Notes under the pieces: model-generated
Databases searched by the model: none
The model's input: only the letters and a program-made list of their open reading frames with translations
Told to the model about the DNA's origin: nothing
NCBI GenBank assembly: GCA_011050235.1
Contig: DRGC01000096.1
Span: 1 to 60,257 of the forward strand
Length of the DNA stretch: 60,257 nucleotides
Origin: Phycisphaerae bacterium
GTDB taxonomy: Bacteria; Planctomycetota; Phycisphaerae; SM23-33
Reading direction: 5' to 3'
Program-made: the position numbers and the translations under genes
Shown: in pieces, positions 1 through 60,257 of the stretch
Layout of the letters: every line of letters starts with the position of its first letter
Numbering within the stretch: position 1 is the first letter of the stretch

Positions 1-580
1 GGATGAGTTTGGGTATGGCGTCGTTGAGGATGTCGCGGACGCTGATGGCTGGGTCGAGTGGGCCGGTGGGGCCTTTCTCGGTTGCGCCCGACAGCATCCA
101 CACCACCTTGCCCGTCTCCACGTGAATGCATCGACATGAGAACGACACCAGGTGCCCGGACAGGGGGCCGTTCGCCCATGTCGTATAGGTGCTGACGGTC
201 CCGAGCACGAGGTAGTCGACGCCGAGGAACTGGCCGATCTCTTTGTATTGCCCCTGATCGATCAGGTCGGTTTGGCTGAGGTCCTTCTCGCGGAGCAGTT
301 GATTGAGCCTCGACCGTTCGATCATCTCAAAGCCGCTCACCGTCAACAGTCTGCTGGACACGCTGTCGGCCACGAACTTTCCTGCGTTGGGCGCGCTGAC
401 CATCGTTGCGCCCTCCGCCACCTGCCCCGAAGGCGGCTGCCAGTCGAAATCCAGCACAGCCATCCGCATCGGGCCGGCGGGCCTGAACGACGGATTGACG
501 GAGACGGTCGAGATTGACGGCGCGCAGCCGACGCCCCAAAGGCAAAGAAGTGCGACGATAGATATGCCTGCTATTCGCAT
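1..580 (-). CDS. CsgG-like outer-membrane lipoprotein, partial (C-terminus off contig)
   Basis: The reading frame opens with ATG at 580-578 and runs off the left edge without a stop, so only the first ~193 residues are present. It begins with a short signal sequence (MRIAGISIVALLCLWGVGC) ending in a cysteine at residue 19, a likely lipoprotein site although the lipobox is not canonical. It continues with MAVLDFDW, a stretch reading ERSRLNQLLREKDL, and a later GVDYLVLGTVSTY. This order (AVLDF, then ER.R....L.E, then Y.V.G.V) is typical of the CsgG / curli-assembly-like lipoprotein family. Such proteins usually sit at the outer membrane or contribute to export or stress-related envelope complexes. 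The exact role is unknown. It is divergent from the operon starting at 708. Confidence 0.7.
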   Translation of the reverse strand, partial: MRIAGISIVALLCLWGVGCAPSISTVSVNPSFRPAGPMRMAVLDFDWQPPSGQVAEGATMVSAPNAGKFVADSVSSRLLTVSGFEMIERSRLNQLLREKDLSQTDLIDQGQYKEIGQFLGVDYLVLGTVSTYTTWANGPLSGHLVSFSCRCIHVETGKVVWMLSGATEKGPTGPLDPAISVRDILNDAIPKLI

Positions 581-707
581 GGTGCACAGCCCCGCGGCGG
601 GGGCGTCGATGATTATACGTCAGACGGCGGCCATTACAACTGGTCGTGGCGCGGCTGGGGGCGGCGCGGCGATTGACTTGGCGTGGAGGGGGATGCTAGG
701 ATTCGCC

Positions 708-1157
708 ATGCCTGATAGCGAGGGTGAGCAATTGGCCCCGGCGGAGTTGCCCGCGCTGGGCTGGCGGTCGTTGCCGCTGGTGGACGACTTTCCAAAGTCG
801 CTGCTGCTGGTGTGTGCGGTTGTCGGCATCTGCGTGGCCGTCGGGCTGAGTTTTGGCCACCTCGGCTATGTGCTGCTGGCGGTGGCATTCCTGATGGTGT
901 CGCTGGCGCGGTATTTCCTGCCGACGCGGTTCGATCTGGACGATGCGGGCGCCACGGCCCGGTTTCTGGGCCAAAGCCGTCGCATGTTGTGGTCGCAGGT
1001 GGGGCGGGTGAGTGTGCAGAAATCGGGCGTGTTCTTGTCGCCGTTCGATAGGCCCTCGCGGCTGGATTCGTTCCGAGGCGTTCTGCTGCGGTTTGCGGGC
1101 AACGCCGAGAAGGTGGTGAGCTTTGTTGAGCATCAGATGGCCCGGGATGATGAATAG
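708..1157 (+). CDS. small membrane protein of unknown function
   Basis: A 149-residue protein starting MPDSEGEQLAPAELPALGW. Residues ~29-66 form one or two hydrophobic segments (SLLLVCAVVGICVAVGLSF, then LGYVLLAVAFLMVSLARYFL). The remainder is a soluble tail with a WSQVGRVSVQKSGVFLSPF stretch that resembles small bacterial PH-like or DUF membrane proteins; I do not recognise the family. The start at 708 is preceded by AGGA at 698-701. An in-frame ATG at 693 lies directly against a G-rich run with no spacing and is less likely. The stop overlaps the next start by 11 bp, so it probably belongs to the operon that runs to 8489. Confidence 0.65.
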   Translation: MPDSEGEQLAPAELPALGWRSLPLVDDFPKSLLLVCAVVGICVAVGLSFGHLGYVLLAVAFLMVSLARYFLPTRFDLDDAGATARFLGQSRRMLWSQVGRVSVQKSGVFLSPFDRPSRLDSFRGVLLRFAGNAEKVVSFVEHQMARDDE

Positions 1158-1488
1158 ATTCGTCGACGGCATGCGCCGCGCGTTCGCGATGCAAGGCCCG
1201 CACGGTCCGCTGACCGATGAGGACCACGCGCTGCTGCGGCGGCTGGCGGATAAGATCGTCGCGCGCCGCATGGCCCTGCCGGCGACGCTGTTTCTCCAGT
1301 CGGTCCAGCCGCTCAACGCCATCGGAAGCCAGGCGATGGTGTTCCTGCGGCCGTTCCTGACCGGGCTGTTTTTCAAGCAGGCCGATTACGACCAGGTGGT
1401 GGCGATCCTCGAGCGGCGCGAAGGCATCGGCGCGCTGGTCGATGCCATCGAAGCCGCCCGGGTCGAGACAGAAGGAAAGCCTCAGTGA
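1147..1488 (+). CDS. conserved small protein upstream of MutL-type ATPase
   Basis: A 113-residue protein starting MMNRFVDGMRRAFAMQG. It is predicted soluble and helical, with a core LPATLFLQSVQPLNAIGSQ followed by AMVFLRPFLTGLFFKQADYD. That core pattern (PA..FL.S..PLN.IGSQ) looks like a conserved hypothetical family, but I cannot name a function. The start at 1147 overlaps the preceding stop by 11 bp, and the stop overlaps the next GTG start in a GTGA arrangement, so translation is probably coupled on both sides. An alternative start is ATG 1171. The position immediately before the ATPase suggests it is a partner or regulator of it. Confidence 0.6.
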   Translation: MMNRFVDGMRRAFAMQGPHGPLTDEDHALLRRLADKIVARRMALPATLFLQSVQPLNAIGSQAMVFLRPFLTGLFFKQADYDQVVAILERREGIGALVDAIEAARVETEGKPQ

Positions 1489-3311
1489 CCGAGCAAGACC
1501 TCAACGTCATCGTCGCCACCGACTGCGGCAGCACGACGACCAAGGCCATTCTGATCGAGCGGACCGACGAGGGGTATCGCCAGACGTTCCGCGGCGAGGC
1601 CCCCACGACGGTCGAGGCGCCGTTCGAGGACGTCACGCGCGGCGTGCTGAACGCGCTGACCGAGTTGGAGGAGCTCTCCGGCCGGCGGATCCTCGACGGC
1701 GAGCGAATCATCACACCCGCCCACGACAACGAGGGCGTGGACATCTATATCTCCACCAGCAGCGCCGGCGGCGGGCTGCAGATGATGGTCGCGGGGGTGG
1801 TCAAGTCGATGACGGCCGAGAGCGCCCAGCGGGCGGCCCTGGGGGCCGGGGCGATCGTGATGGACGTGCTGGCCAGCAACGACCAGCGCGCCCCGCACGA
1901 GAAGATCGAGCGCATCCGCACGCTTCGGCCGGACATGGTGCTCCTGTCGGGCGGGACCGACGGCGGCACGGTTCGTCACGTCGTCGAGCTGGCGGAGTTC
2001 CTGGCGGCGGCCAATCCGCGGCCGCGGCTGGGGGCATCCTTCATGCTGCCGATCGTCTATGCCGGCAACAAGGACGCCCAGGCCGCCATCAAGGAGACGC
2101 TCGGCGACAAGGCCGAGCTGCACATCACCGACAACCTTCGCCCCGTGCTGGAGCGCGAGAACCTCGCCCCGGCCCGCGACGAGATTCACGACCTGTTCCT
2201 CAAGCACGTGATGGCCCAGGCGCCCGGGTACAAGAAGCTCATGTCGTGGGTGGGCGCTCCGATCATGCCGACCCCCGCGGCTGTGGGCGATCTCATCCAG
2301 CACGTCGCCCAGTCGCGCGGGCTGAACATCGTTGGCGTCGATATCGGCGGGGCGACGACGGACATATTTTCCGACTTCCTCGCCCCCCCGCCCAAGGGCG
2401 AGCCGGCCGGCGAGGGGCAGCGCGTCTTTAACCGCTCGGTCAGTGCGAACCTGGGGATGAGCTACAGCATCTCCAACGTCCTGGCCGAGACCGGGCTGGC
2501 CAACATCATGCGCTGGCTGCCGTTCGATATGGACGAAGCCGACCTGCGCGACCGGATCAAGAACAAGATGATCCGCCCGACGACCGTGCCGCACCTGCTG
2601 GAGGAACTCAAAATCGAGCAGGCCATCGCCCGCGAGGCGTTGCGGCTGGCGTTCGAGCAGCACAAGCAACTGGCCGTCGGTCTCAAGGGGGTGCAGCGCG
2701 GGCGGACGATCTCCGAATCGTTCGACGAGTCGAGCTCGGGCGACACACTCATCACCATGGCCGACCTCGACGTGCTGGTCGGCAGCGGTGGGGTCCTCTC
2801 GCACGCCCCGCGCCGCTCGCAGGCGATGATGATGCTCATCGACGCGTTCGGCCCCCAGGGCATCACGCGCCTGTGCGTCGACAGCATCTTCATGATGCCC
2901 CACCTCGGCGTGCTGGCCCAGATCCACGAGGCCGCCGCGATCGAGGTGTTCGAGCACGACTGCCTGATCTACCTGGGCACGTGCGTGTCGCCGATGGGCA
3001 AGGTCAAGGCGGGCGGGCGATGCTTTGAATACGCGCTGACCGTCGACGGCCAGACGCGCAACGGCGCCGTCGCCGCCGGCGAGATCGTTCTCGAACCGCT
3101 GACCGTCGGGCAGGTGGCGACCGTTCGCCTCGAACCGGCCCGCGGCGTCGATCTGGGGGACGGGCGAGGCCGGGCCATCGAGGCGGAGGTGATCGGCGGC
3201 GTCGTCGGCGTGGTGTTCGACGGTCGCGGCCGGCCGCTGGAGATTCCCCAGGACAACCGATCCGAGACGCTCACGCGGTGGGCGCAGGCGTTGGACGCCT
3301 ACCCGGCGTAG
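1485..3311 (+). CDS. MutL-family (glutamate mutase L type) ASKHA ATPase
   Basis: A 608-residue protein of the MutL family, named after the protein encoded in glutamate mutase operons and unrelated to mismatch-repair MutL. The ASKHA fold is visible: phosphate-1 loop at residues ~12-20 (DCGSTTTKA), an LLSGGTDGG segment near 160, and phosphate-2 loop near 285 (VGVDIGGATTDIFS). This family resembles reactivases and chaperone-like ATPases of the actin/Hsp70 superfamily. It starts with GTG in a GTGA overlap with the upstream stop, preceded by GAAGGAAAG. No gene for a B12-dependent mutase (mutS/E or similar) occurs anywhere in the window. Its partners here are membrane proteins, so a role in glutamate fermentation is not supported. 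The actual substrate is unknown. Confidence 0.85.
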   Translation: MTEQDLNVIVATDCGSTTTKAILIERTDEGYRQTFRGEAPTTVEAPFEDVTRGVLNALTELEELSGRRILDGERIITPAHDNEGVDIYISTSSAGGGLQMMVAGVVKSMTAESAQRAALGAGAIVMDVLASNDQRAPHEKIERIRTLRPDMVLLSGGTDGGTVRHVVELAEFLAAANPRPRLGASFMLPIVYAGNKDAQAAIKETLGDKAELHITDNLRPVLERENLAPARDEIHDLFLKHVMAQAPGYKKLMSWVGAPIMPTPAAVGDLIQHVAQSRGLNIVGVDIGGATTDIFSDFLAPPPKGEPAGEGQRVFNRSVSANLGMSYSISNVLAETGLANIMRWLPFDMDEADLRDRIKNKMIRPTTVPHLLEELKIEQAIAREALRLAFEQHKQLAVGLKGVQRGRTISESFDESSSGDTLITMADLDVLVGSGGVLSHAPRRSQAMMMLIDAFGPQGITRLCVDSIFMMPHLGVLAQIHEAAAIEVFEHDCLIYLGTCVSPMGKVKAGGRCFEYALTVDGQTRNGAVAAGEIVLEPLTVGQVATVRLEPARGVDLGDGRGRAIEAEVIGGVVGVVFDGRGRPLEIPQDNRSETLTRWAQALDAYPA

Positions 3312-3330
3312 GCGAAGGAAGACCGCAGGT

Positions 3331-4458
3331 ATGGCACATACGTATACACCGGGATTGCGGGTCACCGAGCGGACGACGGTGCGCAAGGAGCGCCGCCTTC
3401 CGATCGCCGGCAAGGTGATCGTCGAGCAGGGCGCCGCCGTGCGGGCTGAGGACGTCGTCGCACGCGCCGAACTGCCCGGCGACGTGGCGACGGTCAACGT
3501 GGTCAACCAGTTGGCCATCATGCCGGGCGATCTGGCCCGCTACATGGTCAAGGCCGAGGGCGACACGGTCGCCAAGGATGAGGTCATCGCCGAGACGCGC
3601 CCGTTCCTGAAGTTCCTCCGCAGCGCGGCGCGGTCGCCCATCGACGGGACGGTCGAGACGATCTCGCACGTGACGGGGCAGGTGCTGCTGCGGACGGCGC
3701 CCCGGCCGGTGGATGTGCGGGCCTACATCGACGGCGTCGTCGCCGAGGTCGTGCCCGGCGAGGGCGTCATCGTCGAGACGACCGGCGCCTTTATCCAGGG
3801 CATCCTGGGTATCGGCGGCGAGGTGACCGGCGAGCTGACGACTGTCGCCGACAGCCCCGACGTCGTCATCGCCCCCAGCGATCTGAGCGACGATCTGGCC
3901 GGCAAGCTTGTCGTCGCCGGAGCGCTGATCACCAGCGAGGTCTACGCGCGGGCGGGGCAGCTCGGTATCGCGGCCCTGATCTGCGGGGGCTTTCACGACC
4001 GCGACCTCCGCGAGTTGCTGGGCTACGACCTCGGCGTGGCCATCACCGGGCATGAGGACGTTCAGCCGATCCTGATTATGACGGAGGGCTTCGGCAAGAT
4101 TACAATGGCCCAGGCAACGTTCGATCTGCTGTCGGCCCATGCGGGGCAGCGCGCCTCGGCCAACGGGGCCACGCAGATTCGGGCCGGCGTCCTTCGCCCG
4201 GAGATCATCATCCCGGCCGCCGAGTCGACAGCGGGGGAAAAAGTCCAAGCTCCGGCCGCCCCTGCAGGCTTGATGGAAGGCGCCGCGGTCCGTATCATTC
4301 GGCAGCCCGACTTCGGGCGCCTGGGCGTCGTCAAGGCCCTGCCGCCCGGTATCGAAGCGATAGAAAGCGAAGTGAAGGTTCGCGTGGTTCAGATCGAGTT
4401 TTCCGACGGCAAGGTGGTAACGGTTCCACGAGCGAACGTGGAGGCCATCGAATCGTGA
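3331..4458 (+). CDS. barrel-sandwich (biotinyl/lipoyl-like) protein with C-terminal KOW-like segment
   Basis: A 375-residue protein without signal peptide or clear membrane span. The N-terminal ~170 residues are rich in short beta strands with phrases typical of barrel-sandwich hybrid folds: GKVIVEQGAAVRAEDVVARA, then PIDGTVETISHVTGQVLLR. The C-terminal ~80 residues contain a KOW-like motif (GAAVRIIRQPDFGRLGVV) ending in VTVPRANVEAIES. No biotinylation MKM motif is visible, so the sandwich is probably structural, as in RnfC-type or membrane-fusion proteins. The gene lies 19 nt after the ATPase, and its stop overlaps the next GTG start (GTGA). I believe such proteins accompany orphan MutL ATPases elsewhere, but that is recollection and was not tested. 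Confidence 0.7.
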   Translation: MAHTYTPGLRVTERTTVRKERRLPIAGKVIVEQGAAVRAEDVVARAELPGDVATVNVVNQLAIMPGDLARYMVKAEGDTVAKDEVIAETRPFLKFLRSAARSPIDGTVETISHVTGQVLLRTAPRPVDVRAYIDGVVAEVVPGEGVIVETTGAFIQGILGIGGEVTGELTTVADSPDVVIAPSDLSDDLAGKLVVAGALITSEVYARAGQLGIAALICGGFHDRDLRELLGYDLGVAITGHEDVQPILIMTEGFGKITMAQATFDLLSAHAGQRASANGATQIRAGVLRPEIIIPAAESTAGEKVQAPAAPAGLMEGAAVRIIRQPDFGRLGVVKALPPGIEAIESEVKVRVVQIEFSDGKVVTVPRANVEAIES

Positions 4459-6125
4459 CGCGAGGTGGCTTCACGGCTCTGCATTTTCTGCTGGCGGCTG
4501 TGCTGGCGACGGTCGCGCTCTGCGGCGGCTGCATGCGAAAGGGCGTGAGGCTTGCGGATCTGCGGGCGGCGCTGCCGGACGCATCGACCGTCCGGCTGTA
4601 CGACCGACCCAGCGACGATGGATCGGCCCTCATCCTGGAGTGGGGCAAGGTCGATGACGTTGTCGAAGGCGTCTCCTACGCCGTCGAGGTCGCCAAGAGC
4701 GCTGACGATTTCGAAACGAGGCAATTCAAGACCGTCAAGGTCGAGTTGACCGAAGACTCTTTGAAATCGGCAGATCCGAAGTACTTCGGCTTCTCGGAGG
4801 CCAATAAGAAGTTCTATGTCGCCACGATTCTGCCGGCGAAGCTGTTTCCGCCGGCCGGTGCGCCGGAGTTGACGGCAGACCACATCAAGAAACTTGTCGC
4901 CGATGATGTCCTCAGCAAAGAACAATCCAAGCTTATCCTGGCCGAGATGGCCAGCGACACGCCCGACGAGAAGCTCACCGATGAGGAGAAGGCCTGTCGG
5001 AAGTGGCTTCGTCGGCTGAAGCTCTATCCGCGAGTGATGCAGTTGGCGGATGAAGGCAAGCTTCCGGAGAGCAAGGTCCAGCGGGCGATCCGGGCGATGA
5101 CCGACGAGACGGCCGATGATGCGCTGTCGGGCGGCGATAAGGCTGACCGCAGATGGTTGGCGCTGTTGGCGGCCTTCATCGAGAAGCGGGACACCAAGCA
5201 GCGCGACCAAGCGGCCAAGGCAATCAACAAAGGCGTCTACTACGTCCGCCTGGCGGCCACGGATGGGCGCAAGAAAGCCTACGTCCTGCAGGACCGCGAG
5301 AAGGTGGTCTATAGCGGTCAGGCCCGAGTGGACACGTTCAAACGGTTCAAGTTGAACAACCTCGTCTTTGCTCTGGCCTTCAGCGGCATCGTGCTGGCCT
5401 TTATCCAGATCGCGCGCCGCAATCCGAATCTGTTCATTCGTCGTATTGCCGGGCTCGAGGCCGTCGATGAAGCCATCGGCCGGGCCACCGAAATGGGCCG
5501 TAGCGTGTACTTCGTCCACGGCCTGGGCAGCATGGGGGAGTTGGCGACGATCGCGGCGGTCAACGTGCTGTCTCGCGTCGCCCGGCGGGCGGCCGATTAC
5601 GACACGCGCATAACGGTGACGAACATCAATCCGATCGTGATGGCCGTCAGCCAGGAGGTCGTCCAGCAGGCCTACACCGAGGCCGGGCGCCCGGATGCCT
5701 ACGACCCCGACGACGTGGCGTTGTCGGCGACCAGCCAGTTCAGTTACGCCGCCGCCGTTACCGGCCGAATGGTGCGGGAACGGCCCGCCGCTATCTTCCT
5801 GATCGGTTCGTTCATGGCCGAATCGCTGCTGCTGTCGGAGACCGGGGCCTCCACCGGTGCGATCCAGGTGGCCGGGACGGACTCGGAGCACCAGTTGCCG
5901 TTTTTCATCACGACCTGCGATTACACGCTGATCGGCGAAGAACTGTACGCCGCCTCGGCATATCTGTCGCGCGAGCCGCGGATGCTGGGCAGCCTGCGCG
6001 GCCAGGATATCGGCAAGGCGTTCATGATGATCGCGATGGTGGTCGGTGTGATTCTCCTGACGATCGCCGTGGCTGTGGCGTGGTTCGATGCCGATTGGAT
6101 TACCCATTTGGTGAAGGTCCTTTAG
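4455..6125 (+). CDS. DUF6754-like membrane protein with export signal
   Basis: A 556-residue protein starting at GTG 4455. Residues 1-26 form a signal or anchor with a Cys (LCGGC), possibly a lipoprotein site. Residues ~30-270 are a hydrophilic region, probably extracytoplasmic with a fibronectin-like opening, and contain two helical EKLTDEEKACRKWL-type repeats. A membrane span follows at ~297-316 (LNNLVFALAFSGIVLAFIQ), then a conserved soluble domain (~320-515) with EMGRSVYFVHGLGSMGELATIA and SATSQFSYAAAVTGRM. A second span closes the protein (MMIAMVVGVILLTIAVAVAW). The conserved domain matches what I remember as DUF6754. It is coupled by GTGA to the previous gene. Function is unknown; the topology suggests a scaffold linking the ATPase to the membrane. 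Confidence 0.65.
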   Translation: MTRGGFTALHFLLAAVLATVALCGGCMRKGVRLADLRAALPDASTVRLYDRPSDDGSALILEWGKVDDVVEGVSYAVEVAKSADDFETRQFKTVKVELTEDSLKSADPKYFGFSEANKKFYVATILPAKLFPPAGAPELTADHIKKLVADDVLSKEQSKLILAEMASDTPDEKLTDEEKACRKWLRRLKLYPRVMQLADEGKLPESKVQRAIRAMTDETADDALSGGDKADRRWLALLAAFIEKRDTKQRDQAAKAINKGVYYVRLAATDGRKKAYVLQDREKVVYSGQARVDTFKRFKLNNLVFALAFSGIVLAFIQIARRNPNLFIRRIAGLEAVDEAIGRATEMGRSVYFVHGLGSMGELATIAAVNVLSRVARRAADYDTRITVTNINPIVMAVSQEVVQQAYTEAGRPDAYDPDDVALSATSQFSYAAAVTGRMVRERPAAIFLIGSFMAESLLLSETGASTGAIQVAGTDSEHQLPFFITTCDYTLIGEELYAASAYLSREPRMLGSLRGQDIGKAFMMIAMVVGVILLTIAVAVAWFDADWITHLVKVL

Positions 6126-6131
6126 ACGACG

Positions 6132-6806
6132 ATGTGGTACAAACGCACCATTCCGCTTGTGATCGTTTTCGTGATTGGCGTGCTTGCCTTCGCGCACAAC
6201 TATGTGCCGTATCCGGAGGCCGACGACTTCCGCGAGCACATGACCAAGTGGTTCATGATCATTGGCGGGTTCGGCCTGTTCCTCGGTGCTTACAGCCTGC
6301 TGCACATGCACGTCAGCCGCATTCGCCGCATGCAGCCGGGCTGGGCGTACAGCGCGTTCGTCTTTATCGGGGCGGCAGGCATGATCATCGTGGGCCTGTG
6401 GAACGACGGCTACGGGCCGTTGGAGTCGGCCCCCAGCACTGCGAAGACCTGGTTCGACTGGGGATTCGACTATGTTCAGATTCCGTGCTCGGCAACGATC
6501 TTCTCGATCCTGGCGTTCTTCATGGCGTCGGCGGCATTTCGAACGTTCCGCGCTCGCAACGTCAACGCGGCGCTGCTGCTGGTGGCCGCGCTGCTGGTGA
6601 TGTTCGGACGCGTGCCGGCCAGTGAAAGCGTCGGCGCATGGTTCGGTCAGCAGGGGTTCTTCCCCAAGATCGCCGATCTGATCATGGAGTTTCCGAATCT
6701 TGCGGCCACTCGCGGCATCCTTCTGGGGATGAGCCTTGGGGCGATCTCGCAATCGCTGCGAATTCTGTTCGGAATCGAACGGTCCTACATGGGAGTCGGA
6801 GACTGA
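6132..6806 (+). CDS. polytopic membrane protein of the MutL operon
   Basis: A 224-residue protein with about five or six hydrophobic helices (residues ~7-24, 39-58, 72-92, 115-137, 144-158, 195-213). Between spans 1 and 2 is a short hydrophilic loop (NYVPYPEADDFREHMTKW). No known catalytic motif is visible and I do not recognise the family. It starts 6 nt after the preceding stop, and its own stop overlaps the next ATG as TGATG. It is probably a structural membrane subunit of the complex encoded by this operon. Confidence 0.65.
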   Translation: MWYKRTIPLVIVFVIGVLAFAHNYVPYPEADDFREHMTKWFMIIGGFGLFLGAYSLLHMHVSRIRRMQPGWAYSAFVFIGAAGMIIVGLWNDGYGPLESAPSTAKTWFDWGFDYVQIPCSATIFSILAFFMASAAFRTFRARNVNAALLLVAALLVMFGRVPASESVGAWFGQQGFFPKIADLIMEFPNLAATRGILLGMSLGAISQSLRILFGIERSYMGVGD

Positions 6807-7663
6807 TGGCGACGCCGCAGGAACAGATCAAGCGCATGACCATCATCCGGCACATTATCTATGCGCTGGTGGCGGCCGCTGTCGTGTTGCCCTACATCGT
6901 CAAGATGGATATGCCTTTTTCGGCCTCCAAGTGGTCCAAGAAGATGTACGAGGCAATCGACAAGCTCGAGCCGGGATCGCGCGTGTTGTTGTCGTTCGAT
7001 TACGATCCGGCGGCCGAGGCCGAACTGTATCCGATGAGCATGGCGCTGCTGCGTCACTGCTTCAAGAAGGACCTCATCCCTATCGTCATGACACATTGGC
7101 CCGACGGTGTGGGCATGTGCAAGAAGGCGTGCGAAGAGGCCGCCGCCGAATCCCCCAAGCTGTGGGGCAAGGAAAAGATATCCGGACGCGATTTCGCTTT
7201 GCTTGGCTTCAGAGTCGGGGGGGCGGATTTGATCCTCAATATGGGCGAGAATCTTAAGGGCGCATTCACTAAGGATTTCTACGACGAGCCCACCGCGGGA
7301 ATGGCGGCTCTGGAGGGCGTCGATTCGCTGCGGGATATCGACATGGCGGTCGATCTGGCCGCCGGCATTCACGTGCAGGTGTGGATCGCCTATGGGCATG
7401 ATCGGTTCGATTTTCCGCTGGGCGCCGGCACCACGGCCGTGATTGCTCCGAAACTCTATCCGTTCCTTCAGACCGACCAATTGGTTGGCTTCCTGGGTGG
7501 ATTGCGCGGGGCGGCCGACTATGAGTTGATGCTCGAGCAATCGGGCAAGGCGACTCAAGGGATGCAGGCTCAGTCCGTCACCCACGTTCTTCTGATCGTA
7601 ATGATTGTGGTTGCCAACGCTCGCTTCATCGTCAATCGCCTGCGAGGAAAGCAAGAGGCCTGA
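6806..7663 (+). CDS. membrane-anchored protein with large soluble domain, MutL operon
   Basis: A 285-residue protein. One hydrophobic segment near the N-terminus (residues ~15-32, HIIYALVAAAVVLPYIV) and one near the C-terminus (~262-280, VTHVLLIVMIVVANARFIV) flank a soluble domain of about 230 residues. That domain contains SRVLLSFDYDPAAEAELYPM, GRDFALLGFRVGGADLILNM and HVQVWIAYGHDR. The alternating beta and helix pattern looks Rossmann-like, but no cofactor motif is clear. The start ATG at 6806 overlaps the upstream TGA by one base. The family is not known to me; similar order with DUF6754 genes would support a conserved complex. Confidence 0.65.
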   Translation: MATPQEQIKRMTIIRHIIYALVAAAVVLPYIVKMDMPFSASKWSKKMYEAIDKLEPGSRVLLSFDYDPAAEAELYPMSMALLRHCFKKDLIPIVMTHWPDGVGMCKKACEEAAAESPKLWGKEKISGRDFALLGFRVGGADLILNMGENLKGAFTKDFYDEPTAGMAALEGVDSLRDIDMAVDLAAGIHVQVWIAYGHDRFDFPLGAGTTAVIAPKLYPFLQTDQLVGFLGGLRGAADYELMLEQSGKATQGMQAQSVTHVLLIVMIVVANARFIVNRLRGKQEA

Positions 7664-7667
7664 TCGA

Positions 7668-8489
7668 ATGACTGCTGTTGATAACACACAGACGTCTTCA
7701 TCGTCACGCCGGACGATCGAGTTGGTCGTTCTGGTGGGCCTCGTGACGGCGTTCGGGATCATTAGCGCCCTCGTGCGTTTCCCGCTGGAAGAAGGCGAAA
7801 AGCTCCGCGACGTCATTGGCATCATCATCGGGGCGGGGCTGACGTTTATCTTTTACAGCTTTCTGTACCGCGACAACCCGCTTTTCAAGATCGCCGAGAA
7901 CCTCTACGTCGGCGTGGCGTTAGGGTACGGTGCCATCATTACCTGGCGTCAGTCGCTTCGGCCGGAAGTCTACGACCCGCTGTTTCGGGCCGTCACCAGT
8001 GAGGCGTTCTGGCACGAGCTATCCTATCGGGTGGTCCCGATCGTGCTGGGCATTCTGCTGATGACGCGGCTGTCGAAGAAGCACTCGTGGCTCAGCCGCT
8101 ATTCCTACGGCCTAATGGTGGGCTGGGGTGCAGGGATGGGCATTTTTGTCGTCACCGATAGCTACATCCTCAAGCAACTCGAAGGCGCCATCCGCCCGCT
8201 CCAGAAGATTGTGACCGACCCGGACGTGGCGGCGAATCTTTCGTTTTTCGATCAGGCCTGGCCCGTGGTCGGGTCGCTGGTGATCCTGATCGGCACGGTG
8301 AGCGTGCTGTTCTATTTCTTCTTCTCCGTGCCGCACAAACGCCTGGGCAGCGGATTCTCGCGCGTGGGTATCTCGTATCTGATGATCGCCTTTGGCGCAT
8401 CGTTTGGCTACACCGTGATGGGGCGTATGTCGCTGCTGATCGGGCGCGTGCAGTTCCTGATGTTTGAGTGGCTCAAGATCAAGCAATAG
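7668..8489 (+). CDS. polytopic membrane protein, last gene of the MutL operon
   Basis: A 273-residue protein with roughly seven hydrophobic helices, beginning MTAVDNTQTSSSSRRTIEL and ending FLMFEWLKIKQ. It starts 4 nt after the previous stop and is the last gene of the co-directional set; the following gene converges from the minus strand 24 bp downstream. No enzymatic motif is apparent. A large loop between helices (TDSYILKQLEGAIRPLQKIV) lies in the middle. I infer that it is a membrane subunit in the same assembly as the genes upstream, on the basis of tight coupling only. Confidence 0.65.
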   Translation: MTAVDNTQTSSSSRRTIELVVLVGLVTAFGIISALVRFPLEEGEKLRDVIGIIIGAGLTFIFYSFLYRDNPLFKIAENLYVGVALGYGAIITWRQSLRPEVYDPLFRAVTSEAFWHELSYRVVPIVLGILLMTRLSKKHSWLSRYSYGLMVGWGAGMGIFVVTDSYILKQLEGAIRPLQKIVTDPDVAANLSFFDQAWPVVGSLVILIGTVSVLFYFFFSVPHKRLGSGFSRVGISYLMIAFGASFGYTVMGRMSLLIGRVQFLMFEWLKIKQ

Positions 8490-8513
8490 CGCCGGCTTGC
8501 CCGTCGATGTCGC

Positions 8514-9725
8514 CTAGGCGTAGCTGCGGCCGCTGGCGAAGGCCTCCAGCATCGCCACGATATTCTCTGGCGGGACGTCCGGCTGGATGTTGTGGACTTG
8601 GGTGAAGATAAACCGTCCGCCGCCGGCCAGGTCGCTGATGCGGCGGCGCACTTCGGCGGCGATCTGCTTGGGGGTATGGTTTCGCAAGACGTGCTGCGTG
8701 TCGCAGCCGCCACCCCAGAATGTCAGCCGGTCGCCGAATTGTTGTTTCAGCCTGGCGGTGTCCATCCCGGCTGCGGTGACCTGCACCGGGTTCAGCGCGT
8801 CGATGCCGGCTTCGAGCAGCAGGGGGATGAACTCGCTCACCGCCCCGCAGGAATGAAACAGGATCGCCGCGTCGGTCTTGGACTTGATGAAGCCGAACAA
8901 CTCCTTCTGGTACGGCCAGATCATCTCCCGGTAACAGTCCAGCGACATCATCGGTCCGTTCTGCGTGCCGAGGTCGTCATTGACCAGCACGACCTGAACG
9001 AAGCCGCCCACCTTCTCCAGATACGCCTCCGCCCGCCGCTTGTAGGCCGCCACCAGCCGCTGAAGCAGCGCGTGCGCCAAGTCCTTCTCCGCCAGAAGAT
9101 CGATCATAAACCGCTCGTAGCCCCGCAGAAACTGGCCGCCCGCCAGCAGGTGAAACTGCAGATTGGCGACGATGGCGTAGTCGGTGTCGTTGTAGAGCTT
9201 CCGGGCCCGTGCGGCGATGTCATCGAGCGTTTCGTCGGCGAAAGCGGGCCAGTCGAAGCTCTCGATAGCCGCGGCGTGGGCGTCCAGCTCCATCGGCTCT
9301 TTCACATCGGCCAGGGGAAAGTAGGCGGGCTCGAAATAGAATCCATCGGCCGGCATGCGAGCGGTCACATGCCCAGTGTCGTCGGTGACGACCAGGCCGC
9401 CGTCGGCGTCCTTCTTCGGAGACCATTTCTCGGGGATCTCGCACGCCGACCCGTCCGGCAGTGAGAACGGTTTCCATCGTCGCGGCTCGATCAGCAGGCC
9501 GACGGTGTCGATCCCCAGGCGCTCGCGCAGGTCATCCTCGATCTTCACCACCTGCTGCAGCGTGTCGAAAATCTGTGTCCGCCCGGGCGGCAGGCCAAGG
9601 TGCTCTCGCAGCCGGTTGTAGGCGATGCCCGTCAGGCCGGACGATTCCGTGCCGCCGATATCCAACGGGATGCGGTCGACTCGTTCGCCTCGCAGTGTCT
9701 TTGTGATGCGCTGCCGCGGTGTCAT
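8514..9725 (-). CDS. uroporphyrinogen decarboxylase (URO-D)-like methyltransferase
   Basis: A 403-residue protein starting MTPRQRITKTLRGERVDRIP, the usual opening of the URO-D / MtaA-CmuA superfamily. Further hallmarks are a central HLLAGGQFLRGYERFMIDLL segment, FHSCGAVSEFIPLLLEAGID, and a C-terminal FIFTQVHNIQPDVPPENI. Members outside haem synthesis often move methyl groups between corrinoid proteins and small substrates. The HSCG pattern is common in that branch. No corrinoid protein is encoded nearby, so the substrate is open. It is divergent from the sulfatase at 9805, with 79 bp between the starts. Confidence 0.8.
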   Translation of the reverse strand: MTPRQRITKTLRGERVDRIPLDIGGTESSGLTGIAYNRLREHLGLPPGRTQIFDTLQQVVKIEDDLRERLGIDTVGLLIEPRRWKPFSLPDGSACEIPEKWSPKKDADGGLVVTDDTGHVTARMPADGFYFEPAYFPLADVKEPMELDAHAAAIESFDWPAFADETLDDIAARARKLYNDTDYAIVANLQFHLLAGGQFLRGYERFMIDLLAEKDLAHALLQRLVAAYKRRAEAYLEKVGGFVQVVLVNDDLGTQNGPMMSLDCYREMIWPYQKELFGFIKSKTDAAILFHSCGAVSEFIPLLLEAGIDALNPVQVTAAGMDTARLKQQFGDRLTFWGGGCDTQHVLRNHTPKQIAAEVRRRISDLAGGGRFIFTQVHNIQPDVPPENIVAMLEAFASGRSYA

Positions 9726-9804
9726 GTCGTGGGCTCGATGTTGGTGGACGCGTCGAGCGTAATTATGTAGCCTTTGTGGACCTTGGACAAGCTGGAGAGG
9801 ATTT

Positions 9805-11160
9805 ATGCGCGACCCCAAAGACCGTCCTAACATCATTCTCATCAACTGCGACGACCTCGGCTACGGCGACATCGGCTGCTACGGCTCGCCGGTGAACAAG
9901 ACGCCCGTGCTGGACCGCCTGGCCGCGGAGGGCGTGCGCTTCACCGACTTTTATATGGCGGCCCCTGTCTGCACGCCCTCGCGGGCGGCGATGATGACGG
10001 GCTGCTATCCCCAGCGCGTCAGCCTCGACCGCGTCGACAACGGCGACTGGGTGCTGTTCCCGGGCCAGTCGATGGGCCTCAACCCCGAGGAGATCACCAT
10101 CGCTGCGCTGCTGAAGCGCCAGGGCTACGCCACCAAGCTGGTGGGCAAGTGGCACTTGGGCGACCAGGAGCCCTTCCTGCCGACGCGGCACGGGTTCGAC
10201 AGCTATTACGGCATACCGTTCTCCAACGACATGGGCCTGATGGCGTGGAAGGAGTACTTCAACCGCTTCCCGCCGCTGCCGCTGATGCGGGATGAGCAGG
10301 TCGTCCAGGAGCAGCCCGACCAGGCCTCCCTGACCGAGCGGTACGTCGAGGAGTGCGTGCGGTTCATCCGTGACAGCCGCGACGAGCCGTTCTTCCTGTA
10401 CCTGGCCCACATGTACGTTCACGTGCCGATCTACGCGCCGCAGCGGTTCCTCGACGCATCGGACAACGGTCCCTATGGGGCGGCCGTCGAGTGTGTCGAC
10501 TGGGCGGCGGGGGCGGTGATGTACGAACTGAAGCGGCTGGGCCTGGATGAGAACACCATCGTGATCTTCACCTCCGACAACGGCAGCGCAGTCGGGGACG
10601 GCGGAGGCAGCAACGCGCCGCTACGGGGCACGAAGGGCACGACGTGGGAGGGCGGCCAGCGATTGCCCTGCATCGTCCGCTGGCCGGGCGTGGTCCCGGC
10701 GGGATGCGAGTGCGGCGAAATGACCACGTCCATGGACTTGCTGCCGACGCTGGCCGGCCTGGCGGGGACGGCCGCTCCCGATGACCGGATGATCGACGGC
10801 AAGAATGTTCGCGAGCTGTGGCTGAACCCGGGCGACGCCGCCTCGCCGCACGAGGCGTTCTTCTACTACCTCTGCGATCGGCTGGAGGCCGTGCGTGCGG
10901 GCAAGTGGAAGCTGCACGTCGAGCACAACGAACTGTACGATTTGGCGGCCGACATCGGCGAAACGACCAACGTCATCGACCAGCATCCCGACGTGGTCAA
11001 GGAGTTGAGCGCCTTGGCCGCCGCGTGCCGCCGCGATCTTGGCGATGCGATCACCGAAACAACCGGCGAAAATCGCCGCCCCGCCGGCCAGGTCGATAAC
11101 CCCAAACCGCTAACCACGTACGACCCGAACCATCCGTACATCATTGCGCTATATGACTGA
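9805..11160 (+). CDS. formylglycine-dependent sulfatase (family S1), cytoplasmic
   Basis: A 451-residue arylsulfatase-type enzyme that hydrolyses sulfate esters, probably on glycans. The metal-binding opening NIILINCDDLGYGDIG (Asp16, Asp17) is followed by the maturation motif CTPSR, where Cys56 would become formylglycine. Further hallmarks are GKWHLGD, and FTSDNGS near residue 255. There is no N-terminal signal peptide, so unlike many planctomycete sulfatases it is predicted to act in the cytoplasm on imported oligosaccharides. It starts at ATG 9805 with a strong GGAGAGG just upstream. The stop overlaps the start of the next gene by 8 bp. No formylglycine-generating enzyme is in this window. 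Confidence 0.92.
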   Translation: MRDPKDRPNIILINCDDLGYGDIGCYGSPVNKTPVLDRLAAEGVRFTDFYMAAPVCTPSRAAMMTGCYPQRVSLDRVDNGDWVLFPGQSMGLNPEEITIAALLKRQGYATKLVGKWHLGDQEPFLPTRHGFDSYYGIPFSNDMGLMAWKEYFNRFPPLPLMRDEQVVQEQPDQASLTERYVEECVRFIRDSRDEPFFLYLAHMYVHVPIYAPQRFLDASDNGPYGAAVECVDWAAGAVMYELKRLGLDENTIVIFTSDNGSAVGDGGGSNAPLRGTKGTTWEGGQRLPCIVRWPGVVPAGCECGEMTTSMDLLPTLAGLAGTAAPDDRMIDGKNVRELWLNPGDAASPHEAFFYYLCDRLEAVRAGKWKLHVEHNELYDLAADIGETTNVIDQHPDVVKELSALAAACRRDLGDAITETTGENRRPAGQVDNPKPLTTYDPNHPYIIALYD

Positions 11161-11644
11161 GCCGGTAACCATCACGTATCTGGAGATGACCAGTCCCGAT
11201 CAGCTGGCCGGCAAGTATCTGCCGGCTGACGAGCTGGAGGTGCGGCGCGTCGAGGAGCCGCTTCCGCCGCTGAACCGGTTCTTCTACGAGCATGTCGGCG
11301 GGCCGTGGGGGTGGAAACGGAAGCTCGTCTGGACCGACAAGCAGTGGGCCGACTACGTGTGCCGCGACGAAATGCGGACCTACGTGGGCTATCACAAGGG
11401 CACGCCCATCGGCTATTTCGAGCTGAACAAGCAGGGCTATGACGTGGAGATACTCTACTTCGGCCTGCTGCCGCAGTTCATCGGCCGGGGCTTCGGCGGG
11501 CCGCTACTGACCCGCGCCGTCGAGACCGCTTGGGCCCGGGCCGCCCAACGCGTGTGGGTCCACACGTGCTCGCAGGACCACCCAGCCGCCTTGAGCAACT
11601 ACCAGGCCCGCGGCTTTCAGGTCTTCGACCAGCAGCATCTATAG
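11153..11644 (+). CDS. GNAT-family N-acetyltransferase
   Basis: A 163-residue protein with a full GNAT core. Strands leading to YVGYHKGTPIGYFEL are followed by VEILYFGLLPQFIGRGFGG (the acetyl-CoA pyrophosphate loop, Q..GRG.G type), then a C-terminal ALSNYQARGFQVFDQ typical of beta 6-7. The acceptor cannot be read from the sequence. The ATG at 11153 overlaps the sulfatase stop by 8 bp; a TTG at 11144 would add three residues but is unlikely. Translational coupling with the sulfatase suggests a shared physiological role, but this is inference. Confidence 0.85.
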   Translation: MTEPVTITYLEMTSPDQLAGKYLPADELEVRRVEEPLPPLNRFFYEHVGGPWGWKRKLVWTDKQWADYVCRDEMRTYVGYHKGTPIGYFELNKQGYDVEILYFGLLPQFIGRGFGGPLLTRAVETAWARAAQRVWVHTCSQDHPAALSNYQARGFQVFDQQHL

Positions 11645-11655
11645 GCAAGGTGACC

Positions 11656-13548
11656 ATGGGTCCATCACTGAACAGCAGCGATACCCTCGAGAGCGTTGAG
11701 GCCCGGGCATCGGGCCGGCGGTGGCTGCTCGACCGCACGCATGTCTTGGTGATCGTCGCCGTCATGGTCGCCTACGCCAACAGCCTTTGGGGGCCGTTCG
11801 TTTTGGACGACGTCGGCTCCATTGCCAACAACGACTCTATCCGCCGCCTCTGGCCCATCGGCGCGGTGCTGCAGCCGCCGGCGGGCCAGACAGTGGAAGG
11901 TCGGCCGGTCCTGAACCTGTCGCTGGCGCTGACCTGCGCCATCAGCGGTCTGGACGTCAGGGGCTACCACCTCGTGAACCTTTTGATCCATCTGGCGGCG
12001 GCCGTGACGCTGTTCGCTCTGGTGCGTCGGACGCTTTCCCTGCCGGCCTGCGGGCCGTTTCGGCCCGGGCAGGCCAGGGGACTGGCGCTTGCGGTGGCGT
12101 TGATCTGGGCGCTTCATCCCCTGCAGAGCTCTGCGGTCACGTACATCATCCAGCGGGCGGAGTCCCTGATGGGCCTGTTGTTCCTGCTGACGCTGTACTG
12201 CATCGCGCGCGGAGTTCGTTCGGACAGGCCGCTGGCGTGGTGGTTGGCCGCCGTCGCCGCGTGCGCCCTGGGGATGGGCACAAAGGAGGTCATGGCGGTC
12301 GCGCCGGTGATCGCCTTGGTCTACGACCGCGTATTCCTGAGCGGTTCGTGGAAAGCGACGTTCAGACAGCGCTGGGGCCTGCACGCGGCCTTGGCGGCAT
12401 GCTGGGGCCTGCTGGCGATGACGATTGGCCACCGCAGCGGCACGGCGGGCTTTGCGCTGCCGGTGCATCCGGTCATGTACGGCGCGACGCAGTTGGGTGT
12501 GATCGTGCATTACGTGCGTCTGGCCTTTTGGCCGCATCCACTGGTCTTTGACTACGCCTGGCCGATCGCGCGGTCGGCTTGGGAGGTCGTGCCGGGCGCG
12601 ATCGCCGTGGCGGCCCTGTTGGGGGCGACGATTTGGGCCTTGATCCGTCGCCCGACGTGGGGGTTCCTGGGGCTGTGGTTCCTCGCCATCCTCGCGCCGA
12701 CCTCAAGTATCATGCCCCTTCGCGACGTGGCGTTCGAACACCGGATGTACCTGCCGCTTGCCGCGGTCGTCTTGGGGGTCGTCGTCGGCAGCTATCACTT
12801 CTGGCGGAACGTCGTCATGAAGAAGATGGGGTGGGCGTCAGCCGGGGCCAGTTTCGTAGGCCCGCTGGCCTTGGTGGGCGTCCTTGCGGCGGGTCTCGGC
12901 TGGATGACGTTTCAACGAAACGCCGATTACCGCACGGCCGTCAGCCTGTGGCGCGACACGCTCGAACATCGCCCCGATAACCCCCGGGCCCACAACAACC
13001 TAGGCATGCGGCTGGCTAAGGCAGGAAAGCTGGCCGAAGCGCTGCGACACATCGACCGCGCGATCGAGTTGGATCCGGAGTATGGGGTCGCCTACGGCAA
13101 TCGTGCGGCCATCTACTTGCTGCGGGGGAAGCGCCGCTGGGCCCTGCGGGATGCCGACAGGGCTGTGGCGCTGGAGCCGGAGATGCAGGGACAGTACTAC
13201 AACCGCGCCCGGATCCATCAGGAGCTGAACAACCACAAGCTGGCCGTGCGAGACCTGACCCGTGTGATCGATATGGCGCCAGGCTCTGCCATGGCGTTCA
13301 GGGGCCGGGGCCTAAGCCGTGTGAAACTGGGCAGGGATGAGAGGGCGGCGGCGGATTTCTCCGAGGCGATCCGGCTGCGACCCGATTGGCCCCAGCCGTA
13401 TTTGGACCTGGCCTGGTGCGACTACCGCCTCGGCCGATATGAGCAGGCGTGGACTGACCTGGCGCGCTACGAACAGCTCGGGCAGGTGACGCCGCACAGC
13501 CTGATGCGGAAACTGCGACAGGCGGATCCTGATTCCAGTCGCCCTTAA
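11656..13548 (+). CDS. TMTC-like polytopic membrane protein with C-terminal TPR repeats
   Basis: A 630-residue protein. The N-terminal ~430 residues hold about ten hydrophobic helices. The first is followed by NSLWGPFVLDDVGSIANN, an acidic loop like those of GT-C glycosyltransferases and of the TMTC O-mannosyltransferase family. The C-terminal ~190 residues carry tandem tetratricopeptide repeats (for example PDNPRAHNNLGMRLAKAG, PEYGVAYGNRAAIYLLRG). The architecture of GT-C-like membrane domain plus TPRs is the TMTC layout, and in bacteria such proteins are often only annotated as TPR proteins. A role in protein glycosylation is a hypothesis. The start at 11656 lies shortly after an AAGGTG; the frame upstream overlaps the GNAT gene and was not used. 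Confidence 0.8.
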   Translation: MGPSLNSSDTLESVEARASGRRWLLDRTHVLVIVAVMVAYANSLWGPFVLDDVGSIANNDSIRRLWPIGAVLQPPAGQTVEGRPVLNLSLALTCAISGLDVRGYHLVNLLIHLAAAVTLFALVRRTLSLPACGPFRPGQARGLALAVALIWALHPLQSSAVTYIIQRAESLMGLLFLLTLYCIARGVRSDRPLAWWLAAVAACALGMGTKEVMAVAPVIALVYDRVFLSGSWKATFRQRWGLHAALAACWGLLAMTIGHRSGTAGFALPVHPVMYGATQLGVIVHYVRLAFWPHPLVFDYAWPIARSAWEVVPGAIAVAALLGATIWALIRRPTWGFLGLWFLAILAPTSSIMPLRDVAFEHRMYLPLAAVVLGVVVGSYHFWRNVVMKKMGWASAGASFVGPLALVGVLAAGLGWMTFQRNADYRTAVSLWRDTLEHRPDNPRAHNNLGMRLAKAGKLAEALRHIDRAIELDPEYGVAYGNRAAIYLLRGKRRWALRDADRAVALEPEMQGQYYNRARIHQELNNHKLAVRDLTRVIDMAPGSAMAFRGRGLSRVKLGRDERAAADFSEAIRLRPDWPQPYLDLAWCDYRLGRYEQAWTDLARYEQLGQVTPHSLMRKLRQADPDSSRP

Positions 13549-13655
13549 CGCCGCCGGCGATCGACTCGCACAGGACGGCTGATCGACGCGCTCGCCCGAT
13601 TGTTTCGATCCAGCCCTTGGCGCGCGAGTTCGGTCGTCTAGAATGCATCACAGTG

Positions 13656-14849
13656 ATGACAGACGGACCCATTTCGTCCAATGGCTGTGAGGTTGGCCCG
13701 GTTAGCGGCCGATCGGACTTGAGGGCCTTCCAACGCCTGCCGCGGCAGCTTCGCCGTCGCCAGGCCGGCTGGGTCGAGCCGCTCAAGCTGCTCGAGGGCG
13801 AACTGCTCAAACGCCACCGGCACCCGTTCTACGAGGGCGGCTCGGGGGCCGAGGCGGAGTTCTTCCTGGCCCGCGATCGGACCGGTCGCGTCATCGGCCG
13901 GATCGCGGGTATCGTTAACCGCCGCTACGACGCCCACGTCGCCGAGCGCGACGGGCACAATCACTCGCCGGGGTTCTTCGGGTTCTTCGACTGTGTCGAT
14001 TCGCCGGCTGTCGCCTCCGCTCTAGTCGGCGCGGCCAAAGACTGGCTTCGCGGCCAAGGCCGGCGTGAAATGCTGGGCCCGGCCAGCCCGTCGGAAACCT
14101 ATGATTACGGTCTTCTTGTGGAGGGTCTTGACCAGCCGCATCGGTTCCTCTGCGTGCACCAGCCGTCTTACTACGCCCGCCTTCTCGAACAGGCTGGGCT
14201 CGAAAAGGCCAAGGATTTGCTCGGCCTGACGATGGATATGCAGGACCCCGATACGCTTAGGTTGTTGGAGAGATTCTTCAAGCTCAGCAAGGCGGCCGAT
14301 GACCGTCTACCCGGCAAGATCATCATCCGCGCACCCGATATCAAGAACTTCGATGCAGAGGTCCGGACCATCTGTGGCGTGTTTAACGAAGCGCTGGGGC
14401 GCCTGTGGAGCCATTGCCCCATCAGCGAACAGGAGTTTGGCCACATCATCTGGTCGCTGCGCCACATCGCCATTCCCGATGCGGTGCTGATTGCCGAGAA
14501 TCACGGTGAGCCAGTCGGCGTTGTCCTGACCGTGCCGGATCTCAATGAGGTTATCCGACGCCTGAGGCTGCGAGTGAGCTGGCTCGAGCCGCTGGAATTG
14601 CTGTGCCGGGCCAAGCTCTGGCGGCCGAAGTGTGTGCGCACGCTCGTCCTTGGCGTCAAGCCGGGCCACGAGCGATCGTTGGTCGTGCCGGCCATCGTCG
14701 GTCGGCTCGGACGCACACTGACGCAGCGCGGCGTTCGTTACGTTGACGCCCATTTGGTGCTGGAAGACAATAGCTCGATCATGACGCCGTTGCTGCGGTA
14801 TGGTTTCAAGCCGAACCGGCGATACCGTATCTACCGTTCGGCCCTGTGA
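13656..14849 (+). CDS. GNAT-like acyltransferase with two lobes
   Basis: A 397-residue protein. The N-terminal half (residues ~35-180) contains EFFLARDRTGRVIGRIAGIV and FFGFFDC, followed by GPASPSETYDYGLLVEG. The C-terminal half (~280-397) contains AVLIAENHGEPVGVVLTVP and LVVPAIVGRLGRTLTQRGV, ending in ALL-type SIMTPLLRYGFKPNRRYRIY. These two segments look like a tandem GNAT fold with a degenerate N-terminal copy. No signal peptide. The start ATG at 13656 was chosen because the extension to TTG 13617 is poor. The next gene starts 46 nt after the stop on the same strand, so joint expression is likely. The substrate is unknown; the neighbour suggests an acyl-amine or lipid. Confidence 0.65.
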   Translation: MTDGPISSNGCEVGPVSGRSDLRAFQRLPRQLRRRQAGWVEPLKLLEGELLKRHRHPFYEGGSGAEAEFFLARDRTGRVIGRIAGIVNRRYDAHVAERDGHNHSPGFFGFFDCVDSPAVASALVGAAKDWLRGQGRREMLGPASPSETYDYGLLVEGLDQPHRFLCVHQPSYYARLLEQAGLEKAKDLLGLTMDMQDPDTLRLLERFFKLSKAADDRLPGKIIIRAPDIKNFDAEVRTICGVFNEALGRLWSHCPISEQEFGHIIWSLRHIAIPDAVLIAENHGEPVGVVLTVPDLNEVIRRLRLRVSWLEPLELLCRAKLWRPKCVRTLVLGVKPGHERSLVVPAIVGRLGRTLTQRGVRYVDAHLVLEDNSSIMTPLLRYGFKPNRRYRIYRSAL

Positions 14850-14895
14850 CGGTCGAGCATCCACGGCCCCGGCGGCCGGCAAGGAAACTGCACGC

Positions 14896-17526
14896 GTGTA
14901 TCCATATAATCCAAGCCGAACGTACCTGCTGGCGCAGTGCGGCCTGAGCAAGACGTTCGTCCGCGGCGAGGGACATATCCTGACCGACGCCGACGGGCAG
15001 CGCTACCTGGACTTCTTGTCGCAGTACGGAGTGGTGTCCTTCGGGCACAATCACCCGCAACTGGTCGCCGCCCTGCAGGCCGTCACCGACGCCGCCCGCC
15101 CGGCCATGGTCCAGCCCTTCGTCGGGCAGGCCACCGAGGAACTGGCCGAGAAACTTCGCGACGTCACCCCCGGCGAGCTCGGGTGCACGGTCTTCACCAA
15201 CAGCGGGGCCGAGGCCGTCGAAGCCGCTATCAAACTCGCCCGCGCCCGCACGGGTCGGCTCGGCATCCTGTCGACGATCGGCGGCTTTCACGGCAAGACG
15301 CTCGGTGCGCTGTCGGCTACGGGCAATCCGGTCTACCAAACGCGGTTCGGCGCGCCCGTGCCCGGTTTCGAATACGTCCCTTACGGCGATCTGAACGCCC
15401 TGGCTGATAAGCTGCAGCGGGACGGCGACGCCATCGCGGCATTTATCGTCGAGCCCGTCCAGGGCGAAGGCGGCATGGTCCCCGCGCCTCCCGGGTACCT
15501 GGCCGGTGCGATCGAACTGTGTCGCGCCGCCGGCGCGGTGGCTATTTTCGATGAGGTGCAGACCGGCCTGGGACGCACCGGGGCGATGTTCGCCTGCCAG
15601 CACGCCGGCGCCGCGCCGGATATCCTGCTGCTTGGCAAGGCGCTTGGCGGCGGGCTGATGCCGATCGGCGCGTGTATCGCCACGACGGATACCTGGGATC
15701 ACAGCTTCGGCATGCTGCACAGCTCGACCTTTGCCGGCAACGAACTCGCCTGCGCCGTCGGCTCGCGGGTGATCGACCTGCTGTTGGCCGATGAGGGCAA
15801 GCTGGTCGAGCACGTTGACCGGATGGGCCGATACCTGCTCGAGCGGCTGGGTGAGTTGAAAGATCGCTTTCCCCACGTTCTCAAGGCCGTCCGCGGCAAA
15901 GGGCTGATGGCAGGCGTGGAGTTTCAGCGGTTCGAGGGGGATGGGTCGTTTTCGATGGGCTTCGCCAGCCGGTCGGGGCTGCTGACGGTGCTGCTGAGCG
16001 GCTACCTGCTGAATCTTCGCCACATCGTGACGGCGGCGGTGTTCAACAATGCGCACTTCCTGCGGCTCGAGCCGCCCTTTACCGTCGGCCGCGACGAAAT
16101 CGACCAGGCCGTCAACGCCGTCGAGTCCATCTGCCGCCATGTCGACGCCAAGGACTACCATGAATTGTTCCGCCATCTGACCGATGTGCCCGGCGTTCCC
16201 CGCCCGCAGGGGCTGTACCTCTCGGCCGCCACCGAGATGCGCGAACAGCAGACCCCACCGCCGACCGACGGCAACGGCACGTTCGCGTTTCTGATCCACT
16301 ACATCGACCAGGCTGATTACGTCCGTGTCGATCCATCGTTTGGGAAGTTCTCATCCGACCGGCTGGGCCGCTGGCGCGACTGGGTCGCCCAGATCGGCCC
16401 GGGCGTGCTGAACCATGTGCCGCAGGTCCGTTCGAAAAACGGCGCCGAGACGGAGGGCTGGATGCTGGCCGTGCCCATGCTGCCGCGACAACTGCTGGAG
16501 ATATCGCACAGCGACATGCTGGGCCTGTTCCGCCGGGCCATCGACGTCGCCAAGCGGCGCGGCGCGAAGATCCTGGGCCTGGGCGGGTTCAACTCGGTGA
16601 TCACCCGTGGCGGGCAGCGGATCGTGGGGCAGGGCATCGCGATCACCACCGGCAACAGCCTTTCGGGCGTCATGGCCGTCGACGGCATCCGCCAGGCGGT
16701 CCGGGATCGCGGGGGCGACCTGGGCGACCTTCACCTGGTCGTCGTCGGGGCCACCGGCGCGATCGGGCGCCTTTGTTCGCTGCTGCTGGCCCCGTTGGTG
16801 GGGCGGCTGACGCTTGTGGGCAACAGCCTTCAGCCCGATGCGCCCCGCCGCTGCCGCGTCGTCGCCGGTGACGTCTATCGCGGAGCTCTGCAGCAGATAT
16901 CCAACGGCGACGGCGCCGCGGCCGGGCCCGTTCAGCAGGCGGTCGTCGGCGCGATTGAAGCCGCACTCAAGCGCGAGGGTGGGACTTCCGGCGGCCTGCA
17001 ACAGTGGATCAGCCAACACATGCCGCCCGATCGTCCCGACGAGACACTGAAGCTGGCCCAGACGCTTGAGGACATGTTCGACGCCGCCTCGTTGCCGCTA
17101 CTGGTCCGTCACACGTGCGACCTGGCCGGCAGCGTCGCCGACGCCGATGTGGTCCTGCTGGCCACCAGCAGCGACCGCGCGCTGATCGGCCCGGAGGATC
17201 TCCAGCGCGACGCCATCGTTTGCGACGTCGCCCGTCCGTCGAATGTCGCCGCCGATCTTCCGAGCCAACGGCCCGACGTGCTTGTCTTCGAGGGTGGGCT
17301 GGTGGACGTGCCCGAGCTGGCGGACATCGGCCGAGATTTCCAGGTCCTCCCGCCGGGCACGACGCTGGGCTGCCTGGCCGAGACGGTCCTGCTGGCGTTG
17401 GAGGGCGACTACACCGACCACAGCATCGGTCAGCGCCTCGATCTGGCCGAGGCCCAATACATCGGCGCCCTGGCCGAAAAGCACGGCTTCGCCGTCGCCT
17501 CGCCGGAGACTTGCCGCAAGCGGTAG
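14896..17526 (+). CDS. class III aminotransferase fused to acyl-ACP reductase (AAR)-like domain
   Basis: An 876-residue fusion. Residues ~1-440 are a PLP-dependent class III aminotransferase: FTNSGAEAVEAAIKLAR, the PLP-binding IFDEVQTGLGRTG, and the Schiff-base lysine at about 248 (LLLGKALGGG). Residues ~461-876 align by eye with cyanobacterial long-chain acyl-ACP reductase: FAFLIHYIDQ, AKILGLGGFNSVITRGG, ITTGNSLSGVMAVDGI, the nucleotide loop VVVGATGAIGRLC, and TTLGCLAETVLLALEG, where Cys826 corresponds to the AAR catalytic cysteine. There is an insertion of about 90 residues in the middle. A fatty aldehyde made by the second domain could be aminated by the first. The start is GTG 14896 with AAGGAAAC upstream; the frame also extends further upstream, overlapping the previous gene. 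Confidence 0.85.
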   Translation: MYPYNPSRTYLLAQCGLSKTFVRGEGHILTDADGQRYLDFLSQYGVVSFGHNHPQLVAALQAVTDAARPAMVQPFVGQATEELAEKLRDVTPGELGCTVFTNSGAEAVEAAIKLARARTGRLGILSTIGGFHGKTLGALSATGNPVYQTRFGAPVPGFEYVPYGDLNALADKLQRDGDAIAAFIVEPVQGEGGMVPAPPGYLAGAIELCRAAGAVAIFDEVQTGLGRTGAMFACQHAGAAPDILLLGKALGGGLMPIGACIATTDTWDHSFGMLHSSTFAGNELACAVGSRVIDLLLADEGKLVEHVDRMGRYLLERLGELKDRFPHVLKAVRGKGLMAGVEFQRFEGDGSFSMGFASRSGLLTVLLSGYLLNLRHIVTAAVFNNAHFLRLEPPFTVGRDEIDQAVNAVESICRHVDAKDYHELFRHLTDVPGVPRPQGLYLSAATEMREQQTPPPTDGNGTFAFLIHYIDQADYVRVDPSFGKFSSDRLGRWRDWVAQIGPGVLNHVPQVRSKNGAETEGWMLAVPMLPRQLLEISHSDMLGLFRRAIDVAKRRGAKILGLGGFNSVITRGGQRIVGQGIAITTGNSLSGVMAVDGIRQAVRDRGGDLGDLHLVVVGATGAIGRLCSLLLAPLVGRLTLVGNSLQPDAPRRCRVVAGDVYRGALQQISNGDGAAAGPVQQAVVGAIEAALKREGGTSGGLQQWISQHMPPDRPDETLKLAQTLEDMFDAASLPLLVRHTCDLAGSVADADVVLLATSSDRALIGPEDLQRDAIVCDVARPSNVAADLPSQRPDVLVFEGGLVDVPELADIGRDFQVLPPGTTLGCLAETVLLALEGDYTDHSIGQRLDLAEAQYIGALAEKHGFAVASPETCRKR

Positions 17527-17531
17527 AGCGT

Positions 17532-18395
17532 TCACGCCTGGGTGTAGGCGATGAGTTTGTAGGCTAGGCGGGCGGCGAGGAACTCGGTGATGTGGTTGGG
17601 CGGGATCGGCCGGACCTCGACGATGTCGGCGGCGACCACCTGCCGCTCGGCGCAGACGCGCCGCAGCAGATCGATCGTTTGGCCCCACAGCAGGCCGCCC
17701 GGCTCGGGTGTGCCCACGCCCGGCGCGATCGAAGGGTCCAGTCCGTCGATGTCGATGGTCACGTAGACCCGCTCACCCAGCATGCCCATCGCCCGGTCGA
17801 TCCAGTTCGGGTCATCGTGAATTGCGCGGGGGGTGATGCAGCGGTCGACCTGGGGACGACACTCGTCGAACTCCTCCTGCGAGATGTTGCGGATACCGAC
17901 TTGGCAGATATGCTCGGTGACGGCCAATACGCGCCGCATCACGCAGGCGTGGCTGAGGCCGCTGCCATCGTAGCTGTCGCGCAGGTCGGCGTGGGCGTCG
18001 ATCTGCAGGACGCTGATCGGGCTGAAGGTCTCAGCAGCGGCCTGGACCAGCGGCAGCGTAATGCTGTGCTCGCCGCCGAGTGTTAGCAGGAACTTGTCTG
18101 CCGCCATAACGGGCAGGGCGGCCTGGTGGACGCGCTGCATCATCTCGGCGGGGTCGTCGGCAGGCGCCGGCGGGGTTAGCGTGGCGACGCCGGCGGTGTG
18201 AAACTCGCGGAGCAACTGTTCGTCGAACAGTTCGACCTGCTGGGATGCTTCGATGATGGCGGCCGGGCCTGCGGCTGTGCCGGATCTGTAGGTGACGGTG
18301 CCCTCATACGGTACGGGCAGGATGGCATAGCGCGCGGCGGCCGGGTCGCTGAACTGCGGCTCCAGGCCCAGGAAGTTATCGGGCGTATGGGTCAT
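17532..18395 (-). CDS. speB: agmatinase / ureohydrolase SpeB
   Basis: A 287-residue ureohydrolase that would convert agmatine to putrescine and urea. The manganese-binding motifs are all present: LLTLGGEHSIT, then QIDAHADLRDSYDGSGLSHA, then YVTIDIDGLDPSIAPGVGTPEPGG. Length and motif spacing match bacterial agmatinases better than arginases. The start MTHTPDNFLGLEPQF at 18395 is the first Met before the conserved region. It is divergent from the pyruvoyl arginine decarboxylase at 18573 and convergent with the aminotransferase fusion, with 5 bp between the two stop codons. A TATAAA sits at 18418-18423 (minus orientation) upstream of the start. Confidence 0.9.
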   Translation of the reverse strand: MTHTPDNFLGLEPQFSDPAAARYAILPVPYEGTVTYRSGTAAGPAAIIEASQQVELFDEQLLREFHTAGVATLTPPAPADDPAEMMQRVHQAALPVMAADKFLLTLGGEHSITLPLVQAAAETFSPISVLQIDAHADLRDSYDGSGLSHACVMRRVLAVTEHICQVGIRNISQEEFDECRPQVDRCITPRAIHDDPNWIDRAMGMLGERVYVTIDIDGLDPSIAPGVGTPEPGGLLWGQTIDLLRRVCAERQVVAADIVEVRPIPPNHITEFLAARLAYKLIAYTQA

Positions 18396-18492
18396 CGGTC
18401 CGTCGGGTCGGCCTATGTTTATACCGGATGGGCATAGCGAGCCACAGCCTAAAGGCCCGCGCCGCTGAGGGGGGGGAGGGCAGTTTTCACAG

Positions 18493-18521
18493 TTGCCGCC
18501 GGGGGTGCGACGTTGTATGGT
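18493..18521 (+). promoter_or_regulatory. putative sigma-70 type promoter for the arginine decarboxylase gene
   Basis: TTGCCG at 18493-18498 and TATGGT at 18516-18521 are separated by 17 bp. The predicted transcript would have a leader of about 45 nt that includes the AAGGAG at 18560-18565. This comes from pattern matching in the divergent intergenic region only. Confidence 0.4.
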
Positions 18522-18572
18522 TCCACACCGGCTGCAGTGGCGGCCGACGTCGATATCGCAAGGAGACACACA

Positions 18573-19130
18573 ATGGATACGTCTCGGCTGGTTCCATCGC
18601 AGGTGTTCTTTACCAAAGGGGCCGGCAAGCACCGCAACCGCCTGCAAAGTTTCGAGTTGGCGCTGCGCACGGCCGGCATCGAGCAGTGCAACCTGGTGCG
18701 GGTCTCCAGTATCTTGCCGCCGGGCTGCAAGATCCTCTCCCGCGCCAAGGGCCTCAAGGATCTCAAGCCCGGGCAGATCACGTTCGTCGTCCTGGCCGAG
18801 GCCTCGACGAATGAGCCGTCCCGAATGGTCGGCGCGGGCGTGGCGTTGGCCCAGCCGGCCGCCGGCGAGCAGTATGGCTACATCAGCGAACATCACGGCT
18901 TCGGCCTGAAGGAGAACCGCCTGGCCGACCTGGTGGAAGATATGGCTGCGACGATGCTGGCGACCACGCTGGGGATCGAGTTCAACCCCGAGACGGCCTA
19001 CGACGACCGGAAGGAAATCTATCGCATGTCGGGCAAGATTGTCCGCACCCGCGCGTGCGTGAAGACGGGCGAAGGCGACAAGGACGGCCTGTGGACGACG
19101 GTCGTCGCCGCGGCTGTGTTTTTGCTGTAA
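18573..19130 (+). CDS. pdaD: pyruvoyl-dependent arginine decarboxylase
   Basis: A 185-residue protein that would decarboxylate arginine to agmatine. The self-cleavage site for the pyruvoyl group is the Ser45-Ser46 pair in LVRVSSILPPGCK. It is followed by GQITFVVLAEA and GYISEHHGFG, both typical of the PvlArgDC family. The start at 18573 has a clear AAGGAG eight bases upstream. The next gene on the same strand, a deoxyhypusine synthase homologue, starts 14 nt after the stop. Together with the divergent agmatinase this gives a complete path from arginine through agmatine to putrescine. Confidence 0.92.
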   Translation: MDTSRLVPSQVFFTKGAGKHRNRLQSFELALRTAGIEQCNLVRVSSILPPGCKILSRAKGLKDLKPGQITFVVLAEASTNEPSRMVGAGVALAQPAAGEQYGYISEHHGFGLKENRLADLVEDMAATMLATTLGIEFNPETAYDDRKEIYRMSGKIVRTRACVKTGEGDKDGLWTTVVAAAVFLL

Positions 19131-19144
19131 GAGAGACTCCGACC

Positions 19145-20257
19145 ATGGCGAAACGCAAAAAGGCCGCCCCTAAGAAAACCGCCGCCGCATACACCTGCCC
19201 GCCGCTGTCGTCGCAGCAGGCCCGGGCCAAGCGCCAACTCCTGCGCCGCCCGGTCGAGCAGATCTCGATCGCCAGGGACATGAAGGTCGCCGACCTGGTC
19301 GAGGCGATGGCAGGCATGTCGATCCAGGCCCGCAACATCGGCCAATGCGCCGAGGTGCTGAGGCAGATGTACGAGGACAAGGCCCGCCCGATCGTGTTCC
19401 TGGGCCTGGCCGGGCCGCTGATCGCCGCGGGACTTCGCGGGGTGATCCGCGACCTGATCGTGGGCGGCTACGTGGACGTGGTGGTCTCGACCGGGGCGAT
19501 TCTGTATCAGGACATCTACCAGGCCCGCGGGTATCAGCACTACCGCGGCACGCCGGCGGCCGACGACGTGCAACTGCACGAACTGAAGATCGACCGCATC
19601 TACGATACCTACGTCGATGAGGAGAAGTTCTGGGAGACCGACACGTGGTGCGGGTGGGTGGCCGACGAGCTGGGAGGGGGCAACACCTCCAGCCGGGCGT
19701 ACCTGGATTTTCTCGGCTCGAAGCTCGACGACCCCGACTCGATCGTCTACCAGTGCCACACCCTTGGCGTGCCGATGTTCTGCCCGGCCATCAACGATTC
19801 ATCCATCGGCATCGGCCTGACCGAGCATTACCATCGTCACCGGGACGATCCTGGCAGTCGGATGGCCATCGACTCGATCCGTGACAACTACGAGTTGGTC
19901 CAGATCGTCACCAAGTGCACAAAGTCGGCTGCGATCTACGTCGCCGGCGGCGTGCCGAAGAACTACATCAACGACTCGATCGTGATGGCCTACATCTTCA
20001 ACCAGGAGCGAGGCCACGAGTATGCCATTCAGGTCACCACTGCGGTGACCCAGGACGGCGGGCTGTCGGGCTCGACGCTCGGCGAGGCGCAGAGCTGGGG
20101 CAAGATCGAGGCGGGGGCCAAGTTCGCGATGGCGTGGGTCGAGCCCAGCGTCTCGCTGCCGCTGTTGGCGGGGTATGCGTTCAATCGGTTTCCAGCCCCC
20201 GCCCGGCAGCGCGTAACGTTCACGTGGGACGGCGACCGGCTGGTGAGCTTAGCCTAG
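19145..20257 (+). CDS. deoxyhypusine synthase homologue (probably homospermidine-type synthase)
   Basis: A 370-residue member of the deoxyhypusine synthase family. Landmarks are FLGLAGPLIAAGLRGVIRDLI, VDVVVSTGAILYQDIYQ and, near the C-terminus, EAQSWGKIEAGAKF, in which Lys320 corresponds to the catalytic lysine that forms the enzyme-butylimine intermediate. Bacteria lack eIF5A hypusination, and bacterial homologues are thought to transfer the aminobutyl group to putrescine or a related amine. The N-terminus is a basic, Lys/Ala-rich stretch (MAKRKKAAPKKTAAAY). It is directly downstream of the arginine decarboxylase, which supports a polyamine role. The choice between homospermidine and another product cannot be made from sequence alone. 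Confidence 0.85.
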   Translation: MAKRKKAAPKKTAAAYTCPPLSSQQARAKRQLLRRPVEQISIARDMKVADLVEAMAGMSIQARNIGQCAEVLRQMYEDKARPIVFLGLAGPLIAAGLRGVIRDLIVGGYVDVVVSTGAILYQDIYQARGYQHYRGTPAADDVQLHELKIDRIYDTYVDEEKFWETDTWCGWVADELGGGNTSSRAYLDFLGSKLDDPDSIVYQCHTLGVPMFCPAINDSSIGIGLTEHYHRHRDDPGSRMAIDSIRDNYELVQIVTKCTKSAAIYVAGGVPKNYINDSIVMAYIFNQERGHEYAIQVTTAVTQDGGLSGSTLGEAQSWGKIEAGAKFAMAWVEPSVSLPLLAGYAFNRFPAPARQRVTFTWDGDRLVSLA

Positions 20258-20316
20258 TAGTCCGTAACACGTAATTTGGTGGATGGCACCCGTCATTTGG
20301 CTGTTACAGACCACTG

Positions 20317-20634
20317 AGCGGTCTTACATACGTTTGTAGCGGTTGTGGTAGGAGGTGGGGATGTCGTGGTCTTACCATGTTGCCCCCACCTGAGTCCGGC
20401 CTATCAGAGCCCGACCATCGCGACCGGCCGATACCTCATGTGCTGAGGTATGCTTCCGCTGGACCGAGAACCCCTTTCCCGAGACCGGCAAGCACGCCCC
20501 CGCCCGCGGAGCCGTCGCATTGGACAGTGACCATTCAGCATTCAGCACCTGCCTGCCGGCAGGCAGGTTCGGCATTTGGCATTGGGATGCCCCCAGCCGG
20601 CTGTTGCCGGGAAACGGACTGATGTAAGACCGCT
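20317..20634. repeat. possible MITE-like element with 13-bp terminal inverted repeats
   Basis: AGCGGTCTTACAT at 20317-20329 is repeated as its exact reverse complement at 20622-20634, bounding 318 bp of non-coding DNA. Inside are a 22-bp perfect palindrome and AT/GC patchwork sequence. No target-site duplication is obvious at the ends and no transposase is present. A non-autonomous element is the simplest reading; a chance inverted repeat cannot be excluded without finding further copies. Confidence 0.45.
20547..20568. repeat. 22-bp perfect palindrome
   Basis: ACCTGCCTGCC is followed directly by its reverse complement, with no loop. Its right part, GCAGGCAGGTTCGGC at 20559-20573, recurs with one mismatch at 56365-56379 in front of bamA. 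Confidence 0.75.
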
Positions 20635-20650
20635 TAGGGCGAGGGGGCGA

Positions 20651-22189
20651 TCAGGCCGTCTGTGAGGCCAGGGCGAGCAGATCGTCGACGTAGCGGCGGT
20701 CGTTGGCGCAGACGGGCACCTTGTTCTGCCCGCCTAGCTTGCCGCGCTGTTTCATCCACTCGTAAAACGTGCCTTTCGCCACGGCGGCGACCTCCACGGT
20801 CGTCATGCCAAGATCGCCCCCGCGTTTGATGGAGTAATCGACGTTGATCGCCAGCAGTTTGCGGTCGATCTCGCGTGCGAAGGCGTCGGCCCCGCCGGCT
20901 GGGGGATGCATGAACTCGACCACGTACTGATGCGCGCCGGTGCGGTGGTCGGCGTCGGCATAGCGCGGGGCGGCGGTGAAGGCCTCCACCTCGGCGCCGG
21001 TGGCCTCGGCGGCGGCGGCGACCGCCGCGGAGACCTGCTGGCCGATGATGTTCTCGCCGAATGCGTTGATGAAATGCTTGTTACGCCCGGCGAAGGTGAT
21101 GCGGGCGGGCACGTGAGAGGTGAAGGTCACCACGTCGCCGATGTCATAGGCCCACAGGCCCGCGTTGGTGCTCAGCAGCACCGAGTAGGGCACGCCGGTG
21201 TCGACCTGATCGATCGTGAATCGCGGCGCGTTGGGTTTGCCCCAGTCTTCCAGCGGCACGAACTCGTAGAACAGCCCATTGTCGACCAGGATCTCCATCG
21301 CTGGATCGTCGCGTTGGGCCTGGATCGCGATGAATCCTTCGCTGGCCGGGTAGACCTCCAGGAAATGCAGGTCGTGGCCAGGCTCGAAATACCGGGCGAA
21401 CGTCTGGCGATAGGGTTGGAAGTTCACGCCGCCGTGCACGAACAGTTGCAGGTTCGGCCAGACTCGGCTGATCCCGCCGTCGACGGCGATGCCCCGTATC
21501 CGGCAGACGCGGTCGAACAGGATCTTCATCCAACTGGGCATGCCGGTGACGAACCGGATGTCGCGGTCGTTGACGCGATCGGCGACTTGTTGGATCTTCT
21601 CTTCCCAGTTATCCAGCAGGGCTAGGTCGAGGCCGGGCTCGTAGTGGGTGCTAAGCGGCCAGGTGATGGATTGGGCCGCGATGCCGGACAGATCGCCGAT
21701 CCACCCGCCGGCGTCGGTGGGCGTCATGGCGGTCGAGCCGCCCAGAAACAGCAGCTTCCCCGCCATCAGGTTGCTGAGCAGCCCCTGGCCACGACGTTTG
21801 TAGTAGGCGAACATCGCGATTCCGGCGCGACGGTTGGCTTTGGCCATCTCGCGGGTGACGGGGATCCGTTTGTCACCGGCGGTCGTGCCGGAGGTCTGGG
21901 CGAAATGGCGCACGACACCGGGCCAGCACACGTTCGCCTCGCCGGCCAGCATCCGTTCGAAAAGGCTCAGTTGCTGGACGTAATCACCGATGGGGACGGC
22001 CTGGACGAAGTCGGCGTGGGTCTTGATCGACACGAACCCGTGCTGGCGGCCGAACCAGGTGTCGTTGGCGCGGTCCAGCAGTTGGTGGAAGACTCGCCGC
22101 TGGCAGGCGGCGGGATCGGCCCCGCTCCGCTGCAGCCAGCGATCGACGTGTCGCAGATATACGGAAAAGGCTGGTCCCAGAAGGTTCAT
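20651..22189 (-). CDS. GH3-family acyl-adenylating enzyme
   Basis: A 512-residue protein of the GH3 family, known from plant auxin-amino acid synthetases and present in bacteria with unknown substrates. The adenylate-forming motif is HFAQTSGTTAGDKRIPVT (residues ~92-110). Other family landmarks are WPNLQLFVHGGVNFQPY, FLEVYPASEGF and GLWAYDIGDVV. The C-terminal FIN..GENI and DRKLLAINVDYSIKR.G also fit. It would activate a carboxylate with ATP for transfer to an amine. It lies 39 bp downstream of an alpha/beta hydrolase on the same strand, so the two probably act together, perhaps as synthesis and hydrolysis of an acyl conjugate. No signal peptide. Confidence 0.85.
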   Translation of the reverse strand: MNLLGPAFSVYLRHVDRWLQRSGADPAACQRRVFHQLLDRANDTWFGRQHGFVSIKTHADFVQAVPIGDYVQQLSLFERMLAGEANVCWPGVVRHFAQTSGTTAGDKRIPVTREMAKANRRAGIAMFAYYKRRGQGLLSNLMAGKLLFLGGSTAMTPTDAGGWIGDLSGIAAQSITWPLSTHYEPGLDLALLDNWEEKIQQVADRVNDRDIRFVTGMPSWMKILFDRVCRIRGIAVDGGISRVWPNLQLFVHGGVNFQPYRQTFARYFEPGHDLHFLEVYPASEGFIAIQAQRDDPAMEILVDNGLFYEFVPLEDWGKPNAPRFTIDQVDTGVPYSVLLSTNAGLWAYDIGDVVTFTSHVPARITFAGRNKHFINAFGENIIGQQVSAAVAAAAEATGAEVEAFTAAPRYADADHRTGAHQYVVEFMHPPAGGADAFAREIDRKLLAINVDYSIKRGGDLGMTTVEVAAVAKGTFYEWMKQRGKLGGQNKVPVCANDRRYVDDLLALASQTA

Positions 22190-22228
22190 CCGTGTCAGCG
22201 CTCCCGACGTATCGGCGGCGGGCTTTGG

Positions 22229-23209
22229 CTACTTCGCCCGCTCGGTCGACGTGTCGCGCAGATCCTCAGCCAGAAGTTTGTCGAGGCCGCAACGGCGCCA
22301 CCACTTGGCCACCGCTTTGGCGAATCCTTTTGGCTGTTCCAGCATCGGCGCGTGGCCGCATTTGTTCAGCCAGGCCAGTTCAGAGTTCGGCAGCAGGGAC
22401 ATGAACTCCTTGGCCACCTCGGGTGGCGTGATCTCGTCCTGTTTACCCCAAATCAGCAGCACAGGGCAGCGTACGCTGCTCAGGATGTCGGCGAGGTTGT
22501 CGCGCTTCGCCGATTTGGCGATGGAGACCAGGGTGCGTTTGTATTGTCGCCCGGCGAGCACCGCCTGAACGCCGGAGATCAGACCGTCAGTGACCATGAT
22601 CGGGTCATAGAAGATCTCGGAGAGCTTGTCGTGGATCCACTCGCGCGAGGGGTTGGCGCCCTGGGGGCGACCCATCTCGCGTTCAAACAGCCCGCTGGAG
22701 CCGGTGAGGATCAGTCCCGCGACGCGGTCGGGCATCTCCAACGCCAGATGCAGCGACACGTGCCCACCAAGGCTGTTGCCGCCCAGCACCATGCGGTGGG
22801 GGAGATCGGCGTTTTCGATATATTCCCTGGCATAGTCGGTGATCGCCGGAATGGTATTCAGCTTCGCTCCGTCCTGGAAGAACGGCAGCCGCAATGCGAT
22901 CGAGTGAAAGGTCCCCGGCAGGTGCGACATCATTTGCCCCCAATTGTCGGCCTCGCCCATCAGGCCGTGCAGCATGATCAGCGGCGAGCCCCGCCCTCGC
23001 TCCACGGTGACGTATTCACGCTCGCCCAGGGCCTCGCCAATGAAATCGGGCCCCTTCTTGGTGTCGCTGGGCCCGGTCACGCTGATGGCGACATGATTAC
23101 CAGGATTGCCCTGTTTGCGGCCACCCTTGCCGGCCTGCCGCAGTGCGGCGAGTGTCCGGTGCGGCGCCCGGCAGATTGCCGTTGCTAACGATGTCAATTT
23201 CTTCGGCAT
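22229..23209 (-). CDS. alpha/beta hydrolase
   Basis: A 326-residue hydrolase. The oxyanion region PLIMLHGLMGEADNW precedes the nucleophile elbow GGNSLGGHVSL. The acid and base are in LIWGKQDEITP and NKCGHAPMLEQP, so the triad is complete. The start MPKKLTSLATAICRAP at 23209 is preceded by a GAGGG at modest distance. A later in-frame GTG before TGPSDTKKGPD is possible and would remove the ~45-residue basic leader, whose sequence looks poorly conserved. It is the first gene of a two-gene unit with the GH3 enzyme. The substrate is unknown. Confidence 0.82.
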   Translation of the reverse strand: MPKKLTSLATAICRAPHRTLAALRQAGKGGRKQGNPGNHVAISVTGPSDTKKGPDFIGEALGEREYVTVERGRGSPLIMLHGLMGEADNWGQMMSHLPGTFHSIALRLPFFQDGAKLNTIPAITDYAREYIENADLPHRMVLGGNSLGGHVSLHLALEMPDRVAGLILTGSSGLFEREMGRPQGANPSREWIHDKLSEIFYDPIMVTDGLISGVQAVLAGRQYKRTLVSIAKSAKRDNLADILSSVRCPVLLIWGKQDEITPPEVAKEFMSLLPNSELAWLNKCGHAPMLEQPKGFAKAVAKWWRRCGLDKLLAEDLRDTSTERAK

Positions 23210-23617
23210 GCCTTCAGATGCCCTCGTTGCGCCGGACCTGCCGCCTCTGCTGGATACTTGGTCGCCGAACAGATCGGGCGTCGGAATTGTAATGGACGCA
23301 CGGGCGGTTCTCGATGTTTTTCTAAAAATTGCCGCCAAAGTTAGTTGCCCGCCTCCCCGGGCCTCCGTGGGTGGATGCCGATGGGAGCGAAAAGAAGAGG
23401 GTTTGATAGCATTTATGGGCCGAATGCGTTATGTTTTTTCTGATCCGACGTCCGAGGCCGTTGAGCCGGATTGTGTCGAGGGGGCCGGTCGGGAGCGGCC
23501 GTTGGGCCACCCAATGCGTCGGTCGAGTCAGACGAGAATTGCCGGAGCTTGGCGTTGATAGATCTTCGCAACGGAAGCGAGACCGCCGGGTTGGCCGCTC
23601 TTGGCCGACGTGGTCGT
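23210..23617. other. gene-free divergent intergenic region
   Basis: 408 bp between the divergent hydrolase and DedA/ATP-grasp genes. I see a plausible minus-strand promoter (listed separately) and an AT-rich patch around 23316-23335. No RNA gene or repeat is evident. Part of the right end may encode an N-terminal extension of the downstream protein if its true start is upstream of 23618. Confidence 0.5.
23286..23314 (-). promoter_or_regulatory. putative promoter for the hydrolase-GH3 unit
   Basis: On the minus strand TCGAGA (-35) and TACAAT (-10) are separated by 17 bp. The predicted leader is about 70 nt to the start at 23209. Match by eye only. Confidence 0.35.
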
Positions 23618-25372
23618 ATGGCCGTCGGGGCGGCCGGGATCGTTGTGCTGGTGCTGGCCACGCGGGCCTACGGGGGCGATGTCGCCTCCAGCCGCGTGAT
23701 GCAGTTGGTCAACGGCGCCGGCGACAGCGGACTGATCGTAACGATTGCCGCCATTATCCTCGCCTCGTTCATCAGCGAAGACCTGACCTGCATCGGGAGC
23801 GGCCTGCTGGCGGCCACCGGGGCGATATCAATCACCACGGCGCTGGTGGGGTGCTTCCTGGGGCTGTGGATCGGCGATGTGGGGATATATTGGGGCGGGC
23901 GGCTGATCGGCCGACGGCTGCTGAAAATCCCTCCGTTCAAATGGATCATCAAGGAATCCGCCGTCTTGCGCGGCACGGCGTGGCTGAAGCGGCGCGGGGC
24001 GATGGTGGTCTTCATCGGCCGGTTCGTACCCGGAAGCCGCATGCCCACCTATTTCGCGTCGGGCCTGCTGCACACCAACGCAGCGGCCTTTGCGATCTAT
24101 TTTGCGTTGGCGTCGGCGGTGTGGGTGCCGCTGCTGGTGGGGGGGACCTATCTGGCCGGCGAGGCGCTGGCCGATCGGATCGTGTTCGTTGTCGGGCGGC
24201 CCATGATGGGGCTGATCGCCCTGGGTGCGCTGCTGCTGGTGGCGGTGAAAGTCATCGAGCCGCTGTGCAGCCATCGCGGGCGGCGCCTGGCGGTGGGGTT
24301 CTGGAAACGAAAACTCCTGTGGGAGTTCTGGCCTAGTTGGGTGGCCAACATGCCGGTGGTGCTGCACGCCCTGTGGCTGGGGGTCAAGCACGATAACCTG
24401 GCGCTGTTTACGGCAGGGAACCCCGGCATCGAGCTGGGCGGGTTCGTGGGTGAGTCAAAAACCCGGATCCTGAACGACCTGGACCCGCCGGCAGAGCTTC
24501 GCCTGGCGATGACGCTGCTGGCTGCCGACGAGGCTCCGGCGGATCGACTGGTCAAGGTGCGGGCGTTTATGGATCGCGAAGGATTGTCCTACCCCATCGT
24601 GCTCAAGCCCGACGTGGGCGAACGCGGCAAGGGGGTGCACGTGGTCCGTAGCGACGAGCAGGCCCTGGAGGTGCTGGGCGGCTGCGTCGAGGCCATGATC
24701 GTGCAGGAGTACGCAGCCGGGGAAGATTTCGGGATTTTCTACTACCGCCATCCCACGGCCGAGCGGGGCGGGGTGTACTCCATCACCCGGAAAGTATTCC
24801 CGGTGGTCACCGGTGACGGCCGGCGGACGCTGGAGCAGTTAATCCTGGACGACCCGCGGGCCGTCTGTGCGGCCAAGCTGTATCTGCGGGTCAACGCTCG
24901 CCGGCTCGACTACGTGCCGCCCGACGGCAAGACCGTCCAGCTGTGTGAGATCGGCAACCACGCCCAGGGAGCGATCTTCATGGATGCGCGAGATCTGAAG
25001 ACGCCGGAGATGGAGGCGGCCTTCGATCGCGTGGCCCGGCGGTTCAAGGGGTTCTATTTCGGGCGGTTCGACGTGCGGACGCGGTCGATCGAGGAGTTTC
25101 AGCGCGGCGAGAACTTCAAGATCGTCGAACTCAACGGTGTGACGTCCGGACCCAGCCACGTGTACGATCCGTCGATTCCGACGCGAGAGGTCTACCGGAC
25201 GCTGTTCCAGCAGTGGCGGATTTTGTTTGAGATAGCGGCCCACAACGTCGCCGCCGGTGCGCGGAAGCCCACGGCGAGGCAGGCCTTTGGGGCGCTGTGG
25301 GACTACTACGTGCTGAGGGGCCTGGGGATGAGGCCCAAACCGCGCTTGCAGACCGACCGGGTCATGAAATAA
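23618..25372 (+). CDS. DedA/VTT membrane domain fused to ATP-grasp ligase-like domain
   Basis: A 584-residue fusion. Residues ~1-220 are a DedA (SNARE-associated/VTT) domain: ASFISEDLTCIGSGLLAA, GLWIGDVGIYWGGRLIGRR and FIGRFVPGSRMPTYFASGL, the conserved F.GRF.PG.R segment of undecaprenyl-phosphate or lipid translocases. After a linker with one more hydrophobic stretch, residues ~300-530 form an ATP-grasp-like domain: SYPIVLKPDVGERGKGVHVV, then VQEYAAGEDFGIFYY, and FKIVELNGVTSGPSHVYD, which holds the expected metal-binding E and N. The start was put at ATG 23618; the frame is open further upstream, so the N-terminus is uncertain. A lipid-linked substrate for the ligase is an inference. Confidence 0.8.
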   Translation: MAVGAAGIVVLVLATRAYGGDVASSRVMQLVNGAGDSGLIVTIAAIILASFISEDLTCIGSGLLAATGAISITTALVGCFLGLWIGDVGIYWGGRLIGRRLLKIPPFKWIIKESAVLRGTAWLKRRGAMVVFIGRFVPGSRMPTYFASGLLHTNAAAFAIYFALASAVWVPLLVGGTYLAGEALADRIVFVVGRPMMGLIALGALLLVAVKVIEPLCSHRGRRLAVGFWKRKLLWEFWPSWVANMPVVLHALWLGVKHDNLALFTAGNPGIELGGFVGESKTRILNDLDPPAELRLAMTLLAADEAPADRLVKVRAFMDREGLSYPIVLKPDVGERGKGVHVVRSDEQALEVLGGCVEAMIVQEYAAGEDFGIFYYRHPTAERGGVYSITRKVFPVVTGDGRRTLEQLILDDPRAVCAAKLYLRVNARRLDYVPPDGKTVQLCEIGNHAQGAIFMDARDLKTPEMEAAFDRVARRFKGFYFGRFDVRTRSIEEFQRGENFKIVELNGVTSGPSHVYDPSIPTREVYRTLFQQWRILFEIAAHNVAAGARKPTARQAFGALWDYYVLRGLGMRPKPRLQTDRVMK

Positions 25373-25428
25373 GGCCGCCTTCTCTGCGTTGAGTTGGTTT
25401 TCGTCGGACATTCGGGGGAGTGGGCATC

Positions 25429-25707
25429 ATGACGGCCACCCGTCGACCGAGTGGATTTTCGCTGCCGGAGTTGCTGATCGCGCAGCGCGCTCGAATGGAG
25501 GACGAGCGCCGGACACGTCGTCGGCCTCGACGGGAGGGGGCCCAGGCGCCGTCGAGGGCAACCATGCAGCGCCGTCGCCGCAGCGGACGGAGGTCCACGC
25601 CGACGATGTTGAAGTACATCATCGAGCACCTCCCGCCGCAGCGCCGCGCGAAGTTCGTGGAGTTCGTCAAGGGTATGCAGAAACGCTGGTCTGGGCGTCG
25701 TCGCTAG
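25429..25707 (+). CDS. small, strongly basic protein of unknown function
   Basis: A 92-residue protein beginning MTATRRPSGFSLPELLIAQR. It is very rich in Arg, with clusters such as RRTRRRPRR and QRRRRSGRRS, and ends KFVEFVKGMQKRWSGRRR. GGGGGAG lies about nine bases before the ATG. No domain is recognisable. The composition would suit nucleic-acid or ribosome binding. It could also be a spurious frame in GC-rich DNA, so confidence is limited. It stands alone between the DedA fusion and the EIIA gene. Confidence 0.45.
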   Translation: MTATRRPSGFSLPELLIAQRARMEDERRTRRRPRREGAQAPSRATMQRRRRSGRRSTPTMLKYIIEHLPPQRRAKFVEFVKGMQKRWSGRRR

Positions 25708-25852
25708 CCGCCGCTGGGACGCGTTTTCGTCCGACAGCTGGCCAGTGGGGGTTTCTGGGGTCGACCGGCGACTGACCGGGTATTTTTCACTCGTTTTGGG
25801 GAAATGTTGTGGTAGCATCCGAGATTCTTACGTATTCAGGAGCCGAAACGGT

Positions 25853-26311
25853 ATGACAGAACTTACTGAATATCTTACGCCCGAGCGGGTGGTGGTCCTC
25901 AAGTCTGTGACCAAGGCGGACGCCTTGGGCGAGTTGGTCGACGTGCTGGTCGCTACCGACGGCGGCGTTTCGGCCGAGGAGCTCATCAAGGAAGTCTGGA
26001 AGCGCGAAGACCTGATGAGCACCGGCATCGGCAACGGGCTGGCGATTCCGCACGTGCGGATGTCGGGCATCCGGTTGGCGGCGATGGTGGTCGGGGTCAG
26101 CCGGGCCGGCATCGACGACTATGAAAGCCTCGACAAGAAGCCCGTGCACATCATCGTCCTGATCGCCGCGCCCGAAGGGGCGCACGAGACGTACATTCGC
26201 ATGCTGGCCAAGGTCGCCGACGTCCTGAAGGAAGACACCCTCCGTCAGGCCGCCATCGAGGCCGATGAGCCGGCGACGATTCACAGGATACTGACCGAAG
26301 GCAAGGCATAA
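25853..26311 (+). CDS. PTS EIIA domain protein (fructose/nitrogen type)
   Basis: A 152-residue EIIA of the PtsN/fructose type. The phosphorylatable histidine is His67 in GIGNGLAIPHVR, followed by the characteristic D..PVHIIVLIAAPEGAHETYI. No EIIB or EIIC is nearby, so a regulatory rather than sugar-transport role is likely. AGGAG at 25838-25842 supports the ATG at 25853. The stop TAA overlaps the ATG of the antiporter gene by one base (TAATG), so the two are almost certainly co-translated. EIIA-Ntr proteins are known to regulate potassium transport in proteobacteria, which makes control of the neighbouring antiporter an attractive idea. Confidence 0.9.
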   Translation: MTELTEYLTPERVVVLKSVTKADALGELVDVLVATDGGVSAEELIKEVWKREDLMSTGIGNGLAIPHVRMSGIRLAAMVVGVSRAGIDDYESLDKKPVHIIVLIAAPEGAHETYIRMLAKVADVLKEDTLRQAAIEADEPATIHRILTEGKA

Positions 26312-28026
26312 TGATCCTGGCAGCTGGCGCCAACGGTGGGCCGGGCCTGCAGCTTCTGCTGGTATTGGGAGGGGCGCTGTTTCTTGGGACGGTGGGAGCG
26401 CGGGTCCTCCGGTGGCTGCGATTTCCTCAAGTGCTGGGCTATATCCTGATCGGCCTGGTCCTTGGAGAAAGCGGCTTCGCGTGGATCACCAGCCACATGA
26501 TTGAACGGCTTAGTCCGTTCAATATCTTTGCGCTCGGTGTCATCGGCTTCATGATTGGGGGCGAACTGCACCGCGACGCCTTCAAGCGCTTCGGACGGCA
26601 GTTCATTATCATCCTGATCGCCGAAGGCGTGGCGGCATTCCTGGTCGTCGGCGCATTGGCGGGTGTTGTGACGTACCTGATCAAGCCCGACGTTCAGCTG
26701 GCCACTGCTGTGGGACTGTTGCTGGGAGCGATCTCGGCGGCGACGGCGCCGGCGGCTACGATTCGGGTGCTGCGGGAGTACAAGACCCGCGGCGCGCTGA
26801 CCCAGACGGTCTTTGCCATTGTGGCGCTGGACGACGGGCTGGCGCTGGTGCTGTTCGGCATCGCCAGCAGCATCGCAGCCCGGCTGTTGCATGTTTCGAC
26901 GGGCGGCAAAGAGCTGACCATGATTGCGGGCCTGTTGAAAACGGGCCAGGAGCTTCTCGGCGGCGTGGCCCTGGGGGCGGCGGCCGGTGTGGGATTGAAC
27001 TGGCTGTTGCGCCGTCGTCGCGACCACGATCGGGCGCTGACGTATACGATCGGCACGCTGGCGTTGGTGATCGGCGTCAGCGCACGGTTGGGCTTCGACA
27101 CCATTCTGGCGTCGATGGCCCTGGGCGTGATGATCACGAACCTGGCTCGTCGCCGATCGGGTTCGACCTTTGAGATGGTCGAACGCTTCGCACCGCCGAT
27201 CTATGTGCTGTTCTTTGTGCTTGTGGGCGCACATCTGCACATCGGCGCGATGCCCACGGTGCTGTGGATATTGGCGGGGGTGTACGTGGTGGCTCGTTCG
27301 GGGGGCAAAATGCTCGGGGCGAATCTCGGCGGGCGATTGGCCTCGGCGCCGGCGGTCGTGCGGAAATACCTGGGGATGTGTCTGTTCTGCCAGGGCGGGG
27401 TGGCGATCGGCCTGGCCTGGATGGCCAGCGGACGCTTTCGCGATGTGATGCTGTTCGGCGATGTGAATCTGGGTGTCGCCATCATGACCATCATCACCGC
27501 CACGACGTTCATTGTGGAACTGGTTGGGCCCCCGTTCGTCAAGCACGCCGCACACAAGTCCGGCGAGGCGGGGCTGGATGTCACCGAAGAGGACCTGATG
27601 GTCTCCTATACGGTCGCCGACATGGTCGACCGTTCGGCTCCGAGCTTCCGCCGAGGCGATCCGGTGGCCGTGATTCTTCGGACCATCGCCGACACCGACG
27701 CCGAAACCTATCCCGTCGTTGACGGCGAGGGCAAGCTTGTCGGCATCATCTCCCTGGCCCATCTGAAGCAGTCCTTCGGCGCCGAAGGACTGACGGCGTG
27801 GCTGGTGGCGTTCGATCTGATGGAGCCTGCCGACGACACCGTGACCGAAACGACCCCCCTGGCCGATGCCGTGGAGCAGATGAAGCTGGAGCACCTGGAC
27901 TGCCTGCCTGTGCTGTCGGACGAGGCCGACGGACGGTTCGTCGGTGTGCTGGAGCTGCGCCGCATCGACCGTATCTTGTCCCAAGAGATCCTCCGCCGTC
28001 GGCAACTTGCCGAGGTGTCGACTTGA
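26311..28026 (+). CDS. CPA2-type cation:proton antiporter with C-terminal CBS pair
   Basis: A 571-residue protein. Residues ~10-400 contain about twelve hydrophobic helices with antiporter landmarks: RFPQVLGYILIGLVLGE near the N-terminus, GFMIGGEL, ATAPAATIRVL, and AIVALDDGLALVLF, which carries the paired aspartates expected in electrogenic exchangers. A conserved linker GEAGLDVTEEDLMVSYTVAD precedes two CBS motifs (residues ~435-565) with TYPVVDGEGKLVGIISL and DCLPVLSDEADGRFVGVL. CBS pairs usually sense adenine nucleotides or ionic strength. The gene is translationally coupled to EIIA. A close paralogue follows. Confidence 0.85.
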   Translation: MILAAGANGGPGLQLLLVLGGALFLGTVGARVLRWLRFPQVLGYILIGLVLGESGFAWITSHMIERLSPFNIFALGVIGFMIGGELHRDAFKRFGRQFIIILIAEGVAAFLVVGALAGVVTYLIKPDVQLATAVGLLLGAISAATAPAATIRVLREYKTRGALTQTVFAIVALDDGLALVLFGIASSIAARLLHVSTGGKELTMIAGLLKTGQELLGGVALGAAAGVGLNWLLRRRRDHDRALTYTIGTLALVIGVSARLGFDTILASMALGVMITNLARRRSGSTFEMVERFAPPIYVLFFVLVGAHLHIGAMPTVLWILAGVYVVARSGGKMLGANLGGRLASAPAVVRKYLGMCLFCQGGVAIGLAWMASGRFRDVMLFGDVNLGVAIMTIITATTFIVELVGPPFVKHAAHKSGEAGLDVTEEDLMVSYTVADMVDRSAPSFRRGDPVAVILRTIADTDAETYPVVDGEGKLVGIISLAHLKQSFGAEGLTAWLVAFDLMEPADDTVTETTPLADAVEQMKLEHLDCLPVLSDEADGRFVGVLELRRIDRILSQEILRRRQLAEVST

Positions 28027-28125
28027 TAGGCGCCGTCGATGATTTCAGGTGGATCGTGCCTCGGTCGGTGTTAATATTGTTAACTCATGTAATGTAATCC
28101 TCGACGGATCCCGGAGTCGTAGCTT

Positions 28126-29856
28126 GTGATGATGCTCTTGGCGACAAGTTCGAGCGAGTTGGGCCACTTGCCGATCCTCTTGATCCTTGGCGGCGCCTTA
28201 TTCTTCGGCACGGCAGGCGCTCGGCTTTTCCGTCGCATTCGATTCCCCCAGGTGCTCGGCTACATCGTTATCGGTCTCATTGTCGGCCGCATGTGGTTGG
28301 GTTTGATCGACGGGGAGATGCTCAGGAACTTCGAGCCGTTCAACGCGTTCGCCTTGGGCATTATCGGGTTCATGATCGGCGGCGAACTTCACCGGGACAT
28401 CTTCAAGCGCTTCGGCCGGCAACTCATTGTGATCGTCTTGGCCGAAGGGCTGGCTGCGTGCATCGTCGTTGGTTCGCTGATCGGCGGGGTGACCTATCTC
28501 ATCACCGGCGATGTCCAATTATCATTGGTGTTGGGACTGCTACTGGGTTCCATTGGCGTGGCGACAGCGCCGGCGGCTACCGTTCGTGTGCTGCAGGAGT
28601 CGAAAGCGAAAGGCCCGTTGACCACGACCGTGTTCGCGGTGGTAGCCTTGGATGATGCCCTGGCGCTGGCGCTGTTTGCGATCGCCAGCAGCATTGCGAT
28701 TCGTATCCTGCCGGCCGCGGCCGGCGCTGCGGCCGATGGGGGAATTCTGGTCGCTCTGGCCCACGCCGCCCGGGACCTGTTGGGAGCGGCGGTGTTGGGA
28801 ACGGCGAGCGGCCTGTTGCTGAACTGGATTCTTCGTCGGAAGCGCGATCAGGAACGGGCGCTGACTTACATCGTCGGTACGCTGACCCTCGTGATCGGTC
28901 TGGGCCGATGGCTCGGGTTCGACACGATCCTGGCTGCGATGGCCCTGGGCGTGGTGGTGACGAACCTTGCGCCGCGTCGGGCCGGTAGTGCATTCGAGAT
29001 CGTGGAGCGTTTCGCTCCGCCGATCTACGTACTGTTCTTCGTGCTCGTCGGCGCTCACCTGTACTTCAATGACATGGAATGGTGGTTGGGCGTTCTGGTG
29101 GGCGTTTACATCGTCGCCCTGGCGATCGGGAAGATCTCCGGTTCGTATCTGGGCGGACGGTGGACGGGGGCGCCGGCAACCGTGCGGAAGTACCTGGGCC
29201 TGTGCATGCTCTGTCAGGCCGGTGTGGCCGTCGGCTTGGCCCTGCGGGCGGCGGAGCTATTCGGAGACCAGGGCGCCGGCGCTCTGGTCGGCACGATTGT
29301 TATCACCGTCATCACGGGTGCGATCTTTATCCTGGAGCTGGCCGGGCCCCCGTGCGTCAAGTACGCCGTGAACAAAGCCGGCGAGGCCGGGCTGGATGTC
29401 ACCGAAGAGGATCTGATGGCCTCTTACACCGTTGCCGACATGGTCGACCGTTCCGCCCCGACGTTCCCGCAGGGCGCGCCGCTGACCATGATCCTCCGGA
29501 CCATCGCCGACACCGACGCGATGAGCTATCCTGTCGTCGACGACGACAAGAAGCTCGTCGGCGTGATTACGCTCAACGACCTCAAGCAGAGCTTCAGCGC
29601 CGAAGGTCTGACGGCGTGGCTGGTGGCGTTCGACCTCATGAAGCCCGTGCCCGACATGGTGACCGAGCAGTTGCCACTGGCCGATGCCGTCGACCGTATG
29701 CGTCAGCAGGAACTGGATTGCCTGCCCGTGCTGTCCGAGCCGACCGACGGCGAAGAGGGTCGCTTTGTCGGCCTGCTGGAGTTGCGAAAGGTCACCCGCA
29801 TGCTGTCACAGGAAATGCTGCGTCGCCAGCAGCAGGTCGACGCGGCGAGCTTCTAG
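28126..29856 (+). CDS. second CPA2-type cation:proton antiporter with CBS pair (tandem paralogue)
   Basis: A 576-residue paralogue of the preceding protein along its whole length. The same landmarks are present: RFPQVLGYIVIGLIVG, GFMIGGELHRDIFKRFGRQ, ATAPAATVRVL, AVVALDDALALALF, then GEAGLDVTEEDLMASYTVAD and two CBS segments (SYPVVDDDKKLVGVITL, DCLPVLSEPTDGEEGRFVGL). The sequence conserves the ion-binding aspartates, so both copies look functional. GTG 28126 fits the GGAG at 28113-28116 best; ATG 28129 or 28132 are alternatives. A 99-bp gap with an AT-rich TTAATATTGTTAA separates it from the first copy and may hold its own promoter. Confidence 0.85.
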   Translation: MMMLLATSSSELGHLPILLILGGALFFGTAGARLFRRIRFPQVLGYIVIGLIVGRMWLGLIDGEMLRNFEPFNAFALGIIGFMIGGELHRDIFKRFGRQLIVIVLAEGLAACIVVGSLIGGVTYLITGDVQLSLVLGLLLGSIGVATAPAATVRVLQESKAKGPLTTTVFAVVALDDALALALFAIASSIAIRILPAAAGAAADGGILVALAHAARDLLGAAVLGTASGLLLNWILRRKRDQERALTYIVGTLTLVIGLGRWLGFDTILAAMALGVVVTNLAPRRAGSAFEIVERFAPPIYVLFFVLVGAHLYFNDMEWWLGVLVGVYIVALAIGKISGSYLGGRWTGAPATVRKYLGLCMLCQAGVAVGLALRAAELFGDQGAGALVGTIVITVITGAIFILELAGPPCVKYAVNKAGEAGLDVTEEDLMASYTVADMVDRSAPTFPQGAPLTMILRTIADTDAMSYPVVDDDKKLVGVITLNDLKQSFSAEGLTAWLVAFDLMKPVPDMVTEQLPLADAVDRMRQQELDCLPVLSEPTDGEEGRFVGLLELRKVTRMLSQEMLRRQQQVDAASF

Positions 29857-29866
29857 CCGAACCGTC

Positions 29867-30277
29867 ATGGGCCAGTCCTCACTGAACACAACGCGACTCC
29901 ATGTCCGCTACAGCGAGACCGACCAGATGGGCACGTTCTACAACTCTCGCGTGCTGGAGTGGTTTGAGTGCGGCCGGACCGAGCTGATGCGCCAACTGGG
30001 CGTGTCGTATCGCCAAATGGAGTCGCGCGGCGCGATGCTGCCGATGATCGAAAGCCACGTCGAATACCTCGGCCGCGCCGTCTACGACGACGAGTTGGAG
30101 CTGACCACCACCGTCAGCATGTCGGGCAAGGCCCGCGTGCGCTTCGAGATCCAGATCGTCAATATTACAACCGATCAGCCCCTCGCCCGCGGCTACACCG
30201 TTCACGCAATCACCGCCCCCGACGGCCGACCCATCCGCCCACCCCAATGGGTCACCGACGCCATCAACGGGCCATAG
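29867..30277 (+). CDS. 4-hydroxybenzoyl-CoA thioesterase (YbgC-like hotdog) family protein
   Basis: A 136-residue hotdog-fold thioesterase. The catalytic region is [22 protein letters not shown], where the aspartate and the following MG.FYN match the YbgC/FadM pattern (Y.ETD..G...N). It would hydrolyse acyl-CoA or aromatic-CoA thioesters. It starts 10 nt after the antiporter stop, so it may be part of that transcript, although the function is unrelated. The last 14 bp overlap the 3-prime end of the DUF5131 gene on the opposite strand. Confidence 0.85.
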
Positions 30278-30995
30278 TCGCTTCGTGCTCGGCGGGCATC
30301 TGATTCCAGGTCTTCCCGTCGAGTTCTCGCCCCGCCTTCTTCTTGTTCGTTCCGCCCCATTGTTTGAAGAAGAAGGGCACCTCGGCCGTCAGGCATTGGT
30401 CCCGAATGTCGCGCACCCAATCCGGGTCCATGGGGCGCGCCCCGGGGCCGGATTCGCCACCAACGATGACCCAATCGATACCAGCGAGGTCCAGATCAGT
30501 GATCGGGCTCAGCAGGGGTTCCAGTGAGAGAAACTTCATCTGCGAGCTGGTATTTCGTAGATGGTCTATTCGGTCCACGTAGGCCTGGCTCTCAACGGTG
30601 GCGCCCATCCATATGTTGTCCTGCCAGTCCAGCAATCCGTCCATCTGGCTCAGGCGGCCGGTGCGTTTGGTAAGGATCTGGAAGCGATGCCAATGGGCCT
30701 CGCCCATTATCGCAAAGACCTTCAAAATGAACTCCGTGGAAACATCCCGGTGGAACAGGTCACTCATCGAGTTGACGAAGATGGCCTGCGGCTTTTTCCA
30801 CGTCAGTGGCAGGGGCAGCGCCTTGTCATGCATGGTGAGGCGAAAACCATTTACGTAGTTCACTTGCCCCATAGCCTTAAGCCGCTTGGCCATGCGCTCG
30901 GCATAACAGTGCTTGCACCCCGTGCTAATCTTCGTGCACCCGGTAACCGGATTCCACGTCGATTCCGTCCATTCGATTGTTGAGCTCTGGCCCAT
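30264..30995 (-). CDS. DUF5131 / phage Gp37-Gp68 family protein (three-Cys motif)
   Basis: A 243-residue protein starting [20 protein letters not shown]. Its signature is the three-cysteine motif [20 protein letters not shown] (spacing C-X6-C-X2-C), reminiscent of but distinct from the radical SAM CX3CX2C. Further family hallmarks are [23 protein letters not shown] and [15 protein letters not shown]. The function is unproven; homologues are known from phages and accessory regions. It lies 8 nt downstream of the TcmP gene, the recognised partner family, and they are surely co-transcribed. The end overlaps the thioesterase gene tail to tail by 14 bp. Confidence 0.88.
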
Positions 30996-31003
30996 GATTG
31001 CGC

Positions 31004-31888
31004 TTACTCCATGTGCTCTAGTATATGTCCAGCGATCCTTTTAGCTATCGGCGCACCCTTGGGGTTCGCCGCAGCAAAGCAGAACAGAAAAAGCGGGGCG
31101 CCTGTCGAGTTGTGGAGCATTCTTGGATTGTCTGCAACGTCGGCGAACACCGATCGCAGTCGTTCGTTCCACAGCCCGGCGATATCCATCCAGTCGCAGG
31201 CTTTGCGACTGACCCCAGTGCTGCCGAAGAGCCCATCAGGTGCGTTCTGATAGAACTCCTCCTGCCATGTCGGCGTGCCGAACAAGTTTGTCAGCCTGTC
31301 GGCCCATTTTGTCGGTATGTTGCCACTTTGCGTTAGGAGGCGATTGACCGCGCTGATCGGGAAGAGAATCCACATATCGATCGCTCGAGTACGAGCGACG
31401 GCTTCAATTGTCGACCAGTCGACCTGCATTCCAAACGGGTCGAGGAACAGTACTGCACGTTGGCCTCGCCAGTCCCAATTCATACATATGTCCAGCAGTT
31501 CGTCGTTGCAGTCGCCCAGTTTCAGTTCGATGCGATCACACAAGTCCGACGAATCTCTCAGCTTCTTGAGTTCACTAAGTCTTGTGCCCGATTTTTCGAT
31601 GAACATATAGCGATGGAAGGGCGGAGAAATGCCCAGTGCCATTCTGGCCGAGCCGTCAAGAAACTGTTGGGGGTCGGGCTCCACCAACTCGGCAAAGAGG
31701 GTACCCTCGTCATCTGGGCCTGCCGTCGGCAACTCCCGGTACCCAGTCCCCGCAAACGCGTCGATGTAGATCAATTCGAACGGCTGGTTCTTAAGTGCTT
31801 TGGTGTATGCCTCCAGGTACTTGCTGAGGATCTGAAGCTTCTTCTCTGTCCAACTGCCGCCATACATCTGAAGCTGTCTTGCGCACAT
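31004..31888 (-). CDS. tcmP: three-Cys-motif partner protein TcmP
   Basis: A 294-residue protein. The N-terminal [20 protein letters not shown] is the family signature. It is followed by [16 protein letters not shown], which looks like motif I of a SAM-dependent methyltransferase, and by [14 protein letters not shown], which resembles motif IV (DPPY-like) of DNA adenine methyltransferases. The catalytic DPPY is replaced by DPFG. The start at 31888 ([11 protein letters not shown]) has GGAAAGGG at good spacing; the frame stays open further upstream but without support. TcmP and DUF5131 proteins occur together in accessory regions, sometimes near defence genes. The biochemical role is unknown. 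Confidence 0.88.
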
Positions 31889-32018
31889 GAACGTATCCCT
31901 TTCCAAAGTGTAATCCCCGAGCCCACATCGTCGTTCGTCTTCTGCCAGATAGTCTAGGAGGAGCCCTAACATTATACAAACAAATTCTTGAGGCACTGGT
32001 AGGTCTAGTTCGCACAAG

Positions 32019-32048
32019 AAAAAACGGCCGGTCTGGTGGGATCGGCCG
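32019..32048 (-). terminator. rho-independent terminator after the flavodiiron gene
   Basis: On the minus strand, CGGCCGATC and GACCGGCCG form a stem with one mismatch around a six-base loop (CCACCA), followed directly by TTTTTT. It lies 29 bp beyond the stop at 32077 and would end the oxygen-defence transcript before the TcmP region. Confidence 0.8.
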
Positions 32049-32076
32049 GGGGGAGAGGGGTGTGGATGCGTGTGGG

Positions 32077-33303
32077 TTAGGCCGGGACTTCGGCTTGGAC
32101 TTTGGCCTTTAGGCGTTGGGCGATGTCGACGCCGAGTTGGCGGCAGCGGGCGAGGGCGGCTTCGTCGGGGACGTACTTGACCTTCAACTCCTCACCGACC
32201 ATCTCTAGTCCCATGCCGGCCAGTGTCTCGTGGACTTCCTTCGCGCCTTCGGCGCTCCAGCCGTATGAGCCGAACGCCGCGCCGATCATGTTCTTGGGCG
32301 CCAGGCCGCGGATGTAGGTCAGCGCGTCGGCCACCGACGGGAACATCGTGTTGTTGATCGTCGGTGTGCCCATGACCAGCGCCCCGGCGTCGAGGAGTTC
32401 GGTGGCGATATCGCTGCGGTGGCATCCGCGGGCCGGCATCATCCGGACGTCCACGCCTTCGGCCGCCAGGCCTTCGTGAATGGCGCGGGCCATCTTGTCG
32501 GTGCTCTGCCACATGGTGTCGTAGACGACGACGGCCTTGCAGGTGGGCTTCTGGGCGGCCCAGTCGGCGTACTTGCCGAGGATCCAGCCGATGTCCTTCT
32601 CGGTGCGGTAAATGGGGCCGTGGTCGGGGGCGAGCATCTGGATGGGCAGGTCCAGCATCTGGAGCTTATCGAGCGTCTTGACGATGAACTTCGACAGCGG
32701 CAGGAGGATGTTGGCGTAGTACTTGGCGGCCTCATGGCCCAGCACCGACGGGTCGATCTCGTCGGCGAACCGCTCGGCGGAGGCCAGGTGCATGCCGAAG
32801 CCGTCCTGACTGAAGAGGATATGATCCTCGGCCAGATAGCTGACCATGCTGTCGGGCCAGTGACACATGCGGGTTTCGACGAAGGTGAGGTTCAACTCGC
32901 CCAGCGAGAGCGTCTGGCCGTCGGCGACGGCCTGGATTCCACCGCCCATGTGGAAGTGATCCTCCAGCGCCTGCACACCCGCCTTGGAGGCGTACACCTC
33001 TTTGGGCTGGATCTGCTCGATCGTTCGCGGCAGCGCGCCGGAGTGGTCCATCTCGGCATGGTTGGAGATCAGCACCTCGATGGTCTTGGGATCGACGACC
33101 GAGCGAATGCGGGACAGCATCTCGTCGAAGAACTCCGCCTTGACCGTGTCCACGAGCGTGGGCCGCTCGCCCATGATCAGATACGCATTGTAGGTGCTGC
33201 CGCGCTGGGTCAGGTAGCCGTGAAAGTCGCGGACATCCCAGTCGATCGCACCGACCCAGTGGACGTGGTCGGTTATTTGGACGGCTTTGAATGTGTCGGT
33301 CAT
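32077..33303 (-). CDS. flavodiiron protein (A-type flavoprotein)
   Basis: A 408-residue protein that reduces O2 or NO to water or N2O in anaerobes. Residues ~1-250 are a metallo-beta-lactamase-like domain with the diiron motif HAEMDH (His82, Glu84, Asp86, His87). Later ligands lie in CHWPDSM and in the DHGPIYR segment. Residues ~255-400 are a flavodoxin domain (VVVYDTMWQSTDKMARAI, then GTPTINNTMFP and FGSYGWSAEGAKEV) that binds FMN. There is no extra rubredoxin domain, so electrons must come from a separate carrier, perhaps the rubrerythrin-linked pool. It is the last gene of the stress cluster and is followed by a strong terminator. Confidence 0.93.
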   Translation of the reverse strand: MTDTFKAVQITDHVHWVGAIDWDVRDFHGYLTQRGSTYNAYLIMGERPTLVDTVKAEFFDEMLSRIRSVVDPKTIEVLISNHAEMDHSGALPRTIEQIQPKEVYASKAGVQALEDHFHMGGGIQAVADGQTLSLGELNLTFVETRMCHWPDSMVSYLAEDHILFSQDGFGMHLASAERFADEIDPSVLGHEAAKYYANILLPLSKFIVKTLDKLQMLDLPIQMLAPDHGPIYRTEKDIGWILGKYADWAAQKPTCKAVVVYDTMWQSTDKMARAIHEGLAAEGVDVRMMPARGCHRSDIATELLDAGALVMGTPTINNTMFPSVADALTYIRGLAPKNMIGAAFGSYGWSAEGAKEVHETLAGMGLEMVGEELKVKYVPDEAALARCRQLGVDIAQRLKAKVQAEVPA

Positions 33304-33394
33304 GGTGGCGCCCTGTCTGTCTGCGAATCTCTCTCGTGCGGGTCATCCCCGCGCGTGTCGGTAATGTTTGTCCGCCTCTCGGCGATCGATTGAC

Positions 33395-33907
33395 CTAGGC
33401 GCCTGCGGCTGGCGGAACGAACACGCGCTGGCCCAGTTCCTGATCGATCAGGAACAGCGCGCCCGGCGCGTCGGCGGCCAGTTTCAACCTCTGGACGGCT
33501 GCATCGGCGGAGGACTCCTCTTCCACCTGTTCGTTGACGAACCACTGCAGGAAAACCTGCGATGCGTGGTCGCTCTCGGCGACGGCCAGGTCAGCCAGCT
33601 TGTTGATCATGCCGGAGACTTTCACCTCATGCGTGTAGGTCGCCTGAAAAATCGCCAGCGGCGAGTCCCACTCGGTGGGCGGGCCTTCGATGGCGGTCAA
33701 TTGCACGCGCCCGCTGCGCTCGTTGATGAAGTTGAAGAATTTCTCGGCGTGGGTCATCTCTTCCAGGGCCTGGATCCGCATCCAACTGGCGAACCCCTTG
33801 AGGTTGAGCGACTCGAAATGCGCCGACATCGACCAGTACAGATAAGCGGAATAGACTTCAGCGTTAAGTTGTTTGTTGAAAGCCGTTTGGATTTTCTTTT
33901 TCAACAT
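33395..33907 (-). CDS. ferritin (bacterial non-haem type)
   Basis: A 170-residue ferritin for iron storage and detoxification. The four-helix core carries the ferroxidase ligands in LNAEVYSAYLYW (Glu17) and RIQALEEMTHAEKFF (Glu50 and His53), with NEQVEEESSADAAV in the third helix. Length is standard. A GGAAGGTG lies upstream of the ATG at 33907. Together with desulfoferrodoxin and rubrerythrin upstream and the flavodiiron gene downstream it fits an iron and oxygen stress transcript. A gap of 167 bp before it could hold an internal promoter. Confidence 0.93.
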   Translation of the reverse strand: MLKKKIQTAFNKQLNAEVYSAYLYWSMSAHFESLNLKGFASWMRIQALEEMTHAEKFFNFINERSGRVQLTAIEGPPTEWDSPLAIFQATYTHEVKVSGMINKLADLAVAESDHASQVFLQWFVNEQVEEESSADAAVQRLKLAADAPGALFLIDQELGQRVFVPPAAGA

Positions 33908-34074
33908 GATCTGTCACCTTCCCAGGAGGGCTTGTCCGTATCCGACGCCGCCGCGGCAACTCGCAGCGCATCGGTCTCAACAGTTGTGTCCAATGCACGT
34001 TCGCGCACCATTGTAGGCCGCGCCGAAGGAATGTCTCGCTCGGCCGCTCTGCATGCCCGCCGCCGGGAACGCCG

Positions 34075-34458
34075 CTACGACCGCCAGAGCCCGTGCACAT
34101 TGCACATCGCTCGAACGATCAAACCGTCCGGGTCGACGCCGGTAAAACGGGCATGGGGCTCTTGGCCCGGCGTCAGGAACTGGCGATTCGTCCGCCCGTC
34201 CGGAACGATCACCTCAACCCACTGGATAAAGTGCGTGGGTTCCATTGGGTGGGCGGCGTTCTGGCCCAGCCGAACGATAATGCCGTCGGCGAGGGGCTCG
34301 ACAAAGGGGACGTGCTTTTCCTCGGCCGGGTCGCCCGTCCGTTCGGCCATCAACTGCATCGGCTGGCCGCAACAGATCATTTCGCCCGCCCCCTCATCCA
34401 ATGTTTCGGCGACGATGCCGCACACTTCGCACTTGTACACTTCCAGTTTATTGGTCAT
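34075..34458 (-). CDS. dfx: desulfoferrodoxin (superoxide reductase)
   Basis: A 127-residue two-domain superoxide reductase. The N-terminal desulforedoxin-like domain has the rubredoxin-type ligands CEVCG (residues ~10-13) and ICCGQPM. The C-terminal domain has the catalytic ferrous site, with histidines in HVPFVE and PTHFIQWVEV and the closing MCNVHGLW. It would reduce superoxide to peroxide without releasing O2. The start ATG at 34458 overlaps the end of the permease gene by 11 bp, so the two are translationally coupled. Confidence 0.93.
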   Translation of the reverse strand: MTNKLEVYKCEVCGIVAETLDEGAGEMICCGQPMQLMAERTGDPAEEKHVPFVEPLADGIIVRLGQNAAHPMEPTHFIQWVEVIVPDGRTNRQFLTPGQEPHARFTGVDPDGLIVRAMCNVHGLWRS

Positions 34459-35782
34459 TGGTTGCCTTCCGTGCCCCGGCCGGCGTCGACACAATGGCCG
34501 CGACCGTGTAGCCGAGGCTTTCGACGGCCTGGCGGATCGTGTTCTCGTCCAAATCGCCCCCGATGATGACGGCTTGTCCGGCGCGAAGGTCCACGTTGAC
34601 CGAACGGATGCCGGGCGATTCCAGAAGCGCCCGCCGGACCGCGTCGGCGCAATGGCTGCACGTCATGCCGGAGATGTCCACGGTGACCGAGGCCGACCCG
34701 GGTTCATCATGATCGTGCGCCGCCTCGTCTGCGCTGTGATCGTCGGGGTCGCCGGGGCTGGGCCGGCGAACCATCGCCAACACGATGACCGCCAGCAGCA
34801 CCACAGCCGAGGCGATCTGCAGCCACATCGGTATCATCTCCATGCCGACGGGCTTGGGGTCCCAGTGCTGCATGTCGAACAAGGCGTCCAGAAGCAGGCC
34901 CGATCCGACGGCCATCCCCGCCACCGTCAGCAGGTAGACCCCGGCCGTGCGCGGGCCCATGGTCTTCCAGACCGTGGCGATCGTCGCGGCATTGGTGGCC
35001 GGGCCCGTCATCAGAAACACCAGCGCCGCACCGGGCGAGACGCCCTTGGTGATCAGCGCCGCAGCCACCGGCACGGACGCCGTCGCGCAGACGTAGATTG
35101 GGATGCCCAGGGCCATCATGATCAGCATCGCTCCGATTCCGCCGGCCAGCACGCCGCCGAGCTTGCCGACGAAGAAGTCCGGTGGCACAAGCGACGAGAT
35201 CAGCGCCGCCACCACCAGCCCGATCAGCAGCGCCCGCCCGATGTCGCGGGCCAGCACGACAAAACCGTAGTGGAAGATCCGTATCAGCCAGTGGCGCTGC
35301 ACGCTGTCGGTGCAGCATTCGTCCTGGCAGGCGTCCGCCTTGGCGGCCTCGGTGTCGCGAGGCTCGATCGCGTCGGCGATGCCTCCGCCAACGATCCCGC
35401 TGATCAGCGCCACGACCGGCCGAAAGACGGCGTAGACCGGGCCCAGCAGGCTGAACGTCACCACAAGGCTGTCCACACCCGTCTGCGGTGTCGAGATCAG
35501 AAACGCCGTCGTCGCGCCGCGGCTGGCCCCGTGGCGGCGAAGCGAGGCCGCCACCGGGATCACCCCGCACGAACACAACGGCAGCGGCACGCCGAACGCC
35601 GAGGCCTTGATGATCGGCCAGGGGCCCCGCCCGCCGAGGTGCCGCTCGACCCACGCCGGCGAGATCAGCTCGTTCAGCACGCCCGCGATCAGAAAACCGA
35701 ACAGCAGGTACGGCGACATCTGACCCACGATCCGCCAGAAGCCCTCGAGGAACTGCAGAAACTCTTGTAGCACGTTATCCAT
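34448..35782 (-). CDS. SO_0444-family metal efflux permease with C-terminal HMA domain
   Basis: A 444-residue protein. About ten hydrophobic helices contain the permease-family signatures GVPLPLCSCGVIPVAASLRRHG and, in the second half, VFLMTGPATNAATIATVW. This is the pattern of the DUF318/ArsP-like SO_0444 family proposed to export Cu, Zn or As. A His/Asp-rich stretch (DDHSADEAAHDHDE) then leads to a heavy-metal-associated domain with GMTCSHCADAVRR (residues ~385-400). A Cys-rich loop DACQDECCTDS sits mid-protein. It lies between rubrerythrin and desulfoferrodoxin, which suggests metal handling linked to oxidative stress. The transported ion is not certain. Confidence 0.88.
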   Translation of the reverse strand: MDNVLQEFLQFLEGFWRIVGQMSPYLLFGFLIAGVLNELISPAWVERHLGGRGPWPIIKASAFGVPLPLCSCGVIPVAASLRRHGASRGATTAFLISTPQTGVDSLVVTFSLLGPVYAVFRPVVALISGIVGGGIADAIEPRDTEAAKADACQDECCTDSVQRHWLIRIFHYGFVVLARDIGRALLIGLVVAALISSLVPPDFFVGKLGGVLAGGIGAMLIMMALGIPIYVCATASVPVAAALITKGVSPGAALVFLMTGPATNAATIATVWKTMGPRTAGVYLLTVAGMAVGSGLLLDALFDMQHWDPKPVGMEMIPMWLQIASAVVLLAVIVLAMVRRPSPGDPDDHSADEAAHDHDEPGSASVTVDISGMTCSHCADAVRRALLESPGIRSVNVDLRAGQAVIIGGDLDENTIRQAVESLGYTVAAIVSTPAGARKATNDQ

Positions 35783-35803
35783 TTGTCATCTCGTTAGCAG
35801 GCG

Positions 35804-36352
35804 CTATGCGAATGTCTCGTACAGTTCCTTTTTCGATCCACAGATCGGGCACTTGTCGGGCAGGTCGCCCTCGATGGTGTGGCCGCAGACGGTGCAGATC
35901 TGCACCGGGCCCAACTCGACATCCTTGCCGCTATCGACGGCGTCTTTGGCTCGCGTATACATGTCCGCGTGGATGCGCTCGGCCGCGAGGGCAAAGTTTA
36001 TGCTCTTTATGGCGGCCTTTTCGTCCTGCATCTTAGCCACTTCGAGATAGGTCGGGTACATCTCGTTGATCTCGAACGTCTCGCCCGCAATCGCCCCGGC
36101 GAGGTTCTCACTGGTCGAGCCCAGCCCAAAGCCCCCGCCCGAGGCCACAAGGAACGCCCCGGCCACGTCGCCCATCGCCTTGAAGTGGCCCGTGCCGTGG
36201 GCCTGCTCGGCCCGGGAGATCGCCCGAAACAACCTAGCCACATTGGGAAACTTGTCGGCCTCGGCCTTGAAGCCCCAGATCTTGTACCGCAGGTGCGCCA
36301 TCGACTCGCCACCGAACGCGCTGCGAAGATTACCAGCCGTCATGTCATGCAT
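35804..36352 (-). CDS. rbr: rubrerythrin
   Basis: A 182-residue peroxidase of anaerobes. The ferritin-like diiron domain includes FGGESMAHLRYKIWGFKAEAD, RAISRAEQAHGTGHFKAMG and AAERIHADMY, with the expected Glu and Glu-x-x-His ligands. The C-terminal rubredoxin-like domain has CTVCGHTIEGDLPDKCPICG. It would reduce hydrogen peroxide with electrons from NADH via a rubredoxin. The start at 36352 (ATG CAT GAC) has AGGAG seven bases upstream. It is first in the stress cluster, 21 bp before the permease gene. Confidence 0.93.
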   Translation of the reverse strand: MHDMTAGNLRSAFGGESMAHLRYKIWGFKAEADKFPNVARLFRAISRAEQAHGTGHFKAMGDVAGAFLVASGGGFGLGSTSENLAGAIAGETFEINEMYPTYLEVAKMQDEKAAIKSINFALAAERIHADMYTRAKDAVDSGKDVELGPVQICTVCGHTIEGDLPDKCPICGSKKELYETFA

Positions 36353-36409
36353 GATCCGTCTCCTGTCCCAAACGAATGCCCATGGTCACGTTCGCCCAGA
36401 CACGTTGTC

Positions 36410-36418
36410 ACTATAGCA
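36410..36418 (-). promoter_or_regulatory. extended -10 promoter element upstream of rubrerythrin
   Basis: On the minus strand TGCTATAGT matches the extended -10 pattern TGnTATAAT except for one base. No strong -35 is seen. The predicted leader to the rubrerythrin start is about 50 nt. Confidence 0.4.
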
Positions 36419-36464
36419 CTTTGCCCCGCCCGTCCCGAACGAATCTGAAATGCACAGACGGACG

Positions 36465-37448
36465 TCAGTCCGCGTAGCCGTCGGGGTGGCCGTTGTGCCA
36501 CGCCCAGGCGTGTTCGATGATCGTGCTCAGCTCGGCCCGTTTCGGCCGCCAGCCCAGCCCGTCCATCGCCCGCTGCGACGAGGCGATCAGTCGCGGCGGG
36601 TCGCCCGGGCGGCGCGGCCCAACCTCGGCCGGAATCTTGCTGCCGGTCACCTGGCGGGCCGTCTCGATCACCTGCCGGACGCTGAAGCCCGCCCCGTTAC
36701 CGAGATTGTAGGCGTCGGCGCAGCCCCGCCCGATGCGCTCAGCCGCCAGCACGTGGGCATCGGCCAGGTCGCACACGTGGATGTAGTCGCGCACGCACGT
36801 GCCGTCATCGGTCTCGTAGTCGTCGCCGAAGATGCTCATCTGCTCGTGCTTGCCCATCGCGACCTGCAGCACCAGCGGGATCAGGTGTGTCTCGGGGCGG
36901 TGGTCCTCGCCGATATCGCCCGCCGGGTCGGCCCCGGCGACGTTGAAATATCGCAGCGAAATGAACCCCATCTTGTAGGCCTGCGCGTACGCCCGCAGCA
37001 TCCACTCCACGCACAGCTTGCTGGCCCCGTAGGGGTTGATCGGATCGAGGCGGTCGTCTTCGTCGATCGGCATCCGCTCAGGCTGGCCGTAAACCGCCGC
37101 CGTCGACGAAAACACCATCCGACCCACGCCCGCCTCGCGCATCGCATCCAGCAGCATCAGGCCGATCAGTGTGTTGTTGCGGAAATACTTGTCGGGCTCG
37201 GCGACCGACTCGGCCGCCTCGATAAAGGCCGCCAGGTGGATCACCGTGTCGATGGCGTGGTCGCTCATCGCCGCCCGCATCGCGCGGCCGTCAGCGACAT
37301 CGGCGACGACCAGCTCGGCCTCGCTGACGGCTGTGGCGTGACCCTTGCAGAGGTTGTCGACCACCACACACCGATGGCCCGCCTCCGCCAGCGCACGCGT
37401 GACGTGCGATCCGATGTAGCCCGCCCCGCCTGTCAGAAGAACGTTCAT
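36465..37448 (-). CDS. galE: UDP-glucose 4-epimerase
   Basis: A 327-residue short-chain dehydrogenase-type epimerase. The NAD loop is MNVLLTGGAGYIGSHVTRAL. The catalytic pair is Y and K in NPYGASKLCVEWM, preceded by VFSSTAAVYG. The C-terminus has RPGDPPRLIASSQRAMDGLGW, which fits GalE closely. It interconverts UDP-glucose and UDP-galactose for surface polysaccharides or galactose use. It is divergent from the first of three large paralogues, with 68 bp between the starts. A fragment of its 5-prime end is duplicated at 41251-41276. Confidence 0.92.
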   Translation of the reverse strand: MNVLLTGGAGYIGSHVTRALAEAGHRCVVVDNLCKGHATAVSEAELVVADVADGRAMRAAMSDHAIDTVIHLAAFIEAAESVAEPDKYFRNNTLIGLMLLDAMREAGVGRMVFSSTAAVYGQPERMPIDEDDRLDPINPYGASKLCVEWMLRAYAQAYKMGFISLRYFNVAGADPAGDIGEDHRPETHLIPLVLQVAMGKHEQMSIFGDDYETDDGTCVRDYIHVCDLADAHVLAAERIGRGCADAYNLGNGAGFSVRQVIETARQVTGSKIPAEVGPRRPGDPPRLIASSQRAMDGLGWRPKRAELSTIIEHAWAWHNGHPDGYAD

Positions 37449-37488
37449 CCGCCGGCGATTATACGCCAGGCCAAAGCCGTTGCAATCG

Positions 37489-37502
37489 CCCCGTCGGCGG
37501 GG
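37489..37502. promoter_or_regulatory. short hairpin in the galE / paralogue 1 divergent region
   Basis: CCCCG, a four-base loop TCGG, then CGGGG. It lies 14 bp before the start of paralogue 1 and is repeated before paralogue 3. It may affect translation of the downstream gene or just be part of the duplicated segment. Confidence 0.4.
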
Positions 37503-37516
37503 ACAATGCACAGACC

Positions 37517-39115
37517 ATGGGCGACAACACCAACGCAGGGCCTCCCCAGCCTCTCCAGCAGCCCCGCCGCTGGCTGACGGGCAAGCGGCTGTTGTGGATG
37601 GGGCTGTTGATCGTGCTCGTCTTGCTGGCCGCAGCCGCCTATTGGCCGGTGGATTACAGCCTGAAAGTCTCCCCGGAGACCACCTACCTCACCGGCCCGC
37701 TGCGAGAGGATGGGACGGTCGATTACGTCGAAGCACTTCGCCGGCTCGGGGTCGACCACATCGCCACCGACGAAAACGCCGTCCGGCTGTTCGCTCAGGC
37801 CTTTGGGCCAAGCTTGTGGTTACCTGAAACGCTCGACGATGCGCTGGCGGAACTGGGCCTGCCACCTCTGCCGGCCGGCGGCGATTACTTTGTCCGTTTC
37901 CAGAAGTTCGTGAAGACCTTGCCGGCCGATCAGCAGGAGTTCGTCGCCGCCGCCGACGTCCTGGCTGCAGCGATAAAGACCCCCTGGTCGGCCGACCAGT
38001 ATCCGCGCATTGCCCAATGGCTGGCCGACATCGATGAGCCGTTGGCTCTGATTGTTCAGGGCGCCGAGCGTCCGCACTTTTGTCTCCCCGTCGTTCCTCA
38101 CGAAGCGACGACTCTACTTGATGTGCTGCTGTCCCCTCACCTGGCCTCTCTTCGCGATGCCGACAGGGCGCTTACGGCCCGCGCGATGCTGCGGGCGGGC
38201 CGGGGCGACCTCGACGGCGCCCGATCTGACCTGCTGGCCTGCCATCGCATGGGGCGGCTTGTCGGGCGACACTGGACCGTCCTCAGCTATATGGCCGGCA
38301 TTGGTATCGAAAGGAGGGCCTATGACGCCCATCTCGCTTTGGTGAAAACCGGCCGCCTCTCGCGCGAACAGACAGCGGTGATGCTGGCCGACCTGCAGGC
38401 CCGGCCGCCTGTACGCTCCTTTGCTGACCACCTTGAGCAGGGCGAACGTTTACTCATCTTGGACCAGATTCAACAGATGCTCAGGGGCGAAACGTCGGAG
38501 CTCGGGGACCTGAATATCATCGGTCACAGGAACGTCAACTTGAACATCGCCCTGCGCATGGCCAACGAGTGCTGGGGGGGGATGATCGCGGCGATGGGCA
38601 AGGCCGACTACGGCGAGTACTGTCTGGCCTATGATCAGTGGGGGCGTGATGCCGAGAAATGGTTCACCGGCGAGGAGGTGCCCGATCGGGATGAGTCGAT
38701 CGACTATGCGCTCTACCGGGCAAAGTTCATCGCATTGAGCCTGAGCGGCAATCTCGGCCGCCCCACACTGTCACGGATTGTCGGTACCAAGGCGATACAG
38801 TACAGCATACCATCGATGAGTCATATTCGCGCTCTTGAAGAGCGCTTTCGCACGTGGGATGAGTTGACGAAGCTTGCCCTGGCGCTGTCGCTGCATAAGC
38901 ACGACCACGGCCAATATCCCGACGATCTGGCCGCGCTGGCGGGGGATTATCTGCCGGCCGTGTTCAAGGACCGTTTCACGGGCGACCCGCTGCACTACCA
39001 GCGGCAGGGGCAGGGGTACCTGCTCTACAGCGTCGGATGGGACCAAATCGACGACGGCGGCCTCAACGCCGACGGCGAGCCGGCAGAGGATGACCTTGCC
39101 ATTCAAATCAAATGA
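37517..39115 (+). CDS. membrane-anchored paralogue 1 with pseudopilin-like C-terminus
   Basis: A 532-residue protein. A short cytoplasmic N-terminus (MGDNTNAGPPQPLQQPRRW) is followed by one membrane helix (residues ~25-44, LLWMGLLIVLVLLAAAAYW), so most of the protein lies outside the cytoplasm. After a conserved SPETTYLTGPLREDGTVDYVEAL comes a long helical region of unknown fold. The last ~80 residues (LTKLALALSLHKHDHGQYPDDL, then DPLHYQRQGQGYLLYSVG and DDGGLNADGE) strongly resemble the C-terminal part of GspG-type pseudopilins, including an acidic, possibly calcium-binding loop. No prepilin peptidase site is present. The function is unknown. Two paralogues follow downstream. Confidence 0.75.
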   Translation: MGDNTNAGPPQPLQQPRRWLTGKRLLWMGLLIVLVLLAAAAYWPVDYSLKVSPETTYLTGPLREDGTVDYVEALRRLGVDHIATDENAVRLFAQAFGPSLWLPETLDDALAELGLPPLPAGGDYFVRFQKFVKTLPADQQEFVAAADVLAAAIKTPWSADQYPRIAQWLADIDEPLALIVQGAERPHFCLPVVPHEATTLLDVLLSPHLASLRDADRALTARAMLRAGRGDLDGARSDLLACHRMGRLVGRHWTVLSYMAGIGIERRAYDAHLALVKTGRLSREQTAVMLADLQARPPVRSFADHLEQGERLLILDQIQQMLRGETSELGDLNIIGHRNVNLNIALRMANECWGGMIAAMGKADYGEYCLAYDQWGRDAEKWFTGEEVPDRDESIDYALYRAKFIALSLSGNLGRPTLSRIVGTKAIQYSIPSMSHIRALEERFRTWDELTKLALALSLHKHDHGQYPDDLAALAGDYLPAVFKDRFTGDPLHYQRQGQGYLLYSVGWDQIDDGGLNADGEPAEDDLAIQIK

Positions 39116-40853
39116 TCCGACTTTGCCGGATGGGCCCGCCCCCGAGTTGCCGGCCGATCACCCTCGGGCCAGGAAGCGCAAGCGTCGGCGCAGAGCACTT
39201 CTGCTGCTGATTGCCCTGATCGTCTATTTGCTCTACGCCTACTGGGCGGATGAATACGGCATCACGGTTTCGCCGGAGACGACATATCTCACCGGCCCGT
39301 TGCGACCTGACGGCACCGTCGATTATTTTCGGGCACTGCAGGAGCGACTCAGTGAGGGCATCACGCCCGAGAACAACGCTGCGCCGCTCCTGCTGAGGGC
39401 GTTCGGCCCGAGGGGTGTTCCCGAAGATGCTCGCGACGACATCCTGGCACAACTCGGCTTGCCGAGTTTGCCGGAAGATGGAAGGTACTTCACTAACTTG
39501 TGGGATTATGCCGACTCGCTGCCGTCGGCGGAACGGGCCGCCTTACTGGGCGGGTCCAGTGTGATCGACGAGTATGATTGGCTGGTGGTGAAAGCGAGGG
39601 GTGGCCCCTGGTCGGCCGAGCGGCATCCGCTGCTCGCCCGTTGGCTGGCGGCCAACGATCTGGCCCTGGCCCTGGTCGTTCAAGCCTCGCAGCGCCCTCA
39701 CTCCCGTTTCCCGCTGATCGAATCCAAGCAGTCGCCTTGGCGGACGGGACTGTCTTTCAGTACGGTCCACGGCAAACTTCACGACGCGGTCCGGGCGCTG
39801 ACCGCGCGGGCACAACTGAGACTGAGCGGCGATGATTGGCGGGGCGCGCTGCAGGATGTGCTGGCCTGTCACCGCCTGGCGCGTGTGTTGGCCCAAGAGG
39901 GGTTGCTTGAGGTGGTGACCGCAACTGCCCTCGAAGCTCTGGTGTGCCAGACCGACATCGGTATGGTCACAAGCGGCCGGCTGTCGCCGGATGAGTTACG
40001 CGCACTTCTTTTTGAACTGCAACAACTGCGGCCAATGAGGCGTCCGGCGGACGCCTTGATGGCAACCAGCAGACTGGCCGGGCTGGCGTTTACCACGGCG
40101 TTGGCCCGCGGCTACGATATCGACGCGTTCTTTCCCCAACCTGTAATGAGCGCTAACGGTGAGTTCGACGTTGTCTTCTCGCCCAGTCACCAAGGGGACG
40201 TGCGATATCCACTGCAGTGGGATGTGATCCTGCGGATGCAGAACGAGCACTACAATCGCCTCATAAAGGCCATGAACTTGGCGCGTTTCTCAGACTCCCT
40301 GGCGGCCTGTGAGCAGATCGAACAGGAAGTCGCCCCCGAAGAACAGGCGCCCACAGGCCTGTTCCGGATGCTGTCGGAACTGATCAATTGGCTGAACTCG
40401 TTGCGCGGTGTGAGTGCCTCTCCCGCGCCCGGCAAGACCGGGCTGGGCAAGGACATCGAACGCTTCAAGGCGGCGGCCCGACTGTCGCGATGGGGCGGGC
40501 GGCCCCTCCGAGGCTACGCATCGCGACAGGCTGGCCGGGTGCTGTTGCGCATGGCCGGCGTCCAGGGAAGCGGGAGACTACGAGCCCTGCATGAGTGGGC
40601 GGCGATGTACGGTGAATTGACGAGATTGGCGATCGCCCTGGAGTTGTACAAGCATGACGAGGGCCAATATCCCGACCGCCTGGCCGCGGTGGCGCTGACA
40701 TACGTGAAAGCCGTCCCCTTGGACCGGTTCGTGGACAAGCCCCTTGAATATCGTCGCGTCGGAAAGGGCTACTTGCTCTACAGCGTCGGGCTGAACCAAA
40801 TCGACGATGGCGGCATCAACGCCGACGATGACATCGTCGTCCAGGTCAAGTAA
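39090..40853 (+). CDS. membrane-anchored paralogue 2 with pseudopilin-like C-terminus
   Basis: A 587-residue, more diverged member of the same family. A basic N-terminus (RARKRKRRRRALLLLIALIV) leads into one membrane helix. It is followed by the shared ITVSPETTYLTGPLRPDGTV, and at the C-terminus by ELTRLAIALELYKHDEGQYP, PLEYRRVGKGYLLYSVGLNQ and DDGGINADDDIV. The start ATG at 39090 lies inside the end of paralogue 1 (26-bp overlap, different frame), with AGAGG directly before it; the frame continues further upstream without support. The close overlap indicates one transcript with paralogue 1. No enzyme motif was recognised. Confidence 0.72.
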   Translation: MTLPFKSNDPTLPDGPAPELPADHPRARKRKRRRRALLLLIALIVYLLYAYWADEYGITVSPETTYLTGPLRPDGTVDYFRALQERLSEGITPENNAAPLLLRAFGPRGVPEDARDDILAQLGLPSLPEDGRYFTNLWDYADSLPSAERAALLGGSSVIDEYDWLVVKARGGPWSAERHPLLARWLAANDLALALVVQASQRPHSRFPLIESKQSPWRTGLSFSTVHGKLHDAVRALTARAQLRLSGDDWRGALQDVLACHRLARVLAQEGLLEVVTATALEALVCQTDIGMVTSGRLSPDELRALLFELQQLRPMRRPADALMATSRLAGLAFTTALARGYDIDAFFPQPVMSANGEFDVVFSPSHQGDVRYPLQWDVILRMQNEHYNRLIKAMNLARFSDSLAACEQIEQEVAPEEQAPTGLFRMLSELINWLNSLRGVSASPAPGKTGLGKDIERFKAAARLSRWGGRPLRGYASRQAGRVLLRMAGVQGSGRLRALHEWAAMYGELTRLAIALELYKHDEGQYPDRLAAVALTYVKAVPLDRFVDKPLEYRRVGKGYLLYSVGLNQIDDGGINADDDIVVQVK

Positions 40854-41250
40854 GCGATCTTACGTAAGTCCGTAGGGATCGAGCCGTCAGCTAAGGCCCA
40901 AAGGGCCGTCTTGCATAGCCCAGGGCGAAGTCGTGAGCGTGAGCGCAGCGAGCAGTCGAACGGCGAGCCCTGGGGAATGTATCGGCCAATGGAAAAGCCC
41001 CAACGGGGCGCCTTGACGATGGTCTCAATCGCATGGCCGACAAAGCCAAGACACCCCTGCGGGGCTTGCTGCAATGCCGACGATAACCCAGGGCTTGGCC
41101 TGACGGCCTACGCCCTGGGCTACACAAGGGACCCCGCTGGGGCCCAACGAATCAACAAGGCCGCCCAAGAGATGTCGCACAGGTCGCAGATCCGCCGGGG
41201 CGGGTCGCACGCCCGCCGGGCTGAGGGCCCGCCAAGCCCTGCAAACTTAA
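40854..41250. repeat. gene-free, palindrome-rich repeat region
   Basis: About 400 bp without a credible gene between paralogues 2 and 3. It holds a series of short hairpins: GCCCC-AAC-GGGGC at 40997-41009, CCCC-TGC-GGGG at 41054-41064, CCCC-GCT-GGGG at 41132-41142, and a longer one, CCCAGGGC (41087-41094) against GCCCTGGG (41112-41119). Such spacing of small GC hairpins around CCAACGGGGC- and GCCCTGGGC-type motifs recalls dispersed non-coding repeats seen in planctomycete-like genomes. Whether it is present elsewhere in this genome is not known. Confidence 0.55.
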
Positions 41251-41276
41251 CCCGCCCCGCCTGTCAGAACGTTCAT
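41251..41276 (-). pseudogene. remnant of the galE start codon region
   Basis: These 26 bp read ATG AAC GTT CTG ACA GGC GGG GCG on the minus strand, the same as the first codons of galE at 37448 except for one missing CTT codon. The homology continues across the intergenic sequence up to the start of paralogue 3, matching 37420-37516. Only this stub of galE was copied, so it is a footprint of the duplication that produced paralogue 3. Confidence 0.75.
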
Positions 41277-41344
41277 CTGCCCGCGATCGTGCGCCAGGGC
41301 AAAGGCGTTGCAATCGCCCCGTCGGCGGGGACAATGCACAGACC

Positions 41345-42934
41345 ATGAGTGACGACACCAACGCGGGGCCTCCCCAGCCGACCGAACAGCCCCATCGCTG
41401 GCTGACGGGCAAGCGGTTGTTGTGGATGGGGCTGTTGATCGTGCTGGTCTTGCTGGCCGCGGCAGCCTATTGGCCGGTGGATTACAGCGTGAAAGTCTCC
41501 CCGGAGACCACCTACCTCACCGGCCCGCTGCGAGAGGATGGGACGGTCGATTACGTCGAAGCGCTTCGCCGGCTCGGGGCCGACCATATCGCCACCGACG
41601 AAAACTCCGTCCGGCTATTCGCTCAGGCCTTTGGGCCTGACTGGTGGGTGCCTCACGTCCTGCACGACGCGCTGACGGAGTTGGGCCTGTCGCCTCTGCC
41701 GGCTGGCGGCGATTACTTTGTCAGTTTCCGGAAGTTCGTGAAAACCTTGCCGGCCGATCAGCAGAAGCTCGTCGATACCGACGGCAATGAGTTGGATACC
41801 TATGAGTTTCTGGCCATGGCGAGGAAAACGCCCTGGTCGGCGGACCAGTATCCGCGCATTGCCCGATGGCTGGCCGACATCGATGGGTCGTTGGCTCTGA
41901 TTGCTCAGGGCGCCGAGCGCCCGCACTTTTGCCTCCCAATTGTTCCCCGCGACGCTGAAGGCCTGTATGCGGTACTGCTTCCCCACGTGGGCCGCCTTCG
42001 CGACGCCACCAAGGCGCTTGGAGCCCGCGCGATGCTGCGGTCGGCCCGGGGCGACATCGACGGCGCCCGGGCCGACCTGCTGGCCTGCCATCGCATGGGG
42101 CGGCTTGTCGGGCGACACTGGTCTCTCATCAGTTGTTTGGTCGGCATTGCCAGCGACTCGATAGCCTATGGCGGGGATCTAGCTTTGCTGAAAACCGGCC
42201 GTCTCTCGCGCCAACAGACAGCGGCGATCCTGGTCCACCTGCAGGCCTTGCCGCCCGTGAGGCCCGTCGCAGACAGTTTCCAGCAGAGCGAACGTCTCTT
42301 TGTCTTGGATGCCATTCAAGAACTGGCCGGGAGCACAGCTTCGGAGCGTGCGGAGTTTGCGGAGTTTACGGAACAGCACGCTATCGATCGCAGAAACATT
42401 AACTGGAACATCCCTCTCCGCATGGTCAACGAGTACTTTGGGGGCTTGATCGCGGCGATGAGCAAGGCTGACTACAGCGAGTACCGTTCGGCCTATCAGC
42501 AGTGGGAGCATGACACTGAGAAATTGCTCGCCGACAAGGGCATGCCTGATTCGGATGAATCGAGCGGCAATCTCGGCCGTCCCGAGCTGTCACGGATTGC
42601 CGGTGTTGCGGTGATACAGTACTTCATACCATCGCTGTATCGCGCTCGCGACTTGGAAGAGCGCTTGCGCATGCGGGATGAGTTGACGAAGCTCGCCCTG
42701 GCGTTGTCGTTGTATAAACATGACCACGGCCAATATCCTGACGATCTGGCCGCTCTGGCCGGGGACTATCTCCCGGCCGTGTTCAAGGATCGTTTCACGG
42801 GCGACCCGCTGCACTACCAGCGGCAGGGGCAGGGGTACCTGCTCTACAGCGTCGGGCGGAACCAAACCGACGACGGCGGCCTCGACGCCGACGGCGAGCC
42901 GGCAGAGGATGACCTTGTCGTTCACATCAAGTAG
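41345..42934 (+). CDS. membrane-anchored paralogue 3 with pseudopilin-like C-terminus
   Basis: A 529-residue near-copy of paralogue 1. The first ~115 residues (including the membrane helix and SPETTYLTGPLREDGTVDYV) and the last ~90 (DELTKLALALSLYKHDHGQYP to DDGGLDADGEPAED) are almost identical to those of paralogue 1, while the middle differs at many positions. This mosaic points to duplication followed by divergence or partial gene conversion. The upstream segment is also a copy, including the hairpin and the stub of galE. The role is unknown; the C-terminal pseudopilin-like domain suggests an extracytoplasmic binding function. Confidence 0.75.
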   Translation: MSDDTNAGPPQPTEQPHRWLTGKRLLWMGLLIVLVLLAAAAYWPVDYSVKVSPETTYLTGPLREDGTVDYVEALRRLGADHIATDENSVRLFAQAFGPDWWVPHVLHDALTELGLSPLPAGGDYFVSFRKFVKTLPADQQKLVDTDGNELDTYEFLAMARKTPWSADQYPRIARWLADIDGSLALIAQGAERPHFCLPIVPRDAEGLYAVLLPHVGRLRDATKALGARAMLRSARGDIDGARADLLACHRMGRLVGRHWSLISCLVGIASDSIAYGGDLALLKTGRLSRQQTAAILVHLQALPPVRPVADSFQQSERLFVLDAIQELAGSTASERAEFAEFTEQHAIDRRNINWNIPLRMVNEYFGGLIAAMSKADYSEYRSAYQQWEHDTEKLLADKGMPDSDESSGNLGRPELSRIAGVAVIQYFIPSLYRARDLEERLRMRDELTKLALALSLYKHDHGQYPDDLAALAGDYLPAVFKDRFTGDPLHYQRQGQGYLLYSVGRNQTDDGGLDADGEPAEDDLVVHIK

Positions 42935-43116
42935 CGGGGGTGAGCGTGTCGAGATAGAATAGTGGACGCTGGCAGGGCGTTTGGCCGGCGGATTTGTACA
43001 ACGTGTGTCACGGATGAACGTAATTGGCACGGGCGATTTTCTGGAATCGCTCGGGCCTGATGCTGCGCGCGCTGAACGCGATACAAAAGACCCAATGTTG
43101 AGATGACGACAGAGCC

Positions 43117-46100
43117 GTGTTTGAACGGGTATTGAACAATCCGCAGCTTCGCCAGGCCGTCGAGCGGTTGGCGCCGGGGGGGATGGTGCAGTTGGCCGGC
43201 GTGTGGGGGTCGTCGTCGGCGCTGCTGTCGGCGGCGGTGGGGCGGCTGGCCGATGCGCCGGTGTTGTTTGTGGCAAGGCACCTCGATGACGCCGACGAGC
43301 TGGCCGACGACGTTGAGATCATCTCGGGCCAGGTGGCGGGTCTCTTCCCGGCCTGGGAGACCGATGTCGCCGCCGACCACATCAGCGACGAGGTCGCCAC
43401 CGAGCGAGCGGGCATCTGCAACCTGCTGGCTCACCCGCCGGCCGGCCAGGAGCCGTTGCGGTTCGTCGTCGCGCCGGTGATGGCGCTGCTCCAGCCCGTC
43501 CCCTCGCCCGACGCCCTGGCCGCCGGGCGGCTGACGGTCGAGATCGGCGGCGAACTGGGTGTGGACGGCCTGGCCGAGTGGCTGGTGACGGCCGGCTACG
43601 AACCGGTCGATCAGGTCGACCAGCAGGGCGAGTTCGCCCGCCGCGGCGGGATCGTCGACGTCTTCCCGCCCGGGGCGCAGCAGGCTGTTCGCGTGGAGTT
43701 TTTCGGCGATTCCGTCGAGTCGATCCGCCACTTCGACCTGGACACGGCCCGCTCCAGCGACCAGATCGACGCGGTGGACCTGGCCAGCCTGTCGGTCGGC
43801 CGCGACGTCACCGGGGCCGGGAGCCTGCTGGATTACCTCCCGCCGGAGACCGTCATCTGCATCCACGAGCCGGCCGATGTCACCGAGCTGGCGATGCAGC
43901 TTTACGATCGGGCCGGGCCGACCTCCGAGGCGGCGATCGAGGTGGCGAGCGTGCCGTTGGCCGAGCCGGGCGCGATGTTCGAGGCGCTCAAGCGTTTCCG
44001 TTGCGTCACGATGCACAGCTTCCGCCCCAAGAGCGACCCCGGCGCGCTGAACCTGGGCATTCGATCGCTGGAGCGCCTGTCGACCAACATGCCCGAGGCG
44101 TTCGCCGAGCTGGACAAGCTGACGACCGTCGCCGACGTGTGGGTCTACTGCGAGAACCCCGCCGAGCAGAAGCGGTTCATCCAACTGCTCGGCGAGTACG
44201 GGGTCTCCGGTCACGGCCGAATGCGCACGGCCATCGGCCACCTGCGGAGCGGCTTCCACTGGCCCGACGAAGAGCTGGTCGTCGTCGGCCACCACGAGAT
44301 CTTCCACCGCTACGCCCACCGGCGCCGCGTTCGGCGCGTCCGCCCGGGCCGGCCGATCGAATCGCTGTCGGACCTGCACCACGGCGACCTGGTGGTGCAC
44401 GTGGCGCATGGCATCGCGAGGTTTGCGGGGCTGCGGATCCTCGAACGCGAGGGCGGCAAGGAGGAGTTTGTCACGCTGCGGTTCGCCGACAAAGCCCTCC
44501 TGCACGTCCCGGCCAGCCAGATCGACCTCGTGCAGAAATACATCGGCGCGCGCGGCCAGAGGCCCTCGCTGAGCACGCTGGGCGGCAAGGGGTGGCAGAA
44601 GCAGAAGGACCGCGTCAGCGAGGCCGTCAGGGACCTCGCCGCCGATATGCTCCGCACCCAGGCGATGCGCCAGGGGACCAAGGGCACGAGCTACCCGGTC
44701 GCGACCGAGTGGCAGCGGCAGTTCGGCGAGGAGTTCATCTACGCTGAGACCGAAGATCAGATTCGGACGATGGAGGATATCGATGCCGATATGGTCGCCG
44801 GGCGGCCCATGGACCGGCTGATCTGTGGCGACGTGGGGTTCGGCAAGACCGAGCTGGCGATGCGGGCGGCGTTCAAGACCGTCGAGGCCGGCCACCAGGC
44901 GGCGGTGCTCGTGCCGACGACGGTCCTGGCGGACCAGCACGCCCGCACCTTCACCGAGCGGTTCGCCGACTACCCAGTCGAGGTCGACGTGCTCAGCCGG
45001 TTCCGGACGGCCAAGGAGCAGGCCGACATCATCCGGCGAGCGGCCGAGGGGCGCATCGACATCCTGATCGGCACGCATCGGCTGCTCAGCGGCGACGTGC
45101 GGTTCGCCAGCCTCGGGCTGGTCGTCATCGACGAGGAGCAACGGTTCGGCGTCGAGCACAAGGAGCATCTCAAGCAGATGCGGGCGACCGTCGACGTGCT
45201 GACGATGACGGCGACGCCCATTCCGCGGACGCTGCACATGGCGCTGCTGGGCCTGCGGGATATCAGTTCGCTGGCGACCCCGCCGCTCGACCGCCGGGCG
45301 ATCCGCACCGAAGTCTGCGCGCACGACGAGGGCCTGATCCGCATGGCCATCCTTCGCGAGCTTAACCGCGACGGGCAGGTGTTTTTCGTGCACAACCGCG
45401 TGATGGATATCGAGTCGGTCGCCGACGACATCCGCGCCCTCGTACCCGAGGCCCGCGTGACCGCCGCCCACGGCCAGATGCACGAGCACGAACTGGAGGA
45501 GGCCATGCTGGCCTTTGTCCGCCGCGATGTGGACGTGCTGGTCTGCACGACCATCATCGAGTCGGGGTTGGATATCCCCACAGCCAACACGATGATCATC
45601 CAGGAGGCCGACCGGTTCGGCCTCAGCCAGCTGCACCAGCTTCGCGGGCGGGTGGGCCGCTATCGACACCGGGCGTTCTGCTACCTGCTGCTGCCGCGGC
45701 GGCGGACGCTGTCGTCGGTGGCGGCCAAGCGCCTCAAGGCGATCGAGGAGTTCTCCGACCTGGGGGCGGGGTTCCAGATCGCCATGCGCGACCTGGAGAT
45801 CCGCGGGGCGGGCAACATTCTCGGCCGCGAGCAGAGCGGCCACATCGCCATCGTCGGCTACGAGTTGTACTGCCAACTTCTGGAGCAGTCGGTCCGCGCC
45901 CTGCAGGGCAAGGAGCCCATCGTGCGCTGCGACGTGCACGTGGAGCTCGGCGTGGAGGCCTACATTCCGCGGCCCTACGTGGTATCGGATCGTCAGCGGA
46001 TGGAGCTCTACCGCCGGCTGGCCCGCTGCGCGGATGTCGACGACGTGGATCAACTGCGAGACGACCTGGCCGATGCATTTGGGGCGCCCCCGCCAGAGGT

Positions 46101-46362
46101 GCAGACGCTGCTGGATGTGGCCGAGATCCGCGTGCTGGCGGCGGCGGCCGGCATCGAGAGCATCATTCGCCAGGGCCCGGACCTGGTCTTCACCGTTGGC
46201 GATTTCAGGACGGCCGAGCCCGTCTTCAGTGGGGCCGTCGGGACGGTTCGCCTGCCCGACGACCACACCGCCCACTGGCGCCTGCCGCCCGCCTGCCTCG
46301 AGATGCCCACGCTGCTCAGCGTCCTGCGAAAGCGGTTGAGGCAGGGCGTCCAGACGGTATAA
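43117..46362 (+). CDS. mfd: transcription-repair coupling factor Mfd
   Basis: A 1081-residue protein that removes stalled RNA polymerase and recruits UvrA. In order: a UvrB-like N-terminal region with QQGEFARRGGIVDVFPPG, the RNA polymerase interaction domain with GDLVVHVAHGIARFAG, and the helicase core with Walker A GDVGFGKTELAMRAAF, the DEEQ box VVIDEEQRFGVEHKE, TATPIPRTLHMALLG, VHNRV, and the RecG-like TTIIESGLDIPTANT with QLRGRVGRYRHRAFCYLL. A C-terminal domain follows. Slightly shorter than the E. coli protein (~1148). Start is GTG 43117. A 182-bp gap with no clear promoter precedes it. Confidence 0.95.
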   Translation: MFERVLNNPQLRQAVERLAPGGMVQLAGVWGSSSALLSAAVGRLADAPVLFVARHLDDADELADDVEIISGQVAGLFPAWETDVAADHISDEVATERAGICNLLAHPPAGQEPLRFVVAPVMALLQPVPSPDALAAGRLTVEIGGELGVDGLAEWLVTAGYEPVDQVDQQGEFARRGGIVDVFPPGAQQAVRVEFFGDSVESIRHFDLDTARSSDQIDAVDLASLSVGRDVTGAGSLLDYLPPETVICIHEPADVTELAMQLYDRAGPTSEAAIEVASVPLAEPGAMFEALKRFRCVTMHSFRPKSDPGALNLGIRSLERLSTNMPEAFAELDKLTTVADVWVYCENPAEQKRFIQLLGEYGVSGHGRMRTAIGHLRSGFHWPDEELVVVGHHEIFHRYAHRRRVRRVRPGRPIESLSDLHHGDLVVHVAHGIARFAGLRILEREGGKEEFVTLRFADKALLHVPASQIDLVQKYIGARGQRPSLSTLGGKGWQKQKDRVSEAVRDLAADMLRTQAMRQGTKGTSYPVATEWQRQFGEEFIYAETEDQIRTMEDIDADMVAGRPMDRLICGDVGFGKTELAMRAAFKTVEAGHQAAVLVPTTVLADQHARTFTERFADYPVEVDVLSRFRTAKEQADIIRRAAEGRIDILIGTHRLLSGDVRFASLGLVVIDEEQRFGVEHKEHLKQMRATVDVLTMTATPIPRTLHMALLGLRDISSLATPPLDRRAIRTEVCAHDEGLIRMAILRELNRDGQVFFVHNRVMDIESVADDIRALVPEARVTAAHGQMHEHELEEAMLAFVRRDVDVLVCTTIIESGLDIPTANTMIIQEADRFGLSQLHQLRGRVGRYRHRAFCYLLLPRRRTLSSVAAKRLKAIEEFSDLGAGFQIAMRDLEIRGAGNILGREQSGHIAIVGYELYCQLLEQSVRALQGKEPIVRCDVHVELGVEAYIPRPYVVSDRQRMELYRRLARCADVDDVDQLRDDLADAFGAPPPEVQTLLDVAEIRVLAAAAGIESIIRQGPDLVFTVGDFRTAEPVFSGAVGTVRLPDDHTAHWRLPPACLEMPTLLSVLRKRLRQGVQTV

Positions 46363-46395
46363 TGCCGGCGGTATTTGGCCTGGATCGTATCCCGA

Positions 46396-48096
46396 ATGAA
46401 TAAAATCTCGACTGGATGTCGGTGTATCTTGCTGGCGCTGCTGGTGTCGATCGGCTGTGACGGGGCCGACCTGACGAGTTCCGAGTGGCAGTGGTTCAAG
46501 TCGCGCAAGAAGAGCACCCCCGTGACGCCGCCAACATACGTGGCGCCGTCGAGCGATGTATCCCCCATGCCGCCCGAAGGTGACGGCGATGGGGCGCGCG
46601 CCGATGCGGCCGAGGGTATCTCGGATGAGGATCTCTCAGCTGACGCCACCCTTGAAAGCGAAGAGGGCGTGATTGTCCCGTGGGACCAGTTGGCCGCCGC
46701 CGAGCGCGCCGCCGCCGCGCCATTGTCGGGGGCCGGCGCGACGGCTGTCGAGGCGCCCCCGACAGATCCGCCTACACCGGCGGAGGCAGGCGAGTTGCTT
46801 CGCCGCCGACCCGTTGGGCCCCATGAAGGGTCCCTCGACGCCGGCCTTGACCGTGACGTTGACGCCGACGCCGAAGAGACAGACAAAGACCCGGCAGTCG
46901 GCAGCGATGAGGTGGCGACCGACATCGGCCAATTACTGACCGATCTGGCCGACGACGACGAAGGGGCCGCCGATGATGACGCCGGCGAAGACGCCGGGAC
47001 AGACGAGGCCGACGTTGACGATGCGGCGGCTGAACCATCGTCCCGCCCAGACCCGGATGATGAGGTCGACGATCCGACCACGGGGCCGGGGGAGTTGGTG
47101 GCGGCGTCGATGGTCCAGATCAACGATCGGTTCATCACCGTCGATGACGTTCTGCGGCCGCTGCATGGGCGGTTGCTGACGCTGGAGCGTCCGCCGCGCG
47201 AGGAAGATTTTCGCCGGCAGGTGCAGGGGCTGATCGTCTCGGAGCTGCGCCGCCAGGCCAGCGAAACGCTGGTCCTGATCGAGGCCGAGCGGACCATGTC
47301 CGACGGGCATAAGGAACTGATCGACAAGGAAATGGACCGAACGCTTCGGGAGATGATCGCCCGGTCAGGCGGCAGCAAAAAGGCGCTGGAGCGGCAGTGT
47401 CGCCAGCGGCACACCACGCTGGAAGATCTGTTGGCCGATCAGCGGAAGCGACTGATCACGCGGAGCTTTCTGCGGCAGAAGATCGAACCGGCCATTGTCA
47501 TCAACCGGCGCATGCTGCTGGCGTATTACCGCACGCACCGGAAGGAGTTCACCGAGAAGCGGAAAGTCCAGATGCAGATCATCGCCCTGCCGGTGGAGGG
47601 CTTCCTCCCCGACAGCGACGAGCCGCCGACGGAGGTGGATCGCCAACTTGCCCGGGCCCGCGCCCGCAAAGAGATCGAGCGGGCGGCCGCCGAGATCGAG
47701 GCCGGTGTGGACTTCGGCCGGGTCGCGCGCAAATATTCTCGCGGCATCAAGCGCGACGAGGGCGGCGTCTGGCCGGTGCTGACGGAGGGCAGTTTTCGCG
47801 AGACCGCCGTTCAGCGCAACGCGCTGCGGATCAAGCGGGGTGAGGTGTGCGGCATCATCGAGACGCCCAGTGGCTACTACATCGTCAAGACGCTGCGGAT
47901 CATTCGAGGCAAGACGATCAGCTTCGAAGACGCCCAAAAAGGGATCGACGAAAAACTCCGCGATCAGCAGTACACACGGCGGAGCGACGAATACTTCAAG
48001 AAGCTTCTGGCGGAGGCCACGATCGCCGAATCGCCGCAATTCCTGATCGATGCGGTCGATCAGGCTGTCCGCCTCTACTGGCGCCGGTCGCGCTGA
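46396..48096 (+). CDS. parvulin-type peptidyl-prolyl isomerase lipoprotein
   Basis: A 566-residue protein. The N-terminal signal (residues 1-23, ILLALLVSIGCDG) ends in a lipoprotein-like cysteine. Residues ~30-235 are an acidic, low-complexity region rich in Asp, Glu, Ala and Pro (for example DEEDGA-type stretches). A SurA-like helical part follows (MVQINDRFITVDDVLRPLHG to RRMLLAYYRTHRKEFTEKR), then a parvulin/PpiC domain with KVQMQIIALPVE, GVDFGRVARKYSRG and GEVCGIIETPSGYYIVKTL. It would assist folding of exported proteins. It lies 33 bp after mfd on the same strand. Confidence 0.85.
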   Translation: MNKISTGCRCILLALLVSIGCDGADLTSSEWQWFKSRKKSTPVTPPTYVAPSSDVSPMPPEGDGDGARADAAEGISDEDLSADATLESEEGVIVPWDQLAAAERAAAAPLSGAGATAVEAPPTDPPTPAEAGELLRRRPVGPHEGSLDAGLDRDVDADAEETDKDPAVGSDEVATDIGQLLTDLADDDEGAADDDAGEDAGTDEADVDDAAAEPSSRPDPDDEVDDPTTGPGELVAASMVQINDRFITVDDVLRPLHGRLLTLERPPREEDFRRQVQGLIVSELRRQASETLVLIEAERTMSDGHKELIDKEMDRTLREMIARSGGSKKALERQCRQRHTTLEDLLADQRKRLITRSFLRQKIEPAIVINRRMLLAYYRTHRKEFTEKRKVQMQIIALPVEGFLPDSDEPPTEVDRQLARARARKEIERAAAEIEAGVDFGRVARKYSRGIKRDEGGVWPVLTEGSFRETAVQRNALRIKRGEVCGIIETPSGYYIVKTLRIIRGKTISFEDAQKGIDEKLRDQQYTRRSDEYFKKLLAEATIAESPQFLIDAVDQAVRLYWRRSR

Positions 48097-48123
48097 GGGC
48101 GGATACGGTCAGGTGGGTGTGCG

Positions 48124-49173
48124 TCAATTCCGGTCGAGGATGTCCAGTCCCTTTCGGGTGGATTCCTGGCCGTCCCAGGGGTGGTCCTTGACGGCCTGGA
48201 CGATGTCGGTGGCCAGTTGGACGGCCGCGAAGCCGTCAGCGGCGGAGACGACCGGCGGGGCGCCCTCGATGACGGTCCGGCGAAAGGCCTCGGCCTGGCG
48301 GCGCAGGGGCTCGACCGACTCGTCGATCGTCAATTCCTCGATCTTCAACAGCGAGCGGTAGTCGACGGACTCGGCCAGTTCGGCCAGATCGTCGAGGTCC
48401 ATTGTGCGGGCCATTTGGATCAGGTCGAGGTTGGCCTCCTTGGTGACGACGATGCCGAGTTTCCTGCCATAGTCGACCGAGACATATGCGTTCTCAGAGA
48501 AGATCCTCATCTTCCGCTCGGTCTTGATGGCCAGCCGGCTGGCGGTGACGTTGGCGACGCACCCGTCGCCGAACGACAGCCGAGCGTTGCAGATATCCTC
48601 GTGGCGGCCGAGGACGTTGACGCCCACCGCGTCGATCCGGTCGACGCCGCCGCTGGCCATCATCAGCACCAGGTCGAGGTCGTGGATCATCATGTCGAAT
48701 ACCACGCCGATGTCGGCCGAGCGGAACGTGAACGGACTGATGCGGTGCGCCTCGATGAACTTTGGGTGGATGTCGTACTTCTGCATGCTCAGGACGGCGG
48801 GGTTGAACCGTTCGGTATGGCCGACCTGGACGCTGGCGTTGTGGGTCTGGGCGAGGTCGAGCAGTTCCTTGGCAGCTGCGGCGGTGTCGGCGAGGGGTTT
48901 TTCGATCAGGAGGCTCTTGCCGGCCTCGAGGAACGGGCGGGCCGCCTCGAGGTGCTTGACGGTCGGTACGGCGATCACGGCGGCATCGACCATGTCGACG
49001 GCCTCGGCGGGGTCGAACAGGGCCTTGCACCCTCGCTGTTTGGCGACCGCCTTGGCGGTGGCCTGATTGATGTCCACGACGCAGACGAGTTCGACGTCTG
49101 TCATGTCGTTCAGGACGCGGGCGTGCAGCTTGCCCATGCGTCCGGCGCCGATGACGGCGACGCGGCAGCTCAT
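48124..49173 (-). CDS. Gfo/Idh/MocA-family oxidoreductase in the lipid A operon
   Basis: A 349-residue NAD(P)-dependent dehydrogenase. The Rossmann loop VAVIGAGRMGKLHARVL opens the protein, EKPLA lies near residue 92, and GHTERFNPA precedes the active-site region IHDLDLVLMM. In several bacteria a Gfo/Idh enzyme (GnnA) next to lpxA oxidises UDP-GlcNAc to its 3-keto form for amide-linked lipid A. Here the gene shares an ATGA overlap with the LpxA-like gene, so a related role is plausible. The usual partner aminotransferase (GnnB) is not seen in the operon, so an alternative sugar substrate is possible. Confidence 0.85.
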   Translation of the reverse strand: MSCRVAVIGAGRMGKLHARVLNDMTDVELVCVVDINQATAKAVAKQRGCKALFDPAEAVDMVDAAVIAVPTVKHLEAARPFLEAGKSLLIEKPLADTAAAAKELLDLAQTHNASVQVGHTERFNPAVLSMQKYDIHPKFIEAHRISPFTFRSADIGVVFDMMIHDLDLVLMMASGGVDRIDAVGVNVLGRHEDICNARLSFGDGCVANVTASRLAIKTERKMRIFSENAYVSVDYGRKLGIVVTKEANLDLIQMARTMDLDDLAELAESVDYRSLLKIEELTIDESVEPLRRQAEAFRRTVIEGAPPVVSAADGFAAVQLATDIVQAVKDHPWDGQESTRKGLDILDRN

Positions 49174-50048
49174 AGGACGGCCCTCCGGGCGTCAGCTAGT
49201 TGTTCAGGGGTGAGAAACTGTTCCGCTTCGGGCGGGAGTTTGCCTCGGAAGCGTTCGCGATTTCGGCCGAACTTGCCCTCGAGGCTGCGCTGGCAGAACT
49301 CGCACAACTGTTCCACCTCGCCCTCGACGCCCAGATCGACCAATTGCTCGATCTTGGTTTGCAGGGCGGCTTCATCTTCGAAGAGTTCGGCCATGGCCTG
49401 GCGGAGGTCGGTCTGCTCTTCGTCGCTCAGGCCGGCCGCTATCAGGCCGTCTTCATGAATGCCCACGACCGACGGGGCGGCCTGGGGGGACTTGGCTTGA
49501 AAAACGGTGAAGGGGGGCACGTCCCGGCGGATGGGGGTCTTGGGCTGGACGCGGGCGAACCGTCCGATGGTCACGAAGTGGTGGGCGCCGCTGTCGGCGC
49601 CGACGATGGCGCCCGTTTCGACGCGGACATGGCCGGCGATCAGGGCGTTGACGCCAAGGAAGGTGCGGTCGTCCACGTAGCAGTCGTGGGCGACGTGCGA
49701 GTCGGCCTCCAGCGTATTGTCGTCGCCGATGCGCGTCAGGTAGCCGCCGACTTCGGTGCCGATGTGGACCGTGACGCGCTGGCCGAGACGGTTGCGGTGG
49801 CCGATGATCAACAGCGTGTCGCCGCCGACGTATTTGAGGTCCTGTGGGATCTCGCCCAGGACGCACCCCTCGCCGATGAGGTTGCCCGAGCCGATGGTGG
49901 TGCTGCCCACGACGGTGACGGACTGTTCGAGTACCGTGCCCGGGCCGATGGTGACGGCCGGGCCGATCACGCAGTGCGAACCGATGATCGCATCGGGCGC
50001 GATCTGGGCCGACGGGTCGACTTCTCGAATGACGCGCACCTCAGCCAC
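49170..50048 (-). CDS. lpxA: LpxA-type acyltransferase with intact catalytic histidine
   Basis: A 292-residue left-handed beta-helix protein. It matches E. coli LpxA in IPQDLKYVGGDTLLIIGHRN and in TLEADSHVAHDCYVDDR, where the second His of HVAHDC is the LpxA catalytic base. The C-terminal part beyond ~200 departs from LpxA: it lacks the GLKRRGF-type helices and has instead ELFEDEAALQTKIEQLVDLG and EQLCEFCQRSLEGKFGRN. It would transfer a 3-hydroxyacyl chain from ACP to UDP-GlcNAc or a 3-amino derivative. The start is GTG 50048 (GGAG six bases upstream), overlapping the upstream gene by 8 bp. Confidence 0.8.
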   Translation of the reverse strand: MAEVRVIREVDPSAQIAPDAIIGSHCVIGPAVTIGPGTVLEQSVTVVGSTTIGSGNLIGEGCVLGEIPQDLKYVGGDTLLIIGHRNRLGQRVTVHIGTEVGGYLTRIGDDNTLEADSHVAHDCYVDDRTFLGVNALIAGHVRVETGAIVGADSGAHHFVTIGRFARVQPKTPIRRDVPPFTVFQAKSPQAAPSVVGIHEDGLIAAGLSDEEQTDLRQAMAELFEDEAALQTKIEQLVDLGVEGEVEQLCEFCQRSLEGKFGRNRERFRGKLPPEAEQFLTPEQLADARRAVL

Positions 50049-50808
50049 GTTTGTCTCCGTCGGCGATGGCCTTGAGGGCCTGACGCACGTGCAGGTTGGT
50101 GTTCGAATCGTCCAACAATCGTTCGATGATGACGGGATCGGGCTGGCGGTTGTCGCCATTGTAGAGATCGCGGTAGGCGCGCTTCAGTGCGCGGATGTCG
50201 TCTTCGCCGAACCCGCACCGCTGCAGCAGACGGGTGTTGATGCCGCGGACGCGGAACGGGTCGCCGTCGAGCATGGCGAACGGCGGCGCGTGGCCGTCGA
50301 CGCGCGTGTAGGAGCTGATAAACGAATATGAGCCGACCCGCGCGCCGGGTTCCACCAGCGACAGGCCGCTGCTACGGGCGTAGTCTTCCAGGACGGCGTT
50401 GGCCGAGACGATCGTGCGGTTGGCGAGCACAACGTGGCTGCCGACCGCTGCGCCCGGGCCGATCCGGCAGGCGATCATAATGAGGCAATTGTTGCCGAGG
50501 GACGTCGTGCCGGTCTTGCCGGCGGCGATGACGACCTGCTCGCGAAGGTTGTTGGCCTGGCCGATCTTGATCTTCCCGCGCGCGTTGTCGTCATCCGATC
50601 GGCCGATTACGGCGCCGGGAAAGATATGATTGTCCCGTCCGATGGTCGTTCGCCCGGCGATGAAGACGTCGTTCTCGACGATCGTCCCGGCGCCGATCCG
50701 GACATCCGGCCCGATGTAGGTGAACGGGCCGACGATGACGTTATCGGCGAGCTTGCTGGACTCGACCGTTGCGTGCGGGGAAATGGTGGCCATAGTGGTG
50801 ACGTGCAC
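50041..50808 (-). CDS. LpxA homologue lacking the catalytic histidine
   Basis: A 255-residue beta-helix protein that aligns with E. coli LpxA from MATISPHATVESSKLADN to the C-terminal helices (GINTRLLQRCGFGEDDIRALK, matching GLKRRGFSREAITAIR). At the position of E. coli NAHIAHDC it reads IACRIGPG, so the catalytic His125 equivalent is a Gly. The protein is therefore unlikely to be an acyltransferase by the standard mechanism. It may be a regulatory or structural partner of the catalytic copy, with which it overlaps by 8 bp. GTG 50808 has GAGGG a few bases before it; ATG 50793 gives the family-typical N-terminus and is an equal alternative. Confidence 0.75.
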   Translation of the reverse strand: MHVTTMATISPHATVESSKLADNVIVGPFTYIGPDVRIGAGTIVENDVFIAGRTTIGRDNHIFPGAVIGRSDDDNARGKIKIGQANNLREQVVIAAGKTGTTSLGNNCLIMIACRIGPGAAVGSHVVLANRTIVSANAVLEDYARSSGLSLVEPGARVGSYSFISSYTRVDGHAPPFAMLDGDPFRVRGINTRLLQRCGFGEDDIRALKRAYRDLYNGDNRQPDPVIIERLLDDSNTNLHVRQALKAIADGDKRG

Positions 50809-50815
50809 GGGACCC

Positions 50816-52117
50816 TCAGGCCGGTTCGGCGTCGACGAGCATGAACTTGATTTCGGCTTCGGCGGCGACTTCGTTATCCACGAGCGCGCGGCAACGGCAG
50901 TGCCCGGTGCGCGGCCTGACGTGAACGGCCTCGGCCTCGAGGATCAACTGGTCGCCGGGGCGCACGGGGCGCCGCATCTTGACACGGTCCATGCTCAGCA
51001 GCACCGCCACCTTGCCGGCGTGCTCGAGACGGCGGCTGAGCAGGAGGCCCGACAACTGGGCCATTGCCTCCAGGATCATCACGCCGGGCATGATGGGCTG
51101 GGAGGGGTAGTGGCCCTGAAAGTATGGCTCGTTGATCGTGACGTTCTTGATGCCGATGGCGCGAGTGTCGCCCTCCAGCGACAGCAGGCGGTCGACCATC
51201 AGGAACGGATACCGGTGCGGCAGCAGGCGCATGATTTTGCGGACGTCGAGCACCGGTTCGCTCATCTGGGTCGAAGCCCGTTCGATGGCGATGGCCTCGG
51301 CGAGCTTGTGGATGAGCTTATGGTTCAGTTCGTGCCCGCTCTTATAGGCGACAATCCGCCCGCGAAGCCGTCTGCCCAGCAGGGCCAGATCGCCGATCAG
51401 ATCGCTGATCTTGTGTCGGACGTGCTCGTCGTCAAACCGCAGAGCGTTATCGATGGGCCCGTTGGGCCCCATGATGAGGACATCGTGAGGCGTCAGGTGG
51501 GCGCCGATGCCCTGGGCCTGAAAGACGCGGGCCTCTTCCTCCAGCGAGAACGTCCGGGCGGGGGCGATCTGGGAGGCGAAGTTGTCCTTGTCCAGTCGAA
51601 AGCCCAGCACCTGCCGGCCGATACTGGGGACGTCGCCGTAGTCGAGGTCGTAGAGAATATCGAGACAGTCGGTCGGGCCGGGCAGAGCGGCGAGCATGGC
51701 GTCGTTTTCAGAGACGGCGATCGGCTCGGTGACCATGAAAACTTTCTGCTCGGCGGATTGCTCCTGGATGCCGGCCTGCTGGAGGGCCTGGACGAACAGC
51801 AGGGCCGACCCGTCGGTGGAGGGCGTCTCGGCGGCGGACAGTTCGATGCGGACGTTGTCGATCCCCATGCCGCTGACGGCGGCCAGCACGTGCTCGACGG
51901 TTTCCACGACGGCGTGGTCCTGCTCGAGGCTCGTTCGCCGCGGGCGTTTGGGGACGTTGGCGATGTCAGCGACGATCGGCGTGGGCTCGTTGGCGCGGAT
52001 GAAGACAATGCCCGTATCCGGCTCGGCGGGGGCGAATCGCAAGGTGCAGGGCTGACCGCTGAACAGACTTCGGCCATCGACGGTGACGGGCGTCTTGATG
52101 GTCTTTTGGCGGTTCAT
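50816..52117 (-). CDS. lpxC-fabZ: fused LpxC deacetylase and FabZ dehydratase
   Basis: A 433-residue fusion. Residues ~1-285 are LpxC, which deacetylates UDP-3-O-acyl-GlcNAc. The zinc site is visible in VVETVEHVLAAVSGMGIDNV (first His) and in HVRHKISDLIGDLALLGR (His and Asp), with the later GHELNHKL. Residues ~295-433 are FabZ, the 3-hydroxyacyl-ACP dehydratase: LLPHRYPFLMVDR (catalytic His) and GHYPSQPIMPGVMILEAMAQ (catalytic Glu). LpxC-FabZ fusions are known in several phyla outside proteobacteria. The start ATG at 52117 overlaps the stop of lpxD as ATGA. Confidence 0.93.
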   Translation of the reverse strand: MNRQKTIKTPVTVDGRSLFSGQPCTLRFAPAEPDTGIVFIRANEPTPIVADIANVPKRPRRTSLEQDHAVVETVEHVLAAVSGMGIDNVRIELSAAETPSTDGSALLFVQALQQAGIQEQSAEQKVFMVTEPIAVSENDAMLAALPGPTDCLDILYDLDYGDVPSIGRQVLGFRLDKDNFASQIAPARTFSLEEEARVFQAQGIGAHLTPHDVLIMGPNGPIDNALRFDDEHVRHKISDLIGDLALLGRRLRGRIVAYKSGHELNHKLIHKLAEAIAIERASTQMSEPVLDVRKIMRLLPHRYPFLMVDRLLSLEGDTRAIGIKNVTINEPYFQGHYPSQPIMPGVMILEAMAQLSGLLLSRRLEHAGKVAVLLSMDRVKMRRPVRPGDQLILEAEAVHVRPRTGHCRCRALVDNEVAAEAEIKFMLVDAEPA

Positions 52118-53166
52118 CCGAGTTCGTCGATCCTGGATTCCAGGGCTTTGATGCGTTTGACCAACGTGGGCAGCTTGGCTTCGGCGGCCAGCATGCGGCG
52201 AAACAAGCTCACCGGGCGGGCGGGGATGCCGCCAATCGTCTGGCCGGGCTTGATATCGCTGGCTACGGCGGCGTAGGCCATCACCTGCACATCGTCGCCA
52301 ATAGTGATGTTGTCGCGTATGCCGGTGCTGCCGCCAACGACGACAAAACGTCCGAGCTTGGCGCTGCCGGCGACGCCGACCTGTGCGGCCAGCAGGCAGC
52401 CCTCTCCGATCTGCACGTTGTGGGCGATCTGGACGAGGTTGTCGATCTTCGCGCCGCGACCGATGCGGGTCGAGCCGAACTTGGCGCGATCGACACAAAC
52501 GCACGCGCCGAGGTCGACGTCGTCCTCGATGACGACATTGCCGGTGTGTTCGAGGCGCTGGTGGGCGCCGTCGACCTGGATATAGCCGAACCCTTCAGCG
52601 CCGACGACACTGTTGGGGCCGATGCGGACGCGGTTGCCCAGGACGCTTCGGGCCTCGATGACGGCTCCGGGGAGGATGACGCAATCGTTCCCGAGCGTGA
52701 CATCACGCCCGATCACGACGTGGGCGGCCAGGACGCAGCGGGGGCCGATGACGGCGCCGGCTACGATCATGACGTTCGCCCCGATGGCGACATCCGGGCC
52801 GACTTGGGCCGTCGCGTCGATTGTGGCTGATGGGTGCACGCCCGCGGGCGGCACGTCCGCCGGCGGGGCGAAGCGCCGAAGCAGCTCGGCGACGGCGCGT
52901 TCGACGTCGGGGACGCGAATGAGCGTGGCGCCGTTGCCGATCCGGGCGTCGTCGGGGACAATCCCCGCCTCATCGGGGACAATGACGGCAGCGGCCTGAC
53001 AGTCGGCGAGTCGCTCGAGGCGTTTAGCGTCGGCGGCGAAGGTCAGCGTGTCCGGCTCGGCCGAGTCGAAAGACGCCAAGGTCCGGATCGTGGCCGTTGA
53101 GTCGCCTTCCACACGGCCGCCGATCCATTCGGCGACTTGACCAATCGTTGTCCGTTCAGAATTCAT
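52114..53166 (-). CDS. lpxD: UDP-3-O-acylglucosamine N-acyltransferase LpxD
   Basis: A 350-residue LpxD. The N-terminal uridine-binding domain (TTIGQVAEWIGGRVEGD, TLTFAADAKRLERL) is followed by hexapeptide repeats. The catalytic His lies in LVQIAHNVQIG; NSVVGAEGFGYIQVDG and PGQTIGGIPARPVSLFRRM complete the match. It adds the second acyl chain in lipid A synthesis. The start at ATG 53166 was preferred over GTG 53178, as GGTGG lies eight bases before it. It sits between skp and lpxC-fabZ, the conserved order in Gram-negative bacteria. Confidence 0.93.
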   Translation of the reverse strand: MNSERTTIGQVAEWIGGRVEGDSTATIRTLASFDSAEPDTLTFAADAKRLERLADCQAAAVIVPDEAGIVPDDARIGNGATLIRVPDVERAVAELLRRFAPPADVPPAGVHPSATIDATAQVGPDVAIGANVMIVAGAVIGPRCVLAAHVVIGRDVTLGNDCVILPGAVIEARSVLGNRVRIGPNSVVGAEGFGYIQVDGAHQRLEHTGNVVIEDDVDLGACVCVDRAKFGSTRIGRGAKIDNLVQIAHNVQIGEGCLLAAQVGVAGSAKLGRFVVVGGSTGIRDNITIGDDVQVMAYAAVASDIKPGQTIGGIPARPVSLFRRMLAAEAKLPTLVKRIKALESRIDELG

Positions 53167-53222
53167 CACTGGAACCACCCATCGTAGTGGTCAGGCCGGC
53201 GGCGCACAAGGGCCACCTGCGG

Positions 53223-53840
53223 CTACCTGGAGCGGGCCTTGTATTCGTGATTCAGCCTGGCCAGAACGGCTTGGGAGATATCGACCCCGGCCGTGTGGTA
53301 GAGAACCTTGCGGTTCTGAATCTGGGCCATCAGTTGCTCGACATTCTCCGTCTGCGTGTCGCGGCTTTCACGGAACAGGACGATCTTGTAGCCTCGTTCG
53401 TCGGCGACGACCTGGACGATCTTGAGGATATCCTCGTACATCTCGGTGGTCACGCGGTGGTGGTCGCGAGCGGCCTTGCCCATCTTGATTTGATACCAGG
53501 TCTGGGTCTCGACGGCCTCGCGCTCAATCTTTTCCATCATCGCGTCGTAATCATCGCTGCCAATGGTCAGGGCGTTGAGCTCGCCCCGCATCGCCTCGAG
53601 GCGGGCGATTCGGGTCTCACGCTCCTGGACGATGTCGTCACCACGCTGTTTGAACTCCTCGGTCATATCGGCGCGGCGGTCATAGTTCGCAAAGACGTCC
53701 AGAAGGTCACAGACGGCAACGCTATCGCCTCCGCGATCCCGCACTTGGGCGGCGCCTGGGGCGGAGAACATCAGGCTCAATCCGACGAAGGCGACGACGA
53801 TCGTCATCAATGCGCTGAGGAGGTAAGCTCGGTTTTTCAT
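53223..53840 (-). CDS. skp: Skp/OmpH-family periplasmic chaperone
   Basis: A 205-residue protein with a signal peptide (residues 1-31, SALMTIVVAFVGLSLMFSAPGAA). After VAVCDLLDVFANYDRRADM it has a long coiled-coil stretch (EEFKQRGDDIVQERETRIAR to REAVETQTWYQIKMGKAARD) and a returning strand (DERGYKIVLFRESRD), which is the Skp tentacle layout. It would carry unfolded outer-membrane proteins to the BAM complex. It lies between bamA and lpxD, as is common. Confidence 0.85.
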   Translation of the reverse strand: MKNRAYLLSALMTIVVAFVGLSLMFSAPGAAQVRDRGGDSVAVCDLLDVFANYDRRADMTEEFKQRGDDIVQERETRIARLEAMRGELNALTIGSDDYDAMMEKIEREAVETQTWYQIKMGKAARDHHRVTTEMYEDILKIVQVVADERGYKIVLFRESRDTQTENVEQLMAQIQNRKVLYHTAGVDISQAVLARLNHEYKARSR

Positions 53841-53931
53841 GATTGGCCTTCCTTAGTGTTGACTGTCGCTATGCGACGTTGCCAGCGATACTCGCTGCAT
53901 CGTGAATGCTTCGGTCGGTCGGCGTAAAGGA

Positions 53932-56247
53932 CTAGAACGCCCAGCCGATGAAGAAGCTGATGACCTGCTCGTCGTCATCGCCGTCCTTGAGGACGGGGAC
54001 GGCGAAATCGAGACTGATGGGAATCTGTCCAAGCGCCGGGATGATCCATCGCAGGCCTGCGCCGAGGGAGGCGCGGAAGCTGCTGAGGCCGATGGTGGAT
54101 TCAACCGTTCCGGTGTCGAGGAAAACCACACCGCGAAGCGTCCTGCCGTAGACGGGGAATCCGTATTCGGTGCTGATCAGGAGGATGAAATCGCCGCCGA
54201 TGCGCTTGTCGGTCCCCTTGCTGCGGGGGGTGATGCCGCGATACTCAAAGCCGCGTATCGATCCGATGCCGCCGGCGTAGAATTTTTCGAAGACCGGCGC
54301 GCTACCGAAGATTTGCCCGATCATCGCCCGCCCGGCCAGCACGTGCTTGCGATCCAACGGGTCCATGTGGACGGTCCGATAGATGCGATAGTCGCCCTCG
54401 AGGCGGCCGAAGTTAAAGTCGCCCAGCACCTGTTCGTAGCTGGTGCGTATCCGGTCGCCGGTGGTCGGCATCCATCGGCTGTCCGTGCGGTCTTTGATCA
54501 GCGTGGCCTTGGCGCCGACGATCACGTGGCTGCCCGCGTCGGATTTGACCTCGGGCGGGGCGGAGGAGCTCAGGTCGTTGATGTCGATCATTTCGACCCG
54601 GCCGGCGATCTCGCCATACCACTGGTTCTTGAAGCGGTGGCCGACGCTGACCACCGGGCCGGCGCGGAACTCGTCGTAGGTGTCCCGACCTCGGTCGAAC
54701 AGGAAGGCCTTGACGCCCATGGAATAGGGCTGGTCTCCCACGGAGGGCTCGAACCATTCGACGTGGAAACGCATCAGTTCCACCCCCGGCTGGGCCACGA
54801 TGCTGAACCGCTGACCGGCGCCCTTGAAGGCCCGGCCAGGCCTGCCCGAGCCCGGCCAGTTAAGGATATCGAAGTTTTTTTCGGTGAAGGATACCTCGCC
54901 GAACAGGCCCGAGTTGGAGCTCACCCCGACGCCGAGGCGGATGTCGCCGGTTTCGGCTTCTTTCACTTGGACCAAGATGTCGCGGACGTTGCCGGGCCCG
55001 GGCGCCATCGGTGTGATGGTGACCTCGTCGAATAGTTCGGATTCCAGCAGCCGCCGGCGGGCGCGCTGAATGGCGACCGTATCGAACACCTGCTCGGAGA
55101 ACAGGTGAAGCAGACGACGCACGACGCGCTCCTGGGTGACGGCGTGGCCGCGGATGTCCACCCGGCCGATGATGTACTTATCCTCTTCCGTGATGCGGAA
55201 CACAAGAATGACCAGGGCGGGCTTGAGGTCCCCATAGGCCACGATCCACTCGGGAATAGGCTCGTTGGGATCCACGTAAAGGATGTCCGACTCAACAAAG
55301 GCCTCGATATAGCCAACCTGTCCGTAGGAGGCCTGGACCCGCTGGACATCCTGCCGCACCTGCGAGGCAACGACGAAATCGCCCGGCTCGAGCTCGATCC
55401 GGTTGGTCAGTTGATCGTCGCCGATGGCCGCGTTGCCCTCGAAACGAATCTCTCGAATGCGATATCGCTGGTGGTGCTCAATCACGAAGACGACGACGAC
55501 CTCGGACTTGTCATCGTTGTATTCCAGTCGCTTTTGGACTTCGGCCCCGAGGAACCCCTCGTCGACGTAAAGCTGCCGCAGGCCCTGCACGTCGCGGTCG
55601 AGTTGCTCCAGATCGAGCGCGTTCTTGACGACGGGCCAAAGCGCCGAACTCGTGCCGATGGTCTGGCGCAGCTTGAGCGATTTGAAGTGCGTGTTGCCTT
55701 CAAAGCGAACGGACCGCACGGTGACTTTGGGGCCTTCGACGATTTCGAAGATCACCTGGCGATCGCGGATGTCGGCTTTGACTTCGGCGAACTGATAGCC
55801 GGCCTTGTGGTACTTCTGCAGCAGAGCCTTTCGGCTGGCCTCGACGGTGAAGGGACTGAGCGGGTCGCCGACGTCGTAAGGCAGGGCCTTCCGGAGGGCT
55901 TTGGTCTTGATGGCCTTGTTGTTGACGAACTCGACGCGTTCGATGGTCGCATGTTCGACGACCTCGAAGGTCAGCACGACCCCGCGGTCGCCGGTGGCGG
56001 CGTAGGTGCGGACGGACTGGAAACGGCCGGTCTTGAGCAGACGTTGCTCGTCGGCATTGACCACGCGCGCGTCATATCGCTGGCCGACCCGGCTGCGGAC
56101 ATGGTGCAGAACCGCCTGACGCGAGAGGGATCTGTTGCCCTTGACGACGATGTCGGCGATCACGCCCGAGGCGTCATCGCCACCACAGAGGGCGGGCGCG
56201 GGCCAGGCAACAATCACAGTGAGAGCGGCAACAAGGTATCTAATCAT
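53932..56247 (-). CDS. bamA: BamA outer-membrane assembly factor
   Basis: A 771-residue protein with a signal peptide ending near CGGDD (residue ~22). POTRA-type repeats follow up to about residue 430 (for example VIADIVVKGNRSLSRQAVLHH, VRSVRFEGNTHFKSLKLRQ, IREIRFEGNAAIGDDQL and IIGRVDIRGHAVTQERVVRR). The C-terminal ~340 residues form the beta-barrel, with the hallmark SIRGFEYRG and the aromatic terminus FFIGWAF. It inserts beta-barrel proteins in the outer membrane, so this organism has a true outer membrane. The start has GAAGG upstream. It heads the minus-strand envelope operon. Confidence 0.95.
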   Translation of the reverse strand: MIRYLVAALTVIVAWPAPALCGGDDASGVIADIVVKGNRSLSRQAVLHHVRSRVGQRYDARVVNADEQRLLKTGRFQSVRTYAATGDRGVVLTFEVVEHATIERVEFVNNKAIKTKALRKALPYDVGDPLSPFTVEASRKALLQKYHKAGYQFAEVKADIRDRQVIFEIVEGPKVTVRSVRFEGNTHFKSLKLRQTIGTSSALWPVVKNALDLEQLDRDVQGLRQLYVDEGFLGAEVQKRLEYNDDKSEVVVVFVIEHHQRYRIREIRFEGNAAIGDDQLTNRIELEPGDFVVASQVRQDVQRVQASYGQVGYIEAFVESDILYVDPNEPIPEWIVAYGDLKPALVILVFRITEEDKYIIGRVDIRGHAVTQERVVRRLLHLFSEQVFDTVAIQRARRRLLESELFDEVTITPMAPGPGNVRDILVQVKEAETGDIRLGVGVSSNSGLFGEVSFTEKNFDILNWPGSGRPGRAFKGAGQRFSIVAQPGVELMRFHVEWFEPSVGDQPYSMGVKAFLFDRGRDTYDEFRAGPVVSVGHRFKNQWYGEIAGRVEMIDINDLSSSAPPEVKSDAGSHVIVGAKATLIKDRTDSRWMPTTGDRIRTSYEQVLGDFNFGRLEGDYRIYRTVHMDPLDRKHVLAGRAMIGQIFGSAPVFEKFYAGGIGSIRGFEYRGITPRSKGTDKRIGGDFILLISTEYGFPVYGRTLRGVVFLDTGTVESTIGLSSFRASLGAGLRWIIPALGQIPISLDFAVPVLKDGDDDEQVISFFIGWAF

Positions 56248-56504
56248 CGGACCTTCAGTCAGCTCGGATCACTCCAACGATCCAACCCGCCGGCTCCGTC
56301 CTGGGGCTGGTTCACAGACGCATCCCGCATCCGCCTGCGTGCCTGAGTGAACCTCCGTATTCCCGCAGGCAAGTTCGGCCAGACTACCGATGCGGGCTGG
56401 CCGTGTCAACACCTTTGCATGTGTTTCTTTAATGTCAACAAAGAAAACAAGTTACGCATTTTTCGCCACATCCACGCCCGGGCCCCATCCTCGGCGGCGC
56501 GGGC
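56248..56504. other. intergenic region upstream of bamA, with short dispersed repeat
   Basis: 257 bp between dnaB and bamA. It holds the putative bamA promoter, an AT-rich patch (56421-56465) and GCAGGCAAGTTCGGC at 56365-56379, which recurs with one mismatch at 20559-20573. No gene or terminator is evident. Confidence 0.5.
56381..56409 (-). promoter_or_regulatory. putative promoter of the bamA envelope operon
   Basis: On the minus strand a perfect TTGACA (-35) and TAGTCT (-10) are separated by 17 bp. The predicted leader to the bamA start is about 127 nt. A second TTGACA lies further upstream in this AT-richer region. Confidence 0.5.
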
Positions 56505-57914
56505 CTAAAACGGTGCGTCGGCCATCGGTTCGCCCAGGGGCTGCTCGACGCCGAAGGTGGCGGATTCGAACTTTGTGTAGTCTTTCAGGAATACCAGCGG
56601 AACGCTGCCGGTCGGGCCGTTACGCTGCTTGGCGACGATCAGGTCGGTGACGCCGCGGGGCTGGTAGCCCTCTTCGCCGAGGTGGTAGTAGTCCTCGTTG
56701 TGCAGCAGCATCACGACGTCGGCGTCCTGCTCGATCGAGCCGGACTCGCGCAGGTCGCTCATACGGGGCGTATGGGTGGGTCGGTCGGCCGGGCCTCGGT
56801 TGAGCTGGGCAGCCACGATTACCGGGATCTCCAAGTCGTGGGCCAGGGCCTTGATGCCGCGCGAGATCTCGGTGATCTGCTCTTGTCGGCTCGTCGCACG
56901 TCCGGAATAGAGCATCAACTGCATGTAGTCCACCAGCACACACTGAATGTCGTGCAGCGACTTGAGTCGCCGGGCTCGGGCCATCAGTTGAATCACCGTC
57001 AGGCTGGCCGAGTCGTCGATGAAGATCGGCGCCGTTTCCAGCGTGCCGGCGGCGGTCTGCAGGGCGGTCCAGGTTTCCGGAGTGATCACGCCGCGCCGCA
57101 TCTGGCGCAGGTTGAATCGGGCGTGCGAGGCCAGGAATCGCTCGGCTAACTGGTTGCGCGACATTTCCAGCGAGAAGATCGCGACCGGCGCCTGGTCGAT
57201 CACGGCCATGTTCTCGGCAATGTTGAGCAGCAGAGAGGTCTTGCCCATCGACGGGCGTGCGGCCAGGACGATCATCTCCCCCTTCTGGAAACCGCTGGTC
57301 AGTTCGTCCAGTTGGGTGTACCCACTGGCCAGGCCCGTGATGAGCTGGCCCTCATGCTGCTCGAGCATTTCGAACGTGTGTCGCAAGAGATCCTGCAGCG
57401 TAATGACCGAGTCACCGATGTGCTGCTCGGCGATTTCAAAGATGCTCTGCTCGGCGTGGTCGACGACGATGGGGGCCTCGTCCTGGGTCTCGTAGGCATC
57501 GCGGACGATCTGCGTGCCGACGCTGATCAACTGGCGCAGCAGCGCCTTGTCCCGAACGATCTGGGCGTAGTACTCGGCGTTGGCCGACGTGGGCACGCCT
57601 TCGGCCAGGGCGACCAGATAGTCCTGCCCGCCGATCTTCTCGAGAAGGTCTCGCCGGACCAGGTCCTCCTTGATGGTGACCAGGTCGATGGCTTTGGACT
57701 CGTGGCGCATCTGGACCAGGCAACGGAAGATGATCTGGTGGGCGGGGCGGTAGAAGTAGTCGTCGTGGAGGATCTGGACGACTTGGTCGATGGCCATCGC
57801 ATCGAGGATCATCGAGCCGAGCACACAGGCTTCGGCCTCGATGGATTGCGGCGGGACGCGTCCAAGCGCTCCGTCACCGGAAGAACCGTCGGCTGCAGCG
57901 GGTGTTTGCGCCAT
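56505..57914 (-). CDS. dnaB: replicative DNA helicase DnaB
   Basis: A 469-residue hexameric helicase. The N-terminal domain begins with LGRVPPQSIEAEACVLGSM (residues ~20-40) and YFYRPAHQIIFRCLVQM. The RecA-like core has GYTQLDELTSGFQKGEMIVLAARPSMGKTSL-type Walker A (split here for length), IFSLEMSRNQLAERFLAS, Walker B CVLVDYMQLM and RESGSIEQDADVVMLLHN. The start was set at ATG 57914, seven bases after GGAAGG; ATG 57920 is too close. It ends the housekeeping cluster pth-rpsF-ssb-rpsR-rplI-dnaB, a conserved order. Confidence 0.95.
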   Translation of the reverse strand: MAQTPAAADGSSGDGALGRVPPQSIEAEACVLGSMILDAMAIDQVVQILHDDYFYRPAHQIIFRCLVQMRHESKAIDLVTIKEDLVRRDLLEKIGGQDYLVALAEGVPTSANAEYYAQIVRDKALLRQLISVGTQIVRDAYETQDEAPIVVDHAEQSIFEIAEQHIGDSVITLQDLLRHTFEMLEQHEGQLITGLASGYTQLDELTSGFQKGEMIVLAARPSMGKTSLLLNIAENMAVIDQAPVAIFSLEMSRNQLAERFLASHARFNLRQMRRGVITPETWTALQTAAGTLETAPIFIDDSASLTVIQLMARARRLKSLHDIQCVLVDYMQLMLYSGRATSRQEQITEISRGIKALAHDLEIPVIVAAQLNRGPADRPTHTPRMSDLRESGSIEQDADVVMLLHNEDYYHLGEEGYQPRGVTDLIVAKQRNGPTGSVPLVFLKDYTKFESATFGVEQPLGEPMADAPF

Positions 57915-57984
57915 CCGCATGCCTTCCCTGGCCCGGCCCGGCGGTCACGAGGCCGCCGGGCGGTTATCGTTCAACAATATCAGT

Positions 57985-58542
57985 CTAGCCGTCGCTGTCG
58001 GCGTCGGCGGCGCTATCATCTGCGAGGGCCCCGCTATCGGCCGGGGCGGGTGATTCACTTGCGGCGGGCAGATCGCCGGCGTCCTCGTGGTCCTCGTCAT
58101 GGGCCGGCACGATCCACACATGGATGGTCGCCGAGACCTCGTCGGAGAATCGGACCTGCACATCATACTTATCAAGCTGGTGGATCGCATCGTCAAGGAC
58201 AATGTAATTGGCGTCGAGGAAGATGTTCTCCTCGGCCAGAGCGGCCGCGATCTGGGCGGGCCCGACCGATCCGTAGAGATGGCCTTCCTCGTTGGCTCGG
58301 GCGGTGATGGTAACCTCTTTTCCGCGGACGGCTTCGGCCTTGGCTACCAGTTCGGCCTTCTCGCGGGTGACCTCTTCGAGATAGCGGGCTTTGGCGGCTT
58401 CGACGGCCCGGAGATTGGCCTCGGTGGGCGCAACGGCCAGGCCCTGCGGCAGCAGGTAGTTCCGCGCGTATCCGTTCTTAACCTCGACGATCTCGCCGAT
58501 GTTGCCGAGCTTGGGGACGTTCTTATTCAACAGCACCTTCAT
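57985..58542 (-). CDS. rplI: 50S ribosomal protein L9 with acidic C-terminal extension
   Basis: A 185-residue L9. The N-terminal rRNA-binding domain is intact (MKVLLNKNVPKLGNIGEIVEV, NGYARNYLLPQGLA). The second domain runs to about residue 148. A tail of ~35 residues rich in Asp, Ala, Ser and Glu (AHDEDHEDAGDLPAASESP onward) is not part of ordinary L9, which is about 150 residues. AGGAG precedes the ATG. It lies between rpsR and dnaB. Confidence 0.93.
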   Translation of the reverse strand: MKVLLNKNVPKLGNIGEIVEVKNGYARNYLLPQGLAVAPTEANLRAVEAAKARYLEEVTREKAELVAKAEAVRGKEVTITARANEEGHLYGSVGPAQIAAALAEENIFLDANYIVLDDAIHQLDKYDVQVRFSDEVSATIHVWIVPAHDEDHEDAGDLPAASESPAPADSGALADDSAADADSDG

Positions 58543-58575
58543 GGGTTGCTCCTGGTGTTGGGCTGGTCGGTCGGT

Positions 58576-58842
58576 TCAGCCCACGTAGGGCATCAGCGCC
58601 AGGAAACGGGCCCGCTTGATCGCTCGCTTGCTGGACCGCTGATGACGGGCGCAATTGCCGCTCCGCTTGCGGGAGAACATCTTGCCTTGCTGAGTCGTCA
58701 TCTTCGTCAAGCCGGGGACGTCCTTGTAGTCGACCTCGGCGATCTTCTCGCGGCAGAAGCGACACTTGGCCTGCTCGTGAAAACGCGACTTCTTTTTCTT
58801 CTTCCGCTTCTTGCCTCGGAAGTTGCCTCTTGGTTTCGGCAT
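58576..58842 (-). CDS. rpsR: 30S ribosomal protein S18 with basic N-terminus and Cys/His pattern
   Basis: An 88-residue S18. The core KMFSRKRSGNCARHQRSSKR and AIKRARFLALMPYVG is typical. The N-terminus is strongly basic (GKKRKKKKKSRFHEQ) and is followed by Cys27 and Cys30 (CRFC), with Cys64 and His67 (CARH) later. These four could form a zinc site as in the zinc-containing form of S18. The gene lies between ssb and rplI. Confidence 0.93.
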   Translation of the reverse strand: MPKPRGNFRGKKRKKKKKSRFHEQAKCRFCREKIAEVDYKDVPGLTKMTTQQGKMFSRKRSGNCARHQRSSKRAIKRARFLALMPYVG

Positions 58843-58909
58843 AACGTTGTCCTTACTTACTGGCTGTGGTCTGGCCGTGCCTTGGGATCATGGTTGCGGC
58901 CCGGACCGG

Positions 58910-59371
58910 TCAAAACGGAATATCGTCGCCTCCGGCCCCCCCGGGGGCTGAAAAATCGTCTTGCGGCGTGGCCGGTGGGCCGTCGGCATCGCCGCCGCTG
59001 GCCGCTCGCGCGCCATCGCCTCCACCAGCGCCACCACCACCGCCGCCGCCGAGGAACTGGAAGTTCTCCACCACGACGCGAAGCTTGCTTCGCTTGTTGC
59101 CGCTCTGGTCTTCCCACTGTGACAACTGCAGTCGCCCGTCGACCAGGATCGGTCGGCCTTTGCGCATGTACTGGTTGAGTGTCTCCGCCTGGCGGCCGAA
59201 CGCCTTGCAGTCCACGAAGCAGGTCTCTTCCCGCTGCTCGCCGTCCTGGCTCTTCCATTTCCGGTTGATCGCCAGGCCGAACTCCACCACCGGCGTCTGG
59301 CTGGGCAGATAGCTCAACTGTGGATCGCGGGTAAGGTTGCCCATCAGGATCACTTTGTTGTAGTTCGCCAT
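58910..59371 (-). CDS. ssb: single-stranded DNA-binding protein SSB
   Basis: A 153-residue SSB. The OB-fold starts MANYNKVILMGNLTRDPQL and includes WKSQDGEQREETCFVDCKAFG and GRPILVDGRLQLSQWED. A glycine-rich linker follows, and the protein ends in the acidic interaction tip DDIPF, the usual anchor for replication and repair partners. The position between rpsF and rpsR is the typical one. Confidence 0.95.
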   Translation of the reverse strand: MANYNKVILMGNLTRDPQLSYLPSQTPVVEFGLAINRKWKSQDGEQREETCFVDCKAFGRQAETLNQYMRKGRPILVDGRLQLSQWEDQSGNKRSKLRVVVENFQFLGGGGGGGAGGGDGARAASGGDADGPPATPQDDFSAPGGAGGDDIPF

Positions 59372-59415
59372 GATTTGCTTCCTGTCGGTTTAGCCGGCCA
59401 AGGGGGTCCCCCAGG

Positions 59416-59928
59416 TCAGCCTTCGGGTTCCGGGGGGGGCTCAGGTTTCGGGGAGGCCTCTGCTTCCGAGGTAGCCTCGGGTTCGCCTTTGGGTTTGGGT
59501 TTAGTATCGGCCTTGGCGTCGGCTGCGGGCGCATCCGGTGCGGGGGCGTCAGCGCTGCTCTCGCTGGCTGGCGACTCGCGCTTGGGCCTGCGCGCGGCGA
59601 CAAGGGCCGGGGTATCGGCGTTGAGGACCTCGTCGGTGACGCTGTCCCGCCGCAGCAGCAGTGCGCGGAGGATGCCTTCCTTCAGCTTGATGTCGCGTTC
59701 CATCTCCGTCACGTGGGCCGGGTCCATGTTGAAGTAGGCCAGCACGTACATTCCTCGCTTGTGGCCGTCGATGTCGTAGGCCAATCGTCGTTCGTCCCAC
59801 GGCTTGATCGTCAGCAGATCGGCCTTGGCGCGGTCCAGCACGGCGTGAATCGGCTGGCTGAGTGCCTCGAAGTCGCTTTGCCCGGTGGGCATCAGGAACA
59901 TGCCTTCATACGTTCGCTTCTGTGCCAT
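59416..59928 (-). CDS. rpsF: 30S ribosomal protein S6 with long acidic/proline-rich tail
   Basis: A 170-residue S6. Residues 1-~100 are the S6 fold (MAQKRTYEGMFLMPTGQSDF, KPWDERRLAYDIDGHKRGMY, ERDIKLKEGILRALLLRRD). The remaining ~65 residues are low complexity, rich in Ala, Pro, Glu and Lys. The start at 59928 has AGGGA seven bases upstream; a longer frame begins 16 codons earlier and is less likely. It overlaps the end of pth by 23 bp. Confidence 0.93.
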   Translation of the reverse strand: MAQKRTYEGMFLMPTGQSDFEALSQPIHAVLDRAKADLLTIKPWDERRLAYDIDGHKRGMYVLAYFNMDPAHVTEMERDIKLKEGILRALLLRRDSVTDEVLNADTPALVAARRPKRESPASESSADAPAPDAPAADAKADTKPKPKGEPEATSEAEASPKPEPPPEPEG

Positions 59929-60238
59929 CGTCTGGTCCCTGGTTTCTGTCACAACCATTTGGTTCCGTCGAGCCATTCGTCGCCGGCTCGACTGGTTTGT
60001 TCTCGTTGCTTGCGTTGTAGCGGTCCATCACGGCCACTAGACCGTCAAAGACCCAGTTTTCCACTGCATCGGCCGCTGTCCGAATCGCCGGCTGAATCGC
60101 GGCCTCCTCACCGGCGTCAAACCGGCCTAACACATAATCCTCGGCCGCTATCGGCTCGGGCGGCTGCCCGATGCCGATCCGCAGCCGTCCGACCTCGCAG
60201 CCGCCCAGGCGGGCCATCACGTCGGCCAGGCCTTTGTG
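59906..60238 (-). CDS. pth: peptidyl-tRNA hydrolase, C-terminal part (truncated by contig end)
   Basis: The frame enters from the right edge with HKGLADVMARLGGCEVGRLRIGIGQPPEP followed by AAEDYVLGRF (parts quoted separately in the family: GL..V...LG, RLRIGIG.P, DYVLGRF). This is the C-terminal third of Pth, which releases peptides from peptidyl-tRNA. An extra tail (ASNENKPVEPATNG onward) extends beyond the normal end. Codons beyond 60238 come from adapter sequence and are not part of the gene. The stop at 59906 overlaps the start of rpsF by 23 bp. The N-terminal two thirds lie off the contig. Confidence 0.85.
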   Translation of the reverse strand, partial: HKGLADVMARLGGCEVGRLRIGIGQPPEPIAAEDYVLGRFDAGEEAAIQPAIRTAADAVENWVFDGLVAVMDRYNASNENKPVEPATNGSTEPNGCDRNQGPDDGTEANV

Positions 60239-60257
60239 CTGTCTCTTATACACATCT
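60239..60257. other. transposase mosaic-end sequencing adapter (artefact)
   Basis: CTGTCTCTTATACACATCT is the 19-bp Tn5 mosaic end used in Nextera-type libraries, in exact form and at the extreme end of the contig. It is not genomic. Translated with the pth frame it gives the well-known artefact N-terminus MYKRQ. Confidence 0.97.

Follow-up and report, generated by a model that had tools for sequence, protein, structure and literature searches.

A block copied from inside galE, joined to a dispersed MITE-like element, and probable gene conversion among paralogues in a Phycisphaerae genome

We analysed a 60,257-nucleotide stretch of a draft Phycisphaerae genome (contig DRGC01000096.1, here the window), in which galE, encoding UDP-glucose 4-epimerase, lies on the reverse strand at 36465–37448 (NCBIfam TIGR01179, E=1.8e-129). 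Three paralogous genes follow on the forward strand: paralogue 1 (P1; 37517–39115, 532 aa), paralogue 2 (P2; 39090–40853, 587 aa), which starts at 39090 and so overlaps the 3' end of P1 by 26 nt, and paralogue 3 (P3; 41345–42934, 529 aa), with mfd (43117–46362, forward strand) as the right-hand neighbour. As a sequence-only reading of the locus had stated, P2 and a hairpin-rich repeat (about 40851–41250) lie between P1 and P3. A fourth paralogue (P4) is found on another contig, C62, upstream of rpsB and near rpsB/groES. In a tree of the P genes, P1, P3 and P4 form one clade (100/100) and P2, an older duplicate at 39% to P1, joins next (92/85), with bootstrap values that had not settled; in the same tree the sister pairing of P3 and P4 is weakly supported (90/63), as expected of mosaic genes. 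P1, P3 and P4 differ at 12–19% of nucleotides and keep intact reading frames. In G031, a genome of the same family, galE, a single P gene and mfd occur in the order and orientation of the window (galE 68% and mfd 51% identical), and the interval has therefore expanded in the window genome; a same-genus genome was absent among the 60 genomes searched, its own included. No second P2, nor a relic of one, was seen.

P1–P3 match nothing at Pfam or NCBIfam cut-offs, and assignment to a known family was rejected on that ground. P1 has an N-terminal helix (residues 18–42), then a helical solenoid, and a C-terminal domain from near residue 436. Residues 436–530 align with PDB 3gn9 (VIA-align Z 8.0, rmsd 2.0 over 85 residues, 24% identity), and this one compact domain aligns with four GspG/PulG chains at Z 6.4–8.0 and 22–24% identity, where Z under 8 can reflect a common arrangement; a profile match to GspG 2kep was also obtained (E=0.0025). 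A pseudopilin globular fold is thereby identified in the C-terminal domain only. This domain resembles the major pseudopilin GspG/PulG (PDB 3gn9, 1t92), but in P1 it follows about 390 residues of helical solenoid, and the arrangement of a prepilin signal followed directly by a pseudopilin domain is absent. Among 21 family members scanned, two matched DUF1559 and one matched T2SSG at E≤0.01, and a Foldseek search of PDB returned nothing at E≤0.001. Solenoid alignments reached Z 8.9, mostly to designed or other helical repeats, and were set aside, this range being uninformative for such folds.

The DNA upstream of P3 (41251–41344) aligns to 37420–37516, that is, to the galE/P1 intergenic region and the first galE codons, with a single 3-nt gap corresponding to one galE codon, and the alignment continues into P3 (37438–37737 against 41266–41565, ungapped, 92% identity over 300 nt). 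The galE start remnant (41251–41276, reverse strand) comprises codons 1–9 and two bases of codon 10, with one codon deleted. The earlier claims that this DNA copies the galE/P1 region with the first galE codons minus one, and that the copied block begins inside galE, are thus borne out. At the junction (41250/41251), which lies inside the right end of the repeat, the element sequence ..GCAAACTTAA meets the first two bases of galE codon 10 (CCCGCCCCGCC.., plus strand). The P4 unit on C62 has the same junction and the same galE codon deletion in different flanks, and its repeat, junction, footprint and paralogue are together about 90% identical to the window over 1630 columns. We judge a chance or artefactual footprint very unlikely, because the unit recurs on C62 and is too diverged for an assembly duplicate. 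There the unit starts exactly at the left terminus of the element, and a truncated element end lies downstream of P4 as a direct repeat rather than an inverted one, its outer side toward P4. P2 and P4 each have an element end directly at their stop codon, and the final ~25 nt of P4 appear by eye closer to P2 than to P1. Tandem duplication, as first proposed, describes the paralogues at galE–mfd, but does not account for the unit with the same junction at rpsB/groES.

A consensus scan of 36400–43200 found one promoter-like site, directed toward galE (TTGCAA, 16 nt, TATAAT; 37458–37485, reverse strand; 10 of 12 matches), although shuffles give a mean of 1.1 such sites and the match alone is weak evidence. 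The TTGCAA hexamer is palindromic and could act as a −35 box in both directions; the putative P1-directed half (37480–37516, forward strand; TTGCAA, 16 nt, GACAAT, 8 of 12 by eye) is kept in P3 and P4 with 0/37 and 2/37 differences. In the copied intergenic region (41277–41344, forward strand) the galE half differs at 7 of 31 positions against 0 of 37 in the P-directed half, and the galE −10 box has decayed in the P3 copy (ATTATA to ATCGTG, plus strand). This asymmetry gives Fisher p=0.0027 for P3 and p=0.069 for P4. The galE/P intergenic block is also conserved with G031 (score 28, against a maximum of 17 in 2000 shuffles). The galE codons in the unit are best read as passengers of a P promoter, and the 94 bp beside galE would have been kept because the probable paralogue promoter lies there.

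The hairpin-rich repeat does lie between the paralogues, but it is more than the intervening sequence first described: it is a dispersed MITE-like element that forms the other side of the junction. The copy at 40851–41250 (forward strand, family A, right end truncated) opens with the left inverted repeat at 40851–40877, and its first three bases are the TAA stop codon of P2. The family has the terminal inverted repeat CTAAGCGGTC; paired inverted ends are present in the complete copies L083, L084 and L086 (family A), L085 and a 322-bp element at 20315–20636 (both family B), the last on the forward strand outside the duplicated unit and with the same inverted-repeat ends. The window and C62 elements have in common an internal deletion and an extra segment, absent from three complete copies aligned alongside. 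At least 16 matches of 300 bp or more, including the window's, were found among the 40 of 85 first-look candidates scored, plus shorter pieces, and 17 element end sites occur at ≤3 mismatches against 0 for a reversed-pattern control. Lengths are 295–438 bp in the home genome and 103–227 bp in relatives. By eye, five complete copies read C-TA...TA-G, one with TG for the left TA (20315–20316); C precedes 46 of 54 distinct element ends, and G follows the five complete copies. This is an apparent TA target duplication within CTAG, although the TA could instead belong to a symmetric terminus. In a frame-controlled count, element ends often coincide with gene stop codons. Structured RNA was considered for the repeat and rejected: the window has no Rfam match at gathering level, and two-sided compensatory change was found in 1 of 74 predicted pairs across 16 copies.

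A TA target in 5'-CTAG-3' reportedly appears in the title of a 1991 paper by Tenzen and Ohtsubo. The TA target and CTAG preference of the element resemble those of IS630/Tc1-mariner elements, among which TA duplication and CTAG preference are given for ISY100 (PMC2170065). A DDE_3 transposase as in that group was not found: a profile search of the draft gave no match to PF13358 (DDE_3) or PF01609, and the parent transposon may be lost or unassembled. The element is also similar to MITEPsy1 in being short and dispersed with inverted-repeat ends and a CTAG-type target. MITEPsy1 (PMC3189936) measures 100 bp, is suggested by its authors to originate from ISPsy2 and duplicates 4 nt, CTAG or YTAA, whereas our element is longer, has other inverted repeats, apparently duplicates TA within CTAG and has no parent matching those two profiles in the genome. 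No description of this element family or of its docking at stop codons was found in the literature searched (MITEs, CTAG targets, IS630, planctomycetes).

We propose the following history as the probable one. The galE–mfd interval would at first have contained one envelope-protein gene, P, and this gene would have expanded in this lineage, with P2 arising first and a MITE-like element then inserting at its stop codon. Duplication would next have taken in everything from position 37420, within galE, to a point just within the right end of the element, P1 and P2 included, creating the junction between element and galE–P sequence. Recombination between the new P1 and P2 copies, which resemble each other at their 3' ends, probably removed the second P2, so that a single P1-type gene ending in a P2-like tail remained. 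The unit of element, galE remnant, promoter and P would next have been copied upstream of rpsB to give P4, most simply by recombination between dispersed elements. Gene conversion among P1, P3 and P4 would have followed, during divergence of their central helical solenoid. A less likely order has the unit form first at the rpsB locus, by capture of galE–P1 DNA beside an element already present, and then be copied into galE–mfd through recombination between elements. The C62 boundaries, from the left terminus to the truncated end after P4, are as expected if elements pre-existed there, and the common junction fits as well. However, this order requires an initial ectopic copying of galE, whereas a tandem event between galE and mfd needs local sequence only, and by eye the P4 tail and the next element end resemble the P2–element boundary in the window.

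The later exchange assumed in the history beginning at galE–mfd is supported by the alignment of the paralogues. The description of P1 and P3 as near-identical at both ends and divergent mid-gene holds: by codon alignment, nucleotide identity is 92.6% over codons 1–95, 83.0% over 96–200, 78.5% over 201–300, 69.5% over 301–400, 76.3% over 401–460 and 91.8% from 461 to the end, and the lowest 50-codon window stands at 60%. Along P3 the nearest relative switches from P4 to P1 near codon 359 (max-chi2 permutation p=0.00005 at all sites); the approximate, hand-derived break falls at 38552–38554 in P1 (forward strand, alignment codon column 359) and ~42416 in P3. Because the switch remains significant when only fourfold sites are used (p=0.00045), gene conversion among P1, P3 and P4 is supported. 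That a single duplication was followed only by purifying selection at the ends and relaxed or diversifying selection mid-gene is unlikely: it would agree with the P1–P3 pN/pS of 0.2–0.3 at the ends and 0.46–1.0 between, but constraint cannot switch the nearest neighbour of P3. In the comparison of synonymous divergence along the genes, a one-break test of fourfold variability was not significant (p=0.17). A fourfold excess at codons 301–460 (13/26 against 37/172, p=0.0034) was tested after seeing the data, and the longest run of P1–P3 identity is not significant alone (p=0.20 at all sites, 0.07 at fourfold sites). From these patterns, the two causes earlier offered as alternatives, gene conversion and selection on the centre, appear to act together.

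Transposition of the unit as a composite mobile element through the inverted repeats seems improbable; the exact inverted-repeat terminus at the left C62 boundary and a family with such ends and a TA target would suit it, but the end beside P4 is in direct orientation, so inverted ends do not enclose the unit, and neither transposase profile has a match in the genome. An assembly chimera, conceivable in a draft of 98 contigs with dispersed repeats, is scarcely credible given the 12–19% differences among P1, P3 and P4 with intact frames, and the recurrence of junction and footprint on two contigs whose flanks differ.

Segmental duplication with gene conversion between paralogues is a textbook process, and we regard the whole case, a segmental duplication with recombination, as well resolved and ordinary in kind. 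Copied flanking DNA and mosaic paralogues are as in the textbook; the junction made by a dispersed repeat and the second unit elsewhere in the genome are not. The least expected result is the stop-codon-docked element family. Tentatively, a MITE family of the planctomycete class may target the TA of CTAG and so often land in stop codons, docking at gene 3' ends and spreading promoter-and-gene units; its exact position in stop codons would follow since, on whichever side, the TAAGCGG ends recreate a TAA stop. This reading extends to landing in both stops of convergent gene pairs. If it is true, docking at 3' ends would provide a harmless recombination handle able to fuse to neighbouring DNA, as in the element–galE–P unit, and element ends that double as stop codons would offer a simple explanation for the persistence of the repeat in a gene-dense, CTAG-rare genome. 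The locus provides a readable example of bacterial gene-family growth, in which the breakpoint of the block, the repeat fused to it and the later recombination of the copies can all be followed.

We identify a segmental duplication between galE (36465-37448, minus strand) and mfd (43117-46362), where three tandem paralogues lie: P1 (37517-39115), P2 (39090-40853) and P3 (41345-42934). As the sequence-only reading had proposed, the galE/P1 intergenic sequence at 37420-37516 recurs at 41251-41344 and runs on into P3, this copy retains the galE start codons with one codon absent, and the duplicated block began inside galE. The galE start sequence follows directly on the hairpin-rich, MITE-like element at 40851-41250. 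The junction falls inside the element's right inverted repeat, and the duplicated block therefore extends from inside galE to just inside that right end: complete copies end in approximately CAAACGCTACAGACTTATGGTAGACCG; the window copy and one on another contig, C62, end in CAAGCCCTGCAAACTTAA, followed by galE. The TAA stop of P2 doubles as the first bases of the element, and the 26-nt overlap of P1 and P2 (39090-39115) suggests translational coupling.

The 4.01-Mb genome (98 contigs) carries a close fourth paralogue, P4, on C62, with 73% protein identity to P1; P3 and P4 are 88% identical in nucleotides. Directly upstream of P4 lies the best other copy of the element (85%), with a junction identical in alignment to that of the window (..GCAAACTTAA joined to CCCGCCCCGCCTGTC..), a galE remnant lacking the same codon, and the shared intergenic region. 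A unit of element, galE remnant, promoter and P is therefore present twice with differing flanks, those on C62 being what we take, from their translations, to be rpsB-tsf on one side and, past one more open frame, groES-groEL on the other. Adjoining P4, a left inverted repeat is cut after ~31 bp, and P4 ends in bases that, by eye, look like those at the end of P2; both features fit a tandem duplication of P1-P2-element, after which the second P2 would have been lost. The arrangement does not match transposition of a unit flanked by inverted ends, as the repeat beside P4 stands in direct orientation to the element upstream of P4. An assembly duplicate is very unlikely, given the different flanks and the 88% identity of P3 and P4. 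Further tandem pairs of P homologues occur in the same genome (L040, contig C49, 3741-6917) and at loci L099 and L106.

A genome of the same family, G031, has galE, a single P homologue (its only P match) and mfd in the order and orientation of the window, and P directly precedes mfd at three more loci (L050, L052 and L059). The galE-P-mfd order, read here as ancestral, is thus seen in one genome and P-mfd in four; among the 63 loci compared, galE or mfd (E≤1e-8) was found at none of the others, with flanks of ≤1.5 kb for 28 loci and up to 6 kb for 33. Of 60 genomes, this one included, 27 have P homologues at E≤1e-10. Phylogenetically, P1, P3 and P4 group together (100/100) and P2 branches next to them (92/85), on a bootstrap that had not settled.

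The retained footprint may be explained by its promoter content. The 68-bp galE/P1 intergenic region matches that of G031 (local score 28; maximum 17 in 2000 shuffles), and the galE-directed TTGCAA-16-TATAAT is the sole promoter-like site in 36400-43200, where shuffles average 1.1. TTGCAA is its own reverse complement, and in this divergent galE/P promoter (37446-37516, conserved at the G031 locus L044) the palindrome may serve both genes as a shared -35; we read GACAAT (8/12, under the threshold of the scan) as the predicted P-directed -10. In the copies, 7 of 31 positions of the galE half differ, and ATCGTG replaces the galE -10 (ATTATA, plus strand) upstream of both P3 and P4. The P-directed half shows 0/37 differences at P3 (asymmetry p=0.0027) and 2/37 at P4 (p=0.069). 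From this decay of one half and retention of the other, our conclusion is that the galE codons travel as passengers with the predicted P promoter.

P1 and P3 have near-identical ends and a divergent middle, as claimed from sequence: identity is 92.6% over codons 1-95, 69.5% over 301-400 and 91.8% from 461, with a minimum of 60% in any 50-codon window. At sites where P1 or P4 alone differs from the other two genes, 138 join P3 with P4 and 35 join P3 with P1 up to codon 359, against 39 and 53 thereafter (p=0.00005 for the switch of partner); fourfold sites give 23 v 5, then 2 v 11 (p=0.00045). Neither the longest P1-P3 identical run alone (p=0.20) nor fourfold variability tested for a single break (p=0.17) was significant, and a comparison of codons 301-460, chosen after seeing the data, gave p=0.0034. 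P1-P3 pN/pS over six consecutive segments (codons 1-95, 96-200, 201-300, 301-400, 401-460 and 461-end) is 0.27, 0.46, 0.88, 0.59, 1.03 and 0.20. Of gene conversion or selection on the centre, offered as alternatives, both are at work: the partner switch extends to fourfold sites and central pN/pS is raised, so that conversion and weak central constraint act together.

An AlphaFold model of P1 (21 sequences; mean pLDDT 85.2, pTM 0.84) has one helix at the N-terminus (18-42) that probably anchors the protein in a membrane, followed by a helical solenoid and, at the C-terminus, a further domain. This domain resembles major pseudopilins: 3gn9 aligns over 85 residues with rmsd 2.0, Z 8.0 and 24% identity, and 1t92, 3g20 and 5o2y give Z 7.6, 7.4 and 6.4, where values below 8 call for caution. 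P1 has a weak profile match to GspG 2kep (E=0.0025). We infer that P1 is probably an envelope protein in which the anchor and the C-terminal domain are conserved and the helical surface varies.

The element was aligned with 16 other copies, one of them partial; complete copies are bounded by ~27-bp inverted repeats (TAAGCGGTCTNNNNTAAGTCNGTAGCG and its complement). Such ends number 17 in the genome at ≤3 mismatches, against 0 for a reversed-pattern control, and occur in 6 of 60 genomes, including this one (control 0); when the pattern was tightened and the scan widened, 6 of 298 had them, again including this one, with one control match (G234). Family A (399-438 bp; complete at L083, L084 and L086) and family B (295-322 bp; complete at L085 and window 20315-20636, partial at L087 and L094) have common ends and largely different interiors, and in relatives the ends of some copies are separated by 103-104 or 226-227 bp. 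Neither a PF01609 nor a PF13358 transposase was found in the 4-Mb draft genome, which has 16 long copies of the inverted-repeat element. Terminator-like sites are commoner in 36400-43200 than in shuffles (12; mean 4.5, sd 2.4), one lying within the element (41009-40997, minus strand) and one spanning the element/galE junction (41271-41253, minus strand).

Five complete copies are bordered, by eye, by C-TA..TA-G, the left TA of the 20315 copy now being TG. We counted stop codons at 54 distinct ends (≤3 mismatches) from this genome and relatives, leaving out exact repeats and ends <400 nt from a locus start. An open frame of at least 150 codons reaches the element at 24 ends and none does at 30; the longest such frame is stopped by the element's own first triplet in 18 of 24 cases (other frames 1 and 5; binomial p=3.6e-5 against one third), these 18 including P2 and P4, which are not mutually independent, and the right end of L083, where a longer frame already stops 26 nt earlier. 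Both ends are stops of long convergent frames at L085 1501-1795 (188 and 410 codons), L142 1301-1527 (366 and 257) and L159 (432 and 500). C precedes the element at 46 of 54 ends, and CTAG is about nine-fold under-represented in the window (23 observed, 198 expected from base composition; 5 at stops, 15 coding and 3 intergenic by crude gene calls). We infer that the docking arises because the element inserts at the TA within CTAG and harmful insertions are lost; the target TA followed by the element's A would give the TAA stop. Collectively, the segmental duplication is real and well resolved; it is accompanied by gene conversion and by a second copy of the unit at another site, and as a kind of event it is ordinary. 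What may surprise a specialist is the element family docked at stop codons.
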